A DNA stretch of 64,000 nucleotides, from positions 1-64,000 of the forward strand of contig CALMYL010000005.1 of the NCBI GenBank assembly GCA_937873695.1, in the 5' to 3' direction. Under the pieces are notes generated by a model. The model was not told where the DNA came from. It searched no databases and saw only the letters and a program-made list of their open reading frames with translations. Both the position numbers and the translations under genes were made by a program. Shown in pieces: positions 1 to 64,000 of this stretch. This DNA is from an uncultured Ignavibacteria bacterium (lineage in GTDB: Bacteria; Bacteroidota; Ignavibacteria; Tepidaquicellales; OLB5). Position 1 is the stretch's first letter, and each line of letters opens with the position of its first letter.

Positions 1-13
1 GAAAACCATTTAA

Positions 14-3000
14 TTAATTTTGGCTTGCCTTTTTACATAAAAGGGGGAGAGCTTCCTTCATACTTCCCCCTGAACCGGAACCTCCGGTATATATTGTATC
101 ATAAATACCATCGCCAAGATTAATAGCCAGTCCGTCACCGCCGCCGATGATTTCACAGCCTGCAAGGTATGGATCAAAATTAAATGTTATCTGTGAGCCC
201 TGGTATCCTGAGGTTACCATGTTTATTGGCGGGACAACAGGTGAACCATCAACTTTAAAGCAGTTATTGGTTTCTTCGGTGGTGACTGCCGTGAACATCG
301 GGAAGTAGCCGTATAAATGATATGAACTCTGGTCGCTTGAAATATTAAAAATATTCTCGCCACCCTCAAGCAAAAAGTATGAACCATCGACATTAATGTT
401 ATTTGTTCCTGTACCTTCGTTTGAAATACTGTTCAATCCGCCAAGTGTAAATGCTCCGGAACTGTTTAGCTTTAGCTCACTTCCGCCAGCGGCAAATATG
501 CCCATAGAACCGTTTACGGTTGATGATATATTGTTTTGAACAACATCGATTGATGATGTCAGTGCGTTTATAGCTATGTAATTATCGGATATTGTGTTGC
601 CTTTTATTGCTCCGCCTATTACACCGCTTAGAAATACCGCAGTGTTACCTTCATTAAAAATGTTATTTTCCACTATTAAAGGAGTTGTTACACCTGCATA
701 TGATGATACATTTACCGTGGGTATGGTTGAGCCTGATGAATTAAATGTATTACTGCCCATGTATATATTATTTATCGCAATAAAGGGATTATTAAAGCAA
801 ATTGCATTAATTCCGCCCTTCAATGAACTGTTTGTATTAAAAGTACAGTTCCTGATATCAACCACGGGGCAATCAATTATATTAACGGCGTATGTTGTAT
901 CGTTTGCGAGTCCACTAAAAGTTGCGCCGTAAATCTTCACTTCGCAATTTGTGAAGCTGTGACCGCGCCACGAGCCGCCCGGTACCGCATCGCTTGTAAT
1001 ATTCTGCGGAGCTGATGTGTTCTGGTCACCCACGGTAAACACGCCGCCTGACATCACGAACTTAGAGCTATCGTTAAAATGTATGGTTGTGTTTGCGCCG
1101 ATGGTTATATTAAATCCATTATTGTAAACAGGCGCTTCGCAGGTGAAGGATTCGCCTGTGATAACTTCATCACCGGCAAGTATGCCGCCAGTTCTCATCA
1201 CAGGGCTTAATCTATAAATCTTCCCTTCACCAGGATTGAACCAGCCAAGATCAACATAATTATTATAAAGATATTTATTGAACCTGCCAACTTCTGAATT
1301 GGAAAGAATCTCAGTGATCTTCCATGTTGTATAATCCGGCAGCTCCGAGGAATTTACATCAAATGCTACCCTGATGTCTCTTCTGCCGTCATTATAATCA
1401 GGCTGAACGGGTGAACATCTTTTGTTAACTAACATAAAGTATTTTTCATACGGGTCTGCCGCGGTCTTTTTGAAAGTGCTTACCTGCAAATATCTTTCCT
1501 GGTTGCAGTCATATACTAAACTTGGGGGTACGTCCCCACCCGGCGCATCTTCATTGCATGCCGGCAAACCTGTACCCGGCTTATATGAAATTACATCTGA
1601 AAAATATGTGCTGCTGAGACACGATGCTCTTTCAAACCTGTATATGAAAGAACTTGTCTGCGTATTATCAAAGCTCATTAAAGTGGGACCCCACTGTTCA
1701 AGGCGCTGATTTAATCTTTTGAGCGAATCCCATTTAGGCTGGCCGTAAATATTATTAGCTCTTGGTATTCCATTTGAATCTACGAAACCGAAACTATAAT
1801 TATTACATGCCGTCATATTTCCAAAACTGGGATACCACCAGTAAATGATACCCTTCGCGCCGTAAGATACTGCCATATTAACCATCATATTCAGCTCTTC
1901 ATTTGTAGGCTCGCGGTCAATTTCACCGCCGGAGTACCACTGGTGAGCCTGAAGCATAGCTACAAAAGGAATATTCAGACTCTTTGAAAGGGCATTACCG
2001 CGCTTCATAAGGAACTGGTAAACCCCCGCAATGTGCGGTTCGTTGCCGCCGGCGGTATAATCTGAGCTTTCATACGCTTCACATGTTGTATCCATCTGTC
2101 CCTGCAGCCATCTGTCATAAGTACCCGGGGCTTCTTTGGTAAAAAGATCTGAATTAGTTGCGCTTACGGTAAAGGTATTTGGTATTAAGCTGTATTGCGA
2201 ATTCCCACCACAAACAACGGGTGTATCTGCGGTTATAGGGTACGGGTCACCAAGGTAGATCTGCCTCATTTCTGTTCTTTCAAAAAATAACTCCTCTATC
2301 ATTTCAGGGGTATTAATGGTATGCCTTAACCCCCAGGGCATATGGTGGTTGAACTGAGTAAGCTGATCCGCCATAAAGTTAATTTTACCGCCCGTTATGG
2401 AATCAATCTTTTTGTTTACATAAGCCATGCAGGGTATGTTATTGAACTCAAAAAGCTCTGTGTAAAAATTATATACATAAGGCGGCACATTTACCGCATT
2501 TGCTTCGTCTGATATCCACTGTTCATATACAAGGTCATTACCTTTCAAAAGTCTATCAGCCACATCATTTTCAACCTTAATATAATCTATCCACATTTCG
2601 CAGTTGCCTGACCATTCAATTTTGAAATCAGCATGCACGGCCGTAACAGCATCGGTTTCACATTCACCCCTTGCCCCATAGATATACGTGTCACCTAATT
2701 CGCCTTTAAATTGGATATATTGCGGATCTTGATCTTCAACAAAATAGAATTTATCAATGTAATCACCACTATAAAGATTTGATGTTTGATAGTTTCTTTG
2801 AAAATGTTTCGCCTTTATTGATACAGGCGCTATTTTATCAGTTGTTCCATCCTGCATTTTAACATATACTTTCAGAATTTCTATTTCTTTGTTAGCAGGG
2901 TTGACTATGAAGTTTCGAAACGCTCTCAACCTTGGTTTAACGTACCAGTCACATTCAGAATCGCCGCACCACTCGTTACCGCCACTTGTCATTTTTCTGC

Positions 3001-3604
3001 ACTGCTCAGTATTAGCCATCAGTCTTTCAAGGACTATCTTAGCTCCCGGTCCGCTTTCAGAATTACTTACATGCAATACAGAATCACCATCGTTAAACTG
3101 ATTATCAGGTATCACATTTCCGACCGCTTTATTAAAAGTATAAAACCAATAGGGATCTGTGCCCGGCAGTTTCTTTTCAGCCTGGTAAACGCTGCTTTGA
3201 CCGAAAGCGAGCCATTCTATCTTGGGCCTTTGCCAGATAAAACGGCTTTGGTTATGGTCTGTATACATTTCGTTAATTACATTTCTAATAGTTTGTGTCG
3301 GTACGGCAGCAAACAGACCTTCACCTCCTGTCAGCCAGGATTTTGGCGTATGCCTGTCGGTATCATTTGCAAACTGACCCGAATCATTTGCAACATACTG
3401 GTGTGTAGTATTGAAACCCGTTTCGTTATAATATGTATTATTGCCAAAGGGCTTATATGACTGCATGCATCCTATAAGAAATTTATCTGTATATGGCAGC
3501 GGAGGAGGTGACGTTTTGGTTTCAATGGCTGGATAATAGAAGTTTAGAACTAAAATCGGGGTAAGCAATATAAATGCAATTATATAAAGTTTGTTTTTCA
3601 TCAC
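14..3604 (-). CDS. Secreted glycosidase-like protein with C-terminal beta-helix
   Basis: A 1196-residue exported protein of unassigned function. A hydrophobic N-terminal segment (about residues 5-24) looks like a signal peptide or anchor. The middle contains a stretch near residues 580-592 (K-G-I-I-Y-W-W-Y-P-S-F-G) resembling the late strands of glycoside-hydrolase TIM barrels, so carbohydrate hydrolysis is possible but not shown. From about residue 803 to 1130 there are N/G/I-rich repeats typical of right-handed parallel beta-helices (NosD/pectate-lyase-like). It is unusually cysteine-rich in the first 750 residues. Unlike the neighbouring secreted genes it has no YPNPFNP-type T9SS sorting domain; it ends in a short basic tail. 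Either it is exported differently or the C-terminus has been lost. The start is the first ATG of the frame (MMKN). Confidence 0.7.
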   Translation of the reverse strand: MMKNKLYIIAFILLTPILVLNFYYPAIETKTSPPPLPYTDKFLIGCMQSYKPFGNNTYYNETGFNTTHQYVANDSGQFANDTDRHTPKSWLTGGEGLFAAVPTQTIRNVINEMYTDHNQSRFIWQRPKIEWLAFGQSSVYQAEKKLPGTDPYWFYTFNKAVGNVIPDNQFNDGDSVLHVSNSESGPGAKIVLERLMANTEQCRKMTSGGNEWCGDSECDWYVKPRLRAFRNFIVNPANKEIEILKVYVKMQDGTTDKIAPVSIKAKHFQRNYQTSNLYSGDYIDKFYFVEDQDPQYIQFKGELGDTYIYGARGECETDAVTAVHADFKIEWSGNCEMWIDYIKVENDVADRLLKGNDLVYEQWISDEANAVNVPPYVYNFYTELFEFNNIPCMAYVNKKIDSITGGKINFMADQLTQFNHHMPWGLRHTINTPEMIEELFFERTEMRQIYLGDPYPITADTPVVCGGNSQYSLIPNTFTVSATNSDLFTKEAPGTYDRWLQGQMDTTCEAYESSDYTAGGNEPHIAGVYQFLMKRGNALSKSLNIPFVAMLQAHQWYSGGEIDREPTNEELNMMVNMAVSYGAKGIIYWWYPSFGNMTACNNYSFGFVDSNGIPRANNIYGQPKWDSLKRLNQRLEQWGPTLMSFDNTQTSSFIYRFERASCLSSTYFSDVISYKPGTGLPACNEDAPGGDVPPSLVYDCNQERYLQVSTFKKTAADPYEKYFMLVNKRCSPVQPDYNDGRRDIRVAFDVNSSELPDYTTWKITEILSNSEVGRFNKYLYNNYVDLGWFNPGEGKIYRLSPVMRTGGILAGDEVITGESFTCEAPVYNNGFNITIGANTTIHFNDSSKFVMSGGVFTVGDQNTSAPQNITSDAVPGGSWRGHSFTNCEVKIYGATFSGLANDTTYAVNIIDCPVVDIRNCTFNTNSSLKGGINAICFNNPFIAINNIYMGSNTFNSSGSTIPTVNVSSYAGVTTPLIVENNIFNEGNTAVFLSGVIGGAIKGNTISDNYIAINALTSSIDVVQNNISSTVNGSMGIFAAGGSELKLNSSGAFTLGGLNSISNEGTGTNNINVDGSYFLLEGGENIFNISSDQSSYHLYGYFPMFTAVTTEETNNCFKVDGSPVVPPINMVTSGYQGSQITFNFDPYLAGCEIIGGGDGLAINLGDGIYDTIYTGGSGSGGSMKEALPLLCKKASQN

Positions 3605-3724
3605 TATTAATGTTTAAGTTATTTGATCTATTGTTACGCCACCCCTGGTTAACAACCTCTCAACAATAACCGCGTGTAGTTTTGTTTTGATAATCTGCAT
3701 CAGCAGTGCTCAAAAAAAACTTCG

Positions 3725-5119
3725 TTATTTTAACAATATCATTTTTTTAGTTTCAGTAAATACCTCCTTTCCTGTTATTACTGTTAGAGTGCAGAAGTAT
3801 ATACCTGAAGCCAGGCCGGCTGCATTCCAGTCTGTTTCATATACCCCTGCATTAAGTTCTTCATTCAGTAATTTCTGAATCTTTTTGCCTGTTACATCGT
3901 ATATTGTTATTTCTGCATTAATGTGTTTTAATAATTGAAACTTTATTTTTGTGTTAGGGTTGAACGGATTGGGATGGTTCTGAAATAATTTAAATTCCTT
4001 CGGTATTTCTGTATTAATTTGTTCAAATGCAGTTATCCATACAGGGTCTCCGCCTGTGGTTGTGTGGATGCCTGTATTATTAATACTATAATACCAACCA
4101 TGATTTTTGTCGGTAAACTTTACATATTGCTCAAACGGAAGTAAAGCTGTATCAGGTATTTGGAATAACCAGTTATTCCCTCCATTGGTTGTTCTGAATA
4201 TTATTGATTTCACACTATTATTAGGATATAACATATACCCGCCTGAACCCCAAATAGTATCTTTGTTTAATACACTGAACCTTAACAGATTACTTGTAAA
4301 AATCATACCTCCATATGGCATTAATTGCTTGATCCATGTATTGCCGCCGTTAGAGGTAAATTTCATAGTATCACCTCTTGTTCTCCAGCCTGTTAAACTA
4401 TCAATAAAGTAAATATCATAAAACCACTCACCGCTGACATTTATATTCCAATTCAAGCCGCCGTTTGTGGTTTTCCGTATGCTTGACGAGCCTGAATTAT
4501 CCGATATAAATCCTATCCGCTCATTAAACATATATATCTTCTCAGGGTTCTGGCTCCCGGCTGAATACTGCTGTACCCAGTTCGCTCCGCCGGTGGAGGT
4601 GAAGAAGACACCGCCGGTAAAACTTTCAGACGCGACAAGCCAAATGGTGTCCTCATTTAATACACTCATATCTTCGTAGTTTTGTGCACTAACTGGTACG
4701 TTCAATGAGGTCCAGTCGAAACCCCCATCGGTACTTTTGCTTAATCCTTTAAACCCGCTTGTTTGAGAGGCTCCGCATACAAAACCAGTTAAAGAATTCA
4801 AAAATTTCACTTTGTTATGTCCAACAAACTGTCCGATTCTGCTATTAGCAATAAACCAAGTATTTCCGCTGTTAGTTGTTTTTAAAACATAAGCAGTATC
4901 ATTCTGAAACCTGTATGGCGTAACTGCCCATCCCGTTAAGCTATCGAGGAAATAAATGTCTGAAATTGTCCTTCCGTTGAGATTCGGCAAAAACTGCTGG
5001 AACCAGTTGCCAACTGCCGGTGAGGCAGGTGTACCCAATATTATTGCAGGCATTATTATGCCTGTTAGAAGTATTGTTGTAATTACAAGTGTAAGCGATA
5101 TTTTAAGCAGTTTTTTCAA
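3725..5119 (-). CDS. YCF48/BNR-repeat protein with T9SS sorting domain
   Basis: A 464-residue secreted protein. A signal peptide (K-K-L-L-K then a hydrophobic run ending before G-T-P-A-S-P) is followed by repeated units of the form T-T-N-S/G-G-N-T-W ... D-x-L/N-T-G-W, characteristic of YCF48/BNR-type beta-propeller repeats. From about residue 370 there is a T9SS type-A sorting domain (F-Q-N-H-P-N-P-F-N-P, then G-I-Y-F-C-T-L and a final K-K-M-I-L-L-K). Established family knowledge says such domains direct export through the outer membrane and anchoring at the cell surface. It is the best-preserved relative of the broken gene at 8025-8983, whose N-terminus is nearly the same. No enzymatic motif is visible; a surface adhesion or scaffold role is only inferred. 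Confidence 0.85.
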   Translation of the reverse strand: MKKLLKISLTLVITTILLTGIIMPAIILGTPASPAVGNWFQQFLPNLNGRTISDIYFLDSLTGWAVTPYRFQNDTAYVLKTTNSGNTWFIANSRIGQFVGHNKVKFLNSLTGFVCGASQTSGFKGLSKSTDGGFDWTSLNVPVSAQNYEDMSVLNEDTIWLVASESFTGGVFFTSTGGANWVQQYSAGSQNPEKIYMFNERIGFISDNSGSSSIRKTTNGGLNWNINVSGEWFYDIYFIDSLTGWRTRGDTMKFTSNGGNTWIKQLMPYGGMIFTSNLLRFSVLNKDTIWGSGGYMLYPNNSVKSIIFRTTNGGNNWLFQIPDTALLPFEQYVKFTDKNHGWYYSINNTGIHTTTGGDPVWITAFEQINTEIPKEFKLFQNHPNPFNPNTKIKFQLLKHINAEITIYDVTGKKIQKLLNEELNAGVYETDWNAAGLASGIYFCTLTVITGKEVFTETKKMILLK

Positions 5120-5220
5120 ATTATATTTTTGGGTTTTTATATAATAATTTTACTAAAATTAATGTATTTAATTTGATGTTACAATACTTAATATTCAAGT
5201 ATTTAGTATGTTATTTATAC

Positions 5221-5262
5221 TCCCGCCTTGCGGGACTTCTGTTCAAATAGCTATCGCTATTT
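5221..5262. repeat. Paired stem-loops downstream of and overlapping a stop codon
   Basis: Two adjacent perfect hairpins: TCCCGC-ctt-GCGGGA (5221-5235) and AAATAGC-tatc-GCTATTT (5245-5262). The second overlaps the stop codon of the minus-strand gene at 5257-6531. No T-tract follows, so a simple rho-independent terminator is unlikely. The layout matches other stem-loop pairs in this window. Confidence 0.6.
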
Positions 5263-6531
5263 TATCATCAGCATCTTTTTAGTTTCAGTAAATACCTCCT
5301 TTGCTGTGATTACTGTTAATTTGTAAAAATATATACCTGATGAATATTTACTGCCGTCAAAATCTATCTGATATGTACCCACATTTTGTTCCTGATCTAT
5401 TAAATCGATTATATGTCTTCCTGTAATATCAAAAATGGATAATTTTACCTGTGATCTGTTATTTGGTATTTGGTATTTGATATTTGTTTTTGGATTAAAC
5501 GGGTTGGGATAGTTTTGGTATAACTGAATTTTATTAGGAATTTCAGTACTTATAATATTAACGCTAACTATGTTACCCCCGCCATTGGTGGTTTTTATTA
5601 TACTATTCTGATTGTAACCACCATAAACAATATTTGTATCAACTGCGAATATCTTATTTACTGAAATTGGAACAGGCTGCCTGCCGTAAGTCTGAAAAAA
5701 ATTATTAGTTTTAAGGACAGTATCTGATGATAAAGTTAACCAACCGGTATTCCCAATAACTGCAATTCTCGCCTGCAATACATTATCTTCATTGATATCT
5801 ATCCAGTTGTATCCACCATTGGTTGTTTGACTAAAGCAAAATAATCCTCGGGTAACAATCCCATTAGAACTATCTTTAAAATACATATCCTGAATTGAAC
5901 CACAAGCTCCGTTCAAGGTTGCGATTTGAACCCAGTTTATTCCTGAGTTTGTTGTACGTAATAAATTTAAACCTGCATAACACCAGCCCCAGTACTCACC
6001 GTTTATCTTTTCCTTCAGCATGAATATCCGTTCAAATGACCCCCCTCCAATATTATGCTGAACCTGAAATGATACTCCACCATCTGTTGTCCTCCATATC
6101 CGGCGCATAAAATTGCCATTTTCTCCGCAAACCCAACCAGTATCATTATTAATAAAATTCATATGTATAAATATGTCATTTGTACTAAATATTAGATTCC
6201 AATTTGATCCACTATTGGTTGTTCTGTATATTTGAGAAATTAGACTCGAAGTCTGGGCAAGAACTATTCCTGTGTTTGAATCAAAAAATCTTAGATAATA
6301 ATATCCTGTTGTTCCACCTGTTATTTGAGTATTCCAGCTTTGTCCGCCATCTGTGGTTTTGATAAGCAATTTAGGTGAAGTTAATGTCATCCATCCGGTA
6401 TTTGCATTAACAAAATACATATCATAAACCGTACCTGTTACTGGAAGGTTAGGCAGTTGGATCCATTGGCTGTAACAATGAGTAATCAGCAATGAGCAAT
6501 TAATAATAAGTATGTACAGGTGTTTTTTCAT
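5257..6531 (-). CDS. YCF48/BNR-repeat protein with T9SS sorting domain
   Basis: A 424-residue secreted protein. Residues 1-21 form a short signal peptide (I-I-N-C-S-L-L-I-T-H-C), partly encoded by degenerate 7-bp repeats. Six or so YCF48/BNR-type repeats follow (T-T-D/N-G/S-G-x-x-W). A T9SS type-A domain begins near residue 333 (L-Y-Q-N-Y-P-N-P-F-N-P) and ends in K-K-M-L-M-I-K. The first 170 codons and the upstream DNA are identical to the next gene (6635-7921); the last third is different. A second 7-bp array lies in the sorting-domain linker. It is a surface or secreted protein of unknown role, and the N-terminal identity suggests recent duplication or gene conversion. Confidence 0.85.
   Translation of the reverse strand: MKKHLYILIINCSLLITHCYSQWIQLPNLPVTGTVYDMYFVNANTGWMTLTSPKLLIKTTDGGQSWNTQITGGTTGYYYLRFFDSNTGIVLAQTSSLISQIYRTTNSGSNWNLIFSTNDIFIHMNFINNDTGWVCGENGNFMRRIWRTTDGGVSFQVQHNIGGGSFERIFMLKEKINGEYWGWCYAGLNLLRTTNSGINWVQIATLNGACGSIQDMYFKDSSNGIVTRGLFCFSQTTNGGYNWIDINEDNVLQARIAVIGNTGWLTLSSDTVLKTNNFFQTYGRQPVPISVNKIFAVDTNIVYGGYNQNSIIKTTNGGGNIVSVNIISTEIPNKIQLYQNYPNPFNPKTNIKYQIPNNRSQVKLSIFDITGRHIIDLIDQEQNVGTYQIDFDGSKYSSGIYFYKLTVITAKEVFTETKKMLMIK
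5461..5488. repeat. Heptanucleotide tandem array (ATTTGGT type)
   Basis: Four consecutive 7-mers: ATTTGGT, ATTTGGT, ATTTGAT, ATTTGTT. The array lies inside the coding sequence of the T9SS gene at 5257-6531, where it encodes the linker just after the YPNPFNP motif (residues N-I-K-Y-Q-I-P-N-N). The same 7-mers recur at 20958-20985 in the same orientation. Confidence 0.75.
6471..6512. repeat. Degenerate heptanucleotide array in a signal peptide
   Basis: Six 7-mers in register: TGTAACA, ATGAGTA, ATCAGCA, ATGAGCA, ATTAATA, ATAAGTA (loose consensus ATnAGnA). On the minus strand they encode part of the signal peptide of the gene at 5257-6531. An identical copy is at 7861-7902 because it lies inside the long direct repeat. 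Confidence 0.65.
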
Positions 6532-6634
6532 GATTTACACTTAAAACATAAGGCTAAATTACAGTTATTTCAAGTGTAATCTGCCTCCGTAAATGTTATG
6601 TTTTATTTTTAAATTTTAAGAGCTGATTTTTCTC

Positions 6635-7921
6635 TTACTTTATTAAAACCATTTTCTTTGTTTCAGTATTATCTTCTGTTGTTAATTTGTAAAAATATGT
6701 ACCGCTTGGATGGGCTGATGCATCCCATATTACTTCATATGTGCCGGCTTGTTGTTTCCGGTTTAGTAAAATTTCAACTTCTCTTCCAAGCAGATCGAAA
6801 ACAATCAATTTCACACTTGACTGCCCAGGCAGTTTTGACGTTTGACGTTTGACTGCATACCTGATATTTGTAACCGGATTGAAAGGGTTAGGATAATTTT
6901 GATAAAGTGCAAACTCACCAGGTATTTCAGTGCTTATAATATTTACTGATACAATATTTCCGCCGCCATTGGTGGTTTTTATCATATTTGTTTGGTTTAA
7001 GCCTGCAAATACGTTTAAGGTAACAACTGCAAATATTTTTATCCCAATTGCCGGCAATATTTGTTTCCCGTATGTTTGAAAGAAATTTGTTGTTTTTATA
7101 ATACTATCTGCTGCCATTGTAATCCAGCCTGTATTTTGATTAGCCATTGAAATCCTGCAGCCATTTGATACATTAACTTCACTTAAGGTCAACCAGTTAA
7201 TCCCACCATCTGATGTTTTGTTAATACAACCGCTTCCTCTTACCAATACACCATTCGCAGTATCAGCAAACACCATATCCTGGATAGAACCGCATGCACC
7301 GTTCAAGGTTGCGATTTGAACCCAGTTTACTCCTGAATTTGTTGTGCGTAATAAATTTAAACCTGCATAACACCAGCCCCAATATTCACCGTTTACTTTT
7401 TCCTTTAGCATTACTATCCGTTCAAATGACCCCCCTCCAATATTATGCTGAACCTGAAATGATACTCCACCATCTGTTGTCCTCCATATCCGGCGCATAA
7501 AATTGCCATTTTCTCCGCAAACCCAACCAGTATCATTATTAATAAAATTCATATGTATAAATATGTCATTTGTACTAAATATTAGATTCCAATTTGATCC
7601 ACTATTGGTTGTTCTGTATATTTGAGAAATTAGACTCGAAGTCTGGGCAAGAACTATTCCTGTGTTTGAATCAAAAAATCTTAGATAATAATATCCTGTT
7701 GTTCCACCTGTTATTTGAGTATTCCAGCTTTGTCCGCCATCTGTGGTTTTGATAAGCAATTTAGGTGAAGTTAATGTCATCCATCCGGTATTTGCATTAA
7801 CAAAATACATATCATAAACCGTACCTGTTACTGGAAGGTTAGGCAGTTGGATCCATTGGCTGTAACAATGAGTAATCAGCAATGAGCAATTAATAATAAG
7901 TATGTACAGGTGTTTTTTCAT
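6635..7921 (-). CDS. YCF48/BNR-repeat protein with T9SS sorting domain (chimeric)
   Basis: A 428-residue secreted protein with the same plan as its neighbours: signal peptide, YCF48/BNR-type repeats, and a T9SS type-A domain from about residue 335 (A-L-Y-Q-N-Y-P-N-P-F-N-P to K-K-M-V-L-I-K). It is a mosaic. Its 5' part (7415-7921) is identical to the 5' part of the gene at 5257-6531. Its 3' part (6635-7219) is identical to the 3' part of the broken gene at 8025-8983. Only the central 195 bp (7220-7414) is its own. The sorting-domain linker holds three GTCAAAC-type 7-mers. The mosaic points to unequal recombination between neighbours, or to an assembly join inside the repeat. Confidence 0.8.
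   Translation of the reverse strand: MKKHLYILIINCSLLITHCYSQWIQLPNLPVTGTVYDMYFVNANTGWMTLTSPKLLIKTTDGGQSWNTQITGGTTGYYYLRFFDSNTGIVLAQTSSLISQIYRTTNSGSNWNLIFSTNDIFIHMNFINNDTGWVCGENGNFMRRIWRTTDGGVSFQVQHNIGGGSFERIVMLKEKVNGEYWGWCYAGLNLLRTTNSGVNWVQIATLNGACGSIQDMVFADTANGVLVRGSGCINKTSDGGINWLTLSEVNVSNGCRISMANQNTGWITMAADSIIKTTNFFQTYGKQILPAIGIKIFAVVTLNVFAGLNQTNMIKTTNGGGNIVSVNIISTEIPGEFALYQNYPNPFNPVTNIRYAVKRQTSKLPGQSSVKLIVFDLLGREVEILLNRKQQAGTYEVIWDASAHPSGTYFYKLTTEDNTETKKMVLIK
6834..6854. repeat. Heptanucleotide tandem array (TTTGACG type)
   Basis: Three 7-mers in a row: TTTGACG, TTTGACG, TTTGACT. The array is inside the sorting-domain coding region, just after the YPNPFNP motif. That is the same protein position as the unrelated 7-mer array in the neighbouring gene at 5461-5488. 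An identical copy is at 8224-8244. Confidence 0.75.
7861..7902. repeat. Degenerate heptanucleotide array in a signal peptide (second copy)
   Basis: Exact copy of the array at 6471-6512, carried by the long direct repeat. It encodes part of the signal peptide of the gene at 6635-7921. Confidence 0.6.
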
Positions 7922-8024
7922 GATTTACACTTAAAACATAAGGCTAAATTACAGTTATTTCAAGTGTAATCTGCCTCCGTAAATGTTATGTTTTATTTTT
8001 AAATTTTAAGAGCTGATTTTTCTC

Positions 8025-8983
8025 TTACTTTATTAAAACCATTTTCTTTGTTTCAGTATTATCTTCTGTTGTTAATTTGTAAAAATATGTACCGCTTGGA
8101 TGGGCTGATGCATCCCATATTACTTCATATGTGCCGGCTTGTTGTTTCCGGTTTAGTAAAATTTCAACTTCTCTTCCAAGCAGATCGAAAACAATCAATT
8201 TCACACTTGACTGCCCAGGCAGTTTTGACGTTTGACGTTTGACTGCATACCTGATATTTGTAACCGGATTGAAAGGGTTAGGATAATTTTGATAAAGTGC
8301 AAACTCACCAGGTATTTCAGTGCTTATAATATTTACTGATACAATATTTCCGCCGCCATTGGTGGTTTTTATCATATTTGTTTGGTTTAAGCCTGCAAAT
8401 ACGTTTAAGGTAACAACTGCAAATATTTTTATCCCAATTGCCGGCAATATTTGTTTCCCGTATGTTTGAAAGAAATTTGTTGTTTTTATAATACTATCTG
8501 CTGCCATTGTAATCCAGCCTGTATTTTGATTAGCCATTGAAATCCTGCAGCCATTTGATACATTAACTTCACTTAAGGTCAACCAGTTAATCCCACCATC
8601 TGATGTTTTATAGATTCCTCTCACATCTGTAGTATAACCTGTATTTGGGTTTAAAAAATAAATCTTGAAATATCCAGAGAACCCGCCGCCCGTTTGCAAC
8701 TTTCTATGATGGATTGTCCAATTATCTACTGAATTGGTTGTTCTTAGCACAAATATTGTATCACTACCCAGATTTGTAGCATTGGTTACTGCCCAACCTG
8801 TCAGGTATCTAAAAAGAAAATATCCTGTATGCTCCTTCCTCCAATATTCGGCAAGAACTGCTGGTACCAGTTGCCAACTGCAGGTGATGCTGGTGTGCCC
8901 AAAAGCATATCAGGTCTAATAAAGCCAACAGACATAACTATTCCTATTAACAGTGTAAGCGCTATTTTAAGCAGTTTTTTCAA
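8025..8983 (-). pseudogene. Frameshifted YCF48/BNR T9SS protein gene
   Basis: Two partial reading frames form one gene. The 5' part (8983 down to 8801, 60 codons) starts M-K-K-L-L-K-I-A and matches the N-terminus of the gene at 3725-5119, up to I-F-F-L-D-T. There the frame ends at TGA. The expected continuation L-T-G-W-A-V-T is in the next frame from position 8804 and runs open to the stop at 8025, through YCF48-type repeats and a T9SS sorting domain. Adding one C at the GATACCTGA site would restore D-T-L-T-G-W exactly, so a single-base loss (or a sequencing error in a short C run) explains the break. The 3' 585 bp are identical to the gene at 6635-7921. Confidence 0.85.
8224..8244. repeat. 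Heptanucleotide tandem array (TTTGACG type, second copy)
   Basis: Exact copy of the array at 6834-6854, carried by the long direct repeat, inside the sorting domain of the broken gene. Confidence 0.7.
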
Positions 8984-9114
8984 ATTGTCGGGAATTTGAT
9001 TAATGTAAAATTAATATAATTTCTTAAAACATACAAATTAATAAACCACAGTATCAAAAAACCCTGATTTCAAACAATTTAGCGGTTCTCATGCCCCTAT
9101 ACCCTCCTTATTTC

Positions 9115-9146
9115 ATTGCAATAAAAATCAAATTTCAGTAATTTTG
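9115..9146 (+). promoter_or_regulatory. Bacteroidota-type promoter for glgA
   Basis: A -33-like ATTG (9115-9118), a 20-nt spacer and a perfect -7 element TAATTTTG (9139-9146) match the Bacteroidota consensus (TTTG, 19-21 nt, TAnnTTTG). The expected transcript start is about 20-25 nt before the glgA ATG. Confidence 0.55.
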
Positions 9147-9174
9147 TAAATTACAACAAATTAAAACCAACCGA

Positions 9175-10656
9175 ATGGCTAAAGGCTTAAACATTCTATA
9201 TTGCACCAGCGAAGTTATGCCCTACAGCAAAACTGGCGGCTTAGCAGATGTATCGAACTCGCTGCCACAGGAACTCAACGCGGCAGGTCATGCAGTGAGG
9301 ATAATTACCCCAAAATACGGCTCACTGGATGAAAGAAGGCTCAGGATCTATGAAATTAAGCGCCTTACCAACATAGAAGTGCCAATTGGCGATAAGATCG
9401 CCATTTGCAACATCAAATCTTCATTCATAGTATCGCCAAAGGGTAAAGTTCAGGTTTTTTTAATTGAAAATGAAGAGTATTTCGGCAAATCCAGTCCTTA
9501 CGTAGATGAAAAGACCGGCAAAGATTACCCCGATAACGACGAGCGCTTTATATTTTTCAACCGCGCAGTTGTGCAGGTTTTGGGTCTGCTTGGCTGGCAG
9601 CCGGATGTTATTCATTGTAATGACTGGCAGACAGGATTAATACCAGCTTACATCAAAACAATTTACGCGAAAGATCCCCTGCTTCAGAATGTAAAAAGCA
9701 TATTCACAATTCATAATATAGCCTTCCAGGGTTTATTCCCGCACTCATCATTCTTAAAAAGCGGACTTCCTGAAAATATATATAACGAAGAAGGTGTAGA
9801 ATATTACGATAAGTTCAGCATGCTGAAGACCGGTTTGGTTTACAGTGATGCTATCACAACGGTTAGCGAAAATTACGCAAAAGAAATTGCCACTACCCAC
9901 GAGTATGGTATGGGTTTTGAAGGATTGCTTAAGAAAAGAAAAAAAGATCTTTACGGAATATTGAACGGGGTTGATTATACAGTATGGAATCCCGAGCGCG
10001 ACAGTATTATTCCCTTCCGCTACACATCAAAAGAGCTTCCTTTAAAACGGGAAGATAAAAAAGCACTTTGCAAACATTTCGACCTGGAATACAACGCAGA
10101 GACCCCCGTAATAGGAATTATCTCAAGGCTTTCAGACCAAAAAGGTTTTGATATCATTCAGAAAGCTATGCCTGATCTGATGAAAGAAGACGTGCAGTTT
10201 GTGCTGCTTGGCTCAGGTGATAAAACATTCCAGAAGTTCTTTGAGGGAGTAAAGAAAAAGAATCCTAAAAAAGTCGGTGTGCACTTCGGATTTTCAGAGG
10301 AGCTGGCGCATTTAATTGAAGCAGGCAGCGATATGTTCCTGATGCCTTCGAAATATGAGCCATGCGGCTTGAACCAGATGTACAGCTTAAAATACGGCAC
10401 AATACCCATTGTAAGGGCAACAGGCGGTTTAGCTGATACCATTACCGAATTTAAGAACGGCAAAGGTAACGGCTTTGTATTTGAAAAATACGATGCGGCC
10501 GAACTGATGAAAACCATCAAGCGCGCATTGAAGCTCTTTACAAACCGCGAAGAATGGATAAAGCTGATAAGGATAGCAATGGCTTGTGATTACTCATGGG
10601 AAATATCAGCCAAAAAATATGTTGATCTTTACCGCTCAATAATGAAAAAGGGTTGA
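9175..10656 (+). CDS. glgA: Glycogen synthase (ADP-glucose type)
   Basis: A 493-residue GT5-family enzyme that adds glucosyl units from ADP-glucose to the non-reducing end of glycogen, in the cytoplasm. The diagnostic K-T-G-G-L-A-D-V motif is at residues 19-26. The C-terminal GT-B signature P-S-K-Y-E-P-C-G-L-N-Q is near residue 390, followed by A-T-G-G-L-A-D-T. Length fits the family (about 480-500). The ATG start lies 29 nt after a good -7 element. In other Bacteroidota glgA is often near a DUF4270 lipoprotein gene; a similar gene follows two positions downstream here, which supports both calls. No other glycogen gene is nearby. Confidence 0.95.
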   Translation: MAKGLNILYCTSEVMPYSKTGGLADVSNSLPQELNAAGHAVRIITPKYGSLDERRLRIYEIKRLTNIEVPIGDKIAICNIKSSFIVSPKGKVQVFLIENEEYFGKSSPYVDEKTGKDYPDNDERFIFFNRAVVQVLGLLGWQPDVIHCNDWQTGLIPAYIKTIYAKDPLLQNVKSIFTIHNIAFQGLFPHSSFLKSGLPENIYNEEGVEYYDKFSMLKTGLVYSDAITTVSENYAKEIATTHEYGMGFEGLLKKRKKDLYGILNGVDYTVWNPERDSIIPFRYTSKELPLKREDKKALCKHFDLEYNAETPVIGIISRLSDQKGFDIIQKAMPDLMKEDVQFVLLGSGDKTFQKFFEGVKKKNPKKVGVHFGFSEELAHLIEAGSDMFLMPSKYEPCGLNQMYSLKYGTIPIVRATGGLADTITEFKNGKGNGFVFEKYDAAELMKTIKRALKLFTNREEWIKLIRIAMACDYSWEISAKKYVDLYRSIMKKG

Positions 10657-10689
10657 GCATTTTGATTCACAAATAAATTATTTTATTAT

Positions 10690-10722
10690 AGGACAGTCAG
10701 TAATGCCTGTCCTGTTTCATTT
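10690..10722 (+). terminator. Probable terminator after glgA
   Basis: Stem AGGACAG / CTGTCCT (10690-10696 with 10707-10713) followed by GTTTCATTT. The T-tract is imperfect. Confidence 0.45.
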
Positions 10723-10751
10723 AGTAAAGAAATGTTAACCGGAAAAAAGGA

Positions 10752-11360
10752 TTGAACAAGGCTCTTTTTTTAGACCGCGACGGCACAATAGTTAAGGAAG
10801 TTGAAGGCAAAACCCCGGAAACTTTAGGATACCTGCTTACTGTTGAAGAAGTAGAGCTGATAGAAGGCTCCGCCGAAGCAATTGCCGCGGCAAGAAAATC
10901 AGGATATAAGATCATCGTCATAACCAACCAATCAGCGGTAGCCCGCGGCTGGCTTTCTATTGAAGAGCTTGACCGCATCAATCAGAAAATGTACGCACTG
11001 CTTAAAGAGGCAAACCCCGAAGCTGTAATAGATGCCCTGTACTATTCCCCGTATCACAAAGATGGAGTTATTGAAGAATATTCTCTCGAGCATAATTCCC
11101 GCAAACCCAATACAGGAATGATACTTGAAGCACAGAAGGAACATAATATAGAACTTTCGGGCTCCTGGATGATTGGAGATTCATTTTCTGATATGCAGGC
11201 AGGCGTAAATGCTGGTTTACACAATATTTTAGTTGAAACCGGCTACGGAAAAACAGCACACAGGAAATGTCTTGATGAAAAAGTAAAAATTGACTTTATT
11301 GCATCAAATTTATTTGATGCCGTTAAATATATAGCAAAAACACGCGAAAACAGGCAATAA
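10752..11360 (+). CDS. HAD-IIIA phosphatase, GmhB/HisB-N-like
   Basis: A 202-residue HAD hydrolase. HAD motif I is F-L-D-R-D-G-T (nucleophile D8, general acid D10). Motif II is T-N-Q-S near residue 59, R-K-P-N-T-G-M near 116 matches the heptose-bisphosphate phosphatase loop, and motif IV is I-G-D-S-F-S-D near 140. This points to D-glycero-D-manno-heptose 1,7-bisphosphate 7-phosphatase (LPS heptose synthesis) or a close relative. The cysteine-rich zinc loop of classical GmhB (C-P-H ... C-x-C-R-K-P) is replaced by S-P-Y-H ... H-N-S-R-K-P with no cysteine, so substrate choice is less certain. The start is TTG at 10752; there is no in-frame ATG near the conserved N-terminus. Confidence 0.8.
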   Translation: MNKALFLDRDGTIVKEVEGKTPETLGYLLTVEEVELIEGSAEAIAAARKSGYKIIVITNQSAVARGWLSIEELDRINQKMYALLKEANPEAVIDALYYSPYHKDGVIEEYSLEHNSRKPNTGMILEAQKEHNIELSGSWMIGDSFSDMQAGVNAGLHNILVETGYGKTAHRKCLDEKVKIDFIASNLFDAVKYIAKTRENRQ

Positions 11361-11416
11361 TAAGATTGTTGATGTACATATCTTAGTCCAAAATTATCCG
11401 AAATTACAGAATTTAG

Positions 11417-12634
11417 ATGACAAGCAAAAAACTAACAGCAGCTCTCTACAGCCTTTTAACCATAGTATCCCTTTCAATTTATACTATTGGATGCGCAGAT
11501 GATCCTTCTTCTTTGGGGCTCAATTTTATTCCGCCGGGTGAGACTACCGGAGTGAGAATATTTGATTCATATATTGATACAATGCCGATAGTTTCAAATA
11601 ACTCAAGATTTTATGTAAACACATCAGGCTCTAAAAATCTGATGGTAGGCAAAAGCGGAAGTTATGAATCAAAGGCATTGCTTAAATTCGGTGATTTCGG
11701 GGATACACGAGACAGTGCAACAGTTGTTTCGGCTAAAATGTACCTGAAGTACAAGAATTATTATTTCCCCTCTACCTCCGGCGATTCACTCGGGCAGATC
11801 GGATTTGATGTATATGAAATTAATGATTCACTAAATTTTTCTGCAATAACATATGATTCCGTTGATGCAAACACATTCGGAACTGTATCGCAGGGAAGTT
11901 ACACCGGAACACCGACCGCTGATTCGCAGGAAGTGGAGATCACACTGAATCCCGCAATGGTTAAAGAGTGGCTTGATCATGCAGGCAACCCCGGCGCCGG
12001 TTATGAAAATAACGGGATGGTACTTTCACCCAACGGTTCGTCGGTCTGCATTAAAGGATTTTTCTCAACCAACGAAGATGTATCGGTAGAGCCTAAGCTG
12101 ACTATAATTTATACAAAGAATAACGTAACCGATACATTCAGCACTTCAACATCCGATAACATTTCGCTTTCAACCGCAGTGATAAATTCGTCTTCAGAAA
12201 CTTTCACGCTTCAGGCAGGTGTAAGCTATGTTCAGCAGATGATCTTTGATATGAGTCATATCCCTTCAACTGCTACAATAAATGATGTTCAGCTGTTTTT
12301 AACCCTTGATTCGGCGAATTCGGTATTTTCAGGTCAAACAAACTACAGGGTGTTAGGTCAATTCATCAGTGACTCTGCAGGCTTAAAAACAGACCTTTTC
12401 GCTTTCACGGGTGAACCTGCCGGCGGGGGAAAGTACATGATGAGGCTTGTTGCAGCGGGCGCGCCATCACCGTTCGCCAGATGGCTTTCAGGTACAGCTA
12501 ATTACGGGCTGCTGCTGTTTGCCGGCAACCAGACAATTAACCTTGATAAATATGTATTCTATAAAGAATCTGCCGCTGACCCGCAGACGCGGCCCCGGGT
12601 TGTTATTAAATATACACCGAGGGTCACACCATGA
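11417..12634 (+). CDS. DUF4270-like lipoprotein
   Basis: A 405-residue predicted lipoprotein. The N-terminus has a signal peptide ending in I-Y-T-I-G-C, a lipobox-like site with Cys near residue 26, followed by A-D-D-P-S-S-L-G. That start (C-x-D-D-P-x-S-x-G) resembles DUF4270 lipoproteins of Bacteroidota. The rest is serine/threonine-rich and predicted to be beta-strand, with two halves that each end in a L-T-I/V-x-Y-T-like strand (about residues 230 and 400). It overlaps the next gene by 4 nt (ATGA), so the two are probably translationally coupled and may act together in the outer membrane. Function unknown. Confidence 0.65.
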   Translation: MTSKKLTAALYSLLTIVSLSIYTIGCADDPSSLGLNFIPPGETTGVRIFDSYIDTMPIVSNNSRFYVNTSGSKNLMVGKSGSYESKALLKFGDFGDTRDSATVVSAKMYLKYKNYYFPSTSGDSLGQIGFDVYEINDSLNFSAITYDSVDANTFGTVSQGSYTGTPTADSQEVEITLNPAMVKEWLDHAGNPGAGYENNGMVLSPNGSSVCIKGFFSTNEDVSVEPKLTIIYTKNNVTDTFSTSTSDNISLSTAVINSSSETFTLQAGVSYVQQMIFDMSHIPSTATINDVQLFLTLDSANSVFSGQTNYRVLGQFISDSAGLKTDLFAFTGEPAGGGKYMMRLVAAGAPSPFARWLSGTANYGLLLFAGNQTINLDKYVFYKESAADPQTRPRVVIKYTPRVTP

Positions 12635-13929
12635 TAAAGAAAAATTTTAAAATGATAAATAATTCAGCTATAAAAATTTCATTAAAGTTCTTATTCACAG
12701 TTTTTATCTTATGCTCAGGCAGTTTGTTTGCGCAGGTAGATAAGAACGGCGGTTCAATATACTCTCTTTTTGGATTGGGTGACCTCAGTTATTCATCAAG
12801 CAACCGGACTGATGCAATGGGTATTATGGGTATTGCGCTTTACGGAGATTACACCAATTCCAATAATCCGGCGGCATGGACAAGAATTCAGAATACCTTA
12901 TTCACTTCAAAGTTCAATATTGAAAACATAAGATCAACAGATGGCAACAGCAAGGCAACCCGAACCTACGGCAATTTTGAGGGTTTTGACCTTTCTATCC
13001 CATTCAATAAAGGTAATGGATGGATCTTTAATTTTGGTATTAACAACTACAGCAACGTTAATTACGATACATATTTCACCGGTACCGCAGATGGCGAAAG
13101 TTACACACAAACATACTCCGGCAACGGCGGGTTGAATAAATTCAATATCGGATTTTCATACATATTATTCAGGTATCTCAGTTTCGGCGCTCAGTTCAAT
13201 TACGCATTCGGGAATATCAATAAATCGGTAAATATAGATTTTTCTAATGTGAATCTGTATGATACCAAAAACACATCGGCCAATACAATTTCAGGGTTCT
13301 TCTTCAATTCAGGGCTTATTTTCCACGGATTCGGAAAACTGTTCAACAACAAAAAACTTGATAACATGACGCTTGGTGTCTATGTATCAACACCAACTGA
13401 GTTCAACTCAAACATAATAGGCAAATTTGGCCGCTCAACCACAACAACAGATTCAGTTTCGCTGAACGAAGGAAAACTGAAGATACCGCTGGCATTTGGC
13501 GTAGGTTTAGCAAACACTTTTAATAATAAACTTACTGTATCGGCCGATATGTATTACCAGAAATGGGATGATTATACATACTACGGCACTCACCCGGCTG
13601 AAATAAAAAACAGCATGAAAATAGGTGCAGGACTTGAATATACAGCTTCACGGAAACTTGAAGACCCGTATTTAAGCCGTATTTCATACAGGCTTGGCGG
13701 AAGTTATACCGCCGATTACCTGAAACTCAACGGCCAGGATATAAACATTATAAGCGTAAGTGCAGGCTTATCGCTGCCTATAGGTAATTACAATTCGCTC
13801 GATCTTTACGCAAAGTACAACATCCGCGGAAAAGAAACCAATGGACTTATCAAAGATGAAGTTTTCCGTTTCGGAGCATCTGTAAGGATAGGCGAATTCT
13901 GGTTCTTAAGACCTTCAGATGAATTTTAG
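12631..13929 (+). CDS. Putative outer-membrane beta-barrel protein
   Basis: A 432-residue protein with a signal peptide cleaved after L-F-A-Q. The mature part is rich in alternating aromatic/polar strands and Asn/Gly/Tyr turns. The early stretch G-L-G-D-L ... N-N-P-A-A-W is typical of OmpP1/FadL- or PorV-like barrels of Bacteroidota, which usually carry an N-P-A motif after the first strand. The last residues (V-R-I-G-E-F-W-F) form a plausible terminal barrel strand but are followed by a short tail. The start ATG overlaps the stop of the lipoprotein gene (ATGA). Likely an outer-membrane partner of that lipoprotein; substrate unknown. Confidence 0.6.
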   Translation: MIKKNFKMINNSAIKISLKFLFTVFILCSGSLFAQVDKNGGSIYSLFGLGDLSYSSSNRTDAMGIMGIALYGDYTNSNNPAAWTRIQNTLFTSKFNIENIRSTDGNSKATRTYGNFEGFDLSIPFNKGNGWIFNFGINNYSNVNYDTYFTGTADGESYTQTYSGNGGLNKFNIGFSYILFRYLSFGAQFNYAFGNINKSVNIDFSNVNLYDTKNTSANTISGFFFNSGLIFHGFGKLFNNKKLDNMTLGVYVSTPTEFNSNIIGKFGRSTTTTDSVSLNEGKLKIPLAFGVGLANTFNNKLTVSADMYYQKWDDYTYYGTHPAEIKNSMKIGAGLEYTASRKLEDPYLSRISYRLGGSYTADYLKLNGQDINIISVSAGLSLPIGNYNSLDLYAKYNIRGKETNGLIKDEVFRFGASVRIGEFWFLRPSDEF

Positions 13930-14031
13930 CCGGTTCTTTCTTTGATCTTTAGTTTGAATATTATATTAAACATTATCAGATAACTAACATTATTCAGAAA
14001 TTTCTACACTACTTAATAACACAAAATCATT

Positions 14032-15333
14032 ATGACTCACTTACAGGATTTCGATCCGCAGATCTACAGCGCTATCAGGCATGAGCTTGAAAGGCAAAAT
14101 GATAAATTAGAACTTATTGCTTCAGAAAATTTTACCAGCATTCCTGTTATGCAGGCAATGGGCTCGGTAATGACAAATAAATACGCCGAAGGTTACCCCG
14201 GCAAAAGGTATTACGGCGGCTGTGAATATGTTGATATAGCAGAAAATGTTGCCCGTGACAGGGCTAAGGAGCTTTTTGGCGCTGAATACGCGAATGTTCA
14301 GCCGCACTCAGGCTCTCAGGCTAACATGGCTGTTTACTTCGTTCTTGTTAAACCGGGCGATAAGGTCATGGGTATGGATCTTTCTCACGGCGGTCACTTA
14401 ACACACGGCTCACCCGTTAATTTTTCGGGGAAGTTATATAACTTCACGCAATACGGCATCAACCCGGATACAGAAATGCTTGATTACGATATGATAGAGA
14501 AGGTTGTTTTGGAACAGAAACCCAAAATGATAACGGTTGGCGCAAGCGCTTATTCAAGAAACATAGATTACAAGAAATTCCGCGAAATAGCAGATAAGGT
14601 TAACGCATTTCTGCTTGCTGATATAGCACACCCGGCAGGATTGATAGCCAAGGGTCTTTTAAATGACCCCGTTCCGCATTGTCATGTAGTTACAACAACA
14701 ACACATAAAACACTCCGCGGACCGCGCGGCGGCATGATATTAATGGGCACCGATTTTGAAAATCCGTTTGGCTTAACCGCCCCAAAATCAGGCAGAACCA
14801 AAATGATGAGCGAACTTCTCGATTCAATGGTTATCCCCGGCATACAGGGCGGACCACTGATGCATGTAATTGCGGCAAAAGCTGTTGCTTTCAAAGAAGC
14901 GCTGCAGGGAGATTTCAAAAAATATGCAGAACAGGTTATTAAGAACGCGAAAGCGCTTTCAGATAAGCTAACCTCATACGGCTTCAAAATAATTTCAGGC
15001 GGTACAGATAACCACCTGATGCTTATTGATCTTCGCAACAAGAATATCACCGGCAAACAGGCACAGGAGCTTCTGGATGAAGTTGGAATTACCTGTAATA
15101 AAAATGCCGTGCCGTTTGATGATAAGAGCCCGTTAATTACCAGCGGAATAAGACTTGGCACCCCGGCTTTAACCACTCGCGGTATGAATGAAAAAGATAT
15201 GGAAAAAGTAGCCGAAATGATAAACGATGTTATTACAAACCCCGGAAGCGAAGACGTAAAAAAGAGCGTACATAAAAAAATTGATGATTTAACCGGTGAA
15301 TACCCGCTTTATCCTGAATTGTTTACCTGGTAA
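14032..15333 (+). CDS. glyA: Serine hydroxymethyltransferase
   Basis: A 433-residue PLP enzyme that interconverts serine and glycine while loading one-carbon units onto tetrahydrofolate. It shows the conserved N-terminal L-I-A-S-E-N-F, the block [14 protein letters not shown], and [13 protein letters not shown] with the PLP lysine at K226. Length and start agree with the family. The gene stands alone after a 100-bp gap; a short unknown gene and tatC follow in the same direction. Confidence 0.97.
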
Positions 15334-15384
15334 TTTTACAACAAACGAACTGAATTGATACTGTCATTCATTGAAGGAGCTATA

Positions 15385-15828
15385 TTGAGCAAGACCCCGC
15401 CGGCAATAAATACCGGGGAAAGTCCTCTCAGGCAGGCGCAGTCTTCATTAAGTTCGCAGGATGTAAAAATGAATCTTGTTCAAAACGGGCCCGGCAAAAA
15501 TACCGAAAACGAAACTATTAATTGCAGGAATGTTGATAATGATGCTGTTGGCAGGATAAACGAAAATAGAATAGAACAGAATATCGATGCCACCGGTTCA
15601 GATGAGTCCGCGGATGATTGCGACAAAAAAATACTTGAGTTCAGAAATACTGAAAGCGAAGTATTACACAAAATTAACGTTAACCTTGAAACAGAAAACA
15701 CAGAAACTGAAAGATCTATGACAATGAACTCAGCTGAAATGGAAGCATTCCGGAGAAAATATGATGAGTTGATGAAACAGCTTGAAACAGAGCGTTTCGA
15801 AAGGGAATTAATAGCGCGCAGCAGGTAG
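15385..15828 (+). CDS. Hypothetical hydrophilic protein
   Basis: About 147 residues, very hydrophilic and rich in Asn, Glu, Ser and Thr. There is no signal peptide or membrane segment, and the C-terminus is predicted to be helical (M-E-A-F-R-R-K-Y-D-E-L-M-K-Q-L-E-T-E-R). I do not recognise a family. The TTG at 15385 is preferred because AAGGAG lies 5 nt upstream; an earlier in-frame TTG at 15355 has no such site. It ends 3 nt before tatC, so the two are probably co-transcribed. It is not a TatA/TatB protein, because the required N-terminal membrane helix is absent. Confidence 0.5.
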   Translation: MSKTPPAINTGESPLRQAQSSLSSQDVKMNLVQNGPGKNTENETINCRNVDNDAVGRINENRIEQNIDATGSDESADDCDKKILEFRNTESEVLHKINVNLETENTETERSMTMNSAEMEAFRRKYDELMKQLETERFERELIARSR

Positions 15829-15831
15829 TAT

Positions 15832-16590
15832 ATGGCAGAAAACGATGTATTGCCGGAGGAGAACCAGCCGGGAGAAATGGGTTTCTGGGAGCATCTCGAA
15901 GAACTGAGATGGAGGCTCATAAAATCATTGATAGGTGTTGTTTTAGGCGGCATAATAGCCGCTGTATTCATAGATTATATTATGAACGATTTTCTTTTAG
16001 CCCCCGCCACTAAAACAACTCCTCCGCTTGAACTTATTAACCTGAAACCGTACGGACAGCTTGTTCTTTATTTTGAAGTAATTCTGGTATGCGGAGTTAT
16101 CCTGAGCATACCTAACCTGTTTTACCAATTGTGGAAGTTCATCGAGCCAGGCCTGCTTCCGGGTGAAAGAAGATATATTTCTTCAATAGTAGTATTTTCA
16201 TCAATATGTTTTCTTGGAGGTATTTCATTCGCATATTTTGTTATGCTGCCTACTGCACTTAAATTCTTCGCGGAGTTCGGTACACAGGCAATCACAAACA
16301 ATATAGCAGTTGACGAGTATTTCAGTTTCGTGATCTCAGTCATGCTTGCTGCCGGAATTGTATTTGAACTGCCTATGATATCATTCTTTCTTTCAAAAAT
16401 AGGCATATTGACGCCGAAATTCATGCGCAGGTACCGCAAGCATGCCATAATAATAATTCTGATTCTTGCGGGAATATTGACGCCGAGTCCGGATGTAACC
16501 AGTCAGCTGCTGCTGGGAATACCGCTGCTGATACTTTATGAGATCAGCATAATAATATCAAAGCTATCGCAGCCTAAAAGAAACGAATAA
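15832..16590 (+). CDS. tatC: Sec-independent protein translocase TatC
   Basis: A 252-residue polytopic membrane protein of the twin-arginine pathway, which exports folded proteins. The family signature F-W-E-H-L-E-E-L-R-W-R-L is at residues 18-29. A glycine-rich first membrane helix follows, then the conserved periplasmic P-G-L-L-P-G-E-R-R and a proline/phenylalanine-rich block (F-A-Y-F-V-M-L-P) in the middle. About six membrane segments can be drawn. No tatA/tatB gene is in the window. The start ATG comes 3 nt after the preceding stop. Confidence 0.95.
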   Translation: MAENDVLPEENQPGEMGFWEHLEELRWRLIKSLIGVVLGGIIAAVFIDYIMNDFLLAPATKTTPPLELINLKPYGQLVLYFEVILVCGVILSIPNLFYQLWKFIEPGLLPGERRYISSIVVFSSICFLGGISFAYFVMLPTALKFFAEFGTQAITNNIAVDEYFSFVISVMLAAGIVFELPMISFFLSKIGILTPKFMRRYRKHAIIIILILAGILTPSPDVTSQLLLGIPLLILYEISIIISKLSQPKRNE

Positions 16591-16605
16591 AGTTATAACT
16601 TGAAA

Positions 16606-17583
16606 ATGGATCTTGATCTTAAAAAAATATCACAGCCTATAGAAATTGAACTTGATGAATTCAGGGTCCACTTTCGTGAAGCAATACGCTCTAAAGTAGC
16701 CCTTGTAGATCTTATCAGCAAGTATATATTAAGGCAGAAGGGCAAGAAGATACGCCCGATACTAGTTCTGCTATCGGCAAAACTCTGCGGTGATATTACC
16801 CCGCGGAGCTATACTGCGGCCACTTTGGTCGAAATGCTGCATACTGCTACGCTCATACACGATGATGTTGTTGATGATGCGCAGTCAAGGCGCGGACTGG
16901 CTTCAATAAATGCAGTGTGGAAGAATAAAATTGCCGTATTAATGGGTGATTTTATGCTTTCACGCGGTTTGCTGCTTGCGCTTGAAAACGATGAGTGCGG
17001 TTTCCTGAAGATAACTTCAAGGGCAGTAAAGCGCATGAGCGAAGGCGAGCTTCTGCAGATACAGAAAAACAGGAAGTTTGATGTTAATGAAGAAACATAT
17101 TTCAGGATCATTTCCGATAAAACCGCATCTCTTATAAATGCGTGCTGCGAGCTTGGCGCTGCAAGTACATCAAAAGATAAAAATGAGATCAGACTGATGG
17201 GTGAATTCGGTGAAAACATTGGAATTGCGTTCCAGCTTCGCGATGATTTGCTTGATTACATCGGCAAAAAGAAGATTATGGGTAAATCCTCAGGCAGCGA
17301 CCTGAAAGAAAAAAAATTCACACTGCCTTTGATCCACTCGCTTAACAATTCAACCAAAAAGGAAGCCAAAGAGATCGTCAGCCTTGTTAAGAACGGTTCA
17401 TACAGCAAAAGCAGAAGCATTGTTATGGATTTTATAAAAGAACATAACGGAATTGATTATACAATCAGTAAAACAAAGGAATACTGCATGAGCGCGAAGA
17501 ATAATCTGCAGTCATTTAGATCATCAGAGACTAAGGACACTATGATAAAATTCGTTGATTTTATCAGTGAAAGAGTTAACTAA
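16606..17583 (+). CDS. Polyprenyl diphosphate synthase
   Basis: A trans-isoprenyl diphosphate synthase of about 325 residues that condenses isopentenyl diphosphate units onto an allylic primer. It probably makes the side chain of menaquinone or another quinone. The first aspartate-rich motif D-D-V-V-D-D is near residues 86-91 with R-R following (A-Q-S-R-R-G). The second motif D-D-L-L-D is near 213-217, and G-K-K-I-R-P-I near 45-51 is the primer-binding block. Chain length cannot be read reliably from sequence. The ATG at 16606 or a TTG two codons earlier may be the start. Confidence 0.9.
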   Translation: MDLDLKKISQPIEIELDEFRVHFREAIRSKVALVDLISKYILRQKGKKIRPILVLLSAKLCGDITPRSYTAATLVEMLHTATLIHDDVVDDAQSRRGLASINAVWKNKIAVLMGDFMLSRGLLLALENDECGFLKITSRAVKRMSEGELLQIQKNRKFDVNEETYFRIISDKTASLINACCELGAASTSKDKNEIRLMGEFGENIGIAFQLRDDLLDYIGKKKIMGKSSGSDLKEKKFTLPLIHSLNNSTKKEAKEIVSLVKNGSYSKSRSIVMDFIKEHNGIDYTISKTKEYCMSAKNNLQSFRSSETKDTMIKFVDFISERVN

Positions 17584-17604
17584 AAAGTTTCTGACTGAAC
17601 AACT

Positions 17605-18735
17605 CTACGGTAACCTTTCAAGCCACCTGGAAAAAAAAAGGTCATAAACATAATACTTACCATTTTCAAAATATATCAACTCCTTATCCAATAATGATTT
17701 AATAGAATTGTTGATTGAACTGGGAGCAGTTAAGCCGTATTTCTTAATAAATGACATAGAAGTGACCGATTTAATTCCCCTTTCCTTTGCAATTGCCTTC
17801 AATAAATTCCACTGCAATAGCGGCATCAGATTTTTATATTCGTTATATATACCCTCATTTTCATTCAGAATTTCATTTGCGGTTTCCCAAACACTCCTTT
17901 CTGTTATGACACTTCTGTAACCGGAGTAAAGCTTATTGCAGAAGTATTGAACGTAATACGTATAGCAGCTTGTGAATTCCAGGATAGATTGAATAGCCGC
18001 ATCATTGATTTTAGTATTATTATCCTTAAATTTACTTTCAATGAACGAAGCATATTCGGTTTCTTTGATATTATTCAGAAAAAGCATTTCAGTACTTTGG
18101 TAAAAAGGGCGGGAACTGCTTGTAAACATTGAATGCATCATGTGTTTTTTACTGCCGGAGTAAATAAAGCTTACATTTTGCATTGACTGGATCTCGCTTC
18201 TCAGAATTGCTTCAATGTTTCCTTCCGGATATTCCGTGATTTGCTGAAACTCATCAATTGCTATAACAATTCTTCCTTTCTTAGATTTGACTCTAAGATA
18301 TGCAAATATCTCCTTCAAAGAAGGCAGCAAGCTCTCACTTCTTTCTACAGCAAATTCAAGCAGGGGTTCTCCTGTGTACTTATCTGCAGAAACCCTCGGT
18401 CTGATATTCTTGAAAATCTCCAAAGTTTGTTTGAAGAACTTCTCTGGTTTAGTTTCAAGCTTACGTAAAACAGCATTGGAAAATACCTTAACAAAATCGT
18501 TTAAACTTTGTGTTTGATAGATATCACAATAAATGGCCGTACTTTTTTTACTATCTTCAAGCATTCTGAATAAATGGAATATCAGACCGGTTTTTCCCAT
18601 TCTCCTAAGGGAGTATAATGTAACATTCCTTCCATTATTCACAGCAGAAGTTAATTTCGCGGTTTCTTCCCGCCTATTGCAGAATTCATTTTCTGACCTA
18701 TAACCTGTAATTATGAACGGATTTTCAATTTTCAT
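17605..18735 (-). CDS. AAA ATPase (archaeal-type ATPase_2 family)
   Basis: About 376 residues from the preferred ATG. The N-terminal N-P-F-I-I-T-G-Y ... F-C-N-R-R-E-E and a Walker A of the form S-L-R-R-M-G-K-T identify the P-loop STAND-like ATPase family common in Archaea and some Bacteroidota. Walker B is I-A-I-D-E-F, and a conserved S-G-S-K-K-H-M-M sensor region follows. The C-terminus resembles a winged helix (P-S-S-I-N-N-S-I-K-S-L-L-D-K-E-L). The role is unknown; relatives are suspected in defence or mobile-element biology. A longer TTG start at 18810 would place a near-perfect inverted repeat inside the gene, which argues for the ATG. It is a single minus-strand gene between plus-strand housekeeping genes, suggesting insertion. 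Confidence 0.8.
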   Translation of the reverse strand: MKIENPFIITGYRSENEFCNRREETAKLTSAVNNGRNVTLYSLRRMGKTGLIFHLFRMLEDSKKSTAIYCDIYQTQSLNDFVKVFSNAVLRKLETKPEKFFKQTLEIFKNIRPRVSADKYTGEPLLEFAVERSESLLPSLKEIFAYLRVKSKKGRIVIAIDEFQQITEYPEGNIEAILRSEIQSMQNVSFIYSGSKKHMMHSMFTSSSRPFYQSTEMLFLNNIKETEYASFIESKFKDNNTKINDAAIQSILEFTSCYTYYVQYFCNKLYSGYRSVITERSVWETANEILNENEGIYNEYKNLMPLLQWNLLKAIAKERGIKSVTSMSFIKKYGLTAPSSINNSIKSLLDKELIYFENGKYYVYDLFFSRWLERLP

Positions 18736-18755
18736 ACATAAATTTCCCGTTTTGA

Positions 18756-18800
18756 TTTCGTATTTACCGTTTCGGCTTTTACGAAACGTAAAATACGAAA
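18756..18800. repeat. Long inverted repeat upstream of the ATPase gene
   Basis: Arms 18756-18774 and 18782-18800 pair at 17 of 19 positions around a 7-nt loop (arm form TTTCGTATTTACCGTTTCG). It sits just upstream of the ATPase start, where it could be an operator or a 5'-UTR hairpin. Confidence 0.7.
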
Positions 18801-18875
18801 AATTATTCAAAATTCAAAATTTAATAAATATTTTGTCATTGAGTTGAAAGAAATATAGGGTTAAATTACAACTAT

Positions 18876-20276
18876 ATGTCCCAAAAAATAACAGCAATTG
18901 TAGGCAGACCCAATGTCGGGAAATCATCGCTTTTTAACCGGCTGACGGGTAAGAAGAATGCAATAGTGCATGATATGCCCGGGGTTACCCGTGACAGGAA
19001 TTATGGTGAAGTAGAATGGAACGGTAAAAAGTTCTTTCTCATCGATACCGGCGGATATGTACCTAACAGCAAAGATAAGTTTGAAGCTGCGATCCGTGAA
19101 CAGGTGAAAATATCGATTGATGAAGCTGATATAATCCTGTTTATCGTTGATGCAAAATCAGGTATTTCACCGCTGGACCTTGAAATTGCAAAGCTTCTCA
19201 GGCGGGAAGTGAACAAGGCCGAAAACCTGCACAAAAAGGTAATACTTGCAATCAATAAGGTTGATAGCGCAAAAGATGAAATAGGCAAAACTGATTTCTA
19301 CAGGCTTGGACTCGGTGAACCCGTTGAAGTATCGGCTATAGTAGGCAGAAGAACGGGTGACCTGCTGGATATTATCACAGATGATATATCCATTGAAAGC
19401 AACGAAGAAGAGAATGATACCATCAAGTTTTCAATTATCGGCAGACCCAATGTTGGTAAATCCTCACTATCCAATGCCCTAACCCAATCAAACCGCAATA
19501 TTGTTACAGATATTCCGGGAACGACACGTGATTCTGTAGATACCATAATAAAATACCACGGGCAGGATATAACATTAATTGATACAGCGGGCTTGCGGAA
19601 GAAATCGCGGATAAAGCGCGCTGAGAGCCTTGAATATTTTTCGGCGCTGCGCACCCAAAGAAGTATTGAGCGCTGTGACGTTGCGATAATTGTAATTGAC
19701 GCGACAACAATTATCAGCAAGCTATCAAAGTATGCCGATCCTAAAATGGCGATATTTAAACTCAGCAAGGAAGATGTTGAGATAATCATCAAAGCCGGCG
19801 AGCTTAAAAAGGGAATACTTATAGTTATTAATAAATGGGATCTGATCGAAAAAGATACACAAACAGCCAGGATATTCGAAGAGAAAGTTAAAGAGCATTT
19901 AACAACATTTGATTACCTGCCGTTTATTTTTACATCAGCTATTACAAAACAAAGAGTGTCAAAAATAATTGAATCAGCCCTTGAGGTGTACAACGAAAGA
20001 GCCCGTGAGATTAAAACGAGTGTATTAAATGATAAACTTCTGCCATATATAAAAGCTTTCCCACCGAGATCAAAAACCCACAAAGAAATAAAGATAAACT
20101 ACATTACTCAGCTTAAACACTCACCTCCGGTCATAGGATTTTTCTGCAATTTACCAAGTGAAATAGAAGTGAATTACAAAAGATTTTTAGAGCACAAAAT
20201 AAGGGATGAGTTCGGGTTTACAGGTGTACCGTTAACACTGGTATTTAAAGCAAAAAATAAGGAGCGCACTGAGTAA
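18876..20276 (+). CDS. der: Ribosome biogenesis GTPase Der (EngA)
   Basis: A 466-residue protein with two tandem GTPase domains and a C-terminal KH-like domain; it acts in maturation of the large ribosomal subunit. G1 motifs G-R-P-N-V-G-K-S-S occur at residues 10-18 and 189-197. G3 motifs are D-T-G-G and D-T-A-G, and G4 motifs N-K-V-D and N-K-W-D. The C-terminal K-R-F-L-E-H and L-V-F-K-A-K segment is typical of Der. Start ATG at 18876. Confidence 0.97.
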   Translation: MSQKITAIVGRPNVGKSSLFNRLTGKKNAIVHDMPGVTRDRNYGEVEWNGKKFFLIDTGGYVPNSKDKFEAAIREQVKISIDEADIILFIVDAKSGISPLDLEIAKLLRREVNKAENLHKKVILAINKVDSAKDEIGKTDFYRLGLGEPVEVSAIVGRRTGDLLDIITDDISIESNEEENDTIKFSIIGRPNVGKSSLSNALTQSNRNIVTDIPGTTRDSVDTIIKYHGQDITLIDTAGLRKKSRIKRAESLEYFSALRTQRSIERCDVAIIVIDATTIISKLSKYADPKMAIFKLSKEDVEIIIKAGELKKGILIVINKWDLIEKDTQTARIFEEKVKEHLTTFDYLPFIFTSAITKQRVSKIIESALEVYNERAREIKTSVLNDKLLPYIKAFPPRSKTHKEIKINYITQLKHSPPVIGFFCNLPSEIEVNYKRFLEHKIRDEFGFTGVPLTLVFKAKNKERTE

Positions 20277-20332
20277 ATTCACTCCATTTACACAGTCTTT
20301 GCAATGCAAAATTTATTGTATTTGATTAGCCC

Positions 20333-20382
20333 CGCTCTTTAGAGCGAGGAATTGTTACCCCAAAAAAAGGGACTTTAGTCCC
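20333..20382. repeat. Paired stem-loops in an intergenic region
   Basis: CGCTCT-tt-AGAGCG (20333-20346) and GGGACT-tt-AGTCCC (20369-20382), with an A7 run between them. The pair sits between the ends of two convergent genes (der and the TPM gene). A short unstructured stretch and a dispersed 18-bp repeat follow it. Confidence 0.65.
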
Positions 20383-20445
20383 CATTTTAACTCTCGCGGC
20401 ATATTTTTTGAAAAATAAATAACAACAAAGATAGGTCAAAGGTCA

Positions 20446-20463
20446 CAGGAATGTCAGTGCTAC
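20446..20463. repeat. Dispersed 18-bp repeat, copy A
   Basis: CAGGAATGTCAGTGCTAC is the exact reverse complement of 29105-29122, almost 9 kb away. It is preceded by two 7-mers (GGTCAAA, GGTCACA; 20434-20447). Confidence 0.8.
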
Positions 20464-20478
20464 CAATTATTGATATAG

Positions 20479-20946
20479 TCAATTTATCACAATTTCATTC
20501 TGTAACTCATCATCATTATCAGCACCGGCTCTTGTAGGGAACTCCCGTGAAAGCACTTCTCCCATTTCATTGATTAACGCCAGTACTCCCGCTGAGTAAT
20601 TCTTATTTCTGAACTCTACCTTCAATTTCTCTTCCATTTTATTCCAGGTTTCATCCGGAATCTTCGCATATATTCCCTCATCGGCAATGATATCAAAATA
20701 TTGCTCTTCAAAGATCAAAAATATCAGCACACCAGTGCGTTCTTTGGTCTTGAATACTTCAAGCCTCTGGAAATCCTTCATGGCAAGCTCATGGTTTGAA
20801 TACAGCTTCTCGAGCAATGTTTTTTTATTCCTGAAACTGAGTACAATTTCGCCAACAGTATTTCTCTCAACCAAGTCAGCGGCTGATTGAATATCATTCA
20901 GCTCATCTTCAGAAAAGTAGTTATTTATCCACTGCTTATTACTCAT
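20479..20946 (-). CDS. TPM-domain protein
   Basis: A 155-residue protein beginning W-I-N-N-Y-F-S-E-D-E-L, with the block V-G-E-I-V-L-S-F-R then T-G-V-L-I-F-L and the Y-F-D-I-I-A-D-E-G-I pattern of TPM-domain (TPM_phosphatase) proteins. There is no signal peptide. It follows a second TPM gene by 33 nt on the same strand, the two-gene arrangement often seen with lemA; lemA itself is not here. Family members are linked to membrane-associated stress or phosphatase functions, but no specific role can be assigned. Confidence 0.8.
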   Translation of the reverse strand: MSNKQWINNYFSEDELNDIQSAADLVERNTVGEIVLSFRNKKTLLEKLYSNHELAMKDFQRLEVFKTKERTGVLIFLIFEEQYFDIIADEGIYAKIPDETWNKMEEKLKVEFRNKNYSAGVLALINEMGEVLSREFPTRAGADNDDELQNEIVIN

Positions 20947-20957
20947 TAGTCAGCATT

Positions 20958-20985
20958 ATTTGATATTTGGTATTTGTTATTACCA
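20958..20985. repeat. Heptanucleotide tandem array between two TPM genes
   Basis: Units ATTTGAT, ATTTGGT, ATTTGTT, ATTACCA. The array covers the stop codon of the upstream TPM gene (20980-20982) and nearly fills the 33-nt gap to the next start. Its 7-mers match those at 5461-5488. Confidence 0.75.
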
Positions 20986-21771
20986 CGAACCGCTCGAGCC
21001 TCCGCCGCCGAATGAACCGCCGCCGCCTGAAAATCCGCCGCTGCTCCATCCGCTTGAACTGCCCGAAGACCAACTGCTGCTGCTGCCGCCGCCGCCTGTA
21101 TACCACCAGTTACTGCCTTTTTTGCCTTTGTTCCGTCCAAATATCTTTGAAATTAAAGGCATAAAGAAAACAAAGAAAAATATAACTGCGAATATTACTA
21201 CCGGAAACGGAACGCAGCATATACCGCCTAAGGGGTCATTGTCATCAGATTCTTTATCGGCAGTATATTCACCCTTGGTAGCCTGTATGATTGCATCTAC
21301 ACCGGCATTTATGCCTTCAAAAAAGTTACCTTTTTTGAATTGAGGAGTGATCTCCTTGCGTATTATCTGGCTTGAAAGTGCATCAGTTAATGCGCCTTCC
21401 AGTCCGTAACCAACTTCAATTCTTAACTTCCTGTCATCCTTGGCAATGTAAAGCAATACACCGTTATTTTTGCCTTTTTGCCCGATACCATTTTGTTCAG
21501 CAAGTTCATATGAGCGGTCTTCAACTGAATTACCGTCAAGCGAGGGTTCCATCCATACCACAAGCTGATTTGATGTTTCCTTTTCAAATGCGGCAAGTTT
21601 CTGCTCAAGTGATTTTAATTGTGAAGAGGTAAGTGTTCCGGTTTTATCTGTAACATAGTTCTTAACCTGATCCTGAGATGCAATTGATTTTGATCTCTGC
21701 GCGTACACAATCTGCGCAAAAAGAAGCATTATCAAAATTACCTGTAGATATTTAACCCGTTTCAGATCCAT
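20980..21771 (-). CDS. TPM-domain membrane protein (YgcG-like)
   Basis: A 263-residue protein with a signal peptide (hydrophobic run ending near A-Q-I-V-Y-A). A TPM domain follows at about residues 33-165 (V-T-D-K-T-G-T-L-T, then L-L-Y-I-A-K-D-D-R-K-L-R-I-E-V-G-Y-G-L-E-G). A membrane segment lies near 185-208, and the tail is Gly/Ser/Trp-rich (S-G-G-F-S-G-G-G-G-S-F-G). This is the classical YgcG/TPM_phosphatase plan: an exported domain anchored in the membrane with a flexible glycine tail. Its stop codon lies inside a 7-bp tandem array. Confidence 0.88.
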   Translation of the reverse strand: MDLKRVKYLQVILIMLLFAQIVYAQRSKSIASQDQVKNYVTDKTGTLTSSQLKSLEQKLAAFEKETSNQLVVWMEPSLDGNSVEDRSYELAEQNGIGQKGKNNGVLLYIAKDDRKLRIEVGYGLEGALTDALSSQIIRKEITPQFKKGNFFEGINAGVDAIIQATKGEYTADKESDDNDPLGGICCVPFPVVIFAVIFFFVFFMPLISKIFGRNKGKKGSNWWYTGGGGSSSSWSSGSSSGWSSGGFSGGGGSFGGGGSSGSW

Positions 21772-21813
21772 AGCTTCAAATTTATCAGTATTACCTAAAT
21801 ATTAAAACATAAT

Positions 21814-21836
21814 AAAAAAGCCCCGAAATTGGGGCT
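21814..21836 (-). terminator. Terminator downstream of the FG-GAP gene
   Basis: Stem AGCCCC-gaaatt-GGGGCT (21819-21836), followed on the minus strand by T6. It separates the FG-GAP gene from the TPM genes. Confidence 0.8.
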
Positions 21837-21882
21837 CACTCATACTATCTTTTTGTAAAACATTTTAGTTAAATTTTCAAAG

Positions 21883-21920
21883 ATTCCTGCTTTCGCCTTA
21901 GAAACAAGGCAGGCAGGAAT
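21883..21920. repeat. Long imperfect inverted repeat
   Basis: ATTCCTGC (21883-21890) pairs with GCAGGAAT (21913-21920), and the inner GCCTT pairs with AAGGC. The gap between the TPM terminator and the FG-GAP gene holds nothing else I can see. Confidence 0.6.
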
Positions 21921-21980
21921 GACAAATAATTTACGGATAATCCACGGTTTCAGGATTTTCGGTAGTAGGTAAAAATCAAA

Positions 21981-23741
21981 TCACTTAACCAGCAGCATTT
22001 TCTTAGTCTGCCTGTAATTGCCGGCTTCAAAGGTGTAAAAATATATCCCGCTGGAGTACTTTGATGCGTCAAAATTTGCCGTATACGTGCCGGCCTGTTT
22101 TATTTCATTTACCAGAACTGTTACTGCATTACCCAATATATCAAAAATTCTGAGATTAACCATTCCGGCACTTGGCAGCATAAATTTTATGTTAGTTGTT
22201 GGATTAAACGGATTTGGATAGTTTTGCAGCAGTTTAAACTCAGCGGGAGTCTCACCACCTTCGCTATTTATGCCAATGATACCCTGATTTTCAACCGCAG
22301 TTATAAACCTGTTACCGGCTACATTCAAATATACATCAGTTACACCTGAAGGCCATTTTATAATGATTGTATCAATCACCGCAGCGTTGCCAAGACCCAG
22401 CTCAACATTCAGACTGTTTTGCGCGTTGTAACCGGTTTGTCCGGAAATCTCGCGGGTCTGTTTTACCCGCACACCATTTATGAATGCTGATGCAATAACT
22501 CTTGTACCTATTGCGGAGCGGTTGGAAATTACACCTTTGCAGTAAATATTAATCCAGTTATTCGGTGTTCCGTTGTTTCTGAAAAGGAAGTTATTCTGCT
22601 GAACAGGCTGATTGCCGTTGGCAACGTAGAGATCAATATCTCCATCCAGGTCATAATCGCCCCATGTTGCGCCATTCGATCTTCCCCCGCTGTTAACAAT
22701 ATCTCCGTTAGTCACCTTAGTAAATGTACCATTGCCGTTATTGTTGTACAAAAATTCATTCTGGTCATTATCATTTGAGACAAACAGATCAAGGTCACCG
22801 TCGTTATCGTAATCTCCCCAGGCAGAACCAACTGATGCGCCGCCATCATTGACGATTTCACCTGCTGTAATTTTCGTGAAGGCACCGCTGCCTTCATTTC
22901 TGTACAGGAAATTATTTTCAGTGAAATAATTCGTTACAAACAGGTCAAGATCGCCATCGTTATCGTAATCACCCCAGCTTGCGCCGGTTGAATTACCGCC
23001 ATCATTTACTATATTACCTGGAGTGATTTTTGTAAATGTACCATCACCGTTATTTTTATAAAGAAAGTTATTCTCTCCCGTTGTAAAATTGGCATTGGCC
23101 ACAAATACATCAGGCCAGCCATCGTTATCATAATCACCCCAGGCACAATTGAGAGAATTACCGCCATCATTTACAATTGCCCCGGCAGTAATTTTTGTAA
23201 ATGAGCCATCGCCATTCCCCTTATATAAGAAATTATTCCTGTTGTAATTAGCCGTATAGATATCAAGCTTTCCGTCTTTATCATAATCAACCGGGCTGCT
23301 TCCCCATGAATTTCCAATTTCATTCACGAATATGCCTGTTGTGACCTTTGTGAACGAGCCATCACCATTATTGGTGTAGAAAAAGTTATTCTGGTTGGCT
23401 GATGAACCTCCGTTTACAACAAATATATCAGGGTAGCCGTCATTGTTATAATCACCAATAGATGCGCCATATGAAAAACCGCCATCGTTCACAAGTGCGC
23501 CTGTAGTAATTTTCGTAAAATTCCCGCTTCCGTCATTCCTGAACAGTATGTTGTTCTGATTGGTAATGTTTGCGGCGAACATATCAAGCAGACCGTCATT
23601 ATTGTAATCAAACCAGTAAACGCCTTCGGTATAGGCGGCATCATTTACAATTGCACCGGTTGTCACTTTGGTAAAAGTTACCTGAGAGCAAACTTCACAG
23701 ACAAACAGAGTGCACGCCAAAAGCAAAAGAATATTTCTCAT
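21981..23741 (-). CDS. FG-GAP/VCBS-repeat protein with ASPIC/UnbV and T9SS domains
   Basis: A 586-residue secreted protein. The signal peptide (L-L-L-L-A-C-T-L-F-V) is followed by about seven repeats of roughly 47 residues, each with W-G-D-Y-D-N-D-G-D-L-D-L-F-V calcium-loop motifs (FG-GAP/VCBS beta-propeller). An ASPIC/UnbV-like segment (N-N-W-I-N-I ... G-Y-N-A-Q-N-S ... I-I-K-W-P-S-G) follows. A T9SS type-A sorting domain runs from about residue 500 (L-L-Q-N-Y-P-N-P-F-N-P to K-K-M-L-L-V-K). This is the CRTAC1-like architecture, common among surface proteins of Bacteroidota. Calcium-stabilised adhesion or polymer binding is likely but inferred. Confidence 0.92.
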   Translation of the reverse strand: MRNILLLLACTLFVCEVCSQVTFTKVTTGAIVNDAAYTEGVYWFDYNNDGLLDMFAANITNQNNILFRNDGSGNFTKITTGALVNDGGFSYGASIGDYNNDGYPDIFVVNGGSSANQNNFFYTNNGDGSFTKVTTGIFVNEIGNSWGSSPVDYDKDGKLDIYTANYNRNNFLYKGNGDGSFTKITAGAIVNDGGNSLNCAWGDYDNDGWPDVFVANANFTTGENNFLYKNNGDGTFTKITPGNIVNDGGNSTGASWGDYDNDGDLDLFVTNYFTENNFLYRNEGSGAFTKITAGEIVNDGGASVGSAWGDYDNDGDLDLFVSNDNDQNEFLYNNNGNGTFTKVTNGDIVNSGGRSNGATWGDYDLDGDIDLYVANGNQPVQQNNFLFRNNGTPNNWINIYCKGVISNRSAIGTRVIASAFINGVRVKQTREISGQTGYNAQNSLNVELGLGNAAVIDTIIIKWPSGVTDVYLNVAGNRFITAVENQGIIGINSEGGETPAEFKLLQNYPNPFNPTTNIKFMLPSAGMVNLRIFDILGNAVTVLVNEIKQAGTYTANFDASKYSSGIYFYTFEAGNYRQTKKMLLVK

Positions 23742-23860
23742 ATCTTTACAGGAATAATTTTAGAATTTACACTTCTTGGATGTAATTATGAAAGAGGGCG
23801 GCAAAGATTGAAACTTACAAATATAAACAAATACTATGAATTGAGGATGAATATCAAAAG

Positions 23861-26800
23861 TTAATACTCATCCATACTCTTAATTTCAAGCTGCTCAGGT
23901 TTATATTTGTAAATGGAATTTACAAACAGCACTGCTATCTTAAGGTTATTGATCAGGGGAATGTTATAATCAATTGCTTTACGGCGCATTATATAGCCAT
24001 CACGCATTGATTTATGTTCATGCTTCATTGATTGCGTGTTTATTACCAGGTCGAATTTCTTCTTTTCAAGCATCGAAAGTATATTAGGATTTTTCTTCTC
24101 GTTTATCTTGTACACCAGCCTTGAGCTTACTTTATGTTCCTTCAGAAAGCTATGGGTATTTGTGGTTGCAAATATAGAAAAGCCCATTTCATTCAGTTTT
24201 CTTGCACTATCAAGAAACTCGATCTTATCTTCAAGGTCACCCAGCGTAAGCAATATATTTTGCTTAGGCAGCCTGAAACCTGTTGATAAGAGTGATTTCA
24301 GGAAAGCTTCTTCCATTGATTCACCAAAACATGCAACTTCGCCTGTTGAGGACATTTCGACCCCTAAAATAGGGTCAGCGCCGCTTAAGCGGCTGAAGGA
24401 AAATTGCGGGGCTTTTACAACAATGTGGTCAAGATCAAGAGTTTTATAGTCACCTTTGATATCATGCCCAAGAATGGACCTCACCGCGAAATCGATAAAA
24501 TTGTAATTTGTAGCTTTTGAAATAAAGGGGAACGAGCGGCTTGCTCTTAAATTACACTCAATAACCTTTACTTTATTTTCTTTTGCAAGGTACTGAATAT
24601 TAAATGGCCCGGTTATCTTTAATTCTTTTACAATAGCTTTAGTGATACGTTTAACCTGGTGTACTGTTTCAAAATATAATTTCTGAGGCGGGATAGCAAG
24701 TGTTGCATCACCTGAATGCACTCCCGCGTTTTCAACATGTTCGCTGATTGCGTAGATTATAAGCTCGCCATTCTGACCAACGCCGTCAATTTCAATTTCT
24801 TTTGCGCCTTCTTCAAACTTGGAAATTACCACCGGAAAATCTTTTGATATCTGCGCATGTTCCTTGATATACTCTTCAAGTGAGCGGTCATCATTGCAGA
24901 CCTTCATCGCGGTGCCGGAAAGCACATAAGAGGGTCTGATGAGAACCGGGTAACCTATCTGATTCGAAAACTTCTTCGCCTGTTTTAAGTCAGCAAGCTC
25001 CTGCCAAACGGGCTGGTCAATTTCAAGTCTGTCTAGAATTGATGAAAACTTATTCCTGTCCTCGCATTTATCAATTGAGTGCGGTGATGTGCCGAGTATC
25101 CACGCGTTATTTTCGTGGAGCTTTAACGCAAGGTTGTTGGGAATCTGCCCGCCCATTGAAATAATTATGCCAAGCGGTTTTTCAAATTCATAAATATCCA
25201 GTACCCGCTCAAGGCTTAATTCTTCAAAATATAATTTATCGCAAATATCATAATCGGTGCTTACGGTCTCAGGGTTATAGTTCACCATTACAACTTTGTA
25301 TCCCAGCTTGCGCAGGATCTTGGCTGTGGTTACACAGCACCAGTCAAACTCAACCGATGAGCCTATTTTATACGGACCTGAGCCCAGGATCATTATCTTC
25401 TTCTGGTCAGTTTCTTTGGTCTCTTCAATATCATGTGTATCACCGTGATATGTAGAGTACAGGTAATTGGTTTCAGCGGGATATTCAGCAGCCAGAGTAT
25501 CAATCTGTTTGAAAACCGGAAGTACACCAAGAGATTTCCTGATAATCCTTATCTCATCTTCATCAGCGCCAACCAGAAGTCCGATCTGCTTATCTGAATA
25601 TCCGAGCTTCTTCGCTTCAAGCAGAAAATCCGCGGTAATATTCTCTTTTGTTGTTGCCAGTTTTCTGAAGTTATCGATATTTCTTATCTGGTAAAGGAAC
25701 CATTTATCTATCTTAGACATGTTGTGCACTTCATCAACTGAATATCCGTCCCTCAAAGCGCGTGAAATTGCGAATAGCCTCCGCGGCGTTGGAGTAATTA
25801 TATCCTGTTTGATTGTCTGTGTTTTGGAAGTATTCAGCACCAGACCGAACTTGCCCACCTGCAGCATCCTTATAGCTTTTTGAAGCACTTCAGGGAAACT
25901 TCTGCCGATAGCCATTACTTCACCAACAGATTTCATCTTGCTGCCAATTTCTTCTTCAACCCTGGGGAATTTAGCCAAGTCCCACCTTGGGATTTTCAGC
26001 GCAACGTAATCTAAAGCCGGCTCAAAACATGAATATGTTTTTTTAGTGATGGAGTTTTCAAGCTCGGTAAGCTTGTGCCCAAGCGATAGCTTGGCTGCAA
26101 TATATGCCAGCGGGTATCCCGTGACTTTAGATGCAAGCGCTGATGAACGTGAAAGCCTTGCGTTAACTTCAATAACGCGGTAATCAAATTCACCGGTTTC
26201 GCTTACTGACTTTGGATTAAGCGCAAACTGAATATTGCACTCACCCATTATTTTAAAATGCCTTATAGTTTTGATTGAGATATCACGCAGCTGGTGATAC
26301 TCAGCGTTTGAAAGGGTTTGTGAAGGCGCAATTACAATACTTTCACCTGTATGCACGCCCAGCGGATCAAAATTTTCCATGTTGCATACAGTTATGCAGT
26401 TATCCGCGGAATCACGTACTACTTCGTATTCAATTTCTTTCCATCCGCGAAGGTCCTCTTCTATAAGTACCTGCGGCGAATATGAAAATGCTTCCTGAAG
26501 CGCTTTGGTGATCTCCTTTTCATTATTAGCAAAACCTGAACCTAAGCCGCCTAAGGTGAATCCCGCCCTTAATATTACAGGGTAGCCAACTTCTTTGGCA
26601 GCCTTCAAGCCTTCTTTAACGCTGCGCACTGCTTTGCTGATTGGTGTGCGTACTTTTATCTTGTTCAGCTCTTTTACAAAAAGCTCCCTGTCTTCGGTCT
26701 TGTTGATTGAATCAACCTGTGTACCCAAGACCTGCACATTATATTTTTTTAATATGCCAAGCCTGTTAAGTTCAAGTCCGCAGTTAAGCGCTGTTTGCCC

Positions 26801-27115
26801 CCCGAAGCCGAGTAAAATACCTTCAGGTTTTTCTTTTTTTATTATCTGTTCAACAAAATAAGGATTAACCGGCAGAAGGTAGACTTTATCGGCAAGATCA
26901 ATATCGGTCTGCACAGTTGCGATGTTAGGATTTACAAGAATAACCGTTTTGCCTTCTTCTTTAAGTGCTTTTATTGCCTGCGAGCCGGAATAATCAAACT
27001 CACCGGCTTCGCCTATTTTAAGCGCACCTGAACCAAGGAGTAATATTTTATTTATTTCTGTCAATATTTTTTTCTGAAGGACAAGGGGCTCGAGCCCCTT
27101 GTTCATAATTTTCAT
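23861..27115 (-). CDS. carB: Carbamoyl-phosphate synthase large subunit
   Basis: A 1084-residue enzyme making carbamoyl phosphate from bicarbonate, ammonia (supplied by CarA) and two ATP, for pyrimidine and arginine synthesis. Two homologous ATP-grasp halves are visible; each begins with a dinucleotide-like L-G-S-G-x-x-K-I-G block (residues about 31 and 578) and contains V-I-E-x-N-x-R-x-S-R. The C-terminus is an MGS-like allosteric domain. The annotated ATG overlaps the carA stop (ATGA). The first about 16 residues, however, are an extension encoded by a perfect 22-bp palindrome and flanks; a TTG at 27064 would give an N-terminus aligning better with the E. coli enzyme. Confidence 0.96.
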   Translation of the reverse strand: MKIMNKGLEPLVLQKKILTEINKILLLGSGALKIGEAGEFDYSGSQAIKALKEEGKTVILVNPNIATVQTDIDLADKVYLLPVNPYFVEQIIKKEKPEGILLGFGGQTALNCGLELNRLGILKKYNVQVLGTQVDSINKTEDRELFVKELNKIKVRTPISKAVRSVKEGLKAAKEVGYPVILRAGFTLGGLGSGFANNEKEITKALQEAFSYSPQVLIEEDLRGWKEIEYEVVRDSADNCITVCNMENFDPLGVHTGESIVIAPSQTLSNAEYHQLRDISIKTIRHFKIMGECNIQFALNPKSVSETGEFDYRVIEVNARLSRSSALASKVTGYPLAYIAAKLSLGHKLTELENSITKKTYSCFEPALDYVALKIPRWDLAKFPRVEEEIGSKMKSVGEVMAIGRSFPEVLQKAIRMLQVGKFGLVLNTSKTQTIKQDIITPTPRRLFAISRALRDGYSVDEVHNMSKIDKWFLYQIRNIDNFRKLATTKENITADFLLEAKKLGYSDKQIGLLVGADEDEIRIIRKSLGVLPVFKQIDTLAAEYPAETNYLYSTYHGDTHDIEETKETDQKKIMILGSGPYKIGSSVEFDWCCVTTAKILRKLGYKVVMVNYNPETVSTDYDICDKLYFEELSLERVLDIYEFEKPLGIIISMGGQIPNNLALKLHENNAWILGTSPHSIDKCEDRNKFSSILDRLEIDQPVWQELADLKQAKKFSNQIGYPVLIRPSYVLSGTAMKVCNDDRSLEEYIKEHAQISKDFPVVISKFEEGAKEIEIDGVGQNGELIIYAISEHVENAGVHSGDATLAIPPQKLYFETVHQVKRITKAIVKELKITGPFNIQYLAKENKVKVIECNLRASRSFPFISKATNYNFIDFAVRSILGHDIKGDYKTLDLDHIVVKAPQFSFSRLSGADPILGVEMSSTGEVACFGESMEEAFLKSLLSTGFRLPKQNILLTLGDLEDKIEFLDSARKLNEMGFSIFATTNTHSFLKEHKVSSRLVYKINEKKNPNILSMLEKKKFDLVINTQSMKHEHKSMRDGYIMRRKAIDYNIPLINNLKIAVLFVNSIYKYKPEQLEIKSMDEY
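27081..27102. repeat. Perfect 22-bp palindrome at the carA/carB junction
   Basis: ACAAGGGGCTCGAGCCCCTTGT is fully self-complementary. It lies just after the overlapping stop/start of carA and carB, and on the minus strand encodes the extra residues N-K-G-L-E-P-L-V of CarB. Confidence 0.9.
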
Positions 27116-28209
27116 AACATCTCAATGAATTTATCAAAAAGCCATCCCGTATCATTCGGACCCGGTGACGACTCAGGGTGGAACTGCACTGCAAAGAACG
27201 GCTTTGTATTATGCTTAACGCCTTCGTTCGTGCCATCGTTGTTATTAATGAACCATTCGGTCCAGTCTTCAGGCAGTGTTTTTGTATCAACGGCATAGCC
27301 ATGGTTCTGGGATGTTATATAACAATGTCCACCAACTTCAATGCATGGCTGATTTTGTGACCTGTGTCCGAACTTAAGCTTGTATGTATCTGCACCTGCT
27401 GAGAGTCCTAAGATCTGGCTGCCCAGGCAAATCCCGAAGATCGGTTTATTAAGGCTGAATGATCTTTTCAAATTATCAATAGTTGCTGTACACATCTTTG
27501 GGTCGCCCGGCCCGTTAGAAACGAATATGCCGTCAAATTCATATTCGGAGCTCATGGGGTCATACCCAAGCGGAACGCGGATAACTTCAGCACCGCGGCT
27601 AACAAAATTACGTATAATGTTATTCTTAACGCCGCAATCAATCAGCAGTATTCTCTTTGGATTCTTGTTCTTTTTGGGTGAATAAATTACAGGCTCTTTT
27701 ACACCAACCATACCGGCAAGGTCAGTTTCGTTGGGATCAATTATTTCCATCGTGTCTTCGCCGGGTTCGGTGGTAATTCTGCCAAGCATAACGCCGGTGG
27801 TTCTTAGTGTTTTGGTCAGTTCGCGGGTATCAATTCCGTAAATTCCGGGGATATCGTTTTCCTGAAGCCATGTGTGGAGCGAGCCTGCGGCATCAAAATG
27901 GCTGTATTCAAAGCTGTAATTGGAAATGATCATTCCCCTAACCTGTATTCTGCCTGATTCAAACCCATCCTGGATTGTTTTTGCAGTATCATCCCTCTCA
28001 AAGCGGGGGATTCCGTAGTTGCCAATTAAAGGATATGTAAAAACAAGTATTTGCCCTGAATACGAGGGGTCGGTAAGTGATTCGGGGTAGCCGGTCATAC
28101 CGGTTGTAAATACCACTTCCCCATCGGAATTGCCGTATTTTCCGAAACTATATCCCGCAAAGGTTTTACCGTTAGCTAAACGTAGATATACTTTCCTGTT
28201 TTGTTTCAA
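27112..28209 (-). CDS. carA: Carbamoyl-phosphate synthase small subunit (glutaminase)
   Basis: A 365-residue glutamine amidotransferase that releases ammonia for CarB. The N-terminal domain has L-A-N-G-K-T-F-A-G and the G-M-T-G-Y-P-E-S-L-T-D-P-S-Y block. The class-I amidotransferase domain has the nucleophile motif G-I-C-L-G-S-Q and the H/E pair in Q-F-H-P-E-S-S-P-G-P. It is upstream of carB on the minus strand with a 4-nt ATGA overlap, implying coupled translation and the expected 1:1 complex. Confidence 0.97.
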   Translation of the reverse strand: MKQNRKVYLRLANGKTFAGYSFGKYGNSDGEVVFTTGMTGYPESLTDPSYSGQILVFTYPLIGNYGIPRFERDDTAKTIQDGFESGRIQVRGMIISNYSFEYSHFDAAGSLHTWLQENDIPGIYGIDTRELTKTLRTTGVMLGRITTEPGEDTMEIIDPNETDLAGMVGVKEPVIYSPKKNKNPKRILLIDCGVKNNIIRNFVSRGAEVIRVPLGYDPMSSEYEFDGIFVSNGPGDPKMCTATIDNLKRSFSLNKPIFGICLGSQILGLSAGADTYKLKFGHRSQNQPCIEVGGHCYITSQNHGYAVDTKTLPEDWTEWFINNNDGTNEGVKHNTKPFFAVQFHPESSPGPNDTGWLFDKFIEML

Positions 28210-28415
28210 TTATTAGTTAATTTTTACCAGCCGCGAGTTACTATTAGTGGCTATTAGGTTAGATACGAATATACCAGAAAAAAGTATATGAAAAAGTTTA
28301 TAAATTTATCCCTAATTTTTAAATAGGTATTATTGCAGAATATAAAAATATTCCCCGATACGTATTTTTAAGGTAGTTATATTTTCAGTGGAAATATTTT
28401 TGTATTTTTGTGAAT

Positions 28416-29105
28416 ATGTGGCTGATAAAAAATTTTATTGTGATCCTTTATTCTCTTTTGGTAGCCATACTATCTATATTAATATACCCTTTCGATTACC
28501 GCAATAAACTGTCCAATCCCTTAATGAAAGTGTGGACGAATATTGTTCTTTTCATTTATGGTATTAAAGTTAACGTTACAGGTGCTGAAAATATCGATCC
28601 CGCAAAGGGTAAGATATATATAAGCAATCATGCAAGTTATATGGATATATTTGTTCAGCTTGCAAAACTGCCTGATAACGTGCGGATGATATATAAGAAG
28701 GAAATTAACCGCGTGCCCGTATTGGGATGGGCAATGTACTGCGCCGGATTTGTTGCATTGAACCGTGATAAAGTGCGTGAGGCGATGAAGTCGCTTGATA
28801 AAGCCGCCGAAAGAGTAAGAAAAGGGTTATCGGTTGTAATATACCCTGAAGGCACAAGAACGCCGGACGGCAAAGTAGGCGAATTCAAAAAGGGCATGTT
28901 CTTTCTGGCTGATAAATCAAAAGCTGATATTATTCCAGTTTCACTACAGGGAACATTTGAGATAATGCCGATTGGTTCAGTGAAGGTTAAACCGGGAGTT
29001 GTTAATATGGTGATCGGTAAACCAATTCAGTACCGCAAGGATAAGGAGCTGCTTGGTGAGATACGTGAAACAGTAATTAGAAATTTGAAACCACCGCAAC
29101 AATAG
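28416..29105 (+). CDS. plsC: 1-acylglycerol-3-phosphate acyltransferase
   Basis: About 229 residues. An N-terminal membrane helix is followed by the acyltransferase motif N-H-A-S-Y-M-D (H-x4-D), then the glycerol-phosphate block Y-P-E-G-T-R near residue 145 and a V-P/I-P-V-S-L block. Such enzymes acylate lysophosphatidic acid to phosphatidic acid at the inner membrane. The ATG at 28416 or a GTG two codons upstream may be used. The stop codon is the first part of a dispersed 18-bp repeat. Confidence 0.92.
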   Translation: MWLIKNFIVILYSLLVAILSILIYPFDYRNKLSNPLMKVWTNIVLFIYGIKVNVTGAENIDPAKGKIYISNHASYMDIFVQLAKLPDNVRMIYKKEINRVPVLGWAMYCAGFVALNRDKVREAMKSLDKAAERVRKGLSVVIYPEGTRTPDGKVGEFKKGMFFLADKSKADIIPVSLQGTFEIMPIGSVKVKPGVVNMVIGKPIQYRKDKELLGEIRETVIRNLKPPQQ

Positions 29106-29129
29106 TAGCACTGACATTCCTGTCTGTGC
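29105..29129. repeat. Dispersed repeat copy B with hairpin
   Basis: The first 18 nt (29105-29122) are the exact reverse complement of 20446-20463. This copy forms a hairpin, GCACTGACA-ttcc-TGTCTGTGC, with a single T-T mismatch. It begins at the last base of the plsC stop codon. Confidence 0.8.
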
Positions 29130-29147
29130 CACCAAAAACAATAGATT

Positions 29148-29441
29148 ATGTCAGTAACCATAAAAGATGTAGAAAAAATTGCGAAGCTTGCGAAACTGAA
29201 GTTCACCGAGGAAGAGAAAATAAAGCTTCAGGGTGAAATGAACGAGGTATTGGGATATATTGATACAATAAACCAGATACCCGGACTTGAAGACGTGAAG
29301 CCGCTTGAGAATATAAATGATACTGAGAATGTTTTCAGGGAAGATGTTTCGGAAAAATGCCTGACAAAAGAAGAAGCTTTAAAGAACGCTCCGGAAAAGA
29401 CTGAGAATTTCTTTAAAGTACCAAAAGTTCTTGATAAATAA
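29148..29441 (+). CDS. gatC: Asp/Glu-tRNA amidotransferase subunit C
   Basis: A 97-residue protein with the GatC pattern: I-A-K-L-A-K-L near residue 11, then E-E-x-x-x-L-Q-G-E-M-N-x-V-L-x-Y-I, and the C-terminal R-E-D ... A-P-E-K-T-E-N-F-F-K-V-P-K-V. GatC stabilises the GatA/GatB complex that converts mischarged Glu-tRNA(Gln) or Asp-tRNA(Asn). The gatA and gatB genes are not in this window. Close spacing suggests co-transcription with kdsB (9 nt downstream). Confidence 0.93.
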   Translation: MSVTIKDVEKIAKLAKLKFTEEEKIKLQGEMNEVLGYIDTINQIPGLEDVKPLENINDTENVFREDVSEKCLTKEEALKNAPEKTENFFKVPKVLDK

Positions 29442-29449
29442 TTTACAAA

Positions 29450-29477
29450 GTGAAAAGGCAAAAGGCAAAAAGCAAAA
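29450..29477. repeat. Heptanucleotide tandem array at the kdsB start
   Basis: GTGAAAA, GGCAAAA, GGCAAAA, AGCAAAA in perfect 7-bp register. The array begins exactly with the GTG start codon and is translated as a basic N-terminal extension. Confidence 0.75.
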
Positions 29478-30205
29478 ATAGTCCTGTAGTAATAGGAGTC
29501 ATACCGGCAAGATATGGCTCAACCCGCCTGCCTGCAAAAGCCCTTGCACTGATACACGGAAAACCAATGATTCAGCATGTTTACGAAAGATGCCTTAAAG
29601 CTAAACTGCTGAGCGAAGTTCTGGTCGCAACAGATGATAGGCGCATATTTGATGCTGTGATTAATTTTGGCGGCAATGCTGCAATGACCTCCAAATCACA
29701 CACAAGCGGCACAGATAGAATTGGCGAAGCGGTACGGAATATTAAATGTGATATTGTGGTAAACATTCAGGGTGATGAACCGATGATAGCACCGGGGAAT
29801 ATCGATAAGGCTATCAAACCGCTGATTAGCGATAAAAGCATAAATGTTTCATCATTATGTTATAAGATTTCACATTATAAAGAAATAAATAACCCGAATG
29901 TTGTTAAGGTCGTAATGGATTCAAACAGCAATGCTTTATACTTTTCAAGGAGTGTTATTCCTTTTAACAGGGATAACTCCTCAACAGATCATAATAAGCA
30001 TATAGGTCTATATGTTTACAGAAAAGATTACCTGATGAAGCTTATAAAGATGAAACCATCAAGACTGGAGCTCACTGAAAAACTTGAGCAGCTCCGCATA
30101 CTGGAATCAGGCGAAAATATCAGGATTATTAAAACAAATACGGATTCGCATTCAGTTGATACACTTAATGATTTGAAGAAGATCAGAAGATTAATAAAAT
30201 TATAA
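29450..30205 (+). CDS. kdsB: 3-deoxy-manno-octulosonate cytidylyltransferase
   Basis: A 251-residue enzyme that activates Kdo as CMP-Kdo for lipopolysaccharide synthesis. It has the nucleotide-binding block P-A-R-Y-G-S-T-R-L-P-A-K near residue 20, followed by V-A-T-D-D, S-G-T-D-R and N-I-Q-G-D-E-P. The start is GTG at 29450, with no later start before the conserved block. Its first nine residues (K-R-Q-K-A-K-S-K) are encoded by a 7-bp tandem repeat. Near the C-terminus, T-E-K-L-E-Q-L-R matches the family. Confidence 0.95.
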   Translation: MKRQKAKSKNSPVVIGVIPARYGSTRLPAKALALIHGKPMIQHVYERCLKAKLLSEVLVATDDRRIFDAVINFGGNAAMTSKSHTSGTDRIGEAVRNIKCDIVVNIQGDEPMIAPGNIDKAIKPLISDKSINVSSLCYKISHYKEINNPNVVKVVMDSNSNALYFSRSVIPFNRDNSSTDHNKHIGLYVYRKDYLMKLIKMKPSRLELTEKLEQLRILESGENIRIIKTNTDSHSVDTLNDLKKIRRLIKL

Positions 30206-31828
<1,623 letters not shown>

Positions 31829-31838
31829 ATTGAGTGTG

Positions 31839-31879
31839 GTGTCAGGTATTCACCTGACACGCATCGGTTAAGCAACCGA
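31839..31879. repeat. Paired stem-loops after pyrG
   Basis: GTGTCAGGT-attc-ACCTGACAC (31839-31860) and TCGGTT-aagc-AACCGA (31864-31879), followed by GGCTACATGAAAATC. The pair comes before the actual terminator and has no T-tract. Confidence 0.65.
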
Positions 31880-31903
31880 GGCTACATGAAAATCAGATAA
31901 ATA

Positions 31904-31931
31904 AAAAGCCCGGCAATTGAGCCGGGCTTTT
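31904..31931. terminator. Bidirectional terminator between pyrG and the DUF2442 gene
   Basis: AAAAGCCCGGC-aattga-GCCGGGCTTTT, an 11-bp stem with T-runs in both directions, between convergent genes. Confidence 0.9.
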
Positions 31932-31956
31932 AATATTTTAGAAATGGAATTAAGAA

Positions 31957-32244
31957 CTAGTTCAATTCTATTCCCAGCAATTCATTAATATGATAAACTT
32001 CATCGCTATTATCAAAATCCAGACTGATACCGCCTGAAATATGATAAGACTTTCTTTGTGAAGCGCTGAGTTTTTTTATTTCAGGAAACTTGTTTACGGG
32101 TATAGAAAGAATTCTGCCGCCATGCAGGTGTATCCGCATAGTATCTTTATCAAAATCTACTTTGATCATTCTTAAGACAGGTTCATCACTTTTTCTGTGA
32201 GTTTTTCTAGCCGACGTTAATTGATTTGACTTTTTTACCAGCAT
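31957..32244 (-). CDS. DUF2442-domain protein
   Basis: A 95-residue protein matching DUF2442 in its last 70 residues (D-x-x-R-I-H-L-H-G-G-R-I-L-S-I-P-V, then G-I-S-L-D-F-D-N-S-D-E-V-Y-H-I-N-E-L-L-G). DUF2442 genes typically sit next to DUF4160 genes in pairs suspected to be toxin-antitoxin-like. Here the pair overlaps by 38 nt. No toxin or antitoxin activity can be read from the sequence. Confidence 0.75.
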   Translation of the reverse strand: MLVKKSNQLTSARKTHRKSDEPVLRMIKVDFDKDTMRIHLHGGRILSIPVNKFPEIKKLSASQRKSYHISGGISLDFDNSDEVYHINELLGIELN

Positions 32245-32488
32245 GAAATGCTTTTAACTGTATTTTAATTATTTCTATATTTGAAGCTACCAGCTTTTTG
32301 ATTTCAGTAACTTCAGCTTTACTAAATCCATGATTATTTGCTAACTCAATTTCCGGCTGAATCCAGAACTTACACAACCGGTTGATTCTTCGTTTTTTGT
32401 CCCTAATATGAATGTGTTTTCTTTTTTCATTAATATCTCCTGAAAAAACAAATATCACATATTTTGAAAAAACTAAGAGTTTGCCCAA
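32207..32488 (-). CDS. DUF4160-domain protein
   Basis: A 93-residue protein with the DUF4160 pattern: an F-S-K-Y-V-I-F-V-F-S-G-D opening strand, then K-H-I-H-I-R (usual form H-I-H-V), a basic stretch and an F-S-K-A-E-V-T-E-I-K-K helix. It starts at TTG (32488), immediately after the ccmE stop, and overlaps the DUF2442 gene at its end. Probably co-transcribed with both. A possible TA-like partner of DUF2442. Confidence 0.7.
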   Translation of the reverse strand: MGKLLVFSKYVIFVFSGDINEKRKHIHIRDKKRRINRLCKFWIQPEIELANNHGFSKAEVTEIKKLVASNIEIIKIQLKAFHAGKKVKSINVG

Positions 32489-32881
32489 CTACATACTTGA
32501 TTTTTTTACATCCTGGCCATCGCCTTCATATTTTGATGGACATTTGGTAAGTACTTCGGTAGCATGGAAACTTCCGTCTTTTATCTTACCCTTTGCGACA
32601 ACGCTTTCAGCCATTTTGAAATTATTGGGCTCGGCGCCGTCCAGTATCACTTTCATTTCCACATTACTTTCATCTTTCATGTAGAAGGTGAATTTATTTG
32701 TCGATGCGTCGAACTTTGCATCCTTTTCTTTTACCCATGTTCCTTTAACCTGGGTTTTTTTGTGAGTTTCTGATGCATGCTGAAAATTCGCATATTCCAC
32801 TTTTGTATCAACAAAAGCGAAGAAACCAACCACAATGAAGACTACGATTATGATGGCACCTATTATATAACGTTTGTTCAT
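32489..32881 (-). CDS. ccmE: Cytochrome c maturation heme chaperone CcmE, CxxxY type
   Basis: A 130-residue protein with one N-terminal membrane helix (residues 5-24) and an OB-fold periplasmic domain. It carries heme from CcmC towards the cytochrome c lyase. The heme-binding site is C114-P-S-K-Y118 instead of the H-x3-Y of Escherichia coli. This cysteine form is known from archaea and some deltaproteobacteria ('System I*'). The gene follows ccmC and ccmD, with hicB between, on the minus strand. No ccmA, ccmB or ccmF gene is visible. Confidence 0.92.
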   Translation of the reverse strand: MNKRYIIGAIIIVVFIVVGFFAFVDTKVEYANFQHASETHKKTQVKGTWVKEKDAKFDASTNKFTFYMKDESNVEMKVILDGAEPNNFKMAESVVAKGKIKDGSFHATEVLTKCPSKYEGDGQDVKKSSM

Positions 32882-32922
32882 GATATTAATTAATTAATTT
32901 TATAAATTCTTCTGTTGTTAAA

Positions 32923-33201
32923 TCATGCAGCCTTGTAATGGATTGTAAATCTCTCCATGATATTTTCGGGTTCAATTATTTCAGGATTTGCGTGATCAGG
33001 AACAGGTCTTAAAAAAGGAAGCCCCATATCTACCGATACTTCAATATATCCTTCAACTGCTTCAATCAGCATACTTTTTGCTTCTTCTATGGTATCTCCC
33101 TGCGAAGCTACATCTACATCAAGGCAAAGTGAATAATAACCATCATCTTCCTTCACAATTACAGATTCAAGTACGAAATTATGATTTTCAATATTATTCA
33201 T
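32923..33201 (-). CDS. HicB-family protein (orphan)
   Basis: A 92-residue protein: F-V-L-E-S-V-I-V-K-E-D-D-G-Y-Y-S-L-C-L-D-V-D-V-A-S-Q-G-D-T-I-E-E-A, the hallmark of HicB antitoxins (partial RNase-H-like fold), then an E-A-V-E-G-Y-I-E helix. The ATG at 33201 is favoured by AAGGAG just upstream; the longer frame runs into ccmD. No hicA toxin gene is adjacent, so it is an orphan HicB or a regulator. It lies between ccmD (whose TGA is 1 nt upstream) and ccmE, an odd place for a TA-type gene. Confidence 0.85.
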   Translation of the reverse strand: MNNIENHNFVLESVIVKEDDGYYSLCLDVDVASQGDTIEEAKSMLIEAVEGYIEVSVDMGLPFLRPVPDHANPEIIEPENIMERFTIHYKAA

Positions 33202-33202
33202 T

Positions 33203-33325
33203 TCACTCCTTTTCGATTTTTTTAATTTTCTTATCAAGTGAAAGCATATAAAGGAAAACACCCAGCCATAGAATGAGTGTTACACCCAGCACTATATAAT
33301 TCTGGTTCTGTCCTAAAAAATCCAT
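33203..33325 (-). CDS. ccmD: CcmD-like small membrane protein
   Basis: A 40-codon gene read directly from the sequence: M-D-F-L-G-Q-N-Q-N-Y-I-V-L-G-V-T ..., one membrane helix (about residues 10-29), then a basic tail D-K-K-I-K-K-I-E-K-E. Size and plan fit CcmD, which links CcmC and CcmE in heme export. The start overlaps the ccmC stop by 1 nt (TGATG). The short hicB leader sequence ends inside its 3' end. Confidence 0.8.
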   Translation of the reverse strand: MDFLGQNQNYIVLGVTLILWLGVFLYMLSLDKKIKKIEKE

Positions 33326-33978
33326 CAGCGGCTCTCCTTTAAATTCAATTTAGCAATTCTGATCCTTAAATTCAGCATCCAGGCATACAGTCCTGTAAAT
33401 CCCGCAAGTGAGCTAAGGAAGACAATCAGCATGGCTGTATCCATTTTTACTTTACCTGTTGAGTTAACAATCGGGTCAGGGTGAAGTGAATCGACAATAC
33501 GGGGGAAAATAAAAATAAAGAAAGGAACCGTTATACCCGCAAGTATTGAATACACCGATGAGAGCTTCGCTCTCTGCTCCTCAGATTCCACCGCGCTGCG
33601 AAGCGCGAAGTACGCGCCGTAAACCAGTATGAGTACAAATATTGATGTCTGCCTCGGGTCCCAGTTCCAGAATGCGCCCCACTCAAACTTAGCCCATATT
33701 GCACCGGTAACAGTAGCCAGTATTGCGAAAATGAGCCCAAGTGCTGCAGATGATGCAGCTTTATAATCATACAATATATCACGCTTGCGTATATACTGCG
33801 CGCCGTAAACAAGCGCCATTACAAATGCAACAGTGCTGACCCATGCAGTAGGTACATGAAAGTAAAGTATCCTTGCGCGCTCGCCCATATTACCAACAGC
33901 GGGAATCGGGGCAATTATCGCAAAGCAAATAACAACTGTAAGCCAAATAAATAAACCGTATTTTAAAAATTTATCCAT
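33325..33978 (-). CDS. ccmC: Heme exporter/ligase CcmC
   Basis: A 217-residue protein with six membrane helices. The tryptophan-rich WWD motif is at W100-G-A-F-W-N-W-D107, and conserved heme-ligand histidines are H41 (F-H-V-P-T-A-W) and H166 (S-L-H-P-D). CcmC attaches heme to CcmE during cytochrome c maturation. The gene begins 18 nt after a PH-domain gene and is coupled to ccmD. Confidence 0.94.
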   Translation of the reverse strand: MDKFLKYGLFIWLTVVICFAIIAPIPAVGNMGERARILYFHVPTAWVSTVAFVMALVYGAQYIRKRDILYDYKAASSAALGLIFAILATVTGAIWAKFEWGAFWNWDPRQTSIFVLILVYGAYFALRSAVESEEQRAKLSSVYSILAGITVPFFIFIFPRIVDSLHPDPIVNSTGKVKMDTAMLIVFLSSLAGFTGLYAWMLNLRIRIAKLNLKESR

Positions 33979-33996
33979 ATTATTTTTTCAGAATCA

Positions 33997-34503
33997 TTAA
34001 CCCAGGTTTTCAACAGTATCTTCATCATCAAGGAACTCTACTCCCCTTACACGTTTTACATCACGCCTCAGCTCAACATTTTTCCTTATGTTATTCATAA
34101 GCTCTCCCGGGTTTGGAACAGCCTTAAGCAGAAAGTTCATTGCAGTCTTATCTGAGGTAGTTAAGGCAACATTGCCAAGCTTAAATAATCTCTGCCAGAA
34201 CGGCTCATACATATCAACATCTCTTACCCTGTATAATTCCAATGCCTCGGTCTTTTTGGAAAAAATGCCTGTTGTATAAAATATCCGTTCTGTGGTTACT
34301 TTATACCTGTGATTTCTTACAATAAGCCATTTTATGAAAATATATATAAGCGGTAAAATTACAAGAACCGCAGCCAAAGGGAAAAACATCAGGCTTAGTA
34401 CAATTATGATCAAAGATACTATTCCCATGGATATGAATATCCCGAAGTTAAGCACCTGAGACTGAGAGCCTTCCCAAACTATTTGTTCCTGTGTTTCACT
34501 CAT
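33997..34503 (-). CDS. PH-domain (bPH2) membrane protein
   Basis: A 168-residue protein. Two adjacent membrane helices (about residues 15-60) are followed by the bacterial PH (bPH2, YdbT-like) pattern V-T-T-E-R-I-F-Y-T-T-G-I-F-S-K-K and V-R-D-V-D-M-Y-E-P-F-W-Q-R-L-F. It is first in the minus-strand group leading into ccmC, so it may share a transcript. The role of such proteins is not established. Confidence 0.85.
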   Translation of the reverse strand: MSETQEQIVWEGSQSQVLNFGIFISMGIVSLIIIVLSLMFFPLAAVLVILPLIYIFIKWLIVRNHRYKVTTERIFYTTGIFSKKTEALELYRVRDVDMYEPFWQRLFKLGNVALTTSDKTAMNFLLKAVPNPGELMNNIRKNVELRRDVKRVRGVEFLDDEDTVENLG

Positions 34504-34680
34504 AAATTAACGATTATTCAATGAAATTCACAAATTAATATGGTAAAAATAGCGATTAATCCTGTTATAAAAAATAATATTTGTCATACTTTTTTGTGAC
34601 GAATGTCATTAAACGGAATATTTAAACAATACTATACTAATTCAATTGTAAAAGTGCTAATTATTTAAGAATTTACGCTA

Positions 34681-35802
34681 ATGAAAATAGCATTTCTATC
34701 ACCATTTTACCCGTTCAGAGGGGGAATTGCTCAGTTCGGTGATTCACTTTACCTGGCGCTTGCCTTAAACAATGAGGTGAAAGCCTTCTCTTTCACCCGC
34801 CAGTACCCGGCAATCCTGTTCCCGGGTAAGACTCAGTTTGTCTCCGAAAGCGACACAGATAGACACATTCCCGTAACCCGTGTGCTGGATAGCATTAATC
34901 CCTTTACATGGTATAAAACAGCAAAAGAGATTATAAAATTCAAACCCGATATTGTTCTGATAAGCTACTGGATGCCGTTTTTCGCTCCCGCTTTTGGCAA
35001 AATAGCTGGTTTACTGAAGAGTAAAGGCATTAAAATTATTGGATTAATGCACAATGTAATTGCACATGAAAAACGTTTTGGTGATGAAGCATTAACAAAA
35101 TACTTCTTCAATAGATGTGATGGGTTTGTACTGCTGAACAGGTCATCTGAAAAAGACCTGCTGGAATTGAAACCGGATGGAAAATACATTATTCACTCAC
35201 ACCCGCTTTATGATCATTACGGGAATAAAATTGAACAAACTGAGGCAAAGAAAAAACTTGATATTCCTTTAAACAAAAAAGTAATTTTATTTTTTGGATT
35301 TATCAGGGATTACAAAGGGCTTGACCTGCTTATCGATTCAATGAAGGACTTAAACGATGATTATATTCTGCTGATAGCCGGTGAAGTTTACGGTGATTTC
35401 AAAAAATATGAAGAACAGATAAATAGCGCCGGACTTAGAGAAAAGATCAGTCTGCATATAAGATATATACCTGAAACTGAGATCCCGCTCTTCTTTTCAG
35501 CGACAGATGTTTGTGTGCTGCCATACCGCACAGCTACGCAAAGCGGAATAGTTGGCATTGCATATCATTTTGATCTGCCGGTAATTGTAACAAATGTCGG
35601 CGGACTTGCAGAAATGGTTGAAGAAGATAGGACCGGTTTGATTATTGATAAACCAAATTCATTACTAATTAATGAAACATTAAAAAAGTACTTTTCAGAG
35701 AACATTAAAGAAAAGTTCATGCCGTTTATTGCGGAATATAAATCCCGGCATTCATGGCGGAATCTGGCTGATGAAGTAATTAAGCTTAATAATTTCCTTT
35801 AA
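34681..35802 (+). CDS. GT4-family glycosyltransferase
   Basis: A 373-residue GT-B fold protein. Residues 11-17 (F-Y-P-F-R-G-G) are the usual acceptor-side glycine loop. The C-terminal half has the GT4 pattern G-F-I-R-D-Y-K-G-L-D-L-L and L-P-Y-R-T-A-T-Q-S-G-I. Likely transfers a sugar to a cell-envelope polysaccharide or lipid; donor and acceptor are unknown. It is followed at 27 nt by an outer-membrane protein gene. Confidence 0.9.
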   Translation: MKIAFLSPFYPFRGGIAQFGDSLYLALALNNEVKAFSFTRQYPAILFPGKTQFVSESDTDRHIPVTRVLDSINPFTWYKTAKEIIKFKPDIVLISYWMPFFAPAFGKIAGLLKSKGIKIIGLMHNVIAHEKRFGDEALTKYFFNRCDGFVLLNRSSEKDLLELKPDGKYIIHSHPLYDHYGNKIEQTEAKKKLDIPLNKKVILFFGFIRDYKGLDLLIDSMKDLNDDYILLIAGEVYGDFKKYEEQINSAGLREKISLHIRYIPETEIPLFFSATDVCVLPYRTATQSGIVGIAYHFDLPVIVTNVGGLAEMVEEDRTGLIIDKPNSLLINETLKKYFSENIKEKFMPFIAEYKSRHSWRNLADEVIKLNNFL

Positions 35803-35829
35803 TAATTTCACACGCTAAAAAGCAAAGAC

Positions 35830-36474
35830 ATGTTTAGATATTATTTCATAATAATTTTTTCCATAATATTTATAGCAACCAAAAGTCTACCACAAGAGCG
35901 CAAATTTACCGCACTTTTTAACAAAGGTTTGGAAGTCAAAAAGACAACTGATTCCTTTAAATCAAAAGCACATACAGGTGACGCTCTGTTTCTGGCTTTG
36001 AAAGGTGGTTATCAAACATACTCACCTGAATACGATAAGAACTTCGCAGCGAGCTGGATGTTTGATATTTCAGCAGGAGGTGTTTTTAACAATAACTGGC
36101 ACGCAGGATTAAGCTTAAGATTTTGGAATACAAATATTGAAAATTACACCCCTCCGGGCTTGGATACTTCATACAATAAAGAATTTAAAGGAATGGCTGT
36201 TCTCTTTTTTGGGAATTACAAATTTATTTTACAAAAAGAGCTGATTTTTCCATTTATAGGATTAGGTTTTGGGAATTATGAAATTAAAACGGAAAGTCAA
36301 AAAAGACAATATTTATGTATCGGTATAAACACGGGAGTGGAGGTGAAAATTAATAAATTTATTGCTGTGAATTTTGATATATGTTTTAACAGACTCTTAA
36401 ATTTTGTTGAAAACGGTAACAGCTACAACAATTTTGAATTCAAGTTTGGTCCTGCATTTTATTTATCTTATTAA
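35830..36474 (+). CDS. Predicted outer-membrane beta-barrel protein
   Basis: A 214-residue protein. Signal peptide (F-R-Y-Y-F-I-I-I-F-S-I-I-F) to about residue 21, then a run of amphipathic strands (F-L-A-L-K-G-G-Y-Q-T-Y ... F-D-I-S-A-G-G-V-F) and a last strand F-K-F-G-P-A-F-Y-L-S-Y. It resembles the OmpA/OmpW-like small barrels of Bacteroidota, but no family was recognised. Confidence 0.6.
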   Translation: MFRYYFIIIFSIIFIATKSLPQERKFTALFNKGLEVKKTTDSFKSKAHTGDALFLALKGGYQTYSPEYDKNFAASWMFDISAGGVFNNNWHAGLSLRFWNTNIENYTPPGLDTSYNKEFKGMAVLFFGNYKFILQKELIFPFIGLGFGNYEIKTESQKRQYLCIGINTGVEVKINKFIAVNFDICFNRLLNFVENGNSYNNFEFKFGPAFYLSY

Positions 36475-36642
36475 ACAATTATTTAAAGAATAACAAATAC
36501 GTGTTCTTTTCTCTAACAATTGCCGGCTTTTACTGAATAGACTGCCCCTTTTTCACTAATCAAATGTAACAAATTTCCGTTGTAAATAAATACCAGCATT
36601 GCTATATTGAGTAAACATCCAAAATCTATTTAAAAAAATCTC

Positions 36643-38298
36643 ATGAAACATTTACTTCTTGTTTTAATATTTTGTGTTTTTGGCACATTTTCAGCTTTTT
36701 CAGAAGATAATAATTATGTGCCCGGCGAAATAATAGTAATGCTGAAAGCCGGCGAAAATGTAAATAAGCTTTCAAACTCATTTGGCTTTATGGGTTTAAC
36801 CGTTAAGGAACCTGTTGTTGAATACATGAATATCTGGTTATTTAAATTTGATGATAACAGGGTTAACGGTCAAACGGTATTGAATGAAGTAAAAAAACAT
36901 TCATCAGTCAGTGTTGCTCAGTTCAATCATTATGTTACCGAAAGATCAGTTACACCAAATGACACGAGATTTGCTGAAATGTGGTCTTTGAACAATACCG
37001 GACAAACAGGCGGAACAGTTGATGCGGATATAGATGCCATTGAAGCGTGGAATCTTACCACCAGCGGACTCACCGCAGCAGGTGATACAATTGTAGCAGC
37101 AGTTATTGATGGCGGCTTCTACCTGAATCATGCAGATCTTTCATTCTGGAAGAACTGGTATGAAATTCCTTCAAACGGAATTGACGACGATGGAAACGGA
37201 TATATTGATGATGTTAATGGCTGGAATGCTTATAATAATAACGGTAATGTTACTGCAAGCGGTACGCATGGTACACATGTTTCAGGTACAATTGGAGCAC
37301 TGGGAAATAACAACCTGGGTGTAACCGGCGTTAACTGGAATATAAAAGTATTGGCTATACAGGGCTCATCCAGCACTGAATCTGTTGTGATAAGAGCATA
37401 CGGATATGCTTTAAAACTCCGCAGGGTTTATAACCAGACAAACGGTTTGCAGGGAGCCTTCGTAGTATCAACCAATTCATCATTTGGGGTTGATTACGGA
37501 CAGCCGGCAAACTTTCCGTTATGGTGCGCATTTTATGATTCGCTGGGCAGTGCCGGTATACTTAGCGCATGCGCTACGGCAAACCTGAATATCAACGTTG
37601 ATGTTTCAGGTGATATTCCGACAGCATGTCCAAGTGACTGGATGGTATCTGTTACTAATACCACAAATACTGATGCAAAAAATTCGGGCGCAGCATACGG
37701 GTTAACTACAATTGATCTCGGAGCACCAGGCACCAGCATACTATCTACAACTTCAGCCAGCAATTATGGTCTTTCTACCGGAACTTCAATGGCAACACCT
37801 CATGTTGCGGGCGCTATAGCATTTATGTATGCGGTTGCACCGCTTGGGTGGATACAGCAGTATAAACTTACACCCGGCCCTTATTCACTGCAGGTAAAAC
37901 AAAAGATATTGCAGGGTGTTGATATAAAACCTTCTATGGTGAATACAGTATCAGGCGGCAGACTTAACCTTAATAACAGTGCACTGTTGATGCAGAATTT
38001 TACAGCGGTCAATAATGAAAATACAGGCGTGCCATCACTTTTCAGGCTATATCAAAACTATCCGAATCCATTTAACCCAACCACTATATTATCATTTGAT
38101 ATGCCGAAAGATGGTTATGCAAGCTTAAAAATATTTAATGCAATAGGACAGGAAGTGGCAGTTATTATTGATGGAAATATTAAGGCAGGTTCATACCAGA
38201 AAGTGTTTAACGCAGCAGAGCTGCCAAGCGGGATTTATTTCTATAAATTTACAACTGATGGATTCAGTGATGTTAGAAAAATGTCACTGATCAAATAG
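36643..38298 (+). CDS. Subtilisin-family (S8) serine protease with T9SS domain
   Basis: A 551-residue secreted protease. After a signal peptide there is an inhibitor-like propeptide (V-P-G-E-I-I-V-M-L-K ... ). The catalytic triad is D156 (V-I-D-G-G), H209 (G-T-H-G-T-H-V-S-G) and S382 (G-T-S-M-A-T-P-H-V-A-G). The oxyanion Asn region is harder to place. A T9SS type-A domain runs from about residue 466 (L-Y-Q-N-Y-P-N-P-F-N-P to R-K-M-S-L-I-K). It probably degrades extracellular protein. The start ATG is at 36643; a weak -33/-7 pair may lie just upstream. Confidence 0.93.
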   Translation: MKHLLLVLIFCVFGTFSAFSEDNNYVPGEIIVMLKAGENVNKLSNSFGFMGLTVKEPVVEYMNIWLFKFDDNRVNGQTVLNEVKKHSSVSVAQFNHYVTERSVTPNDTRFAEMWSLNNTGQTGGTVDADIDAIEAWNLTTSGLTAAGDTIVAAVIDGGFYLNHADLSFWKNWYEIPSNGIDDDGNGYIDDVNGWNAYNNNGNVTASGTHGTHVSGTIGALGNNNLGVTGVNWNIKVLAIQGSSSTESVVIRAYGYALKLRRVYNQTNGLQGAFVVSTNSSFGVDYGQPANFPLWCAFYDSLGSAGILSACATANLNINVDVSGDIPTACPSDWMVSVTNTTNTDAKNSGAAYGLTTIDLGAPGTSILSTTSASNYGLSTGTSMATPHVAGAIAFMYAVAPLGWIQQYKLTPGPYSLQVKQKILQGVDIKPSMVNTVSGGRLNLNNSALLMQNFTAVNNENTGVPSLFRLYQNYPNPFNPTTILSFDMPKDGYASLKIFNAIGQEVAVIIDGNIKAGSYQKVFNAAELPSGIYFYKFTTDGFSDVRKMSLIK

Positions 38299-38641
38299 AA
38301 TAAGTAACCCGAATCGCTGATTCGGGCAATCGAAACGGCGTTTCGGCTTATAATGTATACAAAAATACTGTTTTCTCATTTTTCAGTTGTTTTTTTGGTT
38401 TTTCTTTGTGATTTTAGTACAGCTTAAAAATTTATTTTCAAGCGGAGGTAATTGCGGGTTAACAGATGCTCTGTTTTTACATAAAGGAGCCTATATGTTA
38501 GCCCGTATCTTTTTAACCTGCACAATTGATCCTTATTTAAGCATTTTCTGTTAAACTAAGAAACCATTGCTGCCAAATGAGATTTAATTTGTAATACTAT
38601 ATATCACCTATAATATTTAATATTACAAAATTCAGTTATAA
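38299..38641. other. 343-bp gap before the MFS gene
   Basis: Contains the stem-loop pair at 38308-38345, then AT-rich sequence, a possible structured leader with a 19-codon frame (38455-38554), and no long reading frame. I see no clear promoter match. Confidence 0.5.
38308..38345. repeat. Paired stem-loops after the S8 protease
   Basis: CCCGAATC-gct-GATTCGGG (38308-38326) and CGAAAC-ggc-GTTTCG (38331-38345), 10 bp downstream of the protease stop. The same pattern is found at 5221, 20333 and 31839. Confidence 0.65.
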
Positions 38642-38698
38642 CAAATAGAACAAACAAATAAAAATAGCGCGCTTTTCCCTATTCTGCTCGTAAATTTT

Positions 38699-39967
38699 AT
38701 GGGCACACTGGGCTTCAGTATCGTTATGCCTTTCCTGGTATTTCTTGTTACGCAGTTTGGCGGCAATGCTATTATATACGGAATAATAGGGGCGGTTTAT
38801 CCGTTCTTCCAGCTCTTTGGCGCGCCTATACTCGGCAAGTGGTCAGATATCTACGGGAGAAAGAAGATTCTCTTCTTAAGCCAGGCAGGCACTGTTGCAG
38901 GTTGGCTGATATTTCTTGCTTCTGCCATTGTACCGTTAACTGTTTTGATTTCTTTTGATACAAGACTGCTCGGAGTGTTTTCAATTACTATTCCGCTAAT
39001 ATTTATATTTGCTGCCAGGGCAATTGACGGGCTGACAGGCGGTAATATATCTGTTGCCAACGCATACCTTGCCGATATTACTGATGATAAGAGCAGGAAT
39101 AAGAATTTCGGTAAGATGTCGGTTTCTTCAAATCTTGGTTTTATAGCGGGACCCGCTATTGCAGGGCTGCTTGGCTCAACATCATACGGGTACGTGGTAC
39201 CTATAGTTGCCGCGCTTACACTCTCGGGAATAACACTTGCATTGATTCAGTTCTACCTGCCTGATACAGGCGTAAAGAAGTACACAGAAAAACCCGATGA
39301 TATTAAAAAAGTACTTGGTTTTGAAAACAAGGAATGCTTTGAGATTGAAGGTGAAGCAAATGCTTCGAAATCAAGGATACTTGATATACCGAACATTAAA
39401 TTCATTTTTGTTATATATTTTTTAATATTCCTGGCTTTCAATTTCTACTATACTTCCTTCCCCGTTCACGCAATAGAAAAGCTTGGGTGGACAGTTGGTG
39501 AAATGGGAATTTACTTTTCTGTATTAAGCGTATTGATGGTAATAGTCCAGGGTCCATTGCTCAGCAGGCTGGCAAAAAAAGTATCAGAGAGCGTTTTGAT
39601 AATTACAGGCAATCTTTTGCTTGTAGTTACTTTTTTACTTCTTCTATCCGGTAATACCATATTAGTATTTTCTTCTGCCGTGTTTTTTGCAGCCGGTAAC
39701 GGTATTATGTGGCCATCGGTGCTTTCTGTGCTGTCAAAAGCGGCTGGTAAAACATTCCAGGGCGCAGTACAGGGGTATGCCAGCAGCCTGGGCAGTCTGG
39801 CAAGCATTATAGGACTTGTTTTGGGAGGTATTATTTATTCCAACATTGGGACATTTACATTTGTAATTTCTGCCTCAGTAATTTTCCTTGTAGCCGTACT
39901 TTCATTCAGATTTCCGGCTGTATTAAGAGAGTGCCCGGTAAATGTTCCGGATCTGAAAACCAGTTAA
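38699..39967 (+). CDS. MFS transporter (TetA-like)
   Basis: At least 422 residues with about 12 membrane helices. The loop 2-3 motif G-K-W-S-D-I-Y-G-R-K is the MFS signature, and R-A-I-D-G-L-T-G-G-N-I-S-V-A is the TetA-type motif C-like region, so drug or metabolite export is likely. The first ATG starts within the first membrane helix. Upstream in frame, from 38642, the codons read Q-I-E-Q-T-N-K-N-S-A-L-F-P-I-L-L-V-N-F, the expected beginning of that helix, but without ATG, GTG or TTG after the TAA at 38639. A rare start (ATA at 38645) or a lost start codon is possible. Confidence 0.85.
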   Translation: MGTLGFSIVMPFLVFLVTQFGGNAIIYGIIGAVYPFFQLFGAPILGKWSDIYGRKKILFLSQAGTVAGWLIFLASAIVPLTVLISFDTRLLGVFSITIPLIFIFAARAIDGLTGGNISVANAYLADITDDKSRNKNFGKMSVSSNLGFIAGPAIAGLLGSTSYGYVVPIVAALTLSGITLALIQFYLPDTGVKKYTEKPDDIKKVLGFENKECFEIEGEANASKSRILDIPNIKFIFVIYFLIFLAFNFYYTSFPVHAIEKLGWTVGEMGIYFSVLSVLMVIVQGPLLSRLAKKVSESVLIITGNLLLVVTFLLLLSGNTILVFSSAVFFAAGNGIMWPSVLSVLSKAAGKTFQGAVQGYASSLGSLASIIGLVLGGIIYSNIGTFTFVISASVIFLVAVLSFRFPAVLRECPVNVPDLKTS

Positions 39968-39976
39968 ACAATAACT

Positions 39977-40642
39977 ATGATTATCAAAAAATATCTTTTT
40001 CAGGTTGTCCTGTTATGTAATTTTACACTGATTGTTTTTTCACAGGATAGTAATATAGTTGTTGCCGAAGGCAGCGAAGCGGTAATTTGCGGACATATTG
40101 TAATTGTTGATGCCCTTTGGTATTATGAGGGAACAATTAAAGCAGATATTTCAATCCTCGAAAAACAAAACTCAAAACCCATAACAGGCGGATATAAAAA
40201 AGGTGATGAGATAACAATATCAAGCGAGCCCGGATGTACATATTATGTTTATTCAATTACTAAAACAGGCGGCATAAAAAGTAAGGGTGAAGTTACGTTA
40301 TCCAAATCACCCCCCGTAAGCGGTATTGATGTAAAAAAAGATATTATCACTCAGGAGGAGCACAGTTCTTATGAAATCGGCAAATATGATTGGTATGTTG
40401 AATCAATAAGAAATGAAAGCGGGAAAACAATTGCTAACATTACAATTACCAAGAATACTGCATTAATTGAGAATCTGGTTCTTTCTATTGGGGATCTTGT
40501 GTGGCTGGGAGATAAGTTGTATAAAGTGGAAGTAATACAAAACCGCTCAAAGTTTATAAAAACCGACCCTGAAAAAATTTATGAACCTCTGCCCGGGAAA
40601 ATTGAATTTAAAGCGGTAATGGAATATATAAATAAAAAATAG
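39977..40642 (+). CDS. Secreted hypothetical protein
   Basis: A 221-residue protein with a signal peptide (F-Q-V-V-L-L-C-N-F-T-L-I-V-F-S) and no known family. The mature region appears to hold two related halves (W-Y-Y-E-G-T-I-K-A-D-I ... G-D-E-I-T-I ... Y-V-Y-S-I-T-K, and W-Y-V-E-S-I-R ... G-D-L-V-W-L ... Y-K-V-E-V-I-Q), suggesting internal duplication of a beta domain; this similarity is weak. It starts 9 nt after the MFS gene and ends 9 nt before the DinB-like gene. Confidence 0.55.
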   Translation: MIIKKYLFQVVLLCNFTLIVFSQDSNIVVAEGSEAVICGHIVIVDALWYYEGTIKADISILEKQNSKPITGGYKKGDEITISSEPGCTYYVYSITKTGGIKSKGEVTLSKSPPVSGIDVKKDIITQEEHSSYEIGKYDWYVESIRNESGKTIANITITKNTALIENLVLSIGDLVWLGDKLYKVEVIQNRSKFIKTDPEKIYEPLPGKIEFKAVMEYINKK

Positions 40643-40651
40643 TTATTTTTA

Positions 40652-41155
40652 ATGATAGAACTCATAATAAAATATGCGTCTTATAACTTATGGGCAAACT
40701 TGATGATCCTGAATAAACTTAACACACTGCCTGAAGATATACTTAACAAAGAGCTCAAAAGCAGTTTCAGGTCAATTTCGCGAACGATCCTGCATATTTA
40801 TGATGCAGAAACCATATGGCTAAGGAGACTTGAAGGGCACTCTCTAAACAACTGGCCTTCTGAAGATTTCAGCGGCACAACTAATGAAGCATTACAGATG
40901 CTGGAAAATGCTTCAAAAAATATCCGGGATTATGTGAAAAATATTTCAGCAGAAAGTTTGTATAATGAATGTACTTTTACAAGTTTTGCAGGCGTTAAGT
41001 TTGCTATAAAAGTGCATGATGTAATTCAGCATTGCATGAATCACTCGACTTTCCACCGCGGACAGATAGTAACTATGCTGAGAGAACTTGATATTACTGA
41101 GCTTCCTTCAACTGACTACATTGCTTACATAAGGACGCATGAAAGACAAAATTAA
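40652..41155 (+). CDS. DinB/YfiT-like four-helix metalloprotein
   Basis: A 167-residue protein with the DinB-family pattern Y-N-L-W-A-N at the start, H48 in T-I-L-H-I-Y-D-A-E-T-I-W, and the paired histidines H-C-M-N-H-S-T-F-H-R-G-Q near 127-135 that bind a metal in this fold. Activity is unknown; family members range from thiol-dependent detoxification enzymes to proteins of unknown role. Its last 17 nt overlap the photolyase start, suggesting co-expression. Confidence 0.85.
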   Translation: MIELIIKYASYNLWANLMILNKLNTLPEDILNKELKSSFRSISRTILHIYDAETIWLRRLEGHSLNNWPSEDFSGTTNEALQMLENASKNIRDYVKNISAESLYNECTFTSFAGVKFAIKVHDVIQHCMNHSTFHRGQIVTMLRELDITELPSTDYIAYIRTHERQN

Positions 41156-42443
41156 CATATTCTGGTTTCGCAGGGACCTCAGACTTGAAGATAATACGGG
41201 TCTATATCACGCTCTAAAAGCCGGAATACCTGTATTGCCCATATTTATTTTTGATACGGAAATTCTGGACAAACTCGAGAATAAACTTGATGCGAGAGTT
41301 GAATTCATTCACAATGCGCTTACAGAAATTGATACTGAACTTAGGAAATATAATTCCTCTTTGTTGACTTTAGCCGGCAAGCCGGCAGATGTATTTATGA
41401 AGCTAACTGATGAATATGATATATCCGAAGTATTCACAAATCACGATTATGAACCATACGCTATCAAAAGAGATTCTGAAATAGATAGACTCCTTAGCAG
41501 CAAGGGGATAAAGTTCAATACATTTAAAGACCAGGTTATATTTGAAAAAAATGAAGTTGTAAAACCTGACGGCAAACCGTATTCTATTTACACTCCCTAC
41601 AGTAAAACATGGCGTGCACAATTCAATCCTAAAGATATCGAAGAGTTCCCTTTGAAAGACAGGCAAAATAATTTTTATAAAATTGAAGCATCCTTACTTT
41701 CATTGGATGAGATCGGCTTTAAAAAAACAGGAATGAGTTTTCCATCAAAGGTAGTACGGGAAGATATTATTAAGAATTACGGAAATACGCGTGATATTCC
41801 TTCAATTGATGGCACATCCAGACTTAGTGTACATTTAAGGTTCGGCACTGTGAGTCCCCGGAGGCTTGTAAAGCTTGCATTAAAGCTGAGCGATGTATGG
41901 CTAAGTGAGCTGATATGGCGTGAGTTCTTTATGATGATATTATATCATTATCCTCATTCTGCGCTATCATCATTTAAACCTGAGTACGGCAGGATAAAAT
42001 GGAGGAACGATGAAACAGAATTCAACGCATGGTGCAAGGGGGAAACGGGTTTCCCTATAGTTGATGCAGGAATGCGTGAGCTGAATGCGACGGGCTTTAT
42101 GCATAACCGTGTTAGAATGATAACTGCAAGCTTTTTGTGCAAAGATCTGTTAATTGACTGGCGCTGGGGTGAGCGTTTTTTCGCAGAAAAGCTCCTGGAT
42201 TACGAAATGTCTTCCAATGTTGGCAACTGGCAGTGGGCTGCAGGTACGGGATGTGACGCCGCACCTTACTTCAGGATATTCAACCCTGCTTCACAGCAGG
42301 AAAAATTTGATCCGGAGCTCAGCTATGTGAAAAAATGGGTCCCGGAATACGGAAGTTTCTCATACCACAAGCCCATGGTTGACCACAAAGCGGCACGTGA
42401 GAGAACTTTGATTGCATACAAAAAAGCACTTGACAGACTTTAA
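41139..42443 (+). CDS. phrB: Deoxyribodipyrimidine photolyase
   Basis: A 434-residue cryptochrome/photolyase family protein that reverses UV pyrimidine dimers using light and FAD. It has the N-terminal F-W-F-R-R-D-L-R-L-E-D-N, the FAD-binding G-T-S-R-L-S-V-H-L-R-F-G and W-R-E-F-F, and the strongly conserved W-C-K-G-E-T-G-F-P-I-V-D-A-G-M-R-E-L and N-V-G-N-W-Q-W-A-A-G-T-G blocks. It overlaps the DinB-like gene by 17 nt. Confidence 0.95.
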   Translation: MKDKINIFWFRRDLRLEDNTGLYHALKAGIPVLPIFIFDTEILDKLENKLDARVEFIHNALTEIDTELRKYNSSLLTLAGKPADVFMKLTDEYDISEVFTNHDYEPYAIKRDSEIDRLLSSKGIKFNTFKDQVIFEKNEVVKPDGKPYSIYTPYSKTWRAQFNPKDIEEFPLKDRQNNFYKIEASLLSLDEIGFKKTGMSFPSKVVREDIIKNYGNTRDIPSIDGTSRLSVHLRFGTVSPRRLVKLALKLSDVWLSELIWREFFMMILYHYPHSALSSFKPEYGRIKWRNDETEFNAWCKGETGFPIVDAGMRELNATGFMHNRVRMITASFLCKDLLIDWRWGERFFAEKLLDYEMSSNVGNWQWAAGTGCDAAPYFRIFNPASQQEKFDPELSYVKKWVPEYGSFSYHKPMVDHKAARERTLIAYKKALDRL

Positions 42444-42585
42444 TAAGTTACTGATATTAATTTTTTGCATCATTGTAAAAACAGTAGTTTACAATAATAG
42501 TTAATAGTCAAGTGTTTTTTCAGAAACTTATTTTAGACTTCCTTTATTAGAGTTGATAATACAGCAATTATATAAAAAGGGGTAA

Positions 42586-43536
42586 ATGGAAGGCAAGTCT
42601 TTATACTGGATATTGTTCAATGTTTTTGTGCTGCTTATGCTGGCGCTTGATCTTGGAGTATTTAACCGCAAAGCACACGAAGTAAAGATGAAAGAGGCAC
42701 TTATCTGGAGCGGGGTATGGATAGGGCTTGCTTTAACATTTAATCTCTGGCTTTACTTTAATTATTCGCCTCCCGAGGGTTATACAGCGGCTGATTCTGC
42801 CTTGCAGTTCCTTACCGGTTATGTCATCGAAAAATCTTTAAGTGTAGATAATATTTTCGTCTTCGTTCTGATATTTTCCTTTTTCAAAGTGCCGGCAATG
42901 TACCAGCACAAAGTTTTGTTTTGGGGAATAATTGGCGCGCTTGTAATGAGGGTTATTTTCATTTTTGCAGGTGTAGCATTAATAAACCAGTTCGCCTGGA
43001 TAATATACGTTTTTGGCGCATTTTTGATCTTTACAGGAATAAAACTTGTAACTCAGAAGGATAAAGAACTGCACCCGGAAAAAAATCCTGTTCTTAAATT
43101 ATTCAAGAGATTTTTCAGGGTAAGCGAAACTTATGACGGCGGCAAATTCTTCACTATCCAAAATTCAAAAAAGGTCGCAACTCCCCTGTTCGTTGTTCTG
43201 ATCATGATAGAAACAACCGACCTTATCTTCGCTGTAGATTCAATTCCGGCAATACTTGCCGTTACACAGGATCCGTTTATTGTATACAGTTCAAACGTAT
43301 TTGCAATTCTTGGATTGCGCTCTCTGTATTTCGCTCTTGCGGGACTTGTAAAACTTTTTCATTATCTTCATTATGGTTTAGCTGCTATCCTTGTGCTTGT
43401 GGGTACAAAAATGATCCTGAACCATTATTATACCGCCAAAATCATTTCTACAGAGCTGTCGCTGATATTGATAGTCCTGATACTCGGCGCTTCAGTGGCT
43501 GCATCCATAATGAAACCAAAAATACAATCAGTTTAG
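42586..43536 (+). CDS. TerC/Alx-family membrane protein
   Basis: A 316-residue polytopic protein with the TerC signature: A-L-D-L-G-V-F near residue 20, then S-L-S-V-D-N-I-F-V-F in helix 3 and E-T-T-D-L-I-F-A-V-D-S-I-P-A in the second half. These acidic residues in membrane helices are thought to bind a metal, and Alx-type members act in manganese export. Length is that of Alx. The gene is monocistronic, with gaps of about 140 and 120 bp on its sides. Confidence 0.93.
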   Translation: MEGKSLYWILFNVFVLLMLALDLGVFNRKAHEVKMKEALIWSGVWIGLALTFNLWLYFNYSPPEGYTAADSALQFLTGYVIEKSLSVDNIFVFVLIFSFFKVPAMYQHKVLFWGIIGALVMRVIFIFAGVALINQFAWIIYVFGAFLIFTGIKLVTQKDKELHPEKNPVLKLFKRFFRVSETYDGGKFFTIQNSKKVATPLFVVLIMIETTDLIFAVDSIPAILAVTQDPFIVYSSNVFAILGLRSLYFALAGLVKLFHYLHYGLAAILVLVGTKMILNHYYTAKIISTELSLILIVLILGASVAASIMKPKIQSV

Positions 43537-43653
43537 CCCGTTAAGATAGAAGCGGGCATTATATTAGCAGGAATTAGGTATTTATTTTTAATAAAATTTA
43601 TCATTAATTGCAGTTACAATTTATGATAATTAAATAAATTCTGCTAATTTATA

Positions 43654-44274
43654 ATGGATCTCAAACTGCTGATCGTACTTGTGCCGGTATTGGTTGTGCC
43701 ATGGATAGCATTATACTTTGTACTTGTTGCTTCGAATAAGAGGGTTATATCCAATTTCAAAAAACTATCTGAAAAGTACCAGCTAATTTGCGACTTCAGT
43801 AAAAAAGTAGGTATGAAAACTCACCCGGCAGCAGAAGGTATTTACAGGAACAGACAGGTAAAGATTGAAAGCGTCGTAAGGGATTCCATAGACGGCAAAA
43901 ATGTAATACCACACACCGTTCTTACAGTTGATTGTGCAAATTCAGATAATTTCCACTTCAAAGTCTACAAAAGGAATAAGAAAAATTCGCTGAATTTTTC
44001 TGCGGGTTCAGCAATGATAGATGATAATGAATTTGATGATAAATTTATTATACTTACCAATTCACCCGATAGAATAAAAAAAATGTTCGATTTTAATACA
44101 AAGTTCAAACTTGATCAGGTTCACAGGCTGGGATTCAACGGTCTTTTGGCGCTTGAAGGAAACCGGCTGCTATACATGGAACCTGAACTGCTTTCCAACA
44201 ATGACGCAGTGATGAGACTTGAATTGGTAATGCATGAATTGTGCGACATAGCAGAAATAATGAGGTACAACTGA
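43654..44274 (+). CDS. Membrane-anchored hypothetical protein
   Basis: A 206-residue protein: N-terminal membrane helix (L-K-L-L-I-V-L-V-P-V-L-V-V-P-W-I-A-L), then a cytoplasmic or periplasmic domain rich in Lys/Asn (K-V-G-M-K-T-H-P ... G-I-Y-R-N-R-Q-V-K-I). The T-V-L-T-V-D-C and R-L-G-F-N-G segments are not known to me. Function unknown. Confidence 0.6.
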   Translation: MDLKLLIVLVPVLVVPWIALYFVLVASNKRVISNFKKLSEKYQLICDFSKKVGMKTHPAAEGIYRNRQVKIESVVRDSIDGKNVIPHTVLTVDCANSDNFHFKVYKRNKKNSLNFSAGSAMIDDNEFDDKFIILTNSPDRIKKMFDFNTKFKLDQVHRLGFNGLLALEGNRLLYMEPELLSNNDAVMRLELVMHELCDIAEIMRYN

Positions 44275-44297
44275 TTACCGTATGGTTGAATTTACCG

Positions 44298-44336
44298 CAA
44301 ATAAAAAACTCCTTCAATCTGTTGACCAAAGGAGTT
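44298..44336 (-). terminator. Terminator for the T9SS gene at 44481-46235
   Basis: Stem AACTCCTT / AAGGAGTT (44307-44336) followed on the minus strand by TTTTTTATTT. Confidence 0.8.
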
Positions 44337-44480
44337 GATTTGGGGTAAAACATATATAAAAGGATGCCATGTAGTCTCTATCTAGCCTGCTTCATATCTC
44401 CCCCTGTACGATATTACGAGTAAGTAGCATATGTGTCAATATTTGTTAACTAACCACACTCACGTCTTTTCAAAAACTTG

Positions 44481-46235
44481 TCATTTAACCAGTATCATTC
44501 TTTTGGTATCGCTGAAAATCGAACTGCCATCAGAACTAACTGCAATAATTCTGTAAAAATATACACCGGATGCTAATGATGAAGCATCAAATCCCGCTTC
44601 ATAAGTTCCGGATTTCTGCGGTCCGTTTACAATCTCCGAAATCCTGTTCCCCAGGATGTCATATACTGCAATGTTAATAATTGCGTTCTGTATAATACTG
44701 TACCTTATATTTGTTACCGGGTTAAACGGATTGGGATAATTCTGTTCCAGTTCAAACCTTTCGGGCATGCTGCTGCTTATGTTTGTAATTCCTACAAGCG
44801 GTCCGAAAGTCCCGTCAAATTTTATGTTCTGCGAGTAAATTCCGCCGCCATCATTTCTTTTATCCTGCCAGCATAAAATACTATTGCTGTTTGCGGGGTC
44901 AATTACTGAATTCAGTCTTATCTTTGAGCTTGTAATACTGCCGGCTGTTACAATGTTTCCCGCCCATAGATATGCGCCGCTTGTTCCCATCTTTACAGCT
45001 TTTATTATATTATTGCCGCCCGCAGCCGACTGGTTAAAACATATTATCGCCGATGTATCTTTTGTCATTACAGTATACGCTACCACCTGGTCAGTTCCCA
45101 GTGACTGAATTGCAATTCCGTCAGTTCCCCATTGCCTTGTTCCCGAAGAATTAATCTTCTGCGCATAGAATCCAACCTGTGTTTGTCCGCCGTTGGCTTC
45201 CTGCCATGCAACAAATGTTTCGCCGGTTGCGGGCATATATGCTGCTACCGGTGCAAAATGATTATTTGAAGCGTTACCAGATACTGCCGTGCCGTTCACC
45301 GGGAATTGAATTGCGCCGGCGGAATTCTTCCTTTGAACGTATCCTGTTGTTAAATTAACCGAGTTCCTGTCATCGTGCCAGCAGTAAACAGCCCCGTTAT
45401 TGCCGTCAGAAAATAAACGCGGCGTATAGAATCCTGATACCCTGCCAAGTGAATAAACGGTATCCTGCGTAGCATTCCAAACCCTGGCGCCGGTTGATGA
45501 TACTTTCTGGCTGTATATCCTGTAGTTAGCAGGACTGATAAACGAGCCCGTATACCCTGAAAACATTACTATAACACTTCCGTTATCAGATGGAACCATT
45601 GCCGGCCAGTCATAATTCTCAGCCGTTCCGCTTGTCCATATAATTGGTGATGCGCCCCATTGCTTAACACCTGCCGCATTGATCTTCTGTAATGCAAGTT
45701 TCTGCGGACCTGAGCCCATTCTCCAGAAGAAAACATAATTTCCATCTGAAGTTTGTACAACTTTAGGATTAGGCTGAAATGAATTAATTGAATCGGATAG
45801 TGTTATGCCGTTGGGTCCCCACATTTGAACACCTGCGGAGCTTATCATATATGCAAAAGGATTAATAGTACCGCCGCTTCTTATATCGGTAAAAGTTAAA
45901 ATACAGTTATTGTTATTATCAGCTATCATATCCCAGTCAACCAGTGATGAATTCTGCGGATTGCTGCTGACAAGTATTCCGTTTGCAGCAAACTGCGGAA
46001 CACCGTTCACATCCAGCTTCTGGAGATATACAGCGTAACTTCCGCCGCGGTTATCAAACCACGAGTAATATGTAGAGCCATCTGGACATAACGCCAGTTT
46101 CTGAACTGACTGCTCACCTACCGGATCGGCAACCACTGTATTAACTGCTGGATTAGAACTCCATTGGGAAAGTAAATTGAAACTTACAAATGACAAAAGC
46201 AAAAGGGACTTTTTTACTACCGAACTTAATTTCAT
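44481..46235 (-). CDS. T9SS-sorted secreted protein with repeated DxR segments
   Basis: A 584-residue secreted protein. A signal peptide (S-L-L-L-L-S-F-V-S-F-N-L) is followed by about ten strand-rich repeats with recurring W-x-D-N/D-R motifs (Y-S-W-F-D-N-R-G-G, C-W-H-D-D-R-N, C-W-Q-D-K-R-N) and K-I-N-S/A-A/S-G-x-x-Q-W-G units. These resemble beta-propeller-like surface repeats. A T9SS type-A domain runs from about residue 492 (L-E-Q-N-Y-P-N-P-F-N-P to K-R-M-I-L-V-K). No enzyme motif is visible. The minus-strand unit ends at a strong terminator. Confidence 0.88.
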   Translation of the reverse strand: MKLSSVVKKSLLLLSFVSFNLLSQWSSNPAVNTVVADPVGEQSVQKLALCPDGSTYYSWFDNRGGSYAVYLQKLDVNGVPQFAANGILVSSNPQNSSLVDWDMIADNNNNCILTFTDIRSGGTINPFAYMISSAGVQMWGPNGITLSDSINSFQPNPKVVQTSDGNYVFFWRMGSGPQKLALQKINAAGVKQWGASPIIWTSGTAENYDWPAMVPSDNGSVIVMFSGYTGSFISPANYRIYSQKVSSTGARVWNATQDTVYSLGRVSGFYTPRLFSDGNNGAVYCWHDDRNSVNLTTGYVQRKNSAGAIQFPVNGTAVSGNASNNHFAPVAAYMPATGETFVAWQEANGGQTQVGFYAQKINSSGTRQWGTDGIAIQSLGTDQVVAYTVMTKDTSAIICFNQSAAGGNNIIKAVKMGTSGAYLWAGNIVTAGSITSSKIRLNSVIDPANSNSILCWQDKRNDGGGIYSQNIKFDGTFGPLVGITNISSSMPERFELEQNYPNPFNPVTNIRYSIIQNAIINIAVYDILGNRISEIVNGPQKSGTYEAGFDASSLASGVYFYRIIAVSSDGSSIFSDTKRMILVK

Positions 46236-46377
46236 ATCTAAAAAATTTATATTAAATAATAAGGAATATCTATAAAAATACTTTTACAATGAATATTAAT
46301 CAAATAGAATATACCTGATATTTACCCACCTAAATGATGAAAAATATCATTATTATTGTCCAATTACGCTTAAAAAG

Positions 46378-47850
46378 ATGACTAAACTTACACACCGCAA
46401 TAAGAATCCCAAATTCATTGAAATATTCAGTAATTTCACCGAAAAAGATCGGAAAGACTTCAAAAAATTTGCTGCATGTTCTTTTTTTAGCAAAAAAAGA
46501 GACCATAAACCATTATTAAACAAATTATTGAAGATATACGGGAAATCTACCGGAGATAATACGCAAAATATAAGTGAGATCATCCGCACATCACTGGGGA
46601 TGAGCAGAAGAGCTTTTTGGAACCGGTTATCTGAATTGACCAAAATAGCCGAAAGTTATCTCATTTTCAGTAATACCAAAAACAACCGATTGCTGAGAAA
46701 CAACATTTTGATGGAAGAGTATTCAAACAGAAAAATGAATCAGATATTGAGACTGCAGATCACTCCGCTTATGACTGATATTAAGAATGAAAAAATTGAA
46801 TTAGACACTTACTTTTCAGTTCACAATCTTTATAAAAAGATCAGTGTATATTTTTCTGAGCAGAGCAATTACACTGATTCAGCCAAATATTACAAACTGC
46901 AAACGGAATACTGGCTATTGCATTTCCTTATTGTCCTGTTCAAACAGCTGCTGGATACAGAACTGCAGAAGAAAAACAATATTGATATATCATCCCGTAT
47001 TTCAAAAGAACTGCTTGAGTGCATTGATAAAGAAAAACTTCTCGCGCTGGTAAAACAAAATCTGCCTGTGGTTTCAATACCAGCCGAAATCTACTATCTT
47101 CTTTACTGGGCATTCAAAGAAGCTGACGGATCTGAATTCTATTTTTCAGCCAGGGATATGTTCCTTAAGAATAAGAGCATGTTCGCAATGGAATTCAAGA
47201 ATGAAGTGTATCAGTATTTGAGGAATTATTGTATTGATAAATCAAATACAGGAGAGTCAGGTTATTACAATGAAATATTCGATCTTAACAACAGCATTAT
47301 AGAGGAGGGGCTATTTAAAGACCTGAATGTAGTAAATTCACAAACAAACAATTTCAGGAATTTCATTTTTGCTGCACTGAGGCTCAACAGGTTTGAATGG
47401 GCCGAAAATTTCATAGAGATCCATTCAAAAGAACTTCCCGAAGAGATAAGAGATGACGAAGTGAATCTGAATACAGGCATACTGAGAACTTATAAAAAAG
47501 ATTTCGAAAGCGCTCTGGTTTACCTGAGTAAGGTAAAAAGAAAAAGATACCTGCAGTATCTTGATACAAGTGTTTACAAGCTGATAATTTTTTATGAAAC
47601 AAATGAACTTGAAAACTCATATTCAGAAACAGCAAGGTTAAAAGATTACATGAGAAAGCATAGAGATATACCGGTATATCTGAAAGCAGGCTATCAAAAA
47701 TTTATAAGAATTTATGAAAGCCTGCTTAAATTGGGTCAGAATTATGACAAGACTGAAAATGAATATTATATTATGCAGATGGAACCCATTAAGAACGTCG
47801 GTCTCGGAAGCTGGCTGTACGAAAAAGGAATAGAACTGCTGAAGCCCTGA
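46378..47850 (+). CDS. Unrecognised helical protein, SPFFN-family member 1
   Basis: A 490-residue, nearly all-helical cytoplasmic protein with no signal peptide. The N-terminus E-I-F-S-N-F-T-E-K-D-R-K-D-F-K-K-F-A-A-C-S-F-F-S-K-K is the diverged form of the S-P-F-F-N-K-N block in the two genes at 51052 and 52481. The rest is a run of TPR-like helix pairs (L-R-L-N-R-F-E-W-A-E-N-F-I-E, then D-F-E-S-A-L-V-Y-L-S-K-V-K-R-K-R-Y-L-Q-Y). I know no named family. It is separate in position and strand from its two paralogues. Confidence 0.65.
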   Translation: MTKLTHRNKNPKFIEIFSNFTEKDRKDFKKFAACSFFSKKRDHKPLLNKLLKIYGKSTGDNTQNISEIIRTSLGMSRRAFWNRLSELTKIAESYLIFSNTKNNRLLRNNILMEEYSNRKMNQILRLQITPLMTDIKNEKIELDTYFSVHNLYKKISVYFSEQSNYTDSAKYYKLQTEYWLLHFLIVLFKQLLDTELQKKNNIDISSRISKELLECIDKEKLLALVKQNLPVVSIPAEIYYLLYWAFKEADGSEFYFSARDMFLKNKSMFAMEFKNEVYQYLRNYCIDKSNTGESGYYNEIFDLNNSIIEEGLFKDLNVVNSQTNNFRNFIFAALRLNRFEWAENFIEIHSKELPEEIRDDEVNLNTGILRTYKKDFESALVYLSKVKRKRYLQYLDTSVYKLIIFYETNELENSYSETARLKDYMRKHRDIPVYLKAGYQKFIRIYESLLKLGQNYDKTENEYYIMQMEPIKNVGLGSWLYEKGIELLKP

Positions 47851-47916
47851 AATGGGAAGAGAAATATGCTTTTTTAAGTGTTCAAATTCTACATTTAATT
47901 TTACCCATAAAATTCG

Positions 47917-47924
47917 TAAATTTG
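47917..47924 (+). promoter_or_regulatory. Possible -7 element for icd
   Basis: A perfect TAAATTTG (Bacteroidota -7 consensus) lies 58 nt before the icd ATG. The matching -33 is only ATTT at the expected spacing. Confidence 0.4.
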
Positions 47925-47981
47925 TACTTACACTCCGAAATTATATAATAAATAAAGAACATATTCAAGAAAGGATATTAA

Positions 47982-49418
47982 ATGTCTGGAAATACTCCAA
48001 TTACAGTAGCATATGGCGATGGCATCGGACCCGAAATTATGCAGGCAACGCTTGATATAATTCAGGCAGCTGGCGCTAAATTAGATATTGAAGTTATAGA
48101 AATAGGTGAAAAAGTCTATGGAAAAGGAATAGCCGAAGGCATTGAACCGAGTGCTTGGGATTCATTGTTAAGAACAAAAGTATTTCTGAAGGCTCCCATC
48201 ACAACACCGCAGGGCGGCGGATTCAAAAGCCTGAATGTTGCCACCAGAAAAACTCTTGGGCTATATGCCAATATTCGTCCGTGTGTATCTTACGCTCCTT
48301 ATATACAGACCAAACACCCTATTATGGATGTTGTTATAATGAGAGAAAATGAAGAAGATCTTTATGCCGGAATTGAGTACAGACAAACTGACCAGGTGAT
48401 GCAGGGATTAAAACTTATTTCTTCTCCTGGTTCAGAAAAGATAATCCGCTACGCTTTTGAATATGCCAAAGCCAACGGCAGAAAAAAAGTAACATGCTTC
48501 ATGAAAGATAACATCATGAAATTCACAGACGGTCTTTTTCATAAGATATTTGATAAAGTTGGCGAAGAATATCCTGATATAGAAAAGGAAAGCTGGATAG
48601 TAGATATCGGCGCGGCAAAACTTGCCACCTCACCGGAATCTTTTGATGTTGTTGTAATGGAAAATCTTTACGGCGATATTCTTTCTGATGTAACGGCACA
48701 GATGACAGGTTCAGTAGGACTTGCGGGCTCAGCCAACATCGGCGATAAATGCGCAATGTTCGAGGCCATTCACGGCTCAGCGCCCAGGCGCGCGGGGCAG
48801 AATGCCGCGAATCCATCGGGTCTGCTGCTTGGAGCAGTATTAATGCTGGCGCATATTAATCAATCTGATGTTGCAACAAAAGTACACAATGCATGGCTAA
48901 AAACCCTTGAAGACGGAGTGAACACTTATGATATTTACAGAGAAGGCGTAAGCAAAGAAAAAGTCGGCACAAAGGAATTCGCGCAGGCTGTAATTGCAAG
49001 ACTTGGACAGAAACCAACAACATTAAAGCCTGTAGAGTACCATGACTTTGAAGTGAAAATGCAGCCTCATTATGATTATATGAATATCAAGAAAGCTAAG
49101 AAAGATCTTGTTGGAGTAGATGTATTTTTGCATTGGACAGAAGGTACAGCAGAAGAACTTGGAAGCAAACTGAAAAATATTGCAGTTGAAGGATTAAAGC
49201 TTACAGCAATTACAAACCGCGGCGTGAAAGTTTACCCCGGCGGTATGAAAGAAACTTTCTGTGTTGATCACTGGAGATGCCGTTTCCAGGTTGAAAGCGG
49301 AACTACAACACATGAAAAATTAATTGCACAGCTTGATAAATTCCGCGTGGAAGGATATGATTTCATTAAAACAGAAAATCTTTATACTTTTGACGGCGAA
49401 AACGGCTTCACAGCTTAG
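47982..49418 (+). CDS. icd: NADP-dependent isocitrate dehydrogenase
   Basis: A 478-residue enzyme of the TCA cycle, converting isocitrate to 2-oxoglutarate. Early residues (I-T-V-A-Y-G-D-G-I-G-P-E) and the substrate loop R-E-N-E-E-D-L-Y-A-G-I-E are characteristic. The C-terminal 120-residue extension is typical of the longer bacterial/Thermus-type enzymes. Cofactor choice is inferred from length, not checked. AAAGGA lies just upstream of the ATG. Confidence 0.93.
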   Translation: MSGNTPITVAYGDGIGPEIMQATLDIIQAAGAKLDIEVIEIGEKVYGKGIAEGIEPSAWDSLLRTKVFLKAPITTPQGGGFKSLNVATRKTLGLYANIRPCVSYAPYIQTKHPIMDVVIMRENEEDLYAGIEYRQTDQVMQGLKLISSPGSEKIIRYAFEYAKANGRKKVTCFMKDNIMKFTDGLFHKIFDKVGEEYPDIEKESWIVDIGAAKLATSPESFDVVVMENLYGDILSDVTAQMTGSVGLAGSANIGDKCAMFEAIHGSAPRRAGQNAANPSGLLLGAVLMLAHINQSDVATKVHNAWLKTLEDGVNTYDIYREGVSKEKVGTKEFAQAVIARLGQKPTTLKPVEYHDFEVKMQPHYDYMNIKKAKKDLVGVDVFLHWTEGTAEELGSKLKNIAVEGLKLTAITNRGVKVYPGGMKETFCVDHWRCRFQVESGTTTHEKLIAQLDKFRVEGYDFIKTENLYTFDGENGFTA

Positions 49419-49442
49419 TAGGTATTAAAAATTAAACTCTAA

Positions 49443-49480
49443 ACGGCTCTTCAATAAACATTGCAGAGCCGTTTTTATTT
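49443..49480 (+). terminator. Terminator after icd
   Basis: ACGGCTCT (49443-49450) pairs with AGAGCCGT (49465-49472), followed by TTTTTATTT. Confidence 0.88.
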
Positions 49481-49483
49481 ACT

Positions 49484-49927
49484 ATGCATATATCAATAAA
49501 AACAAAAACTGCTCAAAATTACCGGAAAGTTTTCCAAGGCTTTGATATTAAACTATTTATGAAACTTAAACCACCTTTGGTTGGTTTAAATGTAATGAGA
49601 TTTGATGGCTGCTCAAAAGGTGATATTGTTCAGGTTGAGATCAGTTTTTTAGGATTAAAGCAAAACTGGACATCGCTGATAACTGAAAATGAGAATAACG
49701 AAGACAGGATCTATTTTATTGATGAAGGAATTGTTTTACCCAAACCATTAAAGTATTGGAAACATAAGCACATAATAGAAAAATCTGTTGATAGTAGCAT
49801 AATTATTGATGATATTACGTACAAAACCGGCAATTTTTTGTTTGATTTATTGCTGTTTCCTGTGTTTTTTATGCAGTTTTACTACAGAAAGCCGGTTTAT
49901 AGATCTTATTTCAGCAAATTAAATTGA
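49484..49927 (+). CDS. START-like (SRPBCC) protein
   Basis: A 147-residue protein with the ligand-binding SRPBCC pattern: an early V-F-Q-G-F-D-I-K-L-F helix, L-K-P-P-L-V-G-L-N-V-M-R-F-D-G, then W-T-S-L-I-T ... F-I-D-E-G-I-V-L-P, and K-Y-W-K-H-K-H-I-I-E. Members bind small hydrophobic ligands. It starts in the terminator region and lies 4 nt before the GNAT gene. Confidence 0.7.
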   Translation: MHISIKTKTAQNYRKVFQGFDIKLFMKLKPPLVGLNVMRFDGCSKGDIVQVEISFLGLKQNWTSLITENENNEDRIYFIDEGIVLPKPLKYWKHKHIIEKSVDSSIIIDDITYKTGNFLFDLLLFPVFFMQFYYRKPVYRSYFSKLN

Positions 49928-49931
49928 GTTT

Positions 49932-50330
49932 ATGGTAATAACCTATAAAACAAATGCTAAAATAGAAGCACACGAACTTTCAGACCTGTTTAAGGCTTCC
50001 GGAATAAAGCGCCCGGTAGAAGATCTGAACAGGGTGAAAAACATGATTGATAATTCAAACCTGCTGGTAACCGCATGGGATGGAGAAAAACTTGTTGGCG
50101 TTGCACGGGCACTTAGTGATCTATCATACTGCTGTTACCTTTCTGATCTGGCAGTCGATAAAGAATACCAAAACCAGGGGATCGGGCATGAACTGGTTAA
50201 TGAAATTCAGAAATTGATCGGCGATGAATCTAACCTGGTACTTCTATCAGCACCGGAAGCGATGGAATATTACCCGAAGATTGGATTCGAAAAGGCAGGA
50301 AATGCGTATATAATTTACCGCAAAAAATAG
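49932..50330 (+). CDS. GNAT-family N-acetyltransferase
   Basis: A 132-residue protein with the GNAT acetyl-CoA signature L-S-D-L-A-V-D-K-E-Y-Q-N-Q-G-I-G-H-E-L (Q/R-x-x-G-x-G/A type) near residue 72 and the terminal G-F-E-K-A-G-N-A-Y-I-I-Y-R. Substrate unknown. Same operon as the START-like gene by spacing. Confidence 0.87.
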   Translation: MVITYKTNAKIEAHELSDLFKASGIKRPVEDLNRVKNMIDNSNLLVTAWDGEKLVGVARALSDLSYCCYLSDLAVDKEYQNQGIGHELVNEIQKLIGDESNLVLLSAPEAMEYYPKIGFEKAGNAYIIYRKK

Positions 50331-50394
50331 ACTGCTGTAAAGAGAGTGATAATATAGTGTATTAAATTTATCATTCATTTGGTAAATTTGTAAT

Positions 50395-51036
50395 ATGGAT
50401 GATAAAGAAATTCAGAATTTAAGAAGACAGTATTCAAAAAGCACCTTATCGGTAAGCAGTGTGAGCAAAGACCCTTTCAAACAATTCGAAAAATGGTTTC
50501 AGGATGTATTGAACTCAGGTTTTCTTGAGCCTAACGCAATGACTTTGGCAACAGCCTCCGGAACAGGAAAGCCTTCGGCAAGGGTTGTATTACTTAAGGG
50601 TATTCACGATGGCGGTTTTGTATTCTATACCAATTACAAAAGCAAGAAAGGAAAAGATATTGAAGAGAATCCTTATGGATGTTTATTGTTTTTCTGGGAT
50701 AAACTTGAACGGCAGATAAGAATAGAAGGAAAAATTGAAAAAGTATCACAGAAAGAAAGCGAAGAATATTTTGACACCAGGCCTTATAAAAGCAGGGTTG
50801 GCGCATGGGCATCAAAACAAAGTACGGTTATTGAAAGCCGCTCCGTGATTGTAAAGGAATTCCTTAAGTACATGATGAAATTCAAAACCCACGTACCCCT
50901 TCCGGATGTTTGGGGCGGTTACTCACTAAAGCCTGAGACATTTGAATTCTGGCAAGGCAGGCCAAACAGGCTTCATGACAGGGTGAGATATACTAAAAGC
51001 AAGTCCGGCTGGAAAATTGAAAGGTTAGCACCGTAA
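50395..51036 (+). CDS. pdxH: Pyridoxamine 5'-phosphate oxidase
   Basis: A 213-residue FMN enzyme making pyridoxal phosphate. It shows R-V-V-L-L-K-G near residue 60, the F-Y-T-N-Y-K-S-K-K-G block, the Y-F-D-T-R-P block with S-R-V-G-A-W-A-S-K-Q-S, and the C-terminal F-W-Q-G-R-P-N-R-L-H-D-R. A perfect -7-like TAAATTTG at 50383-50390 lies only 4 nt from the ATG, so the transcript could be leaderless or start further up. Confidence 0.96.
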   Translation: MDDKEIQNLRRQYSKSTLSVSSVSKDPFKQFEKWFQDVLNSGFLEPNAMTLATASGTGKPSARVVLLKGIHDGGFVFYTNYKSKKGKDIEENPYGCLLFFWDKLERQIRIEGKIEKVSQKESEEYFDTRPYKSRVGAWASKQSTVIESRSVIVKEFLKYMMKFKTHVPLPDVWGGYSLKPETFEFWQGRPNRLHDRVRYTKSKSGWKIERLAP

Positions 51037-51051
51037 GAATATTGGATTAAA

Positions 51052-52488
51052 CTACTTTATGAGTTTTTCGGCCTCTTCAACTATCCACAATTTGTAAGCA
51101 AAGTATTCATCCTTTTCCAGGTCCATACATAATTCTTCAGCCGCAATCTTATCTTCTTTGTGCCTAACATTATTTAGCTGGTTCGTATATTTGATGAACT
51201 TCAGGTATTGATTCTTGCGCATATCGGTCATGAACTTATTATTCTGCACTGTTTTTTTGAAAGTATCAAGCAATGACTGCAGCGGAATTGTCCAGTCCAG
51301 GGAGTAATAAATCCGGCTTTGCAGTATCCTCAGATCCATTTTCAGGTAAACCTCTTCGGGTTTGCTTTTAGCAAGATACTCCAGCGCTTTTTCGTAATTG
51401 CCTTCTTCATTTTCAAGGTAGGCCATTCCGTAATAGTAATACGCTTCCCTGGAGCTTTCATGAATTTCATTGTGATGATCTGCTATAAATTTTCGAAGCC
51501 AGTCATATTTCTTCAGTTTGGATGCCGTAACAACCATACTTGAAAAAAAAGAATTAGGCATATAACCGTGTATCTTGTATGTATCTTTCTTCAGTTCAAG
51601 CTCGTAAATCCTGAAAGATTCCAGCAGGTATTCCTGCTTGCCGGTTCTAAGCTGCCTTACACAGTAATTTTCAAGATTGATAAAAAGATCGCCAATTGCA
51701 CCGCCTACCTCGTCTTCATGCTTGATGATAATTTCTTTTAACTGGTAATAATTCTCTTCATTGTCAGGATCAATAAAAAGCTTTATTACCCTGTAATAGA
51801 TCAGTATCAACGGTACCCCGCTGAATTGTTCAGCATTAAAGTTATTCAGTATATTTTCTATGATCTCTGTGTCAATCTTCACATTATACAGGTACATTGT
51901 GTTTAATGTAATAGCATAGTATTTAAGGACGCTGATAAGATAAAACTTTGTGATATTATCCGAAAACAGCTGTATATTATCCCTGGTCAGGTATTTTTCA
52001 TATTTTCCCATATAAATTTCAGCAAGGTATGTCAGTTTATGCTCGGCAAAAAGGTACCTGTTTTCATAATAGTAATCATCTCTAACAATGAACTTATCAA
52101 GTTCCCTGTTCGCCTCATCAATTATGCGCTCAAAATCCTTAAACAACTTCCTTTCAAACAGCTCCTTAAGCAATATGTCTTTTGATTGAAAAATATCGTT
52201 ACTGAACCTGTTGTATGCCAGGAATTTTTCCACAAGCTCATACAGGTAGTACATCAAAAGTCTCAGCGTACTATCCTTATATGGCTTCCCGGGAAAAAGT
52301 TTCAGAAAAATTTTTTCCTTTTCAATTTTACCGGGGTCAAGCTCAGGGTAATTCTTTTTGATTATCTCAAAAAGCCTGATCACATTCACATTCTTATTAA
52401 AAAACGGAGATGATACGAATTCAGAAAATTCTTTTATCTCCTTTGGGCTGAATGTTCTGATAGCTTCTATTAAGCTGCTTTTATTCAT
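51052..52488 (-). CDS. Unrecognised helical protein, SPFFN-family member 2
   Basis: A 478-residue all-helical cytoplasmic protein. The N-terminus L-I-E-A-I-R-T-F-S-P-K-E-I-K-E-F-S-E-F-V-S-S-P-F-F-N-K-N is shared with the upstream paralogue. Later helices show TPR-like spacing (Y-Y-G-M-A-Y-L-E-N-E-E-G-N-Y-E-K-A-L-E-Y-L). The start overlaps the stop of its paralogue at 52481 by 8 nt (ATGAATAA), implying a translationally coupled pair. No function can be assigned. Confidence 0.7.
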   Translation of the reverse strand: MNKSSLIEAIRTFSPKEIKEFSEFVSSPFFNKNVNVIRLFEIIKKNYPELDPGKIEKEKIFLKLFPGKPYKDSTLRLLMYYLYELVEKFLAYNRFSNDIFQSKDILLKELFERKLFKDFERIIDEANRELDKFIVRDDYYYENRYLFAEHKLTYLAEIYMGKYEKYLTRDNIQLFSDNITKFYLISVLKYYAITLNTMYLYNVKIDTEIIENILNNFNAEQFSGVPLILIYYRVIKLFIDPDNEENYYQLKEIIIKHEDEVGGAIGDLFINLENYCVRQLRTGKQEYLLESFRIYELELKKDTYKIHGYMPNSFFSSMVVTASKLKKYDWLRKFIADHHNEIHESSREAYYYYGMAYLENEEGNYEKALEYLAKSKPEEVYLKMDLRILQSRIYYSLDWTIPLQSLLDTFKKTVQNNKFMTDMRKNQYLKFIKYTNQLNNVRHKEDKIAAEELCMDLEKDEYFAYKLWIVEEAEKLIK

Positions 52489-53956
52489 CCGACAATTCTC
52501 CTGTTTTCTTTAATAGCCAGTATTTTTCCAGGGTATTACTTGTACTTTCAATGTCTTCTTTAAGTTTTGCTGAGTCCTTTACTGATCGTTTTTCCTTTAT
52601 TTTCAGAAGCCTTGTGTAGAATTTAAGAAAATTCAGTATTCTTATATACCTCTCTTCCGAAAGTGACTCTTTGTTATTATTCAAAAAGTGACGGTAAGAA
52701 TCGATCTGATATACTGATTGAGTGTGCATATTCAGTTCATAGAATGTCATCAGTGTAAGATCTCTGACAGGCAGTTTATACTGGATATGCCTGATAGTTT
52801 TTATGGAGTTAAGATGCCACAAAGCTTTTTCGAAGATTCCCTTGTTAAACAGCAAGCGCGCATAGCTGTAGTTTATCACAACATCACTGTTATCGGGAGA
52901 AATGTAATTTTTATACTGCTCAATAAAATTCTCAACCCATTCAAACTGCTTCACGGAAATTGCAGTGCCAACAATATTCCCGAAAAGTAAGTCATCAAAG
53001 TAAATATGTTCTTCCGCGGCGTACAGTTTCTGCTCAAGGCATATCTTAAAAAGCTCAAAACGTTCCTGTGTATATGCTTTGCCGTCCGATAGCGGAGAGT
53101 TATTATAACCCTGGTAGACGCAGTAACTTTGCAGAATATTATGCAGGCTGTACATATCGCTCCTGGAAAGTTTGCCTGAACTTGAAATGAATATCTCTTT
53201 CAGTATCCTGTAATTTTCTTCGTTTTTGTTCTTTATTAACAGAACTTCGTTCAGGTGAAGTTTGATCTTCAGTTTTTCCTTAAAATACTTATCCTTTGTA
53301 AGAAGGTATTCCAGAATGTGCTCGATAAACTCATAGTTATGATCAAGCTTCTCATACATATTCTTATCAAGCACAAACCTGTAATGATTCAGAGCTTTTG
53401 CAAGGTAATAGCTGGTAAGCTCATCTTCAATGTATGTTACAGTGTTTTCTGTATAATTCTTAAAATCTTTCTGCTTGAATTTACTCCAGTCCATATATAT
53501 CTCTTTCTGATTCTGGAGTTCATACTTCTTCAGAAAATAGTCCGGGTCCTGGTAGGTTACAGAATTAATATCTTCTTCAATTTCCGAGTAATATTTCAGG
53601 AAAACTTTTTCCAGCTTTCTTTCATTCAATTCCTTGAGAAGATTCATTCCCCTGTTCAAGTCGTCCTTCCTGAAATTAATGTAAGCAAGATAGTCTTCAG
53701 CAAGTTTCCCGAGGTTATATATAACAGTCCTCAGGAACCCGTCATTATATTTTTTCCCGTGAAACAGGCTTTCGAATACCACTTCCTTATCAAGCTTCCT
53801 GTCTTTAAACTCGGGGTAGAATTTCTTCAGGTAGTCGTAAAGGTGCTTCACATGAATATTTTTGTTAAAGAACGGCGATTTGACAAATTCACCAAATTCC
53901 TTAAACTCCTTCGGAGTAAACTTGCCCAATATCCCAAGTAATGTAGCGCTTATCAT
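52481..53956 (-). CDS. Unrecognised helical protein, SPFFN-family member 3
   Basis: About 491 residues from the preferred ATG (M-I-S-A-T-L-L). The N-terminus F-T-P-K-E-F-K-E-F-G-E-F-V-K-S-P-F-F-N-K-N-I-H-V-K-H-L is the same block as in the next gene. The rest is helical and rich in Leu, Lys, Glu and Tyr, with the TPR-like segment Y-A-R-L-L-F-N-K-G-I-F-E-K-A-L-W-H-L-N. It is followed by its paralogue with an 8-nt overlap. An earlier ATG at 54022 has no family support. Confidence 0.7.
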   Translation of the reverse strand: MISATLLGILGKFTPKEFKEFGEFVKSPFFNKNIHVKHLYDYLKKFYPEFKDRKLDKEVVFESLFHGKKYNDGFLRTVIYNLGKLAEDYLAYINFRKDDLNRGMNLLKELNERKLEKVFLKYYSEIEEDINSVTYQDPDYFLKKYELQNQKEIYMDWSKFKQKDFKNYTENTVTYIEDELTSYYLAKALNHYRFVLDKNMYEKLDHNYEFIEHILEYLLTKDKYFKEKLKIKLHLNEVLLIKNKNEENYRILKEIFISSSGKLSRSDMYSLHNILQSYCVYQGYNNSPLSDGKAYTQERFELFKICLEQKLYAAEEHIYFDDLLFGNIVGTAISVKQFEWVENFIEQYKNYISPDNSDVVINYSYARLLFNKGIFEKALWHLNSIKTIRHIQYKLPVRDLTLMTFYELNMHTQSVYQIDSYRHFLNNNKESLSEERYIRILNFLKFYTRLLKIKEKRSVKDSAKLKEDIESTSNTLEKYWLLKKTGELSDE

Positions 53957-54295
53957 CAAATTGTGCTGGAAATTTAAAACAATATAAGGTACTTTTTTGC
54001 TATATAAAACGCATTTTAACAATCATTTTTAACAATTTTACAAACAGATATCCCCAAAGAAGCCTTACTTTTTAAAAACAACTGATTTTACAATTCCTTT
54101 TCCAATCCTGAATAACAATTACAAAAATTTTTTCCTGTGCTACCTGCCATATTTTTAAACAAGTTATGAAAACCGGATTTTATGCGGGTGTGTTTTTCGG
54201 GGCTCAACAATTGAACTTGTGCAAAATGATTTCTTTGTACAGATGAGGCATAATATCTAAATTTGTACCAATTATAAAATCAGTAAAAAAGATCA
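53957..54295. other. 339-bp intergenic region between divergent genes
   Basis: Separates the minus-strand SPFFN pair from the small plus-strand T9SS gene. It is AT-rich. On the plus strand a strong promoter is at 54234-54265. I saw no clear promoter for the minus-strand gene and no reading frame of note. Confidence 0.6.
54234..54265 (+). promoter_or_regulatory. Bacteroidota-type promoter for the gene at 54296
   Basis: Perfect -33 TTTG (54234-54237), 20-nt spacer and perfect -7 TAAATTTG (54258-54265), about 30 nt before the ATG. Confidence 0.75.
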
Positions 54296-54790
54296 ATGAA
54301 AGCAATATTTATTCTGGTATTATTTTCCGCGCAAATTTTTCCGCATAATATGTTCGTTAACGATCACGTTAGTTTTGAATACGGTGATACAGAGAACAAA
54401 AATAAAACATCGGTTCTGACCGAAACCGAAGTTAATAGTGAATCCGCCTTTTTGTCCGCTGTTACATTGAACATGAATCTGGCAAATGAAAAAAATACAC
54501 TCCAAAAGACTTCTTCTGATATCCCCGGGGGATATTACCTTGGCCAAAATTCATCACAGCAGACCGGCCTTTATGCAAACATTTATTTCAGCATCCCGGT
54601 GAAGCAGCATGTGAGGCTTGTTGTATTAAATATGCTTGGTCAGGAGATCAATCAGCTTATCAGCCAAAATATTGATGAAGGTACATATAAGATCAATTTT
54701 GATGCTTCCGAAGTAGTTTCAGGGCTATACATCTGCAGACTGGAAACAGAGAAATTTGTGGATTCAAAAAGAATAATGCTTGTAAAATAA
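54296..54790 (+). CDS. Short T9SS-type sorting-domain protein
   Basis: A 164-residue secreted protein. After a signal peptide and about 55 residues of low-complexity sequence, almost everything is a sorting-domain-like unit (Y-Y-L-G-Q-N-S-S-Q-Q-T-G-L-Y, then L-G-Q-E-I-N-Q-L, G-T-Y-K-I-N-F-D-A-S-E and G-L-Y-I-C-R-L to K-R-I-M-L-V-K). The Y-P-N-P-F-N-P motif has become N-S-S-Q-Q-T. It is a near-minimal T9SS cargo or a remnant of a larger one. Confidence 0.75.
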   Translation: MKAIFILVLFSAQIFPHNMFVNDHVSFEYGDTENKNKTSVLTETEVNSESAFLSAVTLNMNLANEKNTLQKTSSDIPGGYYLGQNSSQQTGLYANIYFSIPVKQHVRLVVLNMLGQEINQLISQNIDEGTYKINFDASEVVSGLYICRLETEKFVDSKRIMLVK

Positions 54791-55131
54791 GACAAAAGTG
54801 TACTGTTATCGGGAAACAAATCAATTTAAAAATCAAAAAAATAAGGCTGAAATTCATCAATTTGACAGAATTATAGGATTTTTTTTGAAACATTGAGGAA
54901 AATCTTTCAATTTAAGCAGCATCAAAACTTCAAAACAAATGTTTCCATCCATTAAAATCAGTAAAAACATTAATTTAGGTACTATCAGAAATGCCTGAAA
55001 TTACCCTGAACTAAACAAACACTAAACAAAGTAGAAATCATTTCTTTGTATAGAACAGCAATCAAGACTATTTTTGTAAGGTAAGTAAAATTTCAAATTA
55101 AATTCACAAAAACAAGAAAGGAATCAATACA
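54791..55131. other. 341-bp intergenic region
   Basis: AT-rich, no reading frame of note. It ends in a strong Bacteroidota promoter (55045-55076) and the 5' leader of the next gene. Confidence 0.6.
55045..55076 (+). promoter_or_regulatory. Bacteroidota-type promoter for the gene at 55132
   Basis: Perfect -33 TTTG (55045-55048), 20-nt spacer and perfect -7 TATTTTTG (55069-55076). A leader of about 50 nt with AGAAAGGAAT precedes the ATG. Confidence 0.75.
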
Positions 55132-55542
55132 ATGTTCGGATTCGGAAAAAAGATCGAAAAAGACCCCAAAAAAGCACTCGAAAATGCTGATAAAGCAATC
55201 AACTCAGGGGTTTCAGGCTTCTTAACAAAAACATTCATGGGTCAGGATTTTGTTGACCAGACAAATGCATCACTTAACATGGCAAAAAACTACACAGATA
55301 CAAGCAATCTAAGCCAGACAGGAATGGGCGGCACCGCCGATGTACTTAGCATTGAAGATACCGGGGCGCTTATCAATTACAATCCCGTTGTAAGAATGAA
55401 GTTAAGGATCACACCGCAGTTCGGCCCGGCTTTTGAAACAACGGCAGAAACCGCAGTTTCCAAAATTGCCATTCCCAGGGTTGGCGATAAAATTAACATA
55501 AAATACAACCCGGCTAACACATCACAGGTTCTGGTTGTATAA
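55132..55542 (+). CDS. Hypothetical cytoplasmic protein
   Basis: A 136-residue protein. The N-terminal helix is K-D-P-K-K-A-L-E-N-A-D-K-A-I. The C-terminal half G-T-A-D-V-L-S-I-E-D-T-G-A-L-I-N-Y-N-P-V-V-R-M-K-L-R-I ... I-P-R-V-G-D-K-I-N-I-K-Y-N-P-A-N-T resembles a beta domain in many proteins of unknown function, often near SHOCT domains. No signal peptide. It is preceded by a very strong promoter and followed by a lipoprotein gene at 34 nt. Confidence 0.6.
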   Translation: MFGFGKKIEKDPKKALENADKAINSGVSGFLTKTFMGQDFVDQTNASLNMAKNYTDTSNLSQTGMGGTADVLSIEDTGALINYNPVVRMKLRITPQFGPAFETTAETAVSKIAIPRVGDKINIKYNPANTSQVLVV

Positions 55543-55576
55543 AATTCAAATAAACAATACAGGAGGAATTCACAAA

Positions 55577-55984
55577 ATGAGGTTCACAAAAATAGCATTA
55601 CTTTTATTTGCAGTTGTCGCAGTTTTTTCAGGCTGCGGCAGAATAAAACAGATCCAGCAGATCACCGACAAATTCTCAGGTGACAGGCTTTATTTCTGTG
55701 AAAGATACGTAACCAAAGAAATAGGAGAAGATACAAAATTTAAACCCGGAAAAATTACCGTAATGGTAAAACTGCAGAATCCGATTGGTGAAAAGGAAGT
55801 TGACATAAATGTTACCGATGCGGCAACCGGGAAAGCAGTTGATACATTTCCTTTCACCGTTCAATCAAGCTGGGATTATATTCATTTTGATGACGTTGAA
55901 TTCAAAGAAAAAGGAAAGTACAAAGTTAGCTGTTTAAAAAAGAACGGTGACGTTATCTGCAGCGGTGAAGTGGAAATTATATGA
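55577..55984 (+). CDS. Predicted lipoprotein
   Basis: About 135 residues from the preferred ATG (AGGAGG 10 nt upstream); a longer frame lacks a signal peptide. The N-terminus ends in V-F-S-G-C, a lipobox. The mature part (about 115 residues) is beta-rich, with V-M-V-K-L-Q-N-P-I-G-E-K-E-V-D-I-N-V and F-T-V-Q-S-S-W-D-Y-I-H-F-D, an Ig-like fold by appearance. No family recognised. Confidence 0.65.
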   Translation: MRFTKIALLLFAVVAVFSGCGRIKQIQQITDKFSGDRLYFCERYVTKEIGEDTKFKPGKITVMVKLQNPIGEKEVDINVTDAATGKAVDTFPFTVQSSWDYIHFDDVEFKEKGKYKVSCLKKNGDVICSGEVEII

Positions 55985-56032
55985 TAATTATTTTATAAAA
56001 GCAGATTAAATAATTATAAAGAAACATTCAGC

Positions 56033-56072
56033 TTCCATACTCAGCCGGAGGCAGCCGGCTGAGTTTATGGAA
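56033..56072. repeat. Long hairpin after the lipoprotein gene
   Basis: ACTCAGCCGG-aggcag-CCGGCTGAGT (56039-56064), extended by an outer TTCCATA / TATGGAA. No T-tract follows, so it may be a stabilising hairpin rather than a terminator. Confidence 0.65.
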
Positions 56073-56128
56073 AATGGATACGGGAATTTCAGTAAACATT
56101 TACCCTACCATTCAACGGGATATGAAAT

Positions 56129-56368
56129 ATGAAACCAATTAACGGGATCAGCATAAAAAGATATGCGGAACTTTGCGCGGATATGGACGGGGTTATTGAT
56201 GATAAGCATGCCTGCACCAAAATAGCTGCTGCTCAAGGCATCACAAGATCTGACTGGGAAGCGGCACACTCTGCATGGCAGGAAAAAATAACTGACCCCT
56301 CAGATATGGGCAGAACAGCTTCTAGATTTGTAGCCCACTGGAAAGAAGCTATGAATAAAAAAAAATGA
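56129..56368 (+). CDS. Small protein, INGI/YAEL-repeat family
   Basis: A 79-residue protein with one copy of a module I-N-G-I-S-I-K-R-Y-A-E-L ... G-I-T-R-S-D-W-E-A-A-H-S-A-W, helical by appearance. It has no known family that I recognise. The next gene has two related modules. Confidence 0.6.
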   Translation: MKPINGISIKRYAELCADMDGVIDDKHACTKIAAAQGITRSDWEAAHSAWQEKITDPSDMGRTASRFVAHWKEAMNKKK

Positions 56369-56469
56369 TTCTGTAAACTTATATAATGGAAAATCGGGAC
56401 TGTACTGTGATATTGTACAGCTGAAAGATGAAGACATTAAAGATTGCATTGAGCTAAAGGAAAAACAAT

Positions 56470-56943
56470 ATGCAGGATATTAACGGTATAACACTAAAAA
56501 GGTATGCAGAACTTATCTGCGCAACAACAGATACCGTAACTGAAGAAGAATTCTGGCAGGCAATTGAAAAGGAAGGAATTTCAAGGGATGCCTGGCAGCC
56601 GGTAAAAGACGGTTGGAACGCAGAACTTTTTAAACCGGAAAACTACCTGACTCTGCAGCAGGAATACAACAACGCACTGGAGGAGGCAGTAGAAAAAAAG
56701 AATAGTGGTAACCCGCCCTGCTCACTGGAAACATTCGCTGAGCTGAATGCGCAGTTCTACTATCGTAAGGATCCCGAAAACAACAACGAAGTAATGGAGT
56801 ACTCAAAAGTTCTGGCAAGCAATAATATTGCTCCTCTAAAATGGACTGAATATTCAGCATACTGGGCTCCCAAAACTGCAAGAGAAGAATATTCACAGAA
56901 ATATTATGACCTGCTGAACACTGCTTCAGCTAAATATATGTAA
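56470..56943 (+). CDS. Two-module INGI/YAEL-repeat protein
   Basis: A 157-residue protein. Residues 3-75 (D-I-N-G-I-T-L-K-R-Y-A-E-L ... G-I-S-R-D-A-W-Q-P-V-K-D-G-W) repeat the module of the previous gene. Residues 82-155 (S-L-E-T-F-A-E-L-N-A-Q-F ... I-A-P-L-K-W-T-E-Y-S-A-Y-W) are a diverged third copy. The regular W at the module end suggests a small helical repeat fold. Function unknown. A terminator follows about 65 nt downstream. Confidence 0.6.
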   Translation: MQDINGITLKRYAELICATTDTVTEEEFWQAIEKEGISRDAWQPVKDGWNAELFKPENYLTLQQEYNNALEEAVEKKNSGNPPCSLETFAELNAQFYYRKDPENNNEVMEYSKVLASNNIAPLKWTEYSAYWAPKTAREEYSQKYYDLLNTASAKYM

Positions 56944-57006
56944 ATTTTGCAAGTTTATAAAAAGTATATAATCTGCTTGATTATATTATCATAAACTCCC
57001 CCCAAT

Positions 57007-57035
57007 AAGCCGTAATTTTTTTACGGCTTTTTTAT
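57007..57035 (+). terminator. Terminator after the module-repeat genes
   Basis: AAGCCGTAA (57007-57015) pairs with TTACGGCTT (57021-57029), followed by TTTTTATT. Confidence 0.88.
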
Positions 57036-57106
57036 TATTCCAACTAAACCTACCGGCCCGTAAAGTCATCAAATATATAACAAATAAACACTATAATTGA
57101 TAAATC

Positions 57107-58000
57107 ATGAAATTATCAGCATTTTTAACAATTAGCCTTCTAACTTTTTTACTTATGGGAAAACTAACACTGGCCGATGATGCCAGGCTTTTATTTGAAA
57201 AGACAATTTCCACGGAGTCCGGCAAAGAGCTTATAACAAGCCTTGTTGCGGGAGGGATTGAAATATCAACATGGGATAAGAATGAAGTAAATGTAAAAGT
57301 CTACGGTAATGATGAGGCAGAAGAGAAGATCATTTTTACAGCTGAACAGACTTCAACCGGAGTAAAAGTTGAAGGGAAACAGAAAGACCAGAAGAACGTC
57401 AGAAATCTGACAATAAGAGTAGAAATAGTTGTACCAAAGAGCTATGATCTGAAATTATACAGTTCAGGCGGAAATCTATCAGTAAAAGATATCACAGGCA
57501 AAATTGAAACGAATACATCCGGCGGTAATATTAAAATTGATAATACTGCAGGTAACCTGGAAGCATACACAGCCGGCGGCAATGTTTCAATTTCAATATC
57601 ATCAGGGGATATAAAAGTATCTACATCAGGCGGCAAGATTACGGTGGATGATTTCAACGGAAACGTGGATGTATCTACTGCCGGCGGAGATATTGTGCTT
57701 GAAGGAAAGAACGGCAAAATAGACGCTTCTACCGCAGGCGGCAGCATCAAGCTTGATTACACCGGAAAAAATATGGGAATTGATATGAGCACACTTGGCG
57801 GCAATATTACAGCTTCGCTGCCCGGTGATTTTGATGCAGATGCAGATATTGGCACACTTGCCGGAAAGATAACCTGCGATTTCGCGAAAGTACAGAAAGA
57901 TAATCATGTTTCATCGTATGTCAGGGCTAAGTTCAATAATGGAGGCGAAACATTCAAGTGCACAACCTCAGCGGGTAATATTACAGTAACTAAAAAATAG
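57107..58000 (+). CDS. DUF4097-family secreted beta-repeat protein
   Basis: A 297-residue protein with a signal peptide. About nine repeats of 15-20 residues follow, of the form G-G-N/K-I-x-I/V-x ... A/T-S-T-A/S-G-G, typical of DUF4097 putative adhesins that fold as a beta-helix/solenoid. The early domain has the hallmark L-T-I-R-V-E-I-V-V-P-K-S-Y-D-L. A surface or periplasmic role is likely, but no activity is known for the family. A strong terminator follows at 58035-58066. Confidence 0.85.
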   Translation: MKLSAFLTISLLTFLLMGKLTLADDARLLFEKTISTESGKELITSLVAGGIEISTWDKNEVNVKVYGNDEAEEKIIFTAEQTSTGVKVEGKQKDQKNVRNLTIRVEIVVPKSYDLKLYSSGGNLSVKDITGKIETNTSGGNIKIDNTAGNLEAYTAGGNVSISISSGDIKVSTSGGKITVDDFNGNVDVSTAGGDIVLEGKNGKIDASTAGGSIKLDYTGKNMGIDMSTLGGNITASLPGDFDADADIGTLAGKITCDFAKVQKDNHVSSYVRAKFNNGGETFKCTTSAGNITVTKK

Positions 58001-58034
58001 CTTCACCTGCAGCAATACAGAAATATTTTCATTC

Positions 58035-58066
58035 AACCCGGCATATTAAAACAGCCGGGTTTTTTG
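58035..58066 (+). terminator. Terminator after the DUF4097 gene
   Basis: AACCCGGC (58035-58042) pairs with GCCGGGTT (58054-58061), then TTTTTG. Confidence 0.88.
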
Positions 58067-58128
58067 TGTTAAAATTTTTGCTGAAACAAATAAGCCGGTT
58101 TTTTCCTTTAAACTAATATATTGTTACA

Positions 58129-59427
58129 TTGTTTACTAAAACAATTTACCATAATTTGCCTGAATTGAAGAGATTTTTAGCAATAATACTCATATTTTTC
58201 GCTTCTTCAGTTTTTGCACAGCAAAAACTGCTTATCCCTATGGATGTTAATTCACAAACAGACCACCTGCGCGCCTATGGTATCGCGTACAGGCATTTGC
58301 TGGGCGGAAAGGAACTTGACTGGCTTCTGAACTACAGGGGCGGCTCTTTTATGTTCGATTATGCCTCTGAACTTGCCGCAGAGTGTACTGCAAAAGGAGT
58401 AAGTTATGAATTGCTGTCAGGTACGCAGGCCGCGCAGATCTATGCCGAGGTTCAGAATGAAAGCAACAACATGGATGTTGTGAGGCTGGAAAAAGTGGCT
58501 AAGATCGCCGTATACGTTCCTCCTAATGCCCTGCCTTGGGATGATGCCGTTCAGCTTGCGCTGGATTATGTTGAGATTCCATATGATAAAGTTTGGGACG
58601 AAGAAGTACTTAACGGTAAACTGAAAGAATACGACTGGATACACCTGCACCATGAAGATTTTACCGGGCAGTACGGAAAATTTTTCGCTGCATTCGGTTC
58701 TTCTGCCTGGTATATGACGCAAAAGCAAACCAACGAAGATATGGCAAAAAAACTTGGGTTTGCGAAAGTATCACAGCTTAAACTTGCCGTGGTCAAGAAG
58801 TTAAGGGAGTATGTTTCTGGAGGCGGGTTCCTGTTCACAATGTGCTCAGGTACTACAACCCCTGATATTGCACTTGCATCGCAATACACTGATATTTGCG
58901 ATGTGATGTATGACGGAGACCCCATTGATCCCAATGCGAACAGCAAGCTTGATTATTCCGAATGTATGGTATTCCAGAATTTCCAGATCCAGCTTAATCC
59001 ATACGTGTATGAGTATTCTGATATTGATATCACAGACGCTGAATTGATGGCAGGCCAGTATAATGACTACTTCACACTCTTCGATTTTTCGGCTAAGATT
59101 GACCCTGTACCTACGATGCTTATTCAGTGCCACACCGCCGCAATAAAGGGGTACCTGGGGCAGGAATCAGGTTTCAGGGAAGAACTCATCAAACCTAACA
59201 TGACAATTCTTGCGAAAAATGACGGCACCAATTGGGTAAGATATGTTCACGGAAATTTCGGTAGAGGCACATTTACATTATATGGGGGCCATGACCCCGA
59301 AGATTATCAGCATGCTGTTGGCGATCCTAAAACAGATCTTGCTGAACATAAAAACTCTCCGGGCTACAGGCTGATATTGAATAATGTTCTTTTTCCAGCT
59401 GCCAAAAAGAAAAAATTAAAGACTTAA
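58129..59427 (+). CDS. Conserved secreted protein (Bacteroidota family)
   Basis: A 432-residue exported protein. The signal peptide (F-L-A-I-I-L-I-F-F-A-S-S-V-F-A-Q) is followed by L-L-I-P-M-D ... L-R-A-Y-G-I-A-Y, then W-L-L-N-Y-R-G-G-S-F-M-F, Y-D-W-I-H-L-H-H-E-D-F-T-G-Q-Y-G-K-F and G-G-F-L-F-T-M-C-S-G-T. These blocks match a widespread Bacteroidota family often labelled asparagine synthetase B in databases. It shows no N-terminal Cys nucleophile, no glutaminase domain and no ATP-pyrophosphatase loop, so that label is not supported. The conserved His-His-Glu-Asp suggests a metal site; true function unknown. The start is TTG at 58129. Confidence 0.75.
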   Translation: MFTKTIYHNLPELKRFLAIILIFFASSVFAQQKLLIPMDVNSQTDHLRAYGIAYRHLLGGKELDWLLNYRGGSFMFDYASELAAECTAKGVSYELLSGTQAAQIYAEVQNESNNMDVVRLEKVAKIAVYVPPNALPWDDAVQLALDYVEIPYDKVWDEEVLNGKLKEYDWIHLHHEDFTGQYGKFFAAFGSSAWYMTQKQTNEDMAKKLGFAKVSQLKLAVVKKLREYVSGGGFLFTMCSGTTTPDIALASQYTDICDVMYDGDPIDPNANSKLDYSECMVFQNFQIQLNPYVYEYSDIDITDAELMAGQYNDYFTLFDFSAKIDPVPTMLIQCHTAAIKGYLGQESGFREELIKPNMTILAKNDGTNWVRYVHGNFGRGTFTLYGGHDPEDYQHAVGDPKTDLAEHKNSPGYRLILNNVLFPAAKKKKLKT

Positions 59428-59541
59428 CAGCATAGCTTTATCACTTTAAGCTTTAATTTGTTATTCCCAAACAGGTCCGGAGTGGCGGATTGGGAATCAA
59501 GGATATAAATGGAATTGAAAATTATTCACAATATGTAATAA

Positions 59542-59568
59542 AAAAAGCAGAGTATAACTCTGCTTTTT
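59542..59568. terminator. Bidirectional terminator
   Basis: AAAAAGCAGAGT-ata-ACTCTGCTTTTT between the convergent gene ends at 59427 and 59590. Confidence 0.9.
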
Positions 59569-59589
59569 CATTTATGAAAATGAACTCAT

Positions 59590-60059
59590 TTACTTCAATT
59601 CCTTGATGCCGTTTTTATGTTTTTTACCTTTGTGCTTTTTGCCTTTGTGTTTTTCTTTCATTTCCTTTTTATGGGTTTCCCATAATTTTTGCTGGTCAGC
59701 ATTAAGCACAGAGTTGATCTGAGTTTTGCCTGATTCACGTATTGCTTTCATCTTTTCTTTCCTGGCGGTTTTGTCCTGATCGTTTTTTGTAGATTCCATA
59801 CGGTTTTAATTTCATTAGCCTGTGAAAGCATTATATCGTATACCTGCTTATGCTGATCTTCGGTAAGCGAGAGCTTTTCCTTCATCTTGTCAGCTCTTTT
59901 TTGAGCGCGTTCTTCGGGAGTCTTGCGCTGTTTCTTTTCTCCATTATCCTGCTGACTGTATGTGTTACTTATAGAAAACAATATTGCGGCTAAGAGTATC
60001 AATAAGCTTAACAAGTTAAACTTAGCAATACCTCTGTTTAAATTTTCCGGTTTGTTCAT
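59590..60059 (-). pseudogene. Frameshifted Spy/CpxP-like periplasmic protein
   Basis: One gene in two frames. Part 1 (60059 down to about 59801) has a signal peptide ending in N-T-Y-S-Q-Q and E-K-L-S-L-T-E-D-Q-H-K-Q-V-Y-D-I-M-L, the LTxxQ pattern of Spy/CpxP-like proteins. Part 2 (from 59799) continues with T-A-R-K-E-K-M-K-A-I-R-E-S-G-K-T-Q-I-N-S-V-L-N-A-D-Q-Q-K-L-W, the matching second LTxxQ-like helix, and a K-G-K-K-H tail. A single missing base near 59800 explains the break. It is a second single-base loss in this window, so a sequencing error cannot be excluded. Confidence 0.8.
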
Positions 60060-60182
60060 TTATTTTAAATTTTAATTAATGAAAAAGTGACTTTACATGT
60101 CTCTTGAATAATAAGACAAATAAAATCACTAAAAAGTTTAAGCAAATGCCCGCATTTACAATCATTTACATATGTAACAGCG

Positions 60183-63023
60183 TTAGTCTCTGTAACAGAT
60201 CGATTTATAGGGACAATATTTACAATGTTCTACATCTGTTGTTTGTGTAAATGGTGTAGTTTTATCAAATATTTTTTTTAACAGCATTTTCAAATTATCT
60301 TCAAAAAGTTTAATCTTTTCTGCTGAGATTGGTTCTTCTTCAAACCAGAAAACCCCGCCCGTAATTCTTTTTAGAGGGTAGATTCCAACAATCAGATTAG
60401 ATCTTTTGTTTGCGTTAAGGTATAGCGAAGCATAAAATAACTGCTGAAAGTTCTCCTTAAGTTTGATATCGGAAAAAACTCTCGCAATATGATCCTCATC
60501 AGTAACTTTCGAAGATTGTTTTGCGTTATCAACAGTCCCGGTTTTGTAATCAATGATCCTGGTTATGCCGTCTTTTATTTCAACTCTGTCCAGTCTTCCG
60601 TAAAGTGTAATTTCAGTAACTTCGCCATCTATATTCAGTTTTACTGTTCTTTCAGCAGCGTTTTCAAGCTCTGTTATCCCGAATGGAGTTTCGGTTCTGT
60701 CATTATTGAGCACACTGCCAGCAAGTTTCTTTATAACGCTTTTATACAGAAGGTTTTTCCCCTGTTTTATCTTCGCGAATTCCCTGTACTCTTTAAGTTC
60801 ATCGCAGGCTTTCTGCCATAACTCATCATAACTGCCGTTCAGGTATGCCAGCTTGCTGTCTATCACTTCTTCAGTAACTTCCATGCCAATATGATCCCTG
60901 TAAAGAATATCCATCAACTGGTGAAAAATATTGCCAAATGCGGCAGCAGAAAAGTATTCTTCAACTTCTTCCTCTTCATTAAGTCCGGCAGCTTTTTTAA
61001 AGTAGAATTGCAGCGGGCAGTTTATGTAAGCGCTTAGTGTTGTGGCTGAATACTGTTTCTGATCTTTCAGAAGGCTCAGTACCTTTGGCGACTTTTCGAT
61101 CGTAATCTCTTTCCTTTCCGGAAGTTCAATATCACCCTGCAGCAGCAGATTTTCAGTTTTTATATTCGTGTTCTTAACGGCGAGCTCGTTTTCTATCTGC
61201 ATTAAAAACCTGCTCTTCTCACCCGCTGAAATAACCCCGGTTTCAGTATTATAAAGCAGGGTTACATTCTTTGCTTTCTGCAAAAGCCTGTAGAAGTAAT
61301 ACGCGTAATCCGCTTCTGTATCTTCGCTTACGGGCAGCCTGAAAGCTCTCCTCAATGCAAATGGTATGAATGAACTGCTGTTCGTTTCAGCGGGAAGAAT
61401 GCCTTCATTCACCGAAAGTATAAACACATTATCAAAATCAATTGACCTGGTTTCGAGCATGCCCATTATCTGAATTCCTTCAAGGGGTTCCCCCGAAAAC
61501 GGGATCTTCATCCTGCCGGAATTTTGGATAAGGATATTCCAGAAAGTCTCACTTTCAATTTCAGCGGTATATTTGTTTAATATGTCTTTTAGGCGGTTCA
61601 TTTCAGTTGAAGCTCTGTTCAGGAATTCCATTTCGTAAATATTACCGTGAGGGCTGTTAGAAACTGTCTTATACAGATTTACAATTATCCTGTTCAGGTA
61701 TTCAAAAGATTCACCCGCTGAATCTGCCGGTACAAAAATAGAATTAATGATATCAATTGTATCAGAAAAGAAAGTACCCGGAAAACCGGCTGAGGCGTAA
61801 ATGACATTTCTTCTGTTGATTGAATTTATGGCTGATCTGATCATTTCCGGGGCAGTTTCCCTGATATATGGATGCAGCAGCACCCCTATAATATCCCTGT
61901 GGTAAAATTCCTTTGAACTGCCTTCTCCCCTGCTGTTCAGATTCAGATCCCTCAACAATTCAAACAGACTGAACAGAAGAGAATTCTTAAATGAATACCC
62001 CATTGTAATATTAATGGCGGAAATACTTCCCGGGATCGATCTTAAAACCGGCATTAACAGACTATCATCCGGCAAAATTATTGCGGTTTTGGCTGATGTA
62101 TCTTGCTTAAGTTTTTCGAGTTCACTGCCCAATACTTTCGCCTGTGAGACTTCCAGGGGCGAGCCGATCATTTTGATGTTAATTGCGGATTCCGCAAGGG
62201 AATTTCCGATCCAGTTTGGTTCACTAATCTCCAGGTTTACAAAATTTTCTCGCAGAAATTTGCCGGATTCCTGGAGTTTATCGTCAATGTAATATTTATC
62301 TGCGTCCCAGTATATTTCTGCACTGCCATTTGCAAGCAATCCTTTAATAATTCCCTCTTCACATCTGTTAAGCTGATTGAAGCCGGCGAAAATGATCTTC
62401 TTATATCCTGTTACGTACTGTTTCATCTGAACTTTTTCATACAACTGCCTGTAAGCCATTCCTTCATAACAAATATTCAGGCCAAGAAGCCGCTCTCTGA
62501 ACTTATGATAAACTTTTCCCAGTATTTCCCATGTTTTGATGAATTCATCCTGCAGTCCGGTGATATCCCTTTCAGAAAAACTGTTCCAGAACCTGTAAAA
62601 CTCATCAAGATCCGCAACGTTATACTCAAAGTCTTCTTCTACTTTCTTATGTTCTCTTAATATCCTGAAAAGGTAGTTTGCATCAGCCAGATTTTTATCA
62701 ATTTCATCAAAGTCACGAAGTATAATTTCACCCCAGGGATAAAATTTATCAAAGGTGACCTCTTCAGCAAACTCTTTGTAAACTTCATAAAGCTCAAATA
62801 TCAGTGTCAGGTCATCTGCAATCAATTGATCTGAGTTTTCCCTGATATACTCACTAATTCCGTATGTAACCGGGGCCCACACAGGCGTATTGATCTTCTC
62901 AGAGAGGTACTTCTTAAAATAAAGACCTGCCCTGCGAGAAGGAAACACTATCTGCAGTTCGGAAATATCGCTTCCGTGTTTATTTAAAAGCTCACCGGCT
63001 AATTTATCCAGAAAATGACTCAA
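60183..63023 (-). CDS. addB: AddB-like helicase-nuclease subunit
   Basis: A 946-residue protein. The N-terminal helicase-like region has Q-I-V-F-P-S-R-R-A-G-L-Y-F-K-K, a degenerate Walker-like block. The C-terminal PD-(D/E)xK nuclease has R-I-I-D-Y-K-T-G near residue 824. Iron-sulfur cysteines are C669 (Y-I-N-C-P-L-Q-F-Y-F) and C934, C937 and C943 (H-C-K-Y-C-P-Y-K-S-I-C), as in AddB and Cas4-like nucleases. Together with AddA it processes double-strand breaks for RecA. It follows the truncated addA-like gene by 32 nt on the same strand. Confidence 0.88.
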   Translation of the reverse strand: MSHFLDKLAGELLNKHGSDISELQIVFPSRRAGLYFKKYLSEKINTPVWAPVTYGISEYIRENSDQLIADDLTLIFELYEVYKEFAEEVTFDKFYPWGEIILRDFDEIDKNLADANYLFRILREHKKVEEDFEYNVADLDEFYRFWNSFSERDITGLQDEFIKTWEILGKVYHKFRERLLGLNICYEGMAYRQLYEKVQMKQYVTGYKKIIFAGFNQLNRCEEGIIKGLLANGSAEIYWDADKYYIDDKLQESGKFLRENFVNLEISEPNWIGNSLAESAINIKMIGSPLEVSQAKVLGSELEKLKQDTSAKTAIILPDDSLLMPVLRSIPGSISAINITMGYSFKNSLLFSLFELLRDLNLNSRGEGSSKEFYHRDIIGVLLHPYIRETAPEMIRSAINSINRRNVIYASAGFPGTFFSDTIDIINSIFVPADSAGESFEYLNRIIVNLYKTVSNSPHGNIYEMEFLNRASTEMNRLKDILNKYTAEIESETFWNILIQNSGRMKIPFSGEPLEGIQIMGMLETRSIDFDNVFILSVNEGILPAETNSSSFIPFALRRAFRLPVSEDTEADYAYYFYRLLQKAKNVTLLYNTETGVISAGEKSRFLMQIENELAVKNTNIKTENLLLQGDIELPERKEITIEKSPKVLSLLKDQKQYSATTLSAYINCPLQFYFKKAAGLNEEEEVEEYFSAAAFGNIFHQLMDILYRDHIGMEVTEEVIDSKLAYLNGSYDELWQKACDELKEYREFAKIKQGKNLLYKSVIKKLAGSVLNNDRTETPFGITELENAAERTVKLNIDGEVTEITLYGRLDRVEIKDGITRIIDYKTGTVDNAKQSSKVTDEDHIARVFSDIKLKENFQQLFYASLYLNANKRSNLIVGIYPLKRITGGVFWFEEEPISAEKIKLFEDNLKMLLKKIFDKTTPFTQTTDVEHCKYCPYKSICYRD

Positions 63024-63055
63024 TTAATTCTTTCCTATGTTATGTTTTGCGAAGT

Positions 63056-64000
63056 TCATTTTAATGTTTCAATTTTTAGATCATTTATATAGAATAAATT
63101 CATTTCAACTTTTTTAAATCCCATATTTCCAAGTATTCCGCCATACATTTTTATCTGCTCTGCGTGTTCTGATCTTTTTCCGCCTGATTTGTAGTCTACT
63201 ACAACAGCTTCATCGTCATTCAATATTACTTTATCCGGTCTGTAAATACTTCCATCCGGCAGAATGATTTCCCTTTCATTCATTGCGTTTGGCGAATCAA
63301 ACCATTTTTTTACTTTACTGATCCCGAAGATTTTCTGCAGTTCAGCGGCTAATTCAGCTTTCTGTTCTTCGGTGATAATTCCAAGTGACACAAGCTTCTT
63401 AGAAGCTCTTTCAATTTCGGTATCAGTTGAATTGTTGAGTAGTGACAATGCTTTATGGATAATAATGCCCCGGTTCTTAAGTTGTTTTATCTTTGTCCCG
63501 GTTTCTGGCACATAATCTTCAAATTCAGGCTTTACTACAATTTTATCAAATATATTTCCTGATACCATCTGAGTTATCTTGTAGCTTTCATAGACATTCT
63601 TCCTTTTATTGCTTCTGCTCTGCTGAGCAGCTGATCCGTATTCATAACGGTGATTCGCTGCGTCGTAACTCTCTGCCAGAATAGGTGAATTTGTGAGAGT
63701 TTCGTATATTACTTTTGCGGCACTGAAAGAATCTTTCCGTTTTCCCGGAACGCCAATGTACAATTTTTCTTCAGCGCGCGTAAATGCAACATACATCAGG
63801 TTCAGGTTATCCAAAAAAGTCAGCACAGATTCTTCATTATAATCCCGGGCAAAATATGTATCCTTAAGGGAGCTCGAGGCTTTCACAAAATATGCCGGCA
63901 ATGCGTCAAACGGTTTCCTGTCAGATGATACCCAAATCATATTCCGGTTTGCGCTCAAGCCAAACTCCCAGTTGGCAAATGGTATAAATACTACCGGGGC
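63056..64000 (-). CDS. addA: AddA-like UvrD helicase-nuclease (partial, 5' beyond window)
   Basis: The last 315 residues of a larger gene running off the end of the window; the frame is open to position 64000 (A-P-V-V-F-I-P-F-A-N-W-E-F-G). It holds the end of a UvrD/Rep superfamily-1 helicase (N-L-M-Y-V-A-F-T-R-A-E-E-K-L-Y motif VI) and a C-terminal PD-(D/E)xK nuclease (Y-R-P-D-K-V-I ... V-V-V-D-Y-K-S-G). It pairs with the AddB-like gene downstream. The real start is outside the window. Confidence 0.88.
   Translation of the reverse strand, partial: APVVFIPFANWEFGLSANRNMIWVSSDRKPFDALPAYFVKASSSLKDTYFARDYNEESVLTFLDNLNLMYVAFTRAEEKLYIGVPGKRKDSFSAAKVIYETLTNSPILAESYDAANHRYEYGSAAQQSRSNKRKNVYESYKITQMVSGNIFDKIVVKPEFEDYVPETGTKIKQLKNRGIIIHKALSLLNNSTDTEIERASKKLVSLGIITEEQKAELAAELQKIFGISKVKKWFDSPNAMNEREIILPDGSIYRPDKVILNDDEAVVVDYKSGGKRSEHAEQIKMYGGILGNMGFKKVEMNLFYINDLKIETLK

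Follow-up and report, generated by a model that had tools for sequence, protein, structure and literature searches.

Regulators of the LysR type are local regulators encoded divergently from their targets. Genomes with a T9SS hold many cargo genes, and to our knowledge little is known about the control of single T9SS cargoes. The closest described proteins are those of the BT2802 family (NCBIfam NF058569) of Bacteroides ribose utilisation. BT2802 is presumably RusR, which fits the numbering of the locus. PMC12596196 names RusR as regulator of the ribose locus Rus, BT2803-2809.

The locus considered here lies in a window of 64,000 nucleotides (contig CALMYL010000005.1) of an uncultured Ignavibacteria bacterium and includes three members of a family named here after its SPFFN motif. 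They resemble the BT2802 family in length, and the SPFFN alignment matches BT2802-like proteins end to end, whereas identity is 17%, the SPFFN branch counts 39 copies in its own genome, often facing T9SS cargo genes, and the window proteins lack a direct match to NF058569. As in the LysR type, a stand-alone family gene is divergent from its presumed target across a promoter-sized gap. Unlike LysR-type proteins, the family has no HTH family match and no sequence relation to them was found, the likeness being one of gene placement. Most likely, the family members are transcription regulators from the BT2802/RusR superfamily that act locally on the gene or operon across the shared intergenic region, very often that of a T9SS surface protein, a reading to which we give a probability of roughly 0.6. 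If it is true, the near-invariant divergent placement in a large family would lead to a testable answer on cargo control, and a function would be assigned to many 'hypothetical' proteins of Ignavibacteria and Saprospirales. The open-licence PMC literature yielded no description of the family and none of a divergent regulator linked to T9SS cargo.

Three window genes and the size of the family

The three homologous open reading frames of the original prediction (Table 1) are confirmed. P0002 and P0003 are homologous end to end (31% identity, E 2e-52) and do overlap by 8 nt (52481-52488), as had been read, and P0001 matches each of them over the full length with 21-24% identity (E 2e-15). The N-terminal block F-x-x-K-E-x-K-E-F-x-x-F-V-x-S-P-F-F-N-K-N, which had been ascribed to all three proteins, holds for P0002 and P0003, whereas in P0001 it is degenerate (FTEKDRKDFKKFAACSFFSKKR) and devoid of SPFFN. 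Across 148 family proteins, the N-terminal 100 residues are basic, with a mean net charge of +4.1 and a median pI of 9.3.

Table 1. Features of the window at and around the three family genes
Feature	Position	Strand	Description
Divergent partner of P0001	44481..46235	-	584 aa, signal-like N-terminus, T9SS C-terminal sorting domain (PF18962 34.3 bits, above the 27-bit cut-off)
Shared intergenic region, P0001/cargo	46236..46377	.	142 bp
Family member 1 (P0001)	46378..47850	+	490 aa, diverged N-terminal block; 1 of 39 genome copies
Family member 2 (P0002)	51052..52488	-	478 aa, second gene of overlapping pair; pair kept in other genomes
Family member 3 (P0003)	52481..53956	-	491 aa from ATG at 53956; first gene of pair
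P0003 domains			Predicted 5-helix N-terminal domain, residues about 1-97; predicted TPR-like superhelix, about 98-491
Shared intergenic region, P0003/divergent partner	53957..54295	.	Conserved stretch adjoining P0003 start
Divergent partner of P0003/P0002 pair	54296..54790	+	164 aa, signal-like N-terminus, weak T9SS sorting tail

No settled domain claims these proteins, as had been supposed; Pfam, NCBIfam, PADLOC and PDB sequences return weak or single-repeat TPR-like matches only. No Pfam or NCBIfam model exceeds its cut-off in the three window proteins, the best TPR model reaching 13.5 bits for a gathering score of 26.3, and no PDB chain matches them with a meaningful E-value. A profile of 77 rows (A3, the three window proteins with 74 of the 79 loci from a scan of named genomes) matches designed TPR chains across about 40 residues only. 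A defence system was rejected, PADLOC recognising 0/3 window proteins.

The description as a three-member family proved wrong. The own genome (3.78 Mb) holds 39 matches to P0003, nearly all full-length (E 0 to 7e-4), one of them with an internal stop. This decayed copy, L033:4986-6095 (G000:C7:197148-198542), has an in-frame TAG and is left out of the paralogue alignment A1, which holds the 38 others. Copies number 49, 44 and 56 in three congeners (G016, G036 and G132), 46 and 12 in two genomes from the same order, and 19 in the cultured isolate Flavilitoribacter nigricans. Two more Bacteroidia genomes, found by way of loci, have 8 and 3, and another member of the phylum has 3. These copy numbers come from genome-wide searches only, alignment searches having scored at most 8 (class) or 5 (phylum) candidates per genome. 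Within the class, 37/197 genomes match at E<=1e-5, including 9/9 other congeners listed and 20/21 genomes of the order's second family; in the phylum sample, 31/296 match at E<=1e-3, several of them weakly. The 79 loci kept from the named genome scan come from Ignavibacteria MAGs (among them OLB5, placed by NCBI in Ignavibacteria), Saprospiraceae, Lewinella, Chitinophagales and others.

In a FastTree tree, built without 26 extra Ignavibacteria rows, the copies of the own genome and of G016 are interleaved, so the expansion predates the split of these species, and a branch with support 77 sets the Bacteroidia copies apart on one side. Since members occur in Saprospirales, the family is not confined to the lineage. 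The announced lineage-specific expansion stands as a paralogous expansion, with large numbers mainly in Ignavibacteria, but not as a restriction, given the relatives in Saprospiraceae, Chitinophagales and Flavilitoribacter nigricans. An origin from a mobile element or phage was rejected, with 0 relatives among 123 viral pattern hits and no plasmid or phage match.

Divergent placement and partner genes

The upstream neighbour of a family gene, when not itself a member, is nearly always divergent. This is the case for 33/35 neighbours in the own genome against 34/159 for background genes (p 2.6e-16), 27/29 against 26/136 in G016, 59/60 against 51/243 in other Ignavibacteria loci and 31/32 against 53/149 in Bacteroidia loci. 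Both sets of other loci together give 90/92, the background ranging from 19 to 36%. Loci of related genomes not being independent, they were clustered at 45% identity, and 51/53 are then divergent. Genes were called by a crude greedy pick of ORFs of at least 100 aa, the background excluding genes that adjoin family genes; for G016, regions with 35 of the 49 matches were taken, 33 having both neighbours. A co-directional upstream gene is mostly another family member (3/5 and 18/20), and when tandem copies are included and genes of at least 60 aa are called, divergent placement amounts to 33/39 (own genome) and 81/110 (others). The divergent gap is promoter-sized, with medians of 284 and 276 bp between ORFs. 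On the downstream side, a convergent neighbour at short distance is frequent (25/38 and 64/110; median gaps 42 and 47 bp). Many family genes are thus lone reversed units among co-directional genes.

The opposite gene frequently encodes T9SS cargo. In the own genome, which encodes the T9SS translocon SprA, 19/33 divergent neighbours have a sorting domain, by Pfam PF18962 as well as by NCBIfam TIGR04183, and 14/33 have none. Several of the 19 also contain beta-propeller repeats. For background genes, divergent neighbours with a sorting domain number 1/34, 0/26, 4/51 and 0/53 (own genome, G016, Ignavibacteria, Bacteroidia). In Bacteroidia, the domain is found in 23/30 divergent versus 6/30 downstream neighbours. 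The downstream set (A7) holds 30 of 31 neighbours, L154:6854-9874 being dropped because the following family gene has it as upstream partner; our own HMM identifies it as a sorting-domain protein, and its inclusion would make the downstream count 7/31. The Bacteroidia neighbour lists omit L117 and L130, placed with Ignavibacteria, and L148, a near-copy of L144. The contrast is weaker in G016, with 12/27 divergent, 9/29 downstream and 23/174 background genes. The own genome has at least 150 sorting-domain hits, so most cargo genes are without a family partner.

Both window loci have a divergent partner. Orthologues of P0001 occur in L087, L112 and, split, in L089, all facing a gene similar to that of the 584-aa cargo. 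The split orthologue belongs to OLB5 and is in two parts at L089:7996-9419. The intergenic block 46301-46329 (CAAATAGAA...TTTACCCAC), conserved in 4/4 orthologous loci and occurring once in the genome, is a candidate operator as judged from its conservation. The 164-aa partner of the P0003/P0002 pair scores 22.7 bits with PF18962, below the 27-bit cut-off (E 1.3e-4). A counterpart exists in 5/9 genomes with close P0003 orthologues, and the other 4/9 keep the pair without the small cargo.

In the model proposed, family genes, single or in short tandems, are transcribed outward from an intergenic region of a few hundred bases, and the gene or operon opposite would be their target. The placement and the cargo association suggest that each family gene is a local switch for the adjoining surface-protein gene. 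Between -70 and -20 of family genes, a promoter-like -7 element is enriched (19/156 versus 7.1 in shuffled sequences). Upstream inverted repeats show no excess (74/156 versus 66.3 shuffled, arm 7), and palindromic operators were rejected on this basis. Rfam, searched with positions 44000-56000, recognises neither a riboswitch nor any other known RNA in the intergenic regions.

No co-variation between family and cargo sequences is seen in the 19 pairs compared (Mantel r 0.01, 2280/5000 permutations as high), and duplication of regulator-cargo units as blocks was rejected on this negative result. The result also agrees with an explanation by insertion or promoter architecture, in which only divergent slots beside large monocistronic cargo genes are tolerated and no functional link exists. 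The gain or loss of the partner around the P0003/P0002 pair points the same way, as does the abundance of sorting-domain genes, which makes chance cargo neighbours not rare. This explanation is nevertheless improbable, as sorting-domain genes are hardly ever found opposite divergent background genes, two classes share the pattern, a sister branch shows it with leuA, and relatives on plasmids, phages or viral contigs were not found.

Among the other partners are short GYRLxPETH proteins, sometimes encoded ahead of a cargo gene, as well as fn3 proteins and secreted proteins of small size. The recurrent fibronectin-type-III-like partner has about 89-116 aa and no obvious signal peptide (L031:6742-7011, L034:4443-4712, L035:6607-6942, L097, L099, L101-L104). 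GYRLxPETH proteins, RHH-like by eye, occupy the divergent slot in L046:6603-6806, L047:6633-6893 and L052:4625-4825, the gene lying directly before a sorting-domain cargo gene in L046 and L047. In several secreted partners, divergent or neighbouring (L122, L130, L137, L145, L146), a dockerin-like tail (GD..VD..D...ADNNA.NFVS.I.P) replaces the usual sorting domain. A Peptidase_S74 (chaperone of endosialidase) domain, as found in phage tail spikes, is present in three divergent partners of the own genome (L032, L036, L052).

Predicted structure

The AlphaFold2 model of P0003, based on the 77-sequence alignment, is made of helices throughout (mean pLDDT 91.2, pTM 0.81), which bears out the TPR-like helices noticed at the outset. 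The proteins are considered cytoplasmic and all-helical, a basic N-terminal domain of five helices preceding the TPR-like superhelix. Foldseek lists helical-repeat proteins of the PDB, none at E<=1e-3. VIA places Rap/NprR at the top of its ranking over residues about 130-491 (8rsv, Z 16.1, 288 aligned, rmsd 5.7, model residues 139-491), and matches include NprR 5dbk (Z 14.0, 287 aligned, rmsd 6.7) and MalT 1hz4 (Z 12.9, 283 aligned, rmsd 6.7). As helical repeats easily give high Z values, the match to Rap/NprR is taken as that of a TPR superhelix and not as kinship. The likeness to Rap/NprR (RRNPP) and to MalT domain III is thus a structural resemblance only.

Folded alone, residues 1-101 form five helices with a pLDDT of 94. 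With this N-terminal model, Foldseek returns no match (best E 4.5) and VIA weak rows only (best Z 6.2), and neither search recognised a DNA-binding fold in it. The absence of a fold match is no evidence of a new fold. In the mechanism favoured here, contact with DNA or polymerase at the shared promoter region would be made through the N-terminal domain, and it would fall to the superhelix to sense a ligand or a partner, as in Rap, NprR and MalT.

A rival reading would make the proteins peptide receptors of the Rap/NprR (RRNPP) kind that sense a re-imported fragment of the neighbouring secreted protein, which is signalling and not simple local control. Rap and NprR are indeed the best structural neighbours, the partner is often secreted, and secreted ORFs of 60-70 aa adjoin the family gene in some loci (L037, L039, L054). 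However, such ORFs are present in a minority of loci, no dedicated propeptide gene was seen, no conserved mature peptide was found, structural matches among helical repeats are common, and the searches gave weak rows and no clear match of the N-terminal model to the known RRNPP N-terminal domains (HTH or 3-helix bundle). This reading is regarded as highly improbable.

The BT2802-like sister branch

The weak hits of the phylum sample are Bacteroidota proteins of about 515 aa. HHalign aligns the paralogues (A1) with eight such BT2802-like proteins (A8) over 446 columns, 2-482 against 6-498, with a probability of 98.0 and E 2e-13. Proteins of the A8 type match NF058569 ('BT2802 family ribose utilization protein') over the full length in 4/4 cases scanned (E 6e-39 to 3e-47), and 0/3 window proteins match it at E<=1. 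The 550-bit cut-off of this model is reached neither by the BT2802-like relatives nor in the own genome, where the best score, 196.6 bits, is that of a sister-branch gene outside the 39. As judged from these profile comparisons, the family forms a large and so far unnamed branch within the BT2802/RusR-like superfamily. The view that it belonged to no known family is thus right for curated families, although the wider superfamily does accommodate it.

The five sister genes of the own genome form four units, and 4/4 units are divergent from the gene of a sorting-domain (T9SS cargo) protein. As for the SPFFN genes, a local partner is placed divergently, in 15/18 sister units (4 of the own genome and 14 from other genomes). 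A gene with a leuA motif lies on the opposite strand in the locus of 18/28 distinct sister genes; 4/4 such neighbours tested are 2-isopropylmalate synthases, and one other neighbour is LeuC and one P-II.

The reading as local regulators draws on this superfamily, which is divergent from LeuA, P-II and surface-protein genes and includes the regulator of a ribose locus. As no DNA-binding fold, no palindrome excess and no co-variation were found and many partners have no sorting domain, we infer local regulation, with DNA binding, control of the neighbour and the nature of the signal, from placement and remote homology. Of the two roles first guessed for the family, regulation is the best-supported reading, through the divergent placement and the remote BT2802/RusR-like homology, and scaffolding found no support.

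The proteins are unlikely to act as cytoplasmic chaperones or targeting factors dedicated to a cargo, with the TPR superhelix holding the neighbouring T9SS cargo precursor before Sec export. TPR chaperones serve type III secretion, and the strong link to T9SS cargo genes, the TPR superhelix itself and the lack of a recognised DNA-binding fold all suit this role. Chaperones are, however, usually co-transcribed with their client, whereas nearly all family genes are divergent; some of the partners, small fn3 proteins, lack an obvious signal peptide, co-variation with cargo is absent, and the sister-branch partners LeuA and LeuC, cytoplasmic enzymes, and P-II need no export chaperone.

A more doubtful extension of the local-regulator reading is a system of one regulator for one surface protein. 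The own genome would then contain about 44 dispersed RusR-superfamily genes (39 SPFFN and 5 BT2802-like), most of which would control the exported-protein gene divergent from them. The T9SS surface coat would be switched item by item, the superhelix reading a signal tied to the cargo, and the T9SS would have a dedicated cargo-level regulator family.

Outside the T9SS, a regulator of leucine biosynthesis is predicted in many Bacteroidia from the sister branch, the sister gene linked to leuA or LeuC being a candidate. Bacteroidia sister genes divergent from the gene of 2-isopropylmalate synthase (or LeuC) are those of L202, L205, L206, L208, L210, L211 and L213. In L209, a gene for a P-II nitrogen regulatory protein (L209:7753-8094) is the divergent neighbour of the sister gene.
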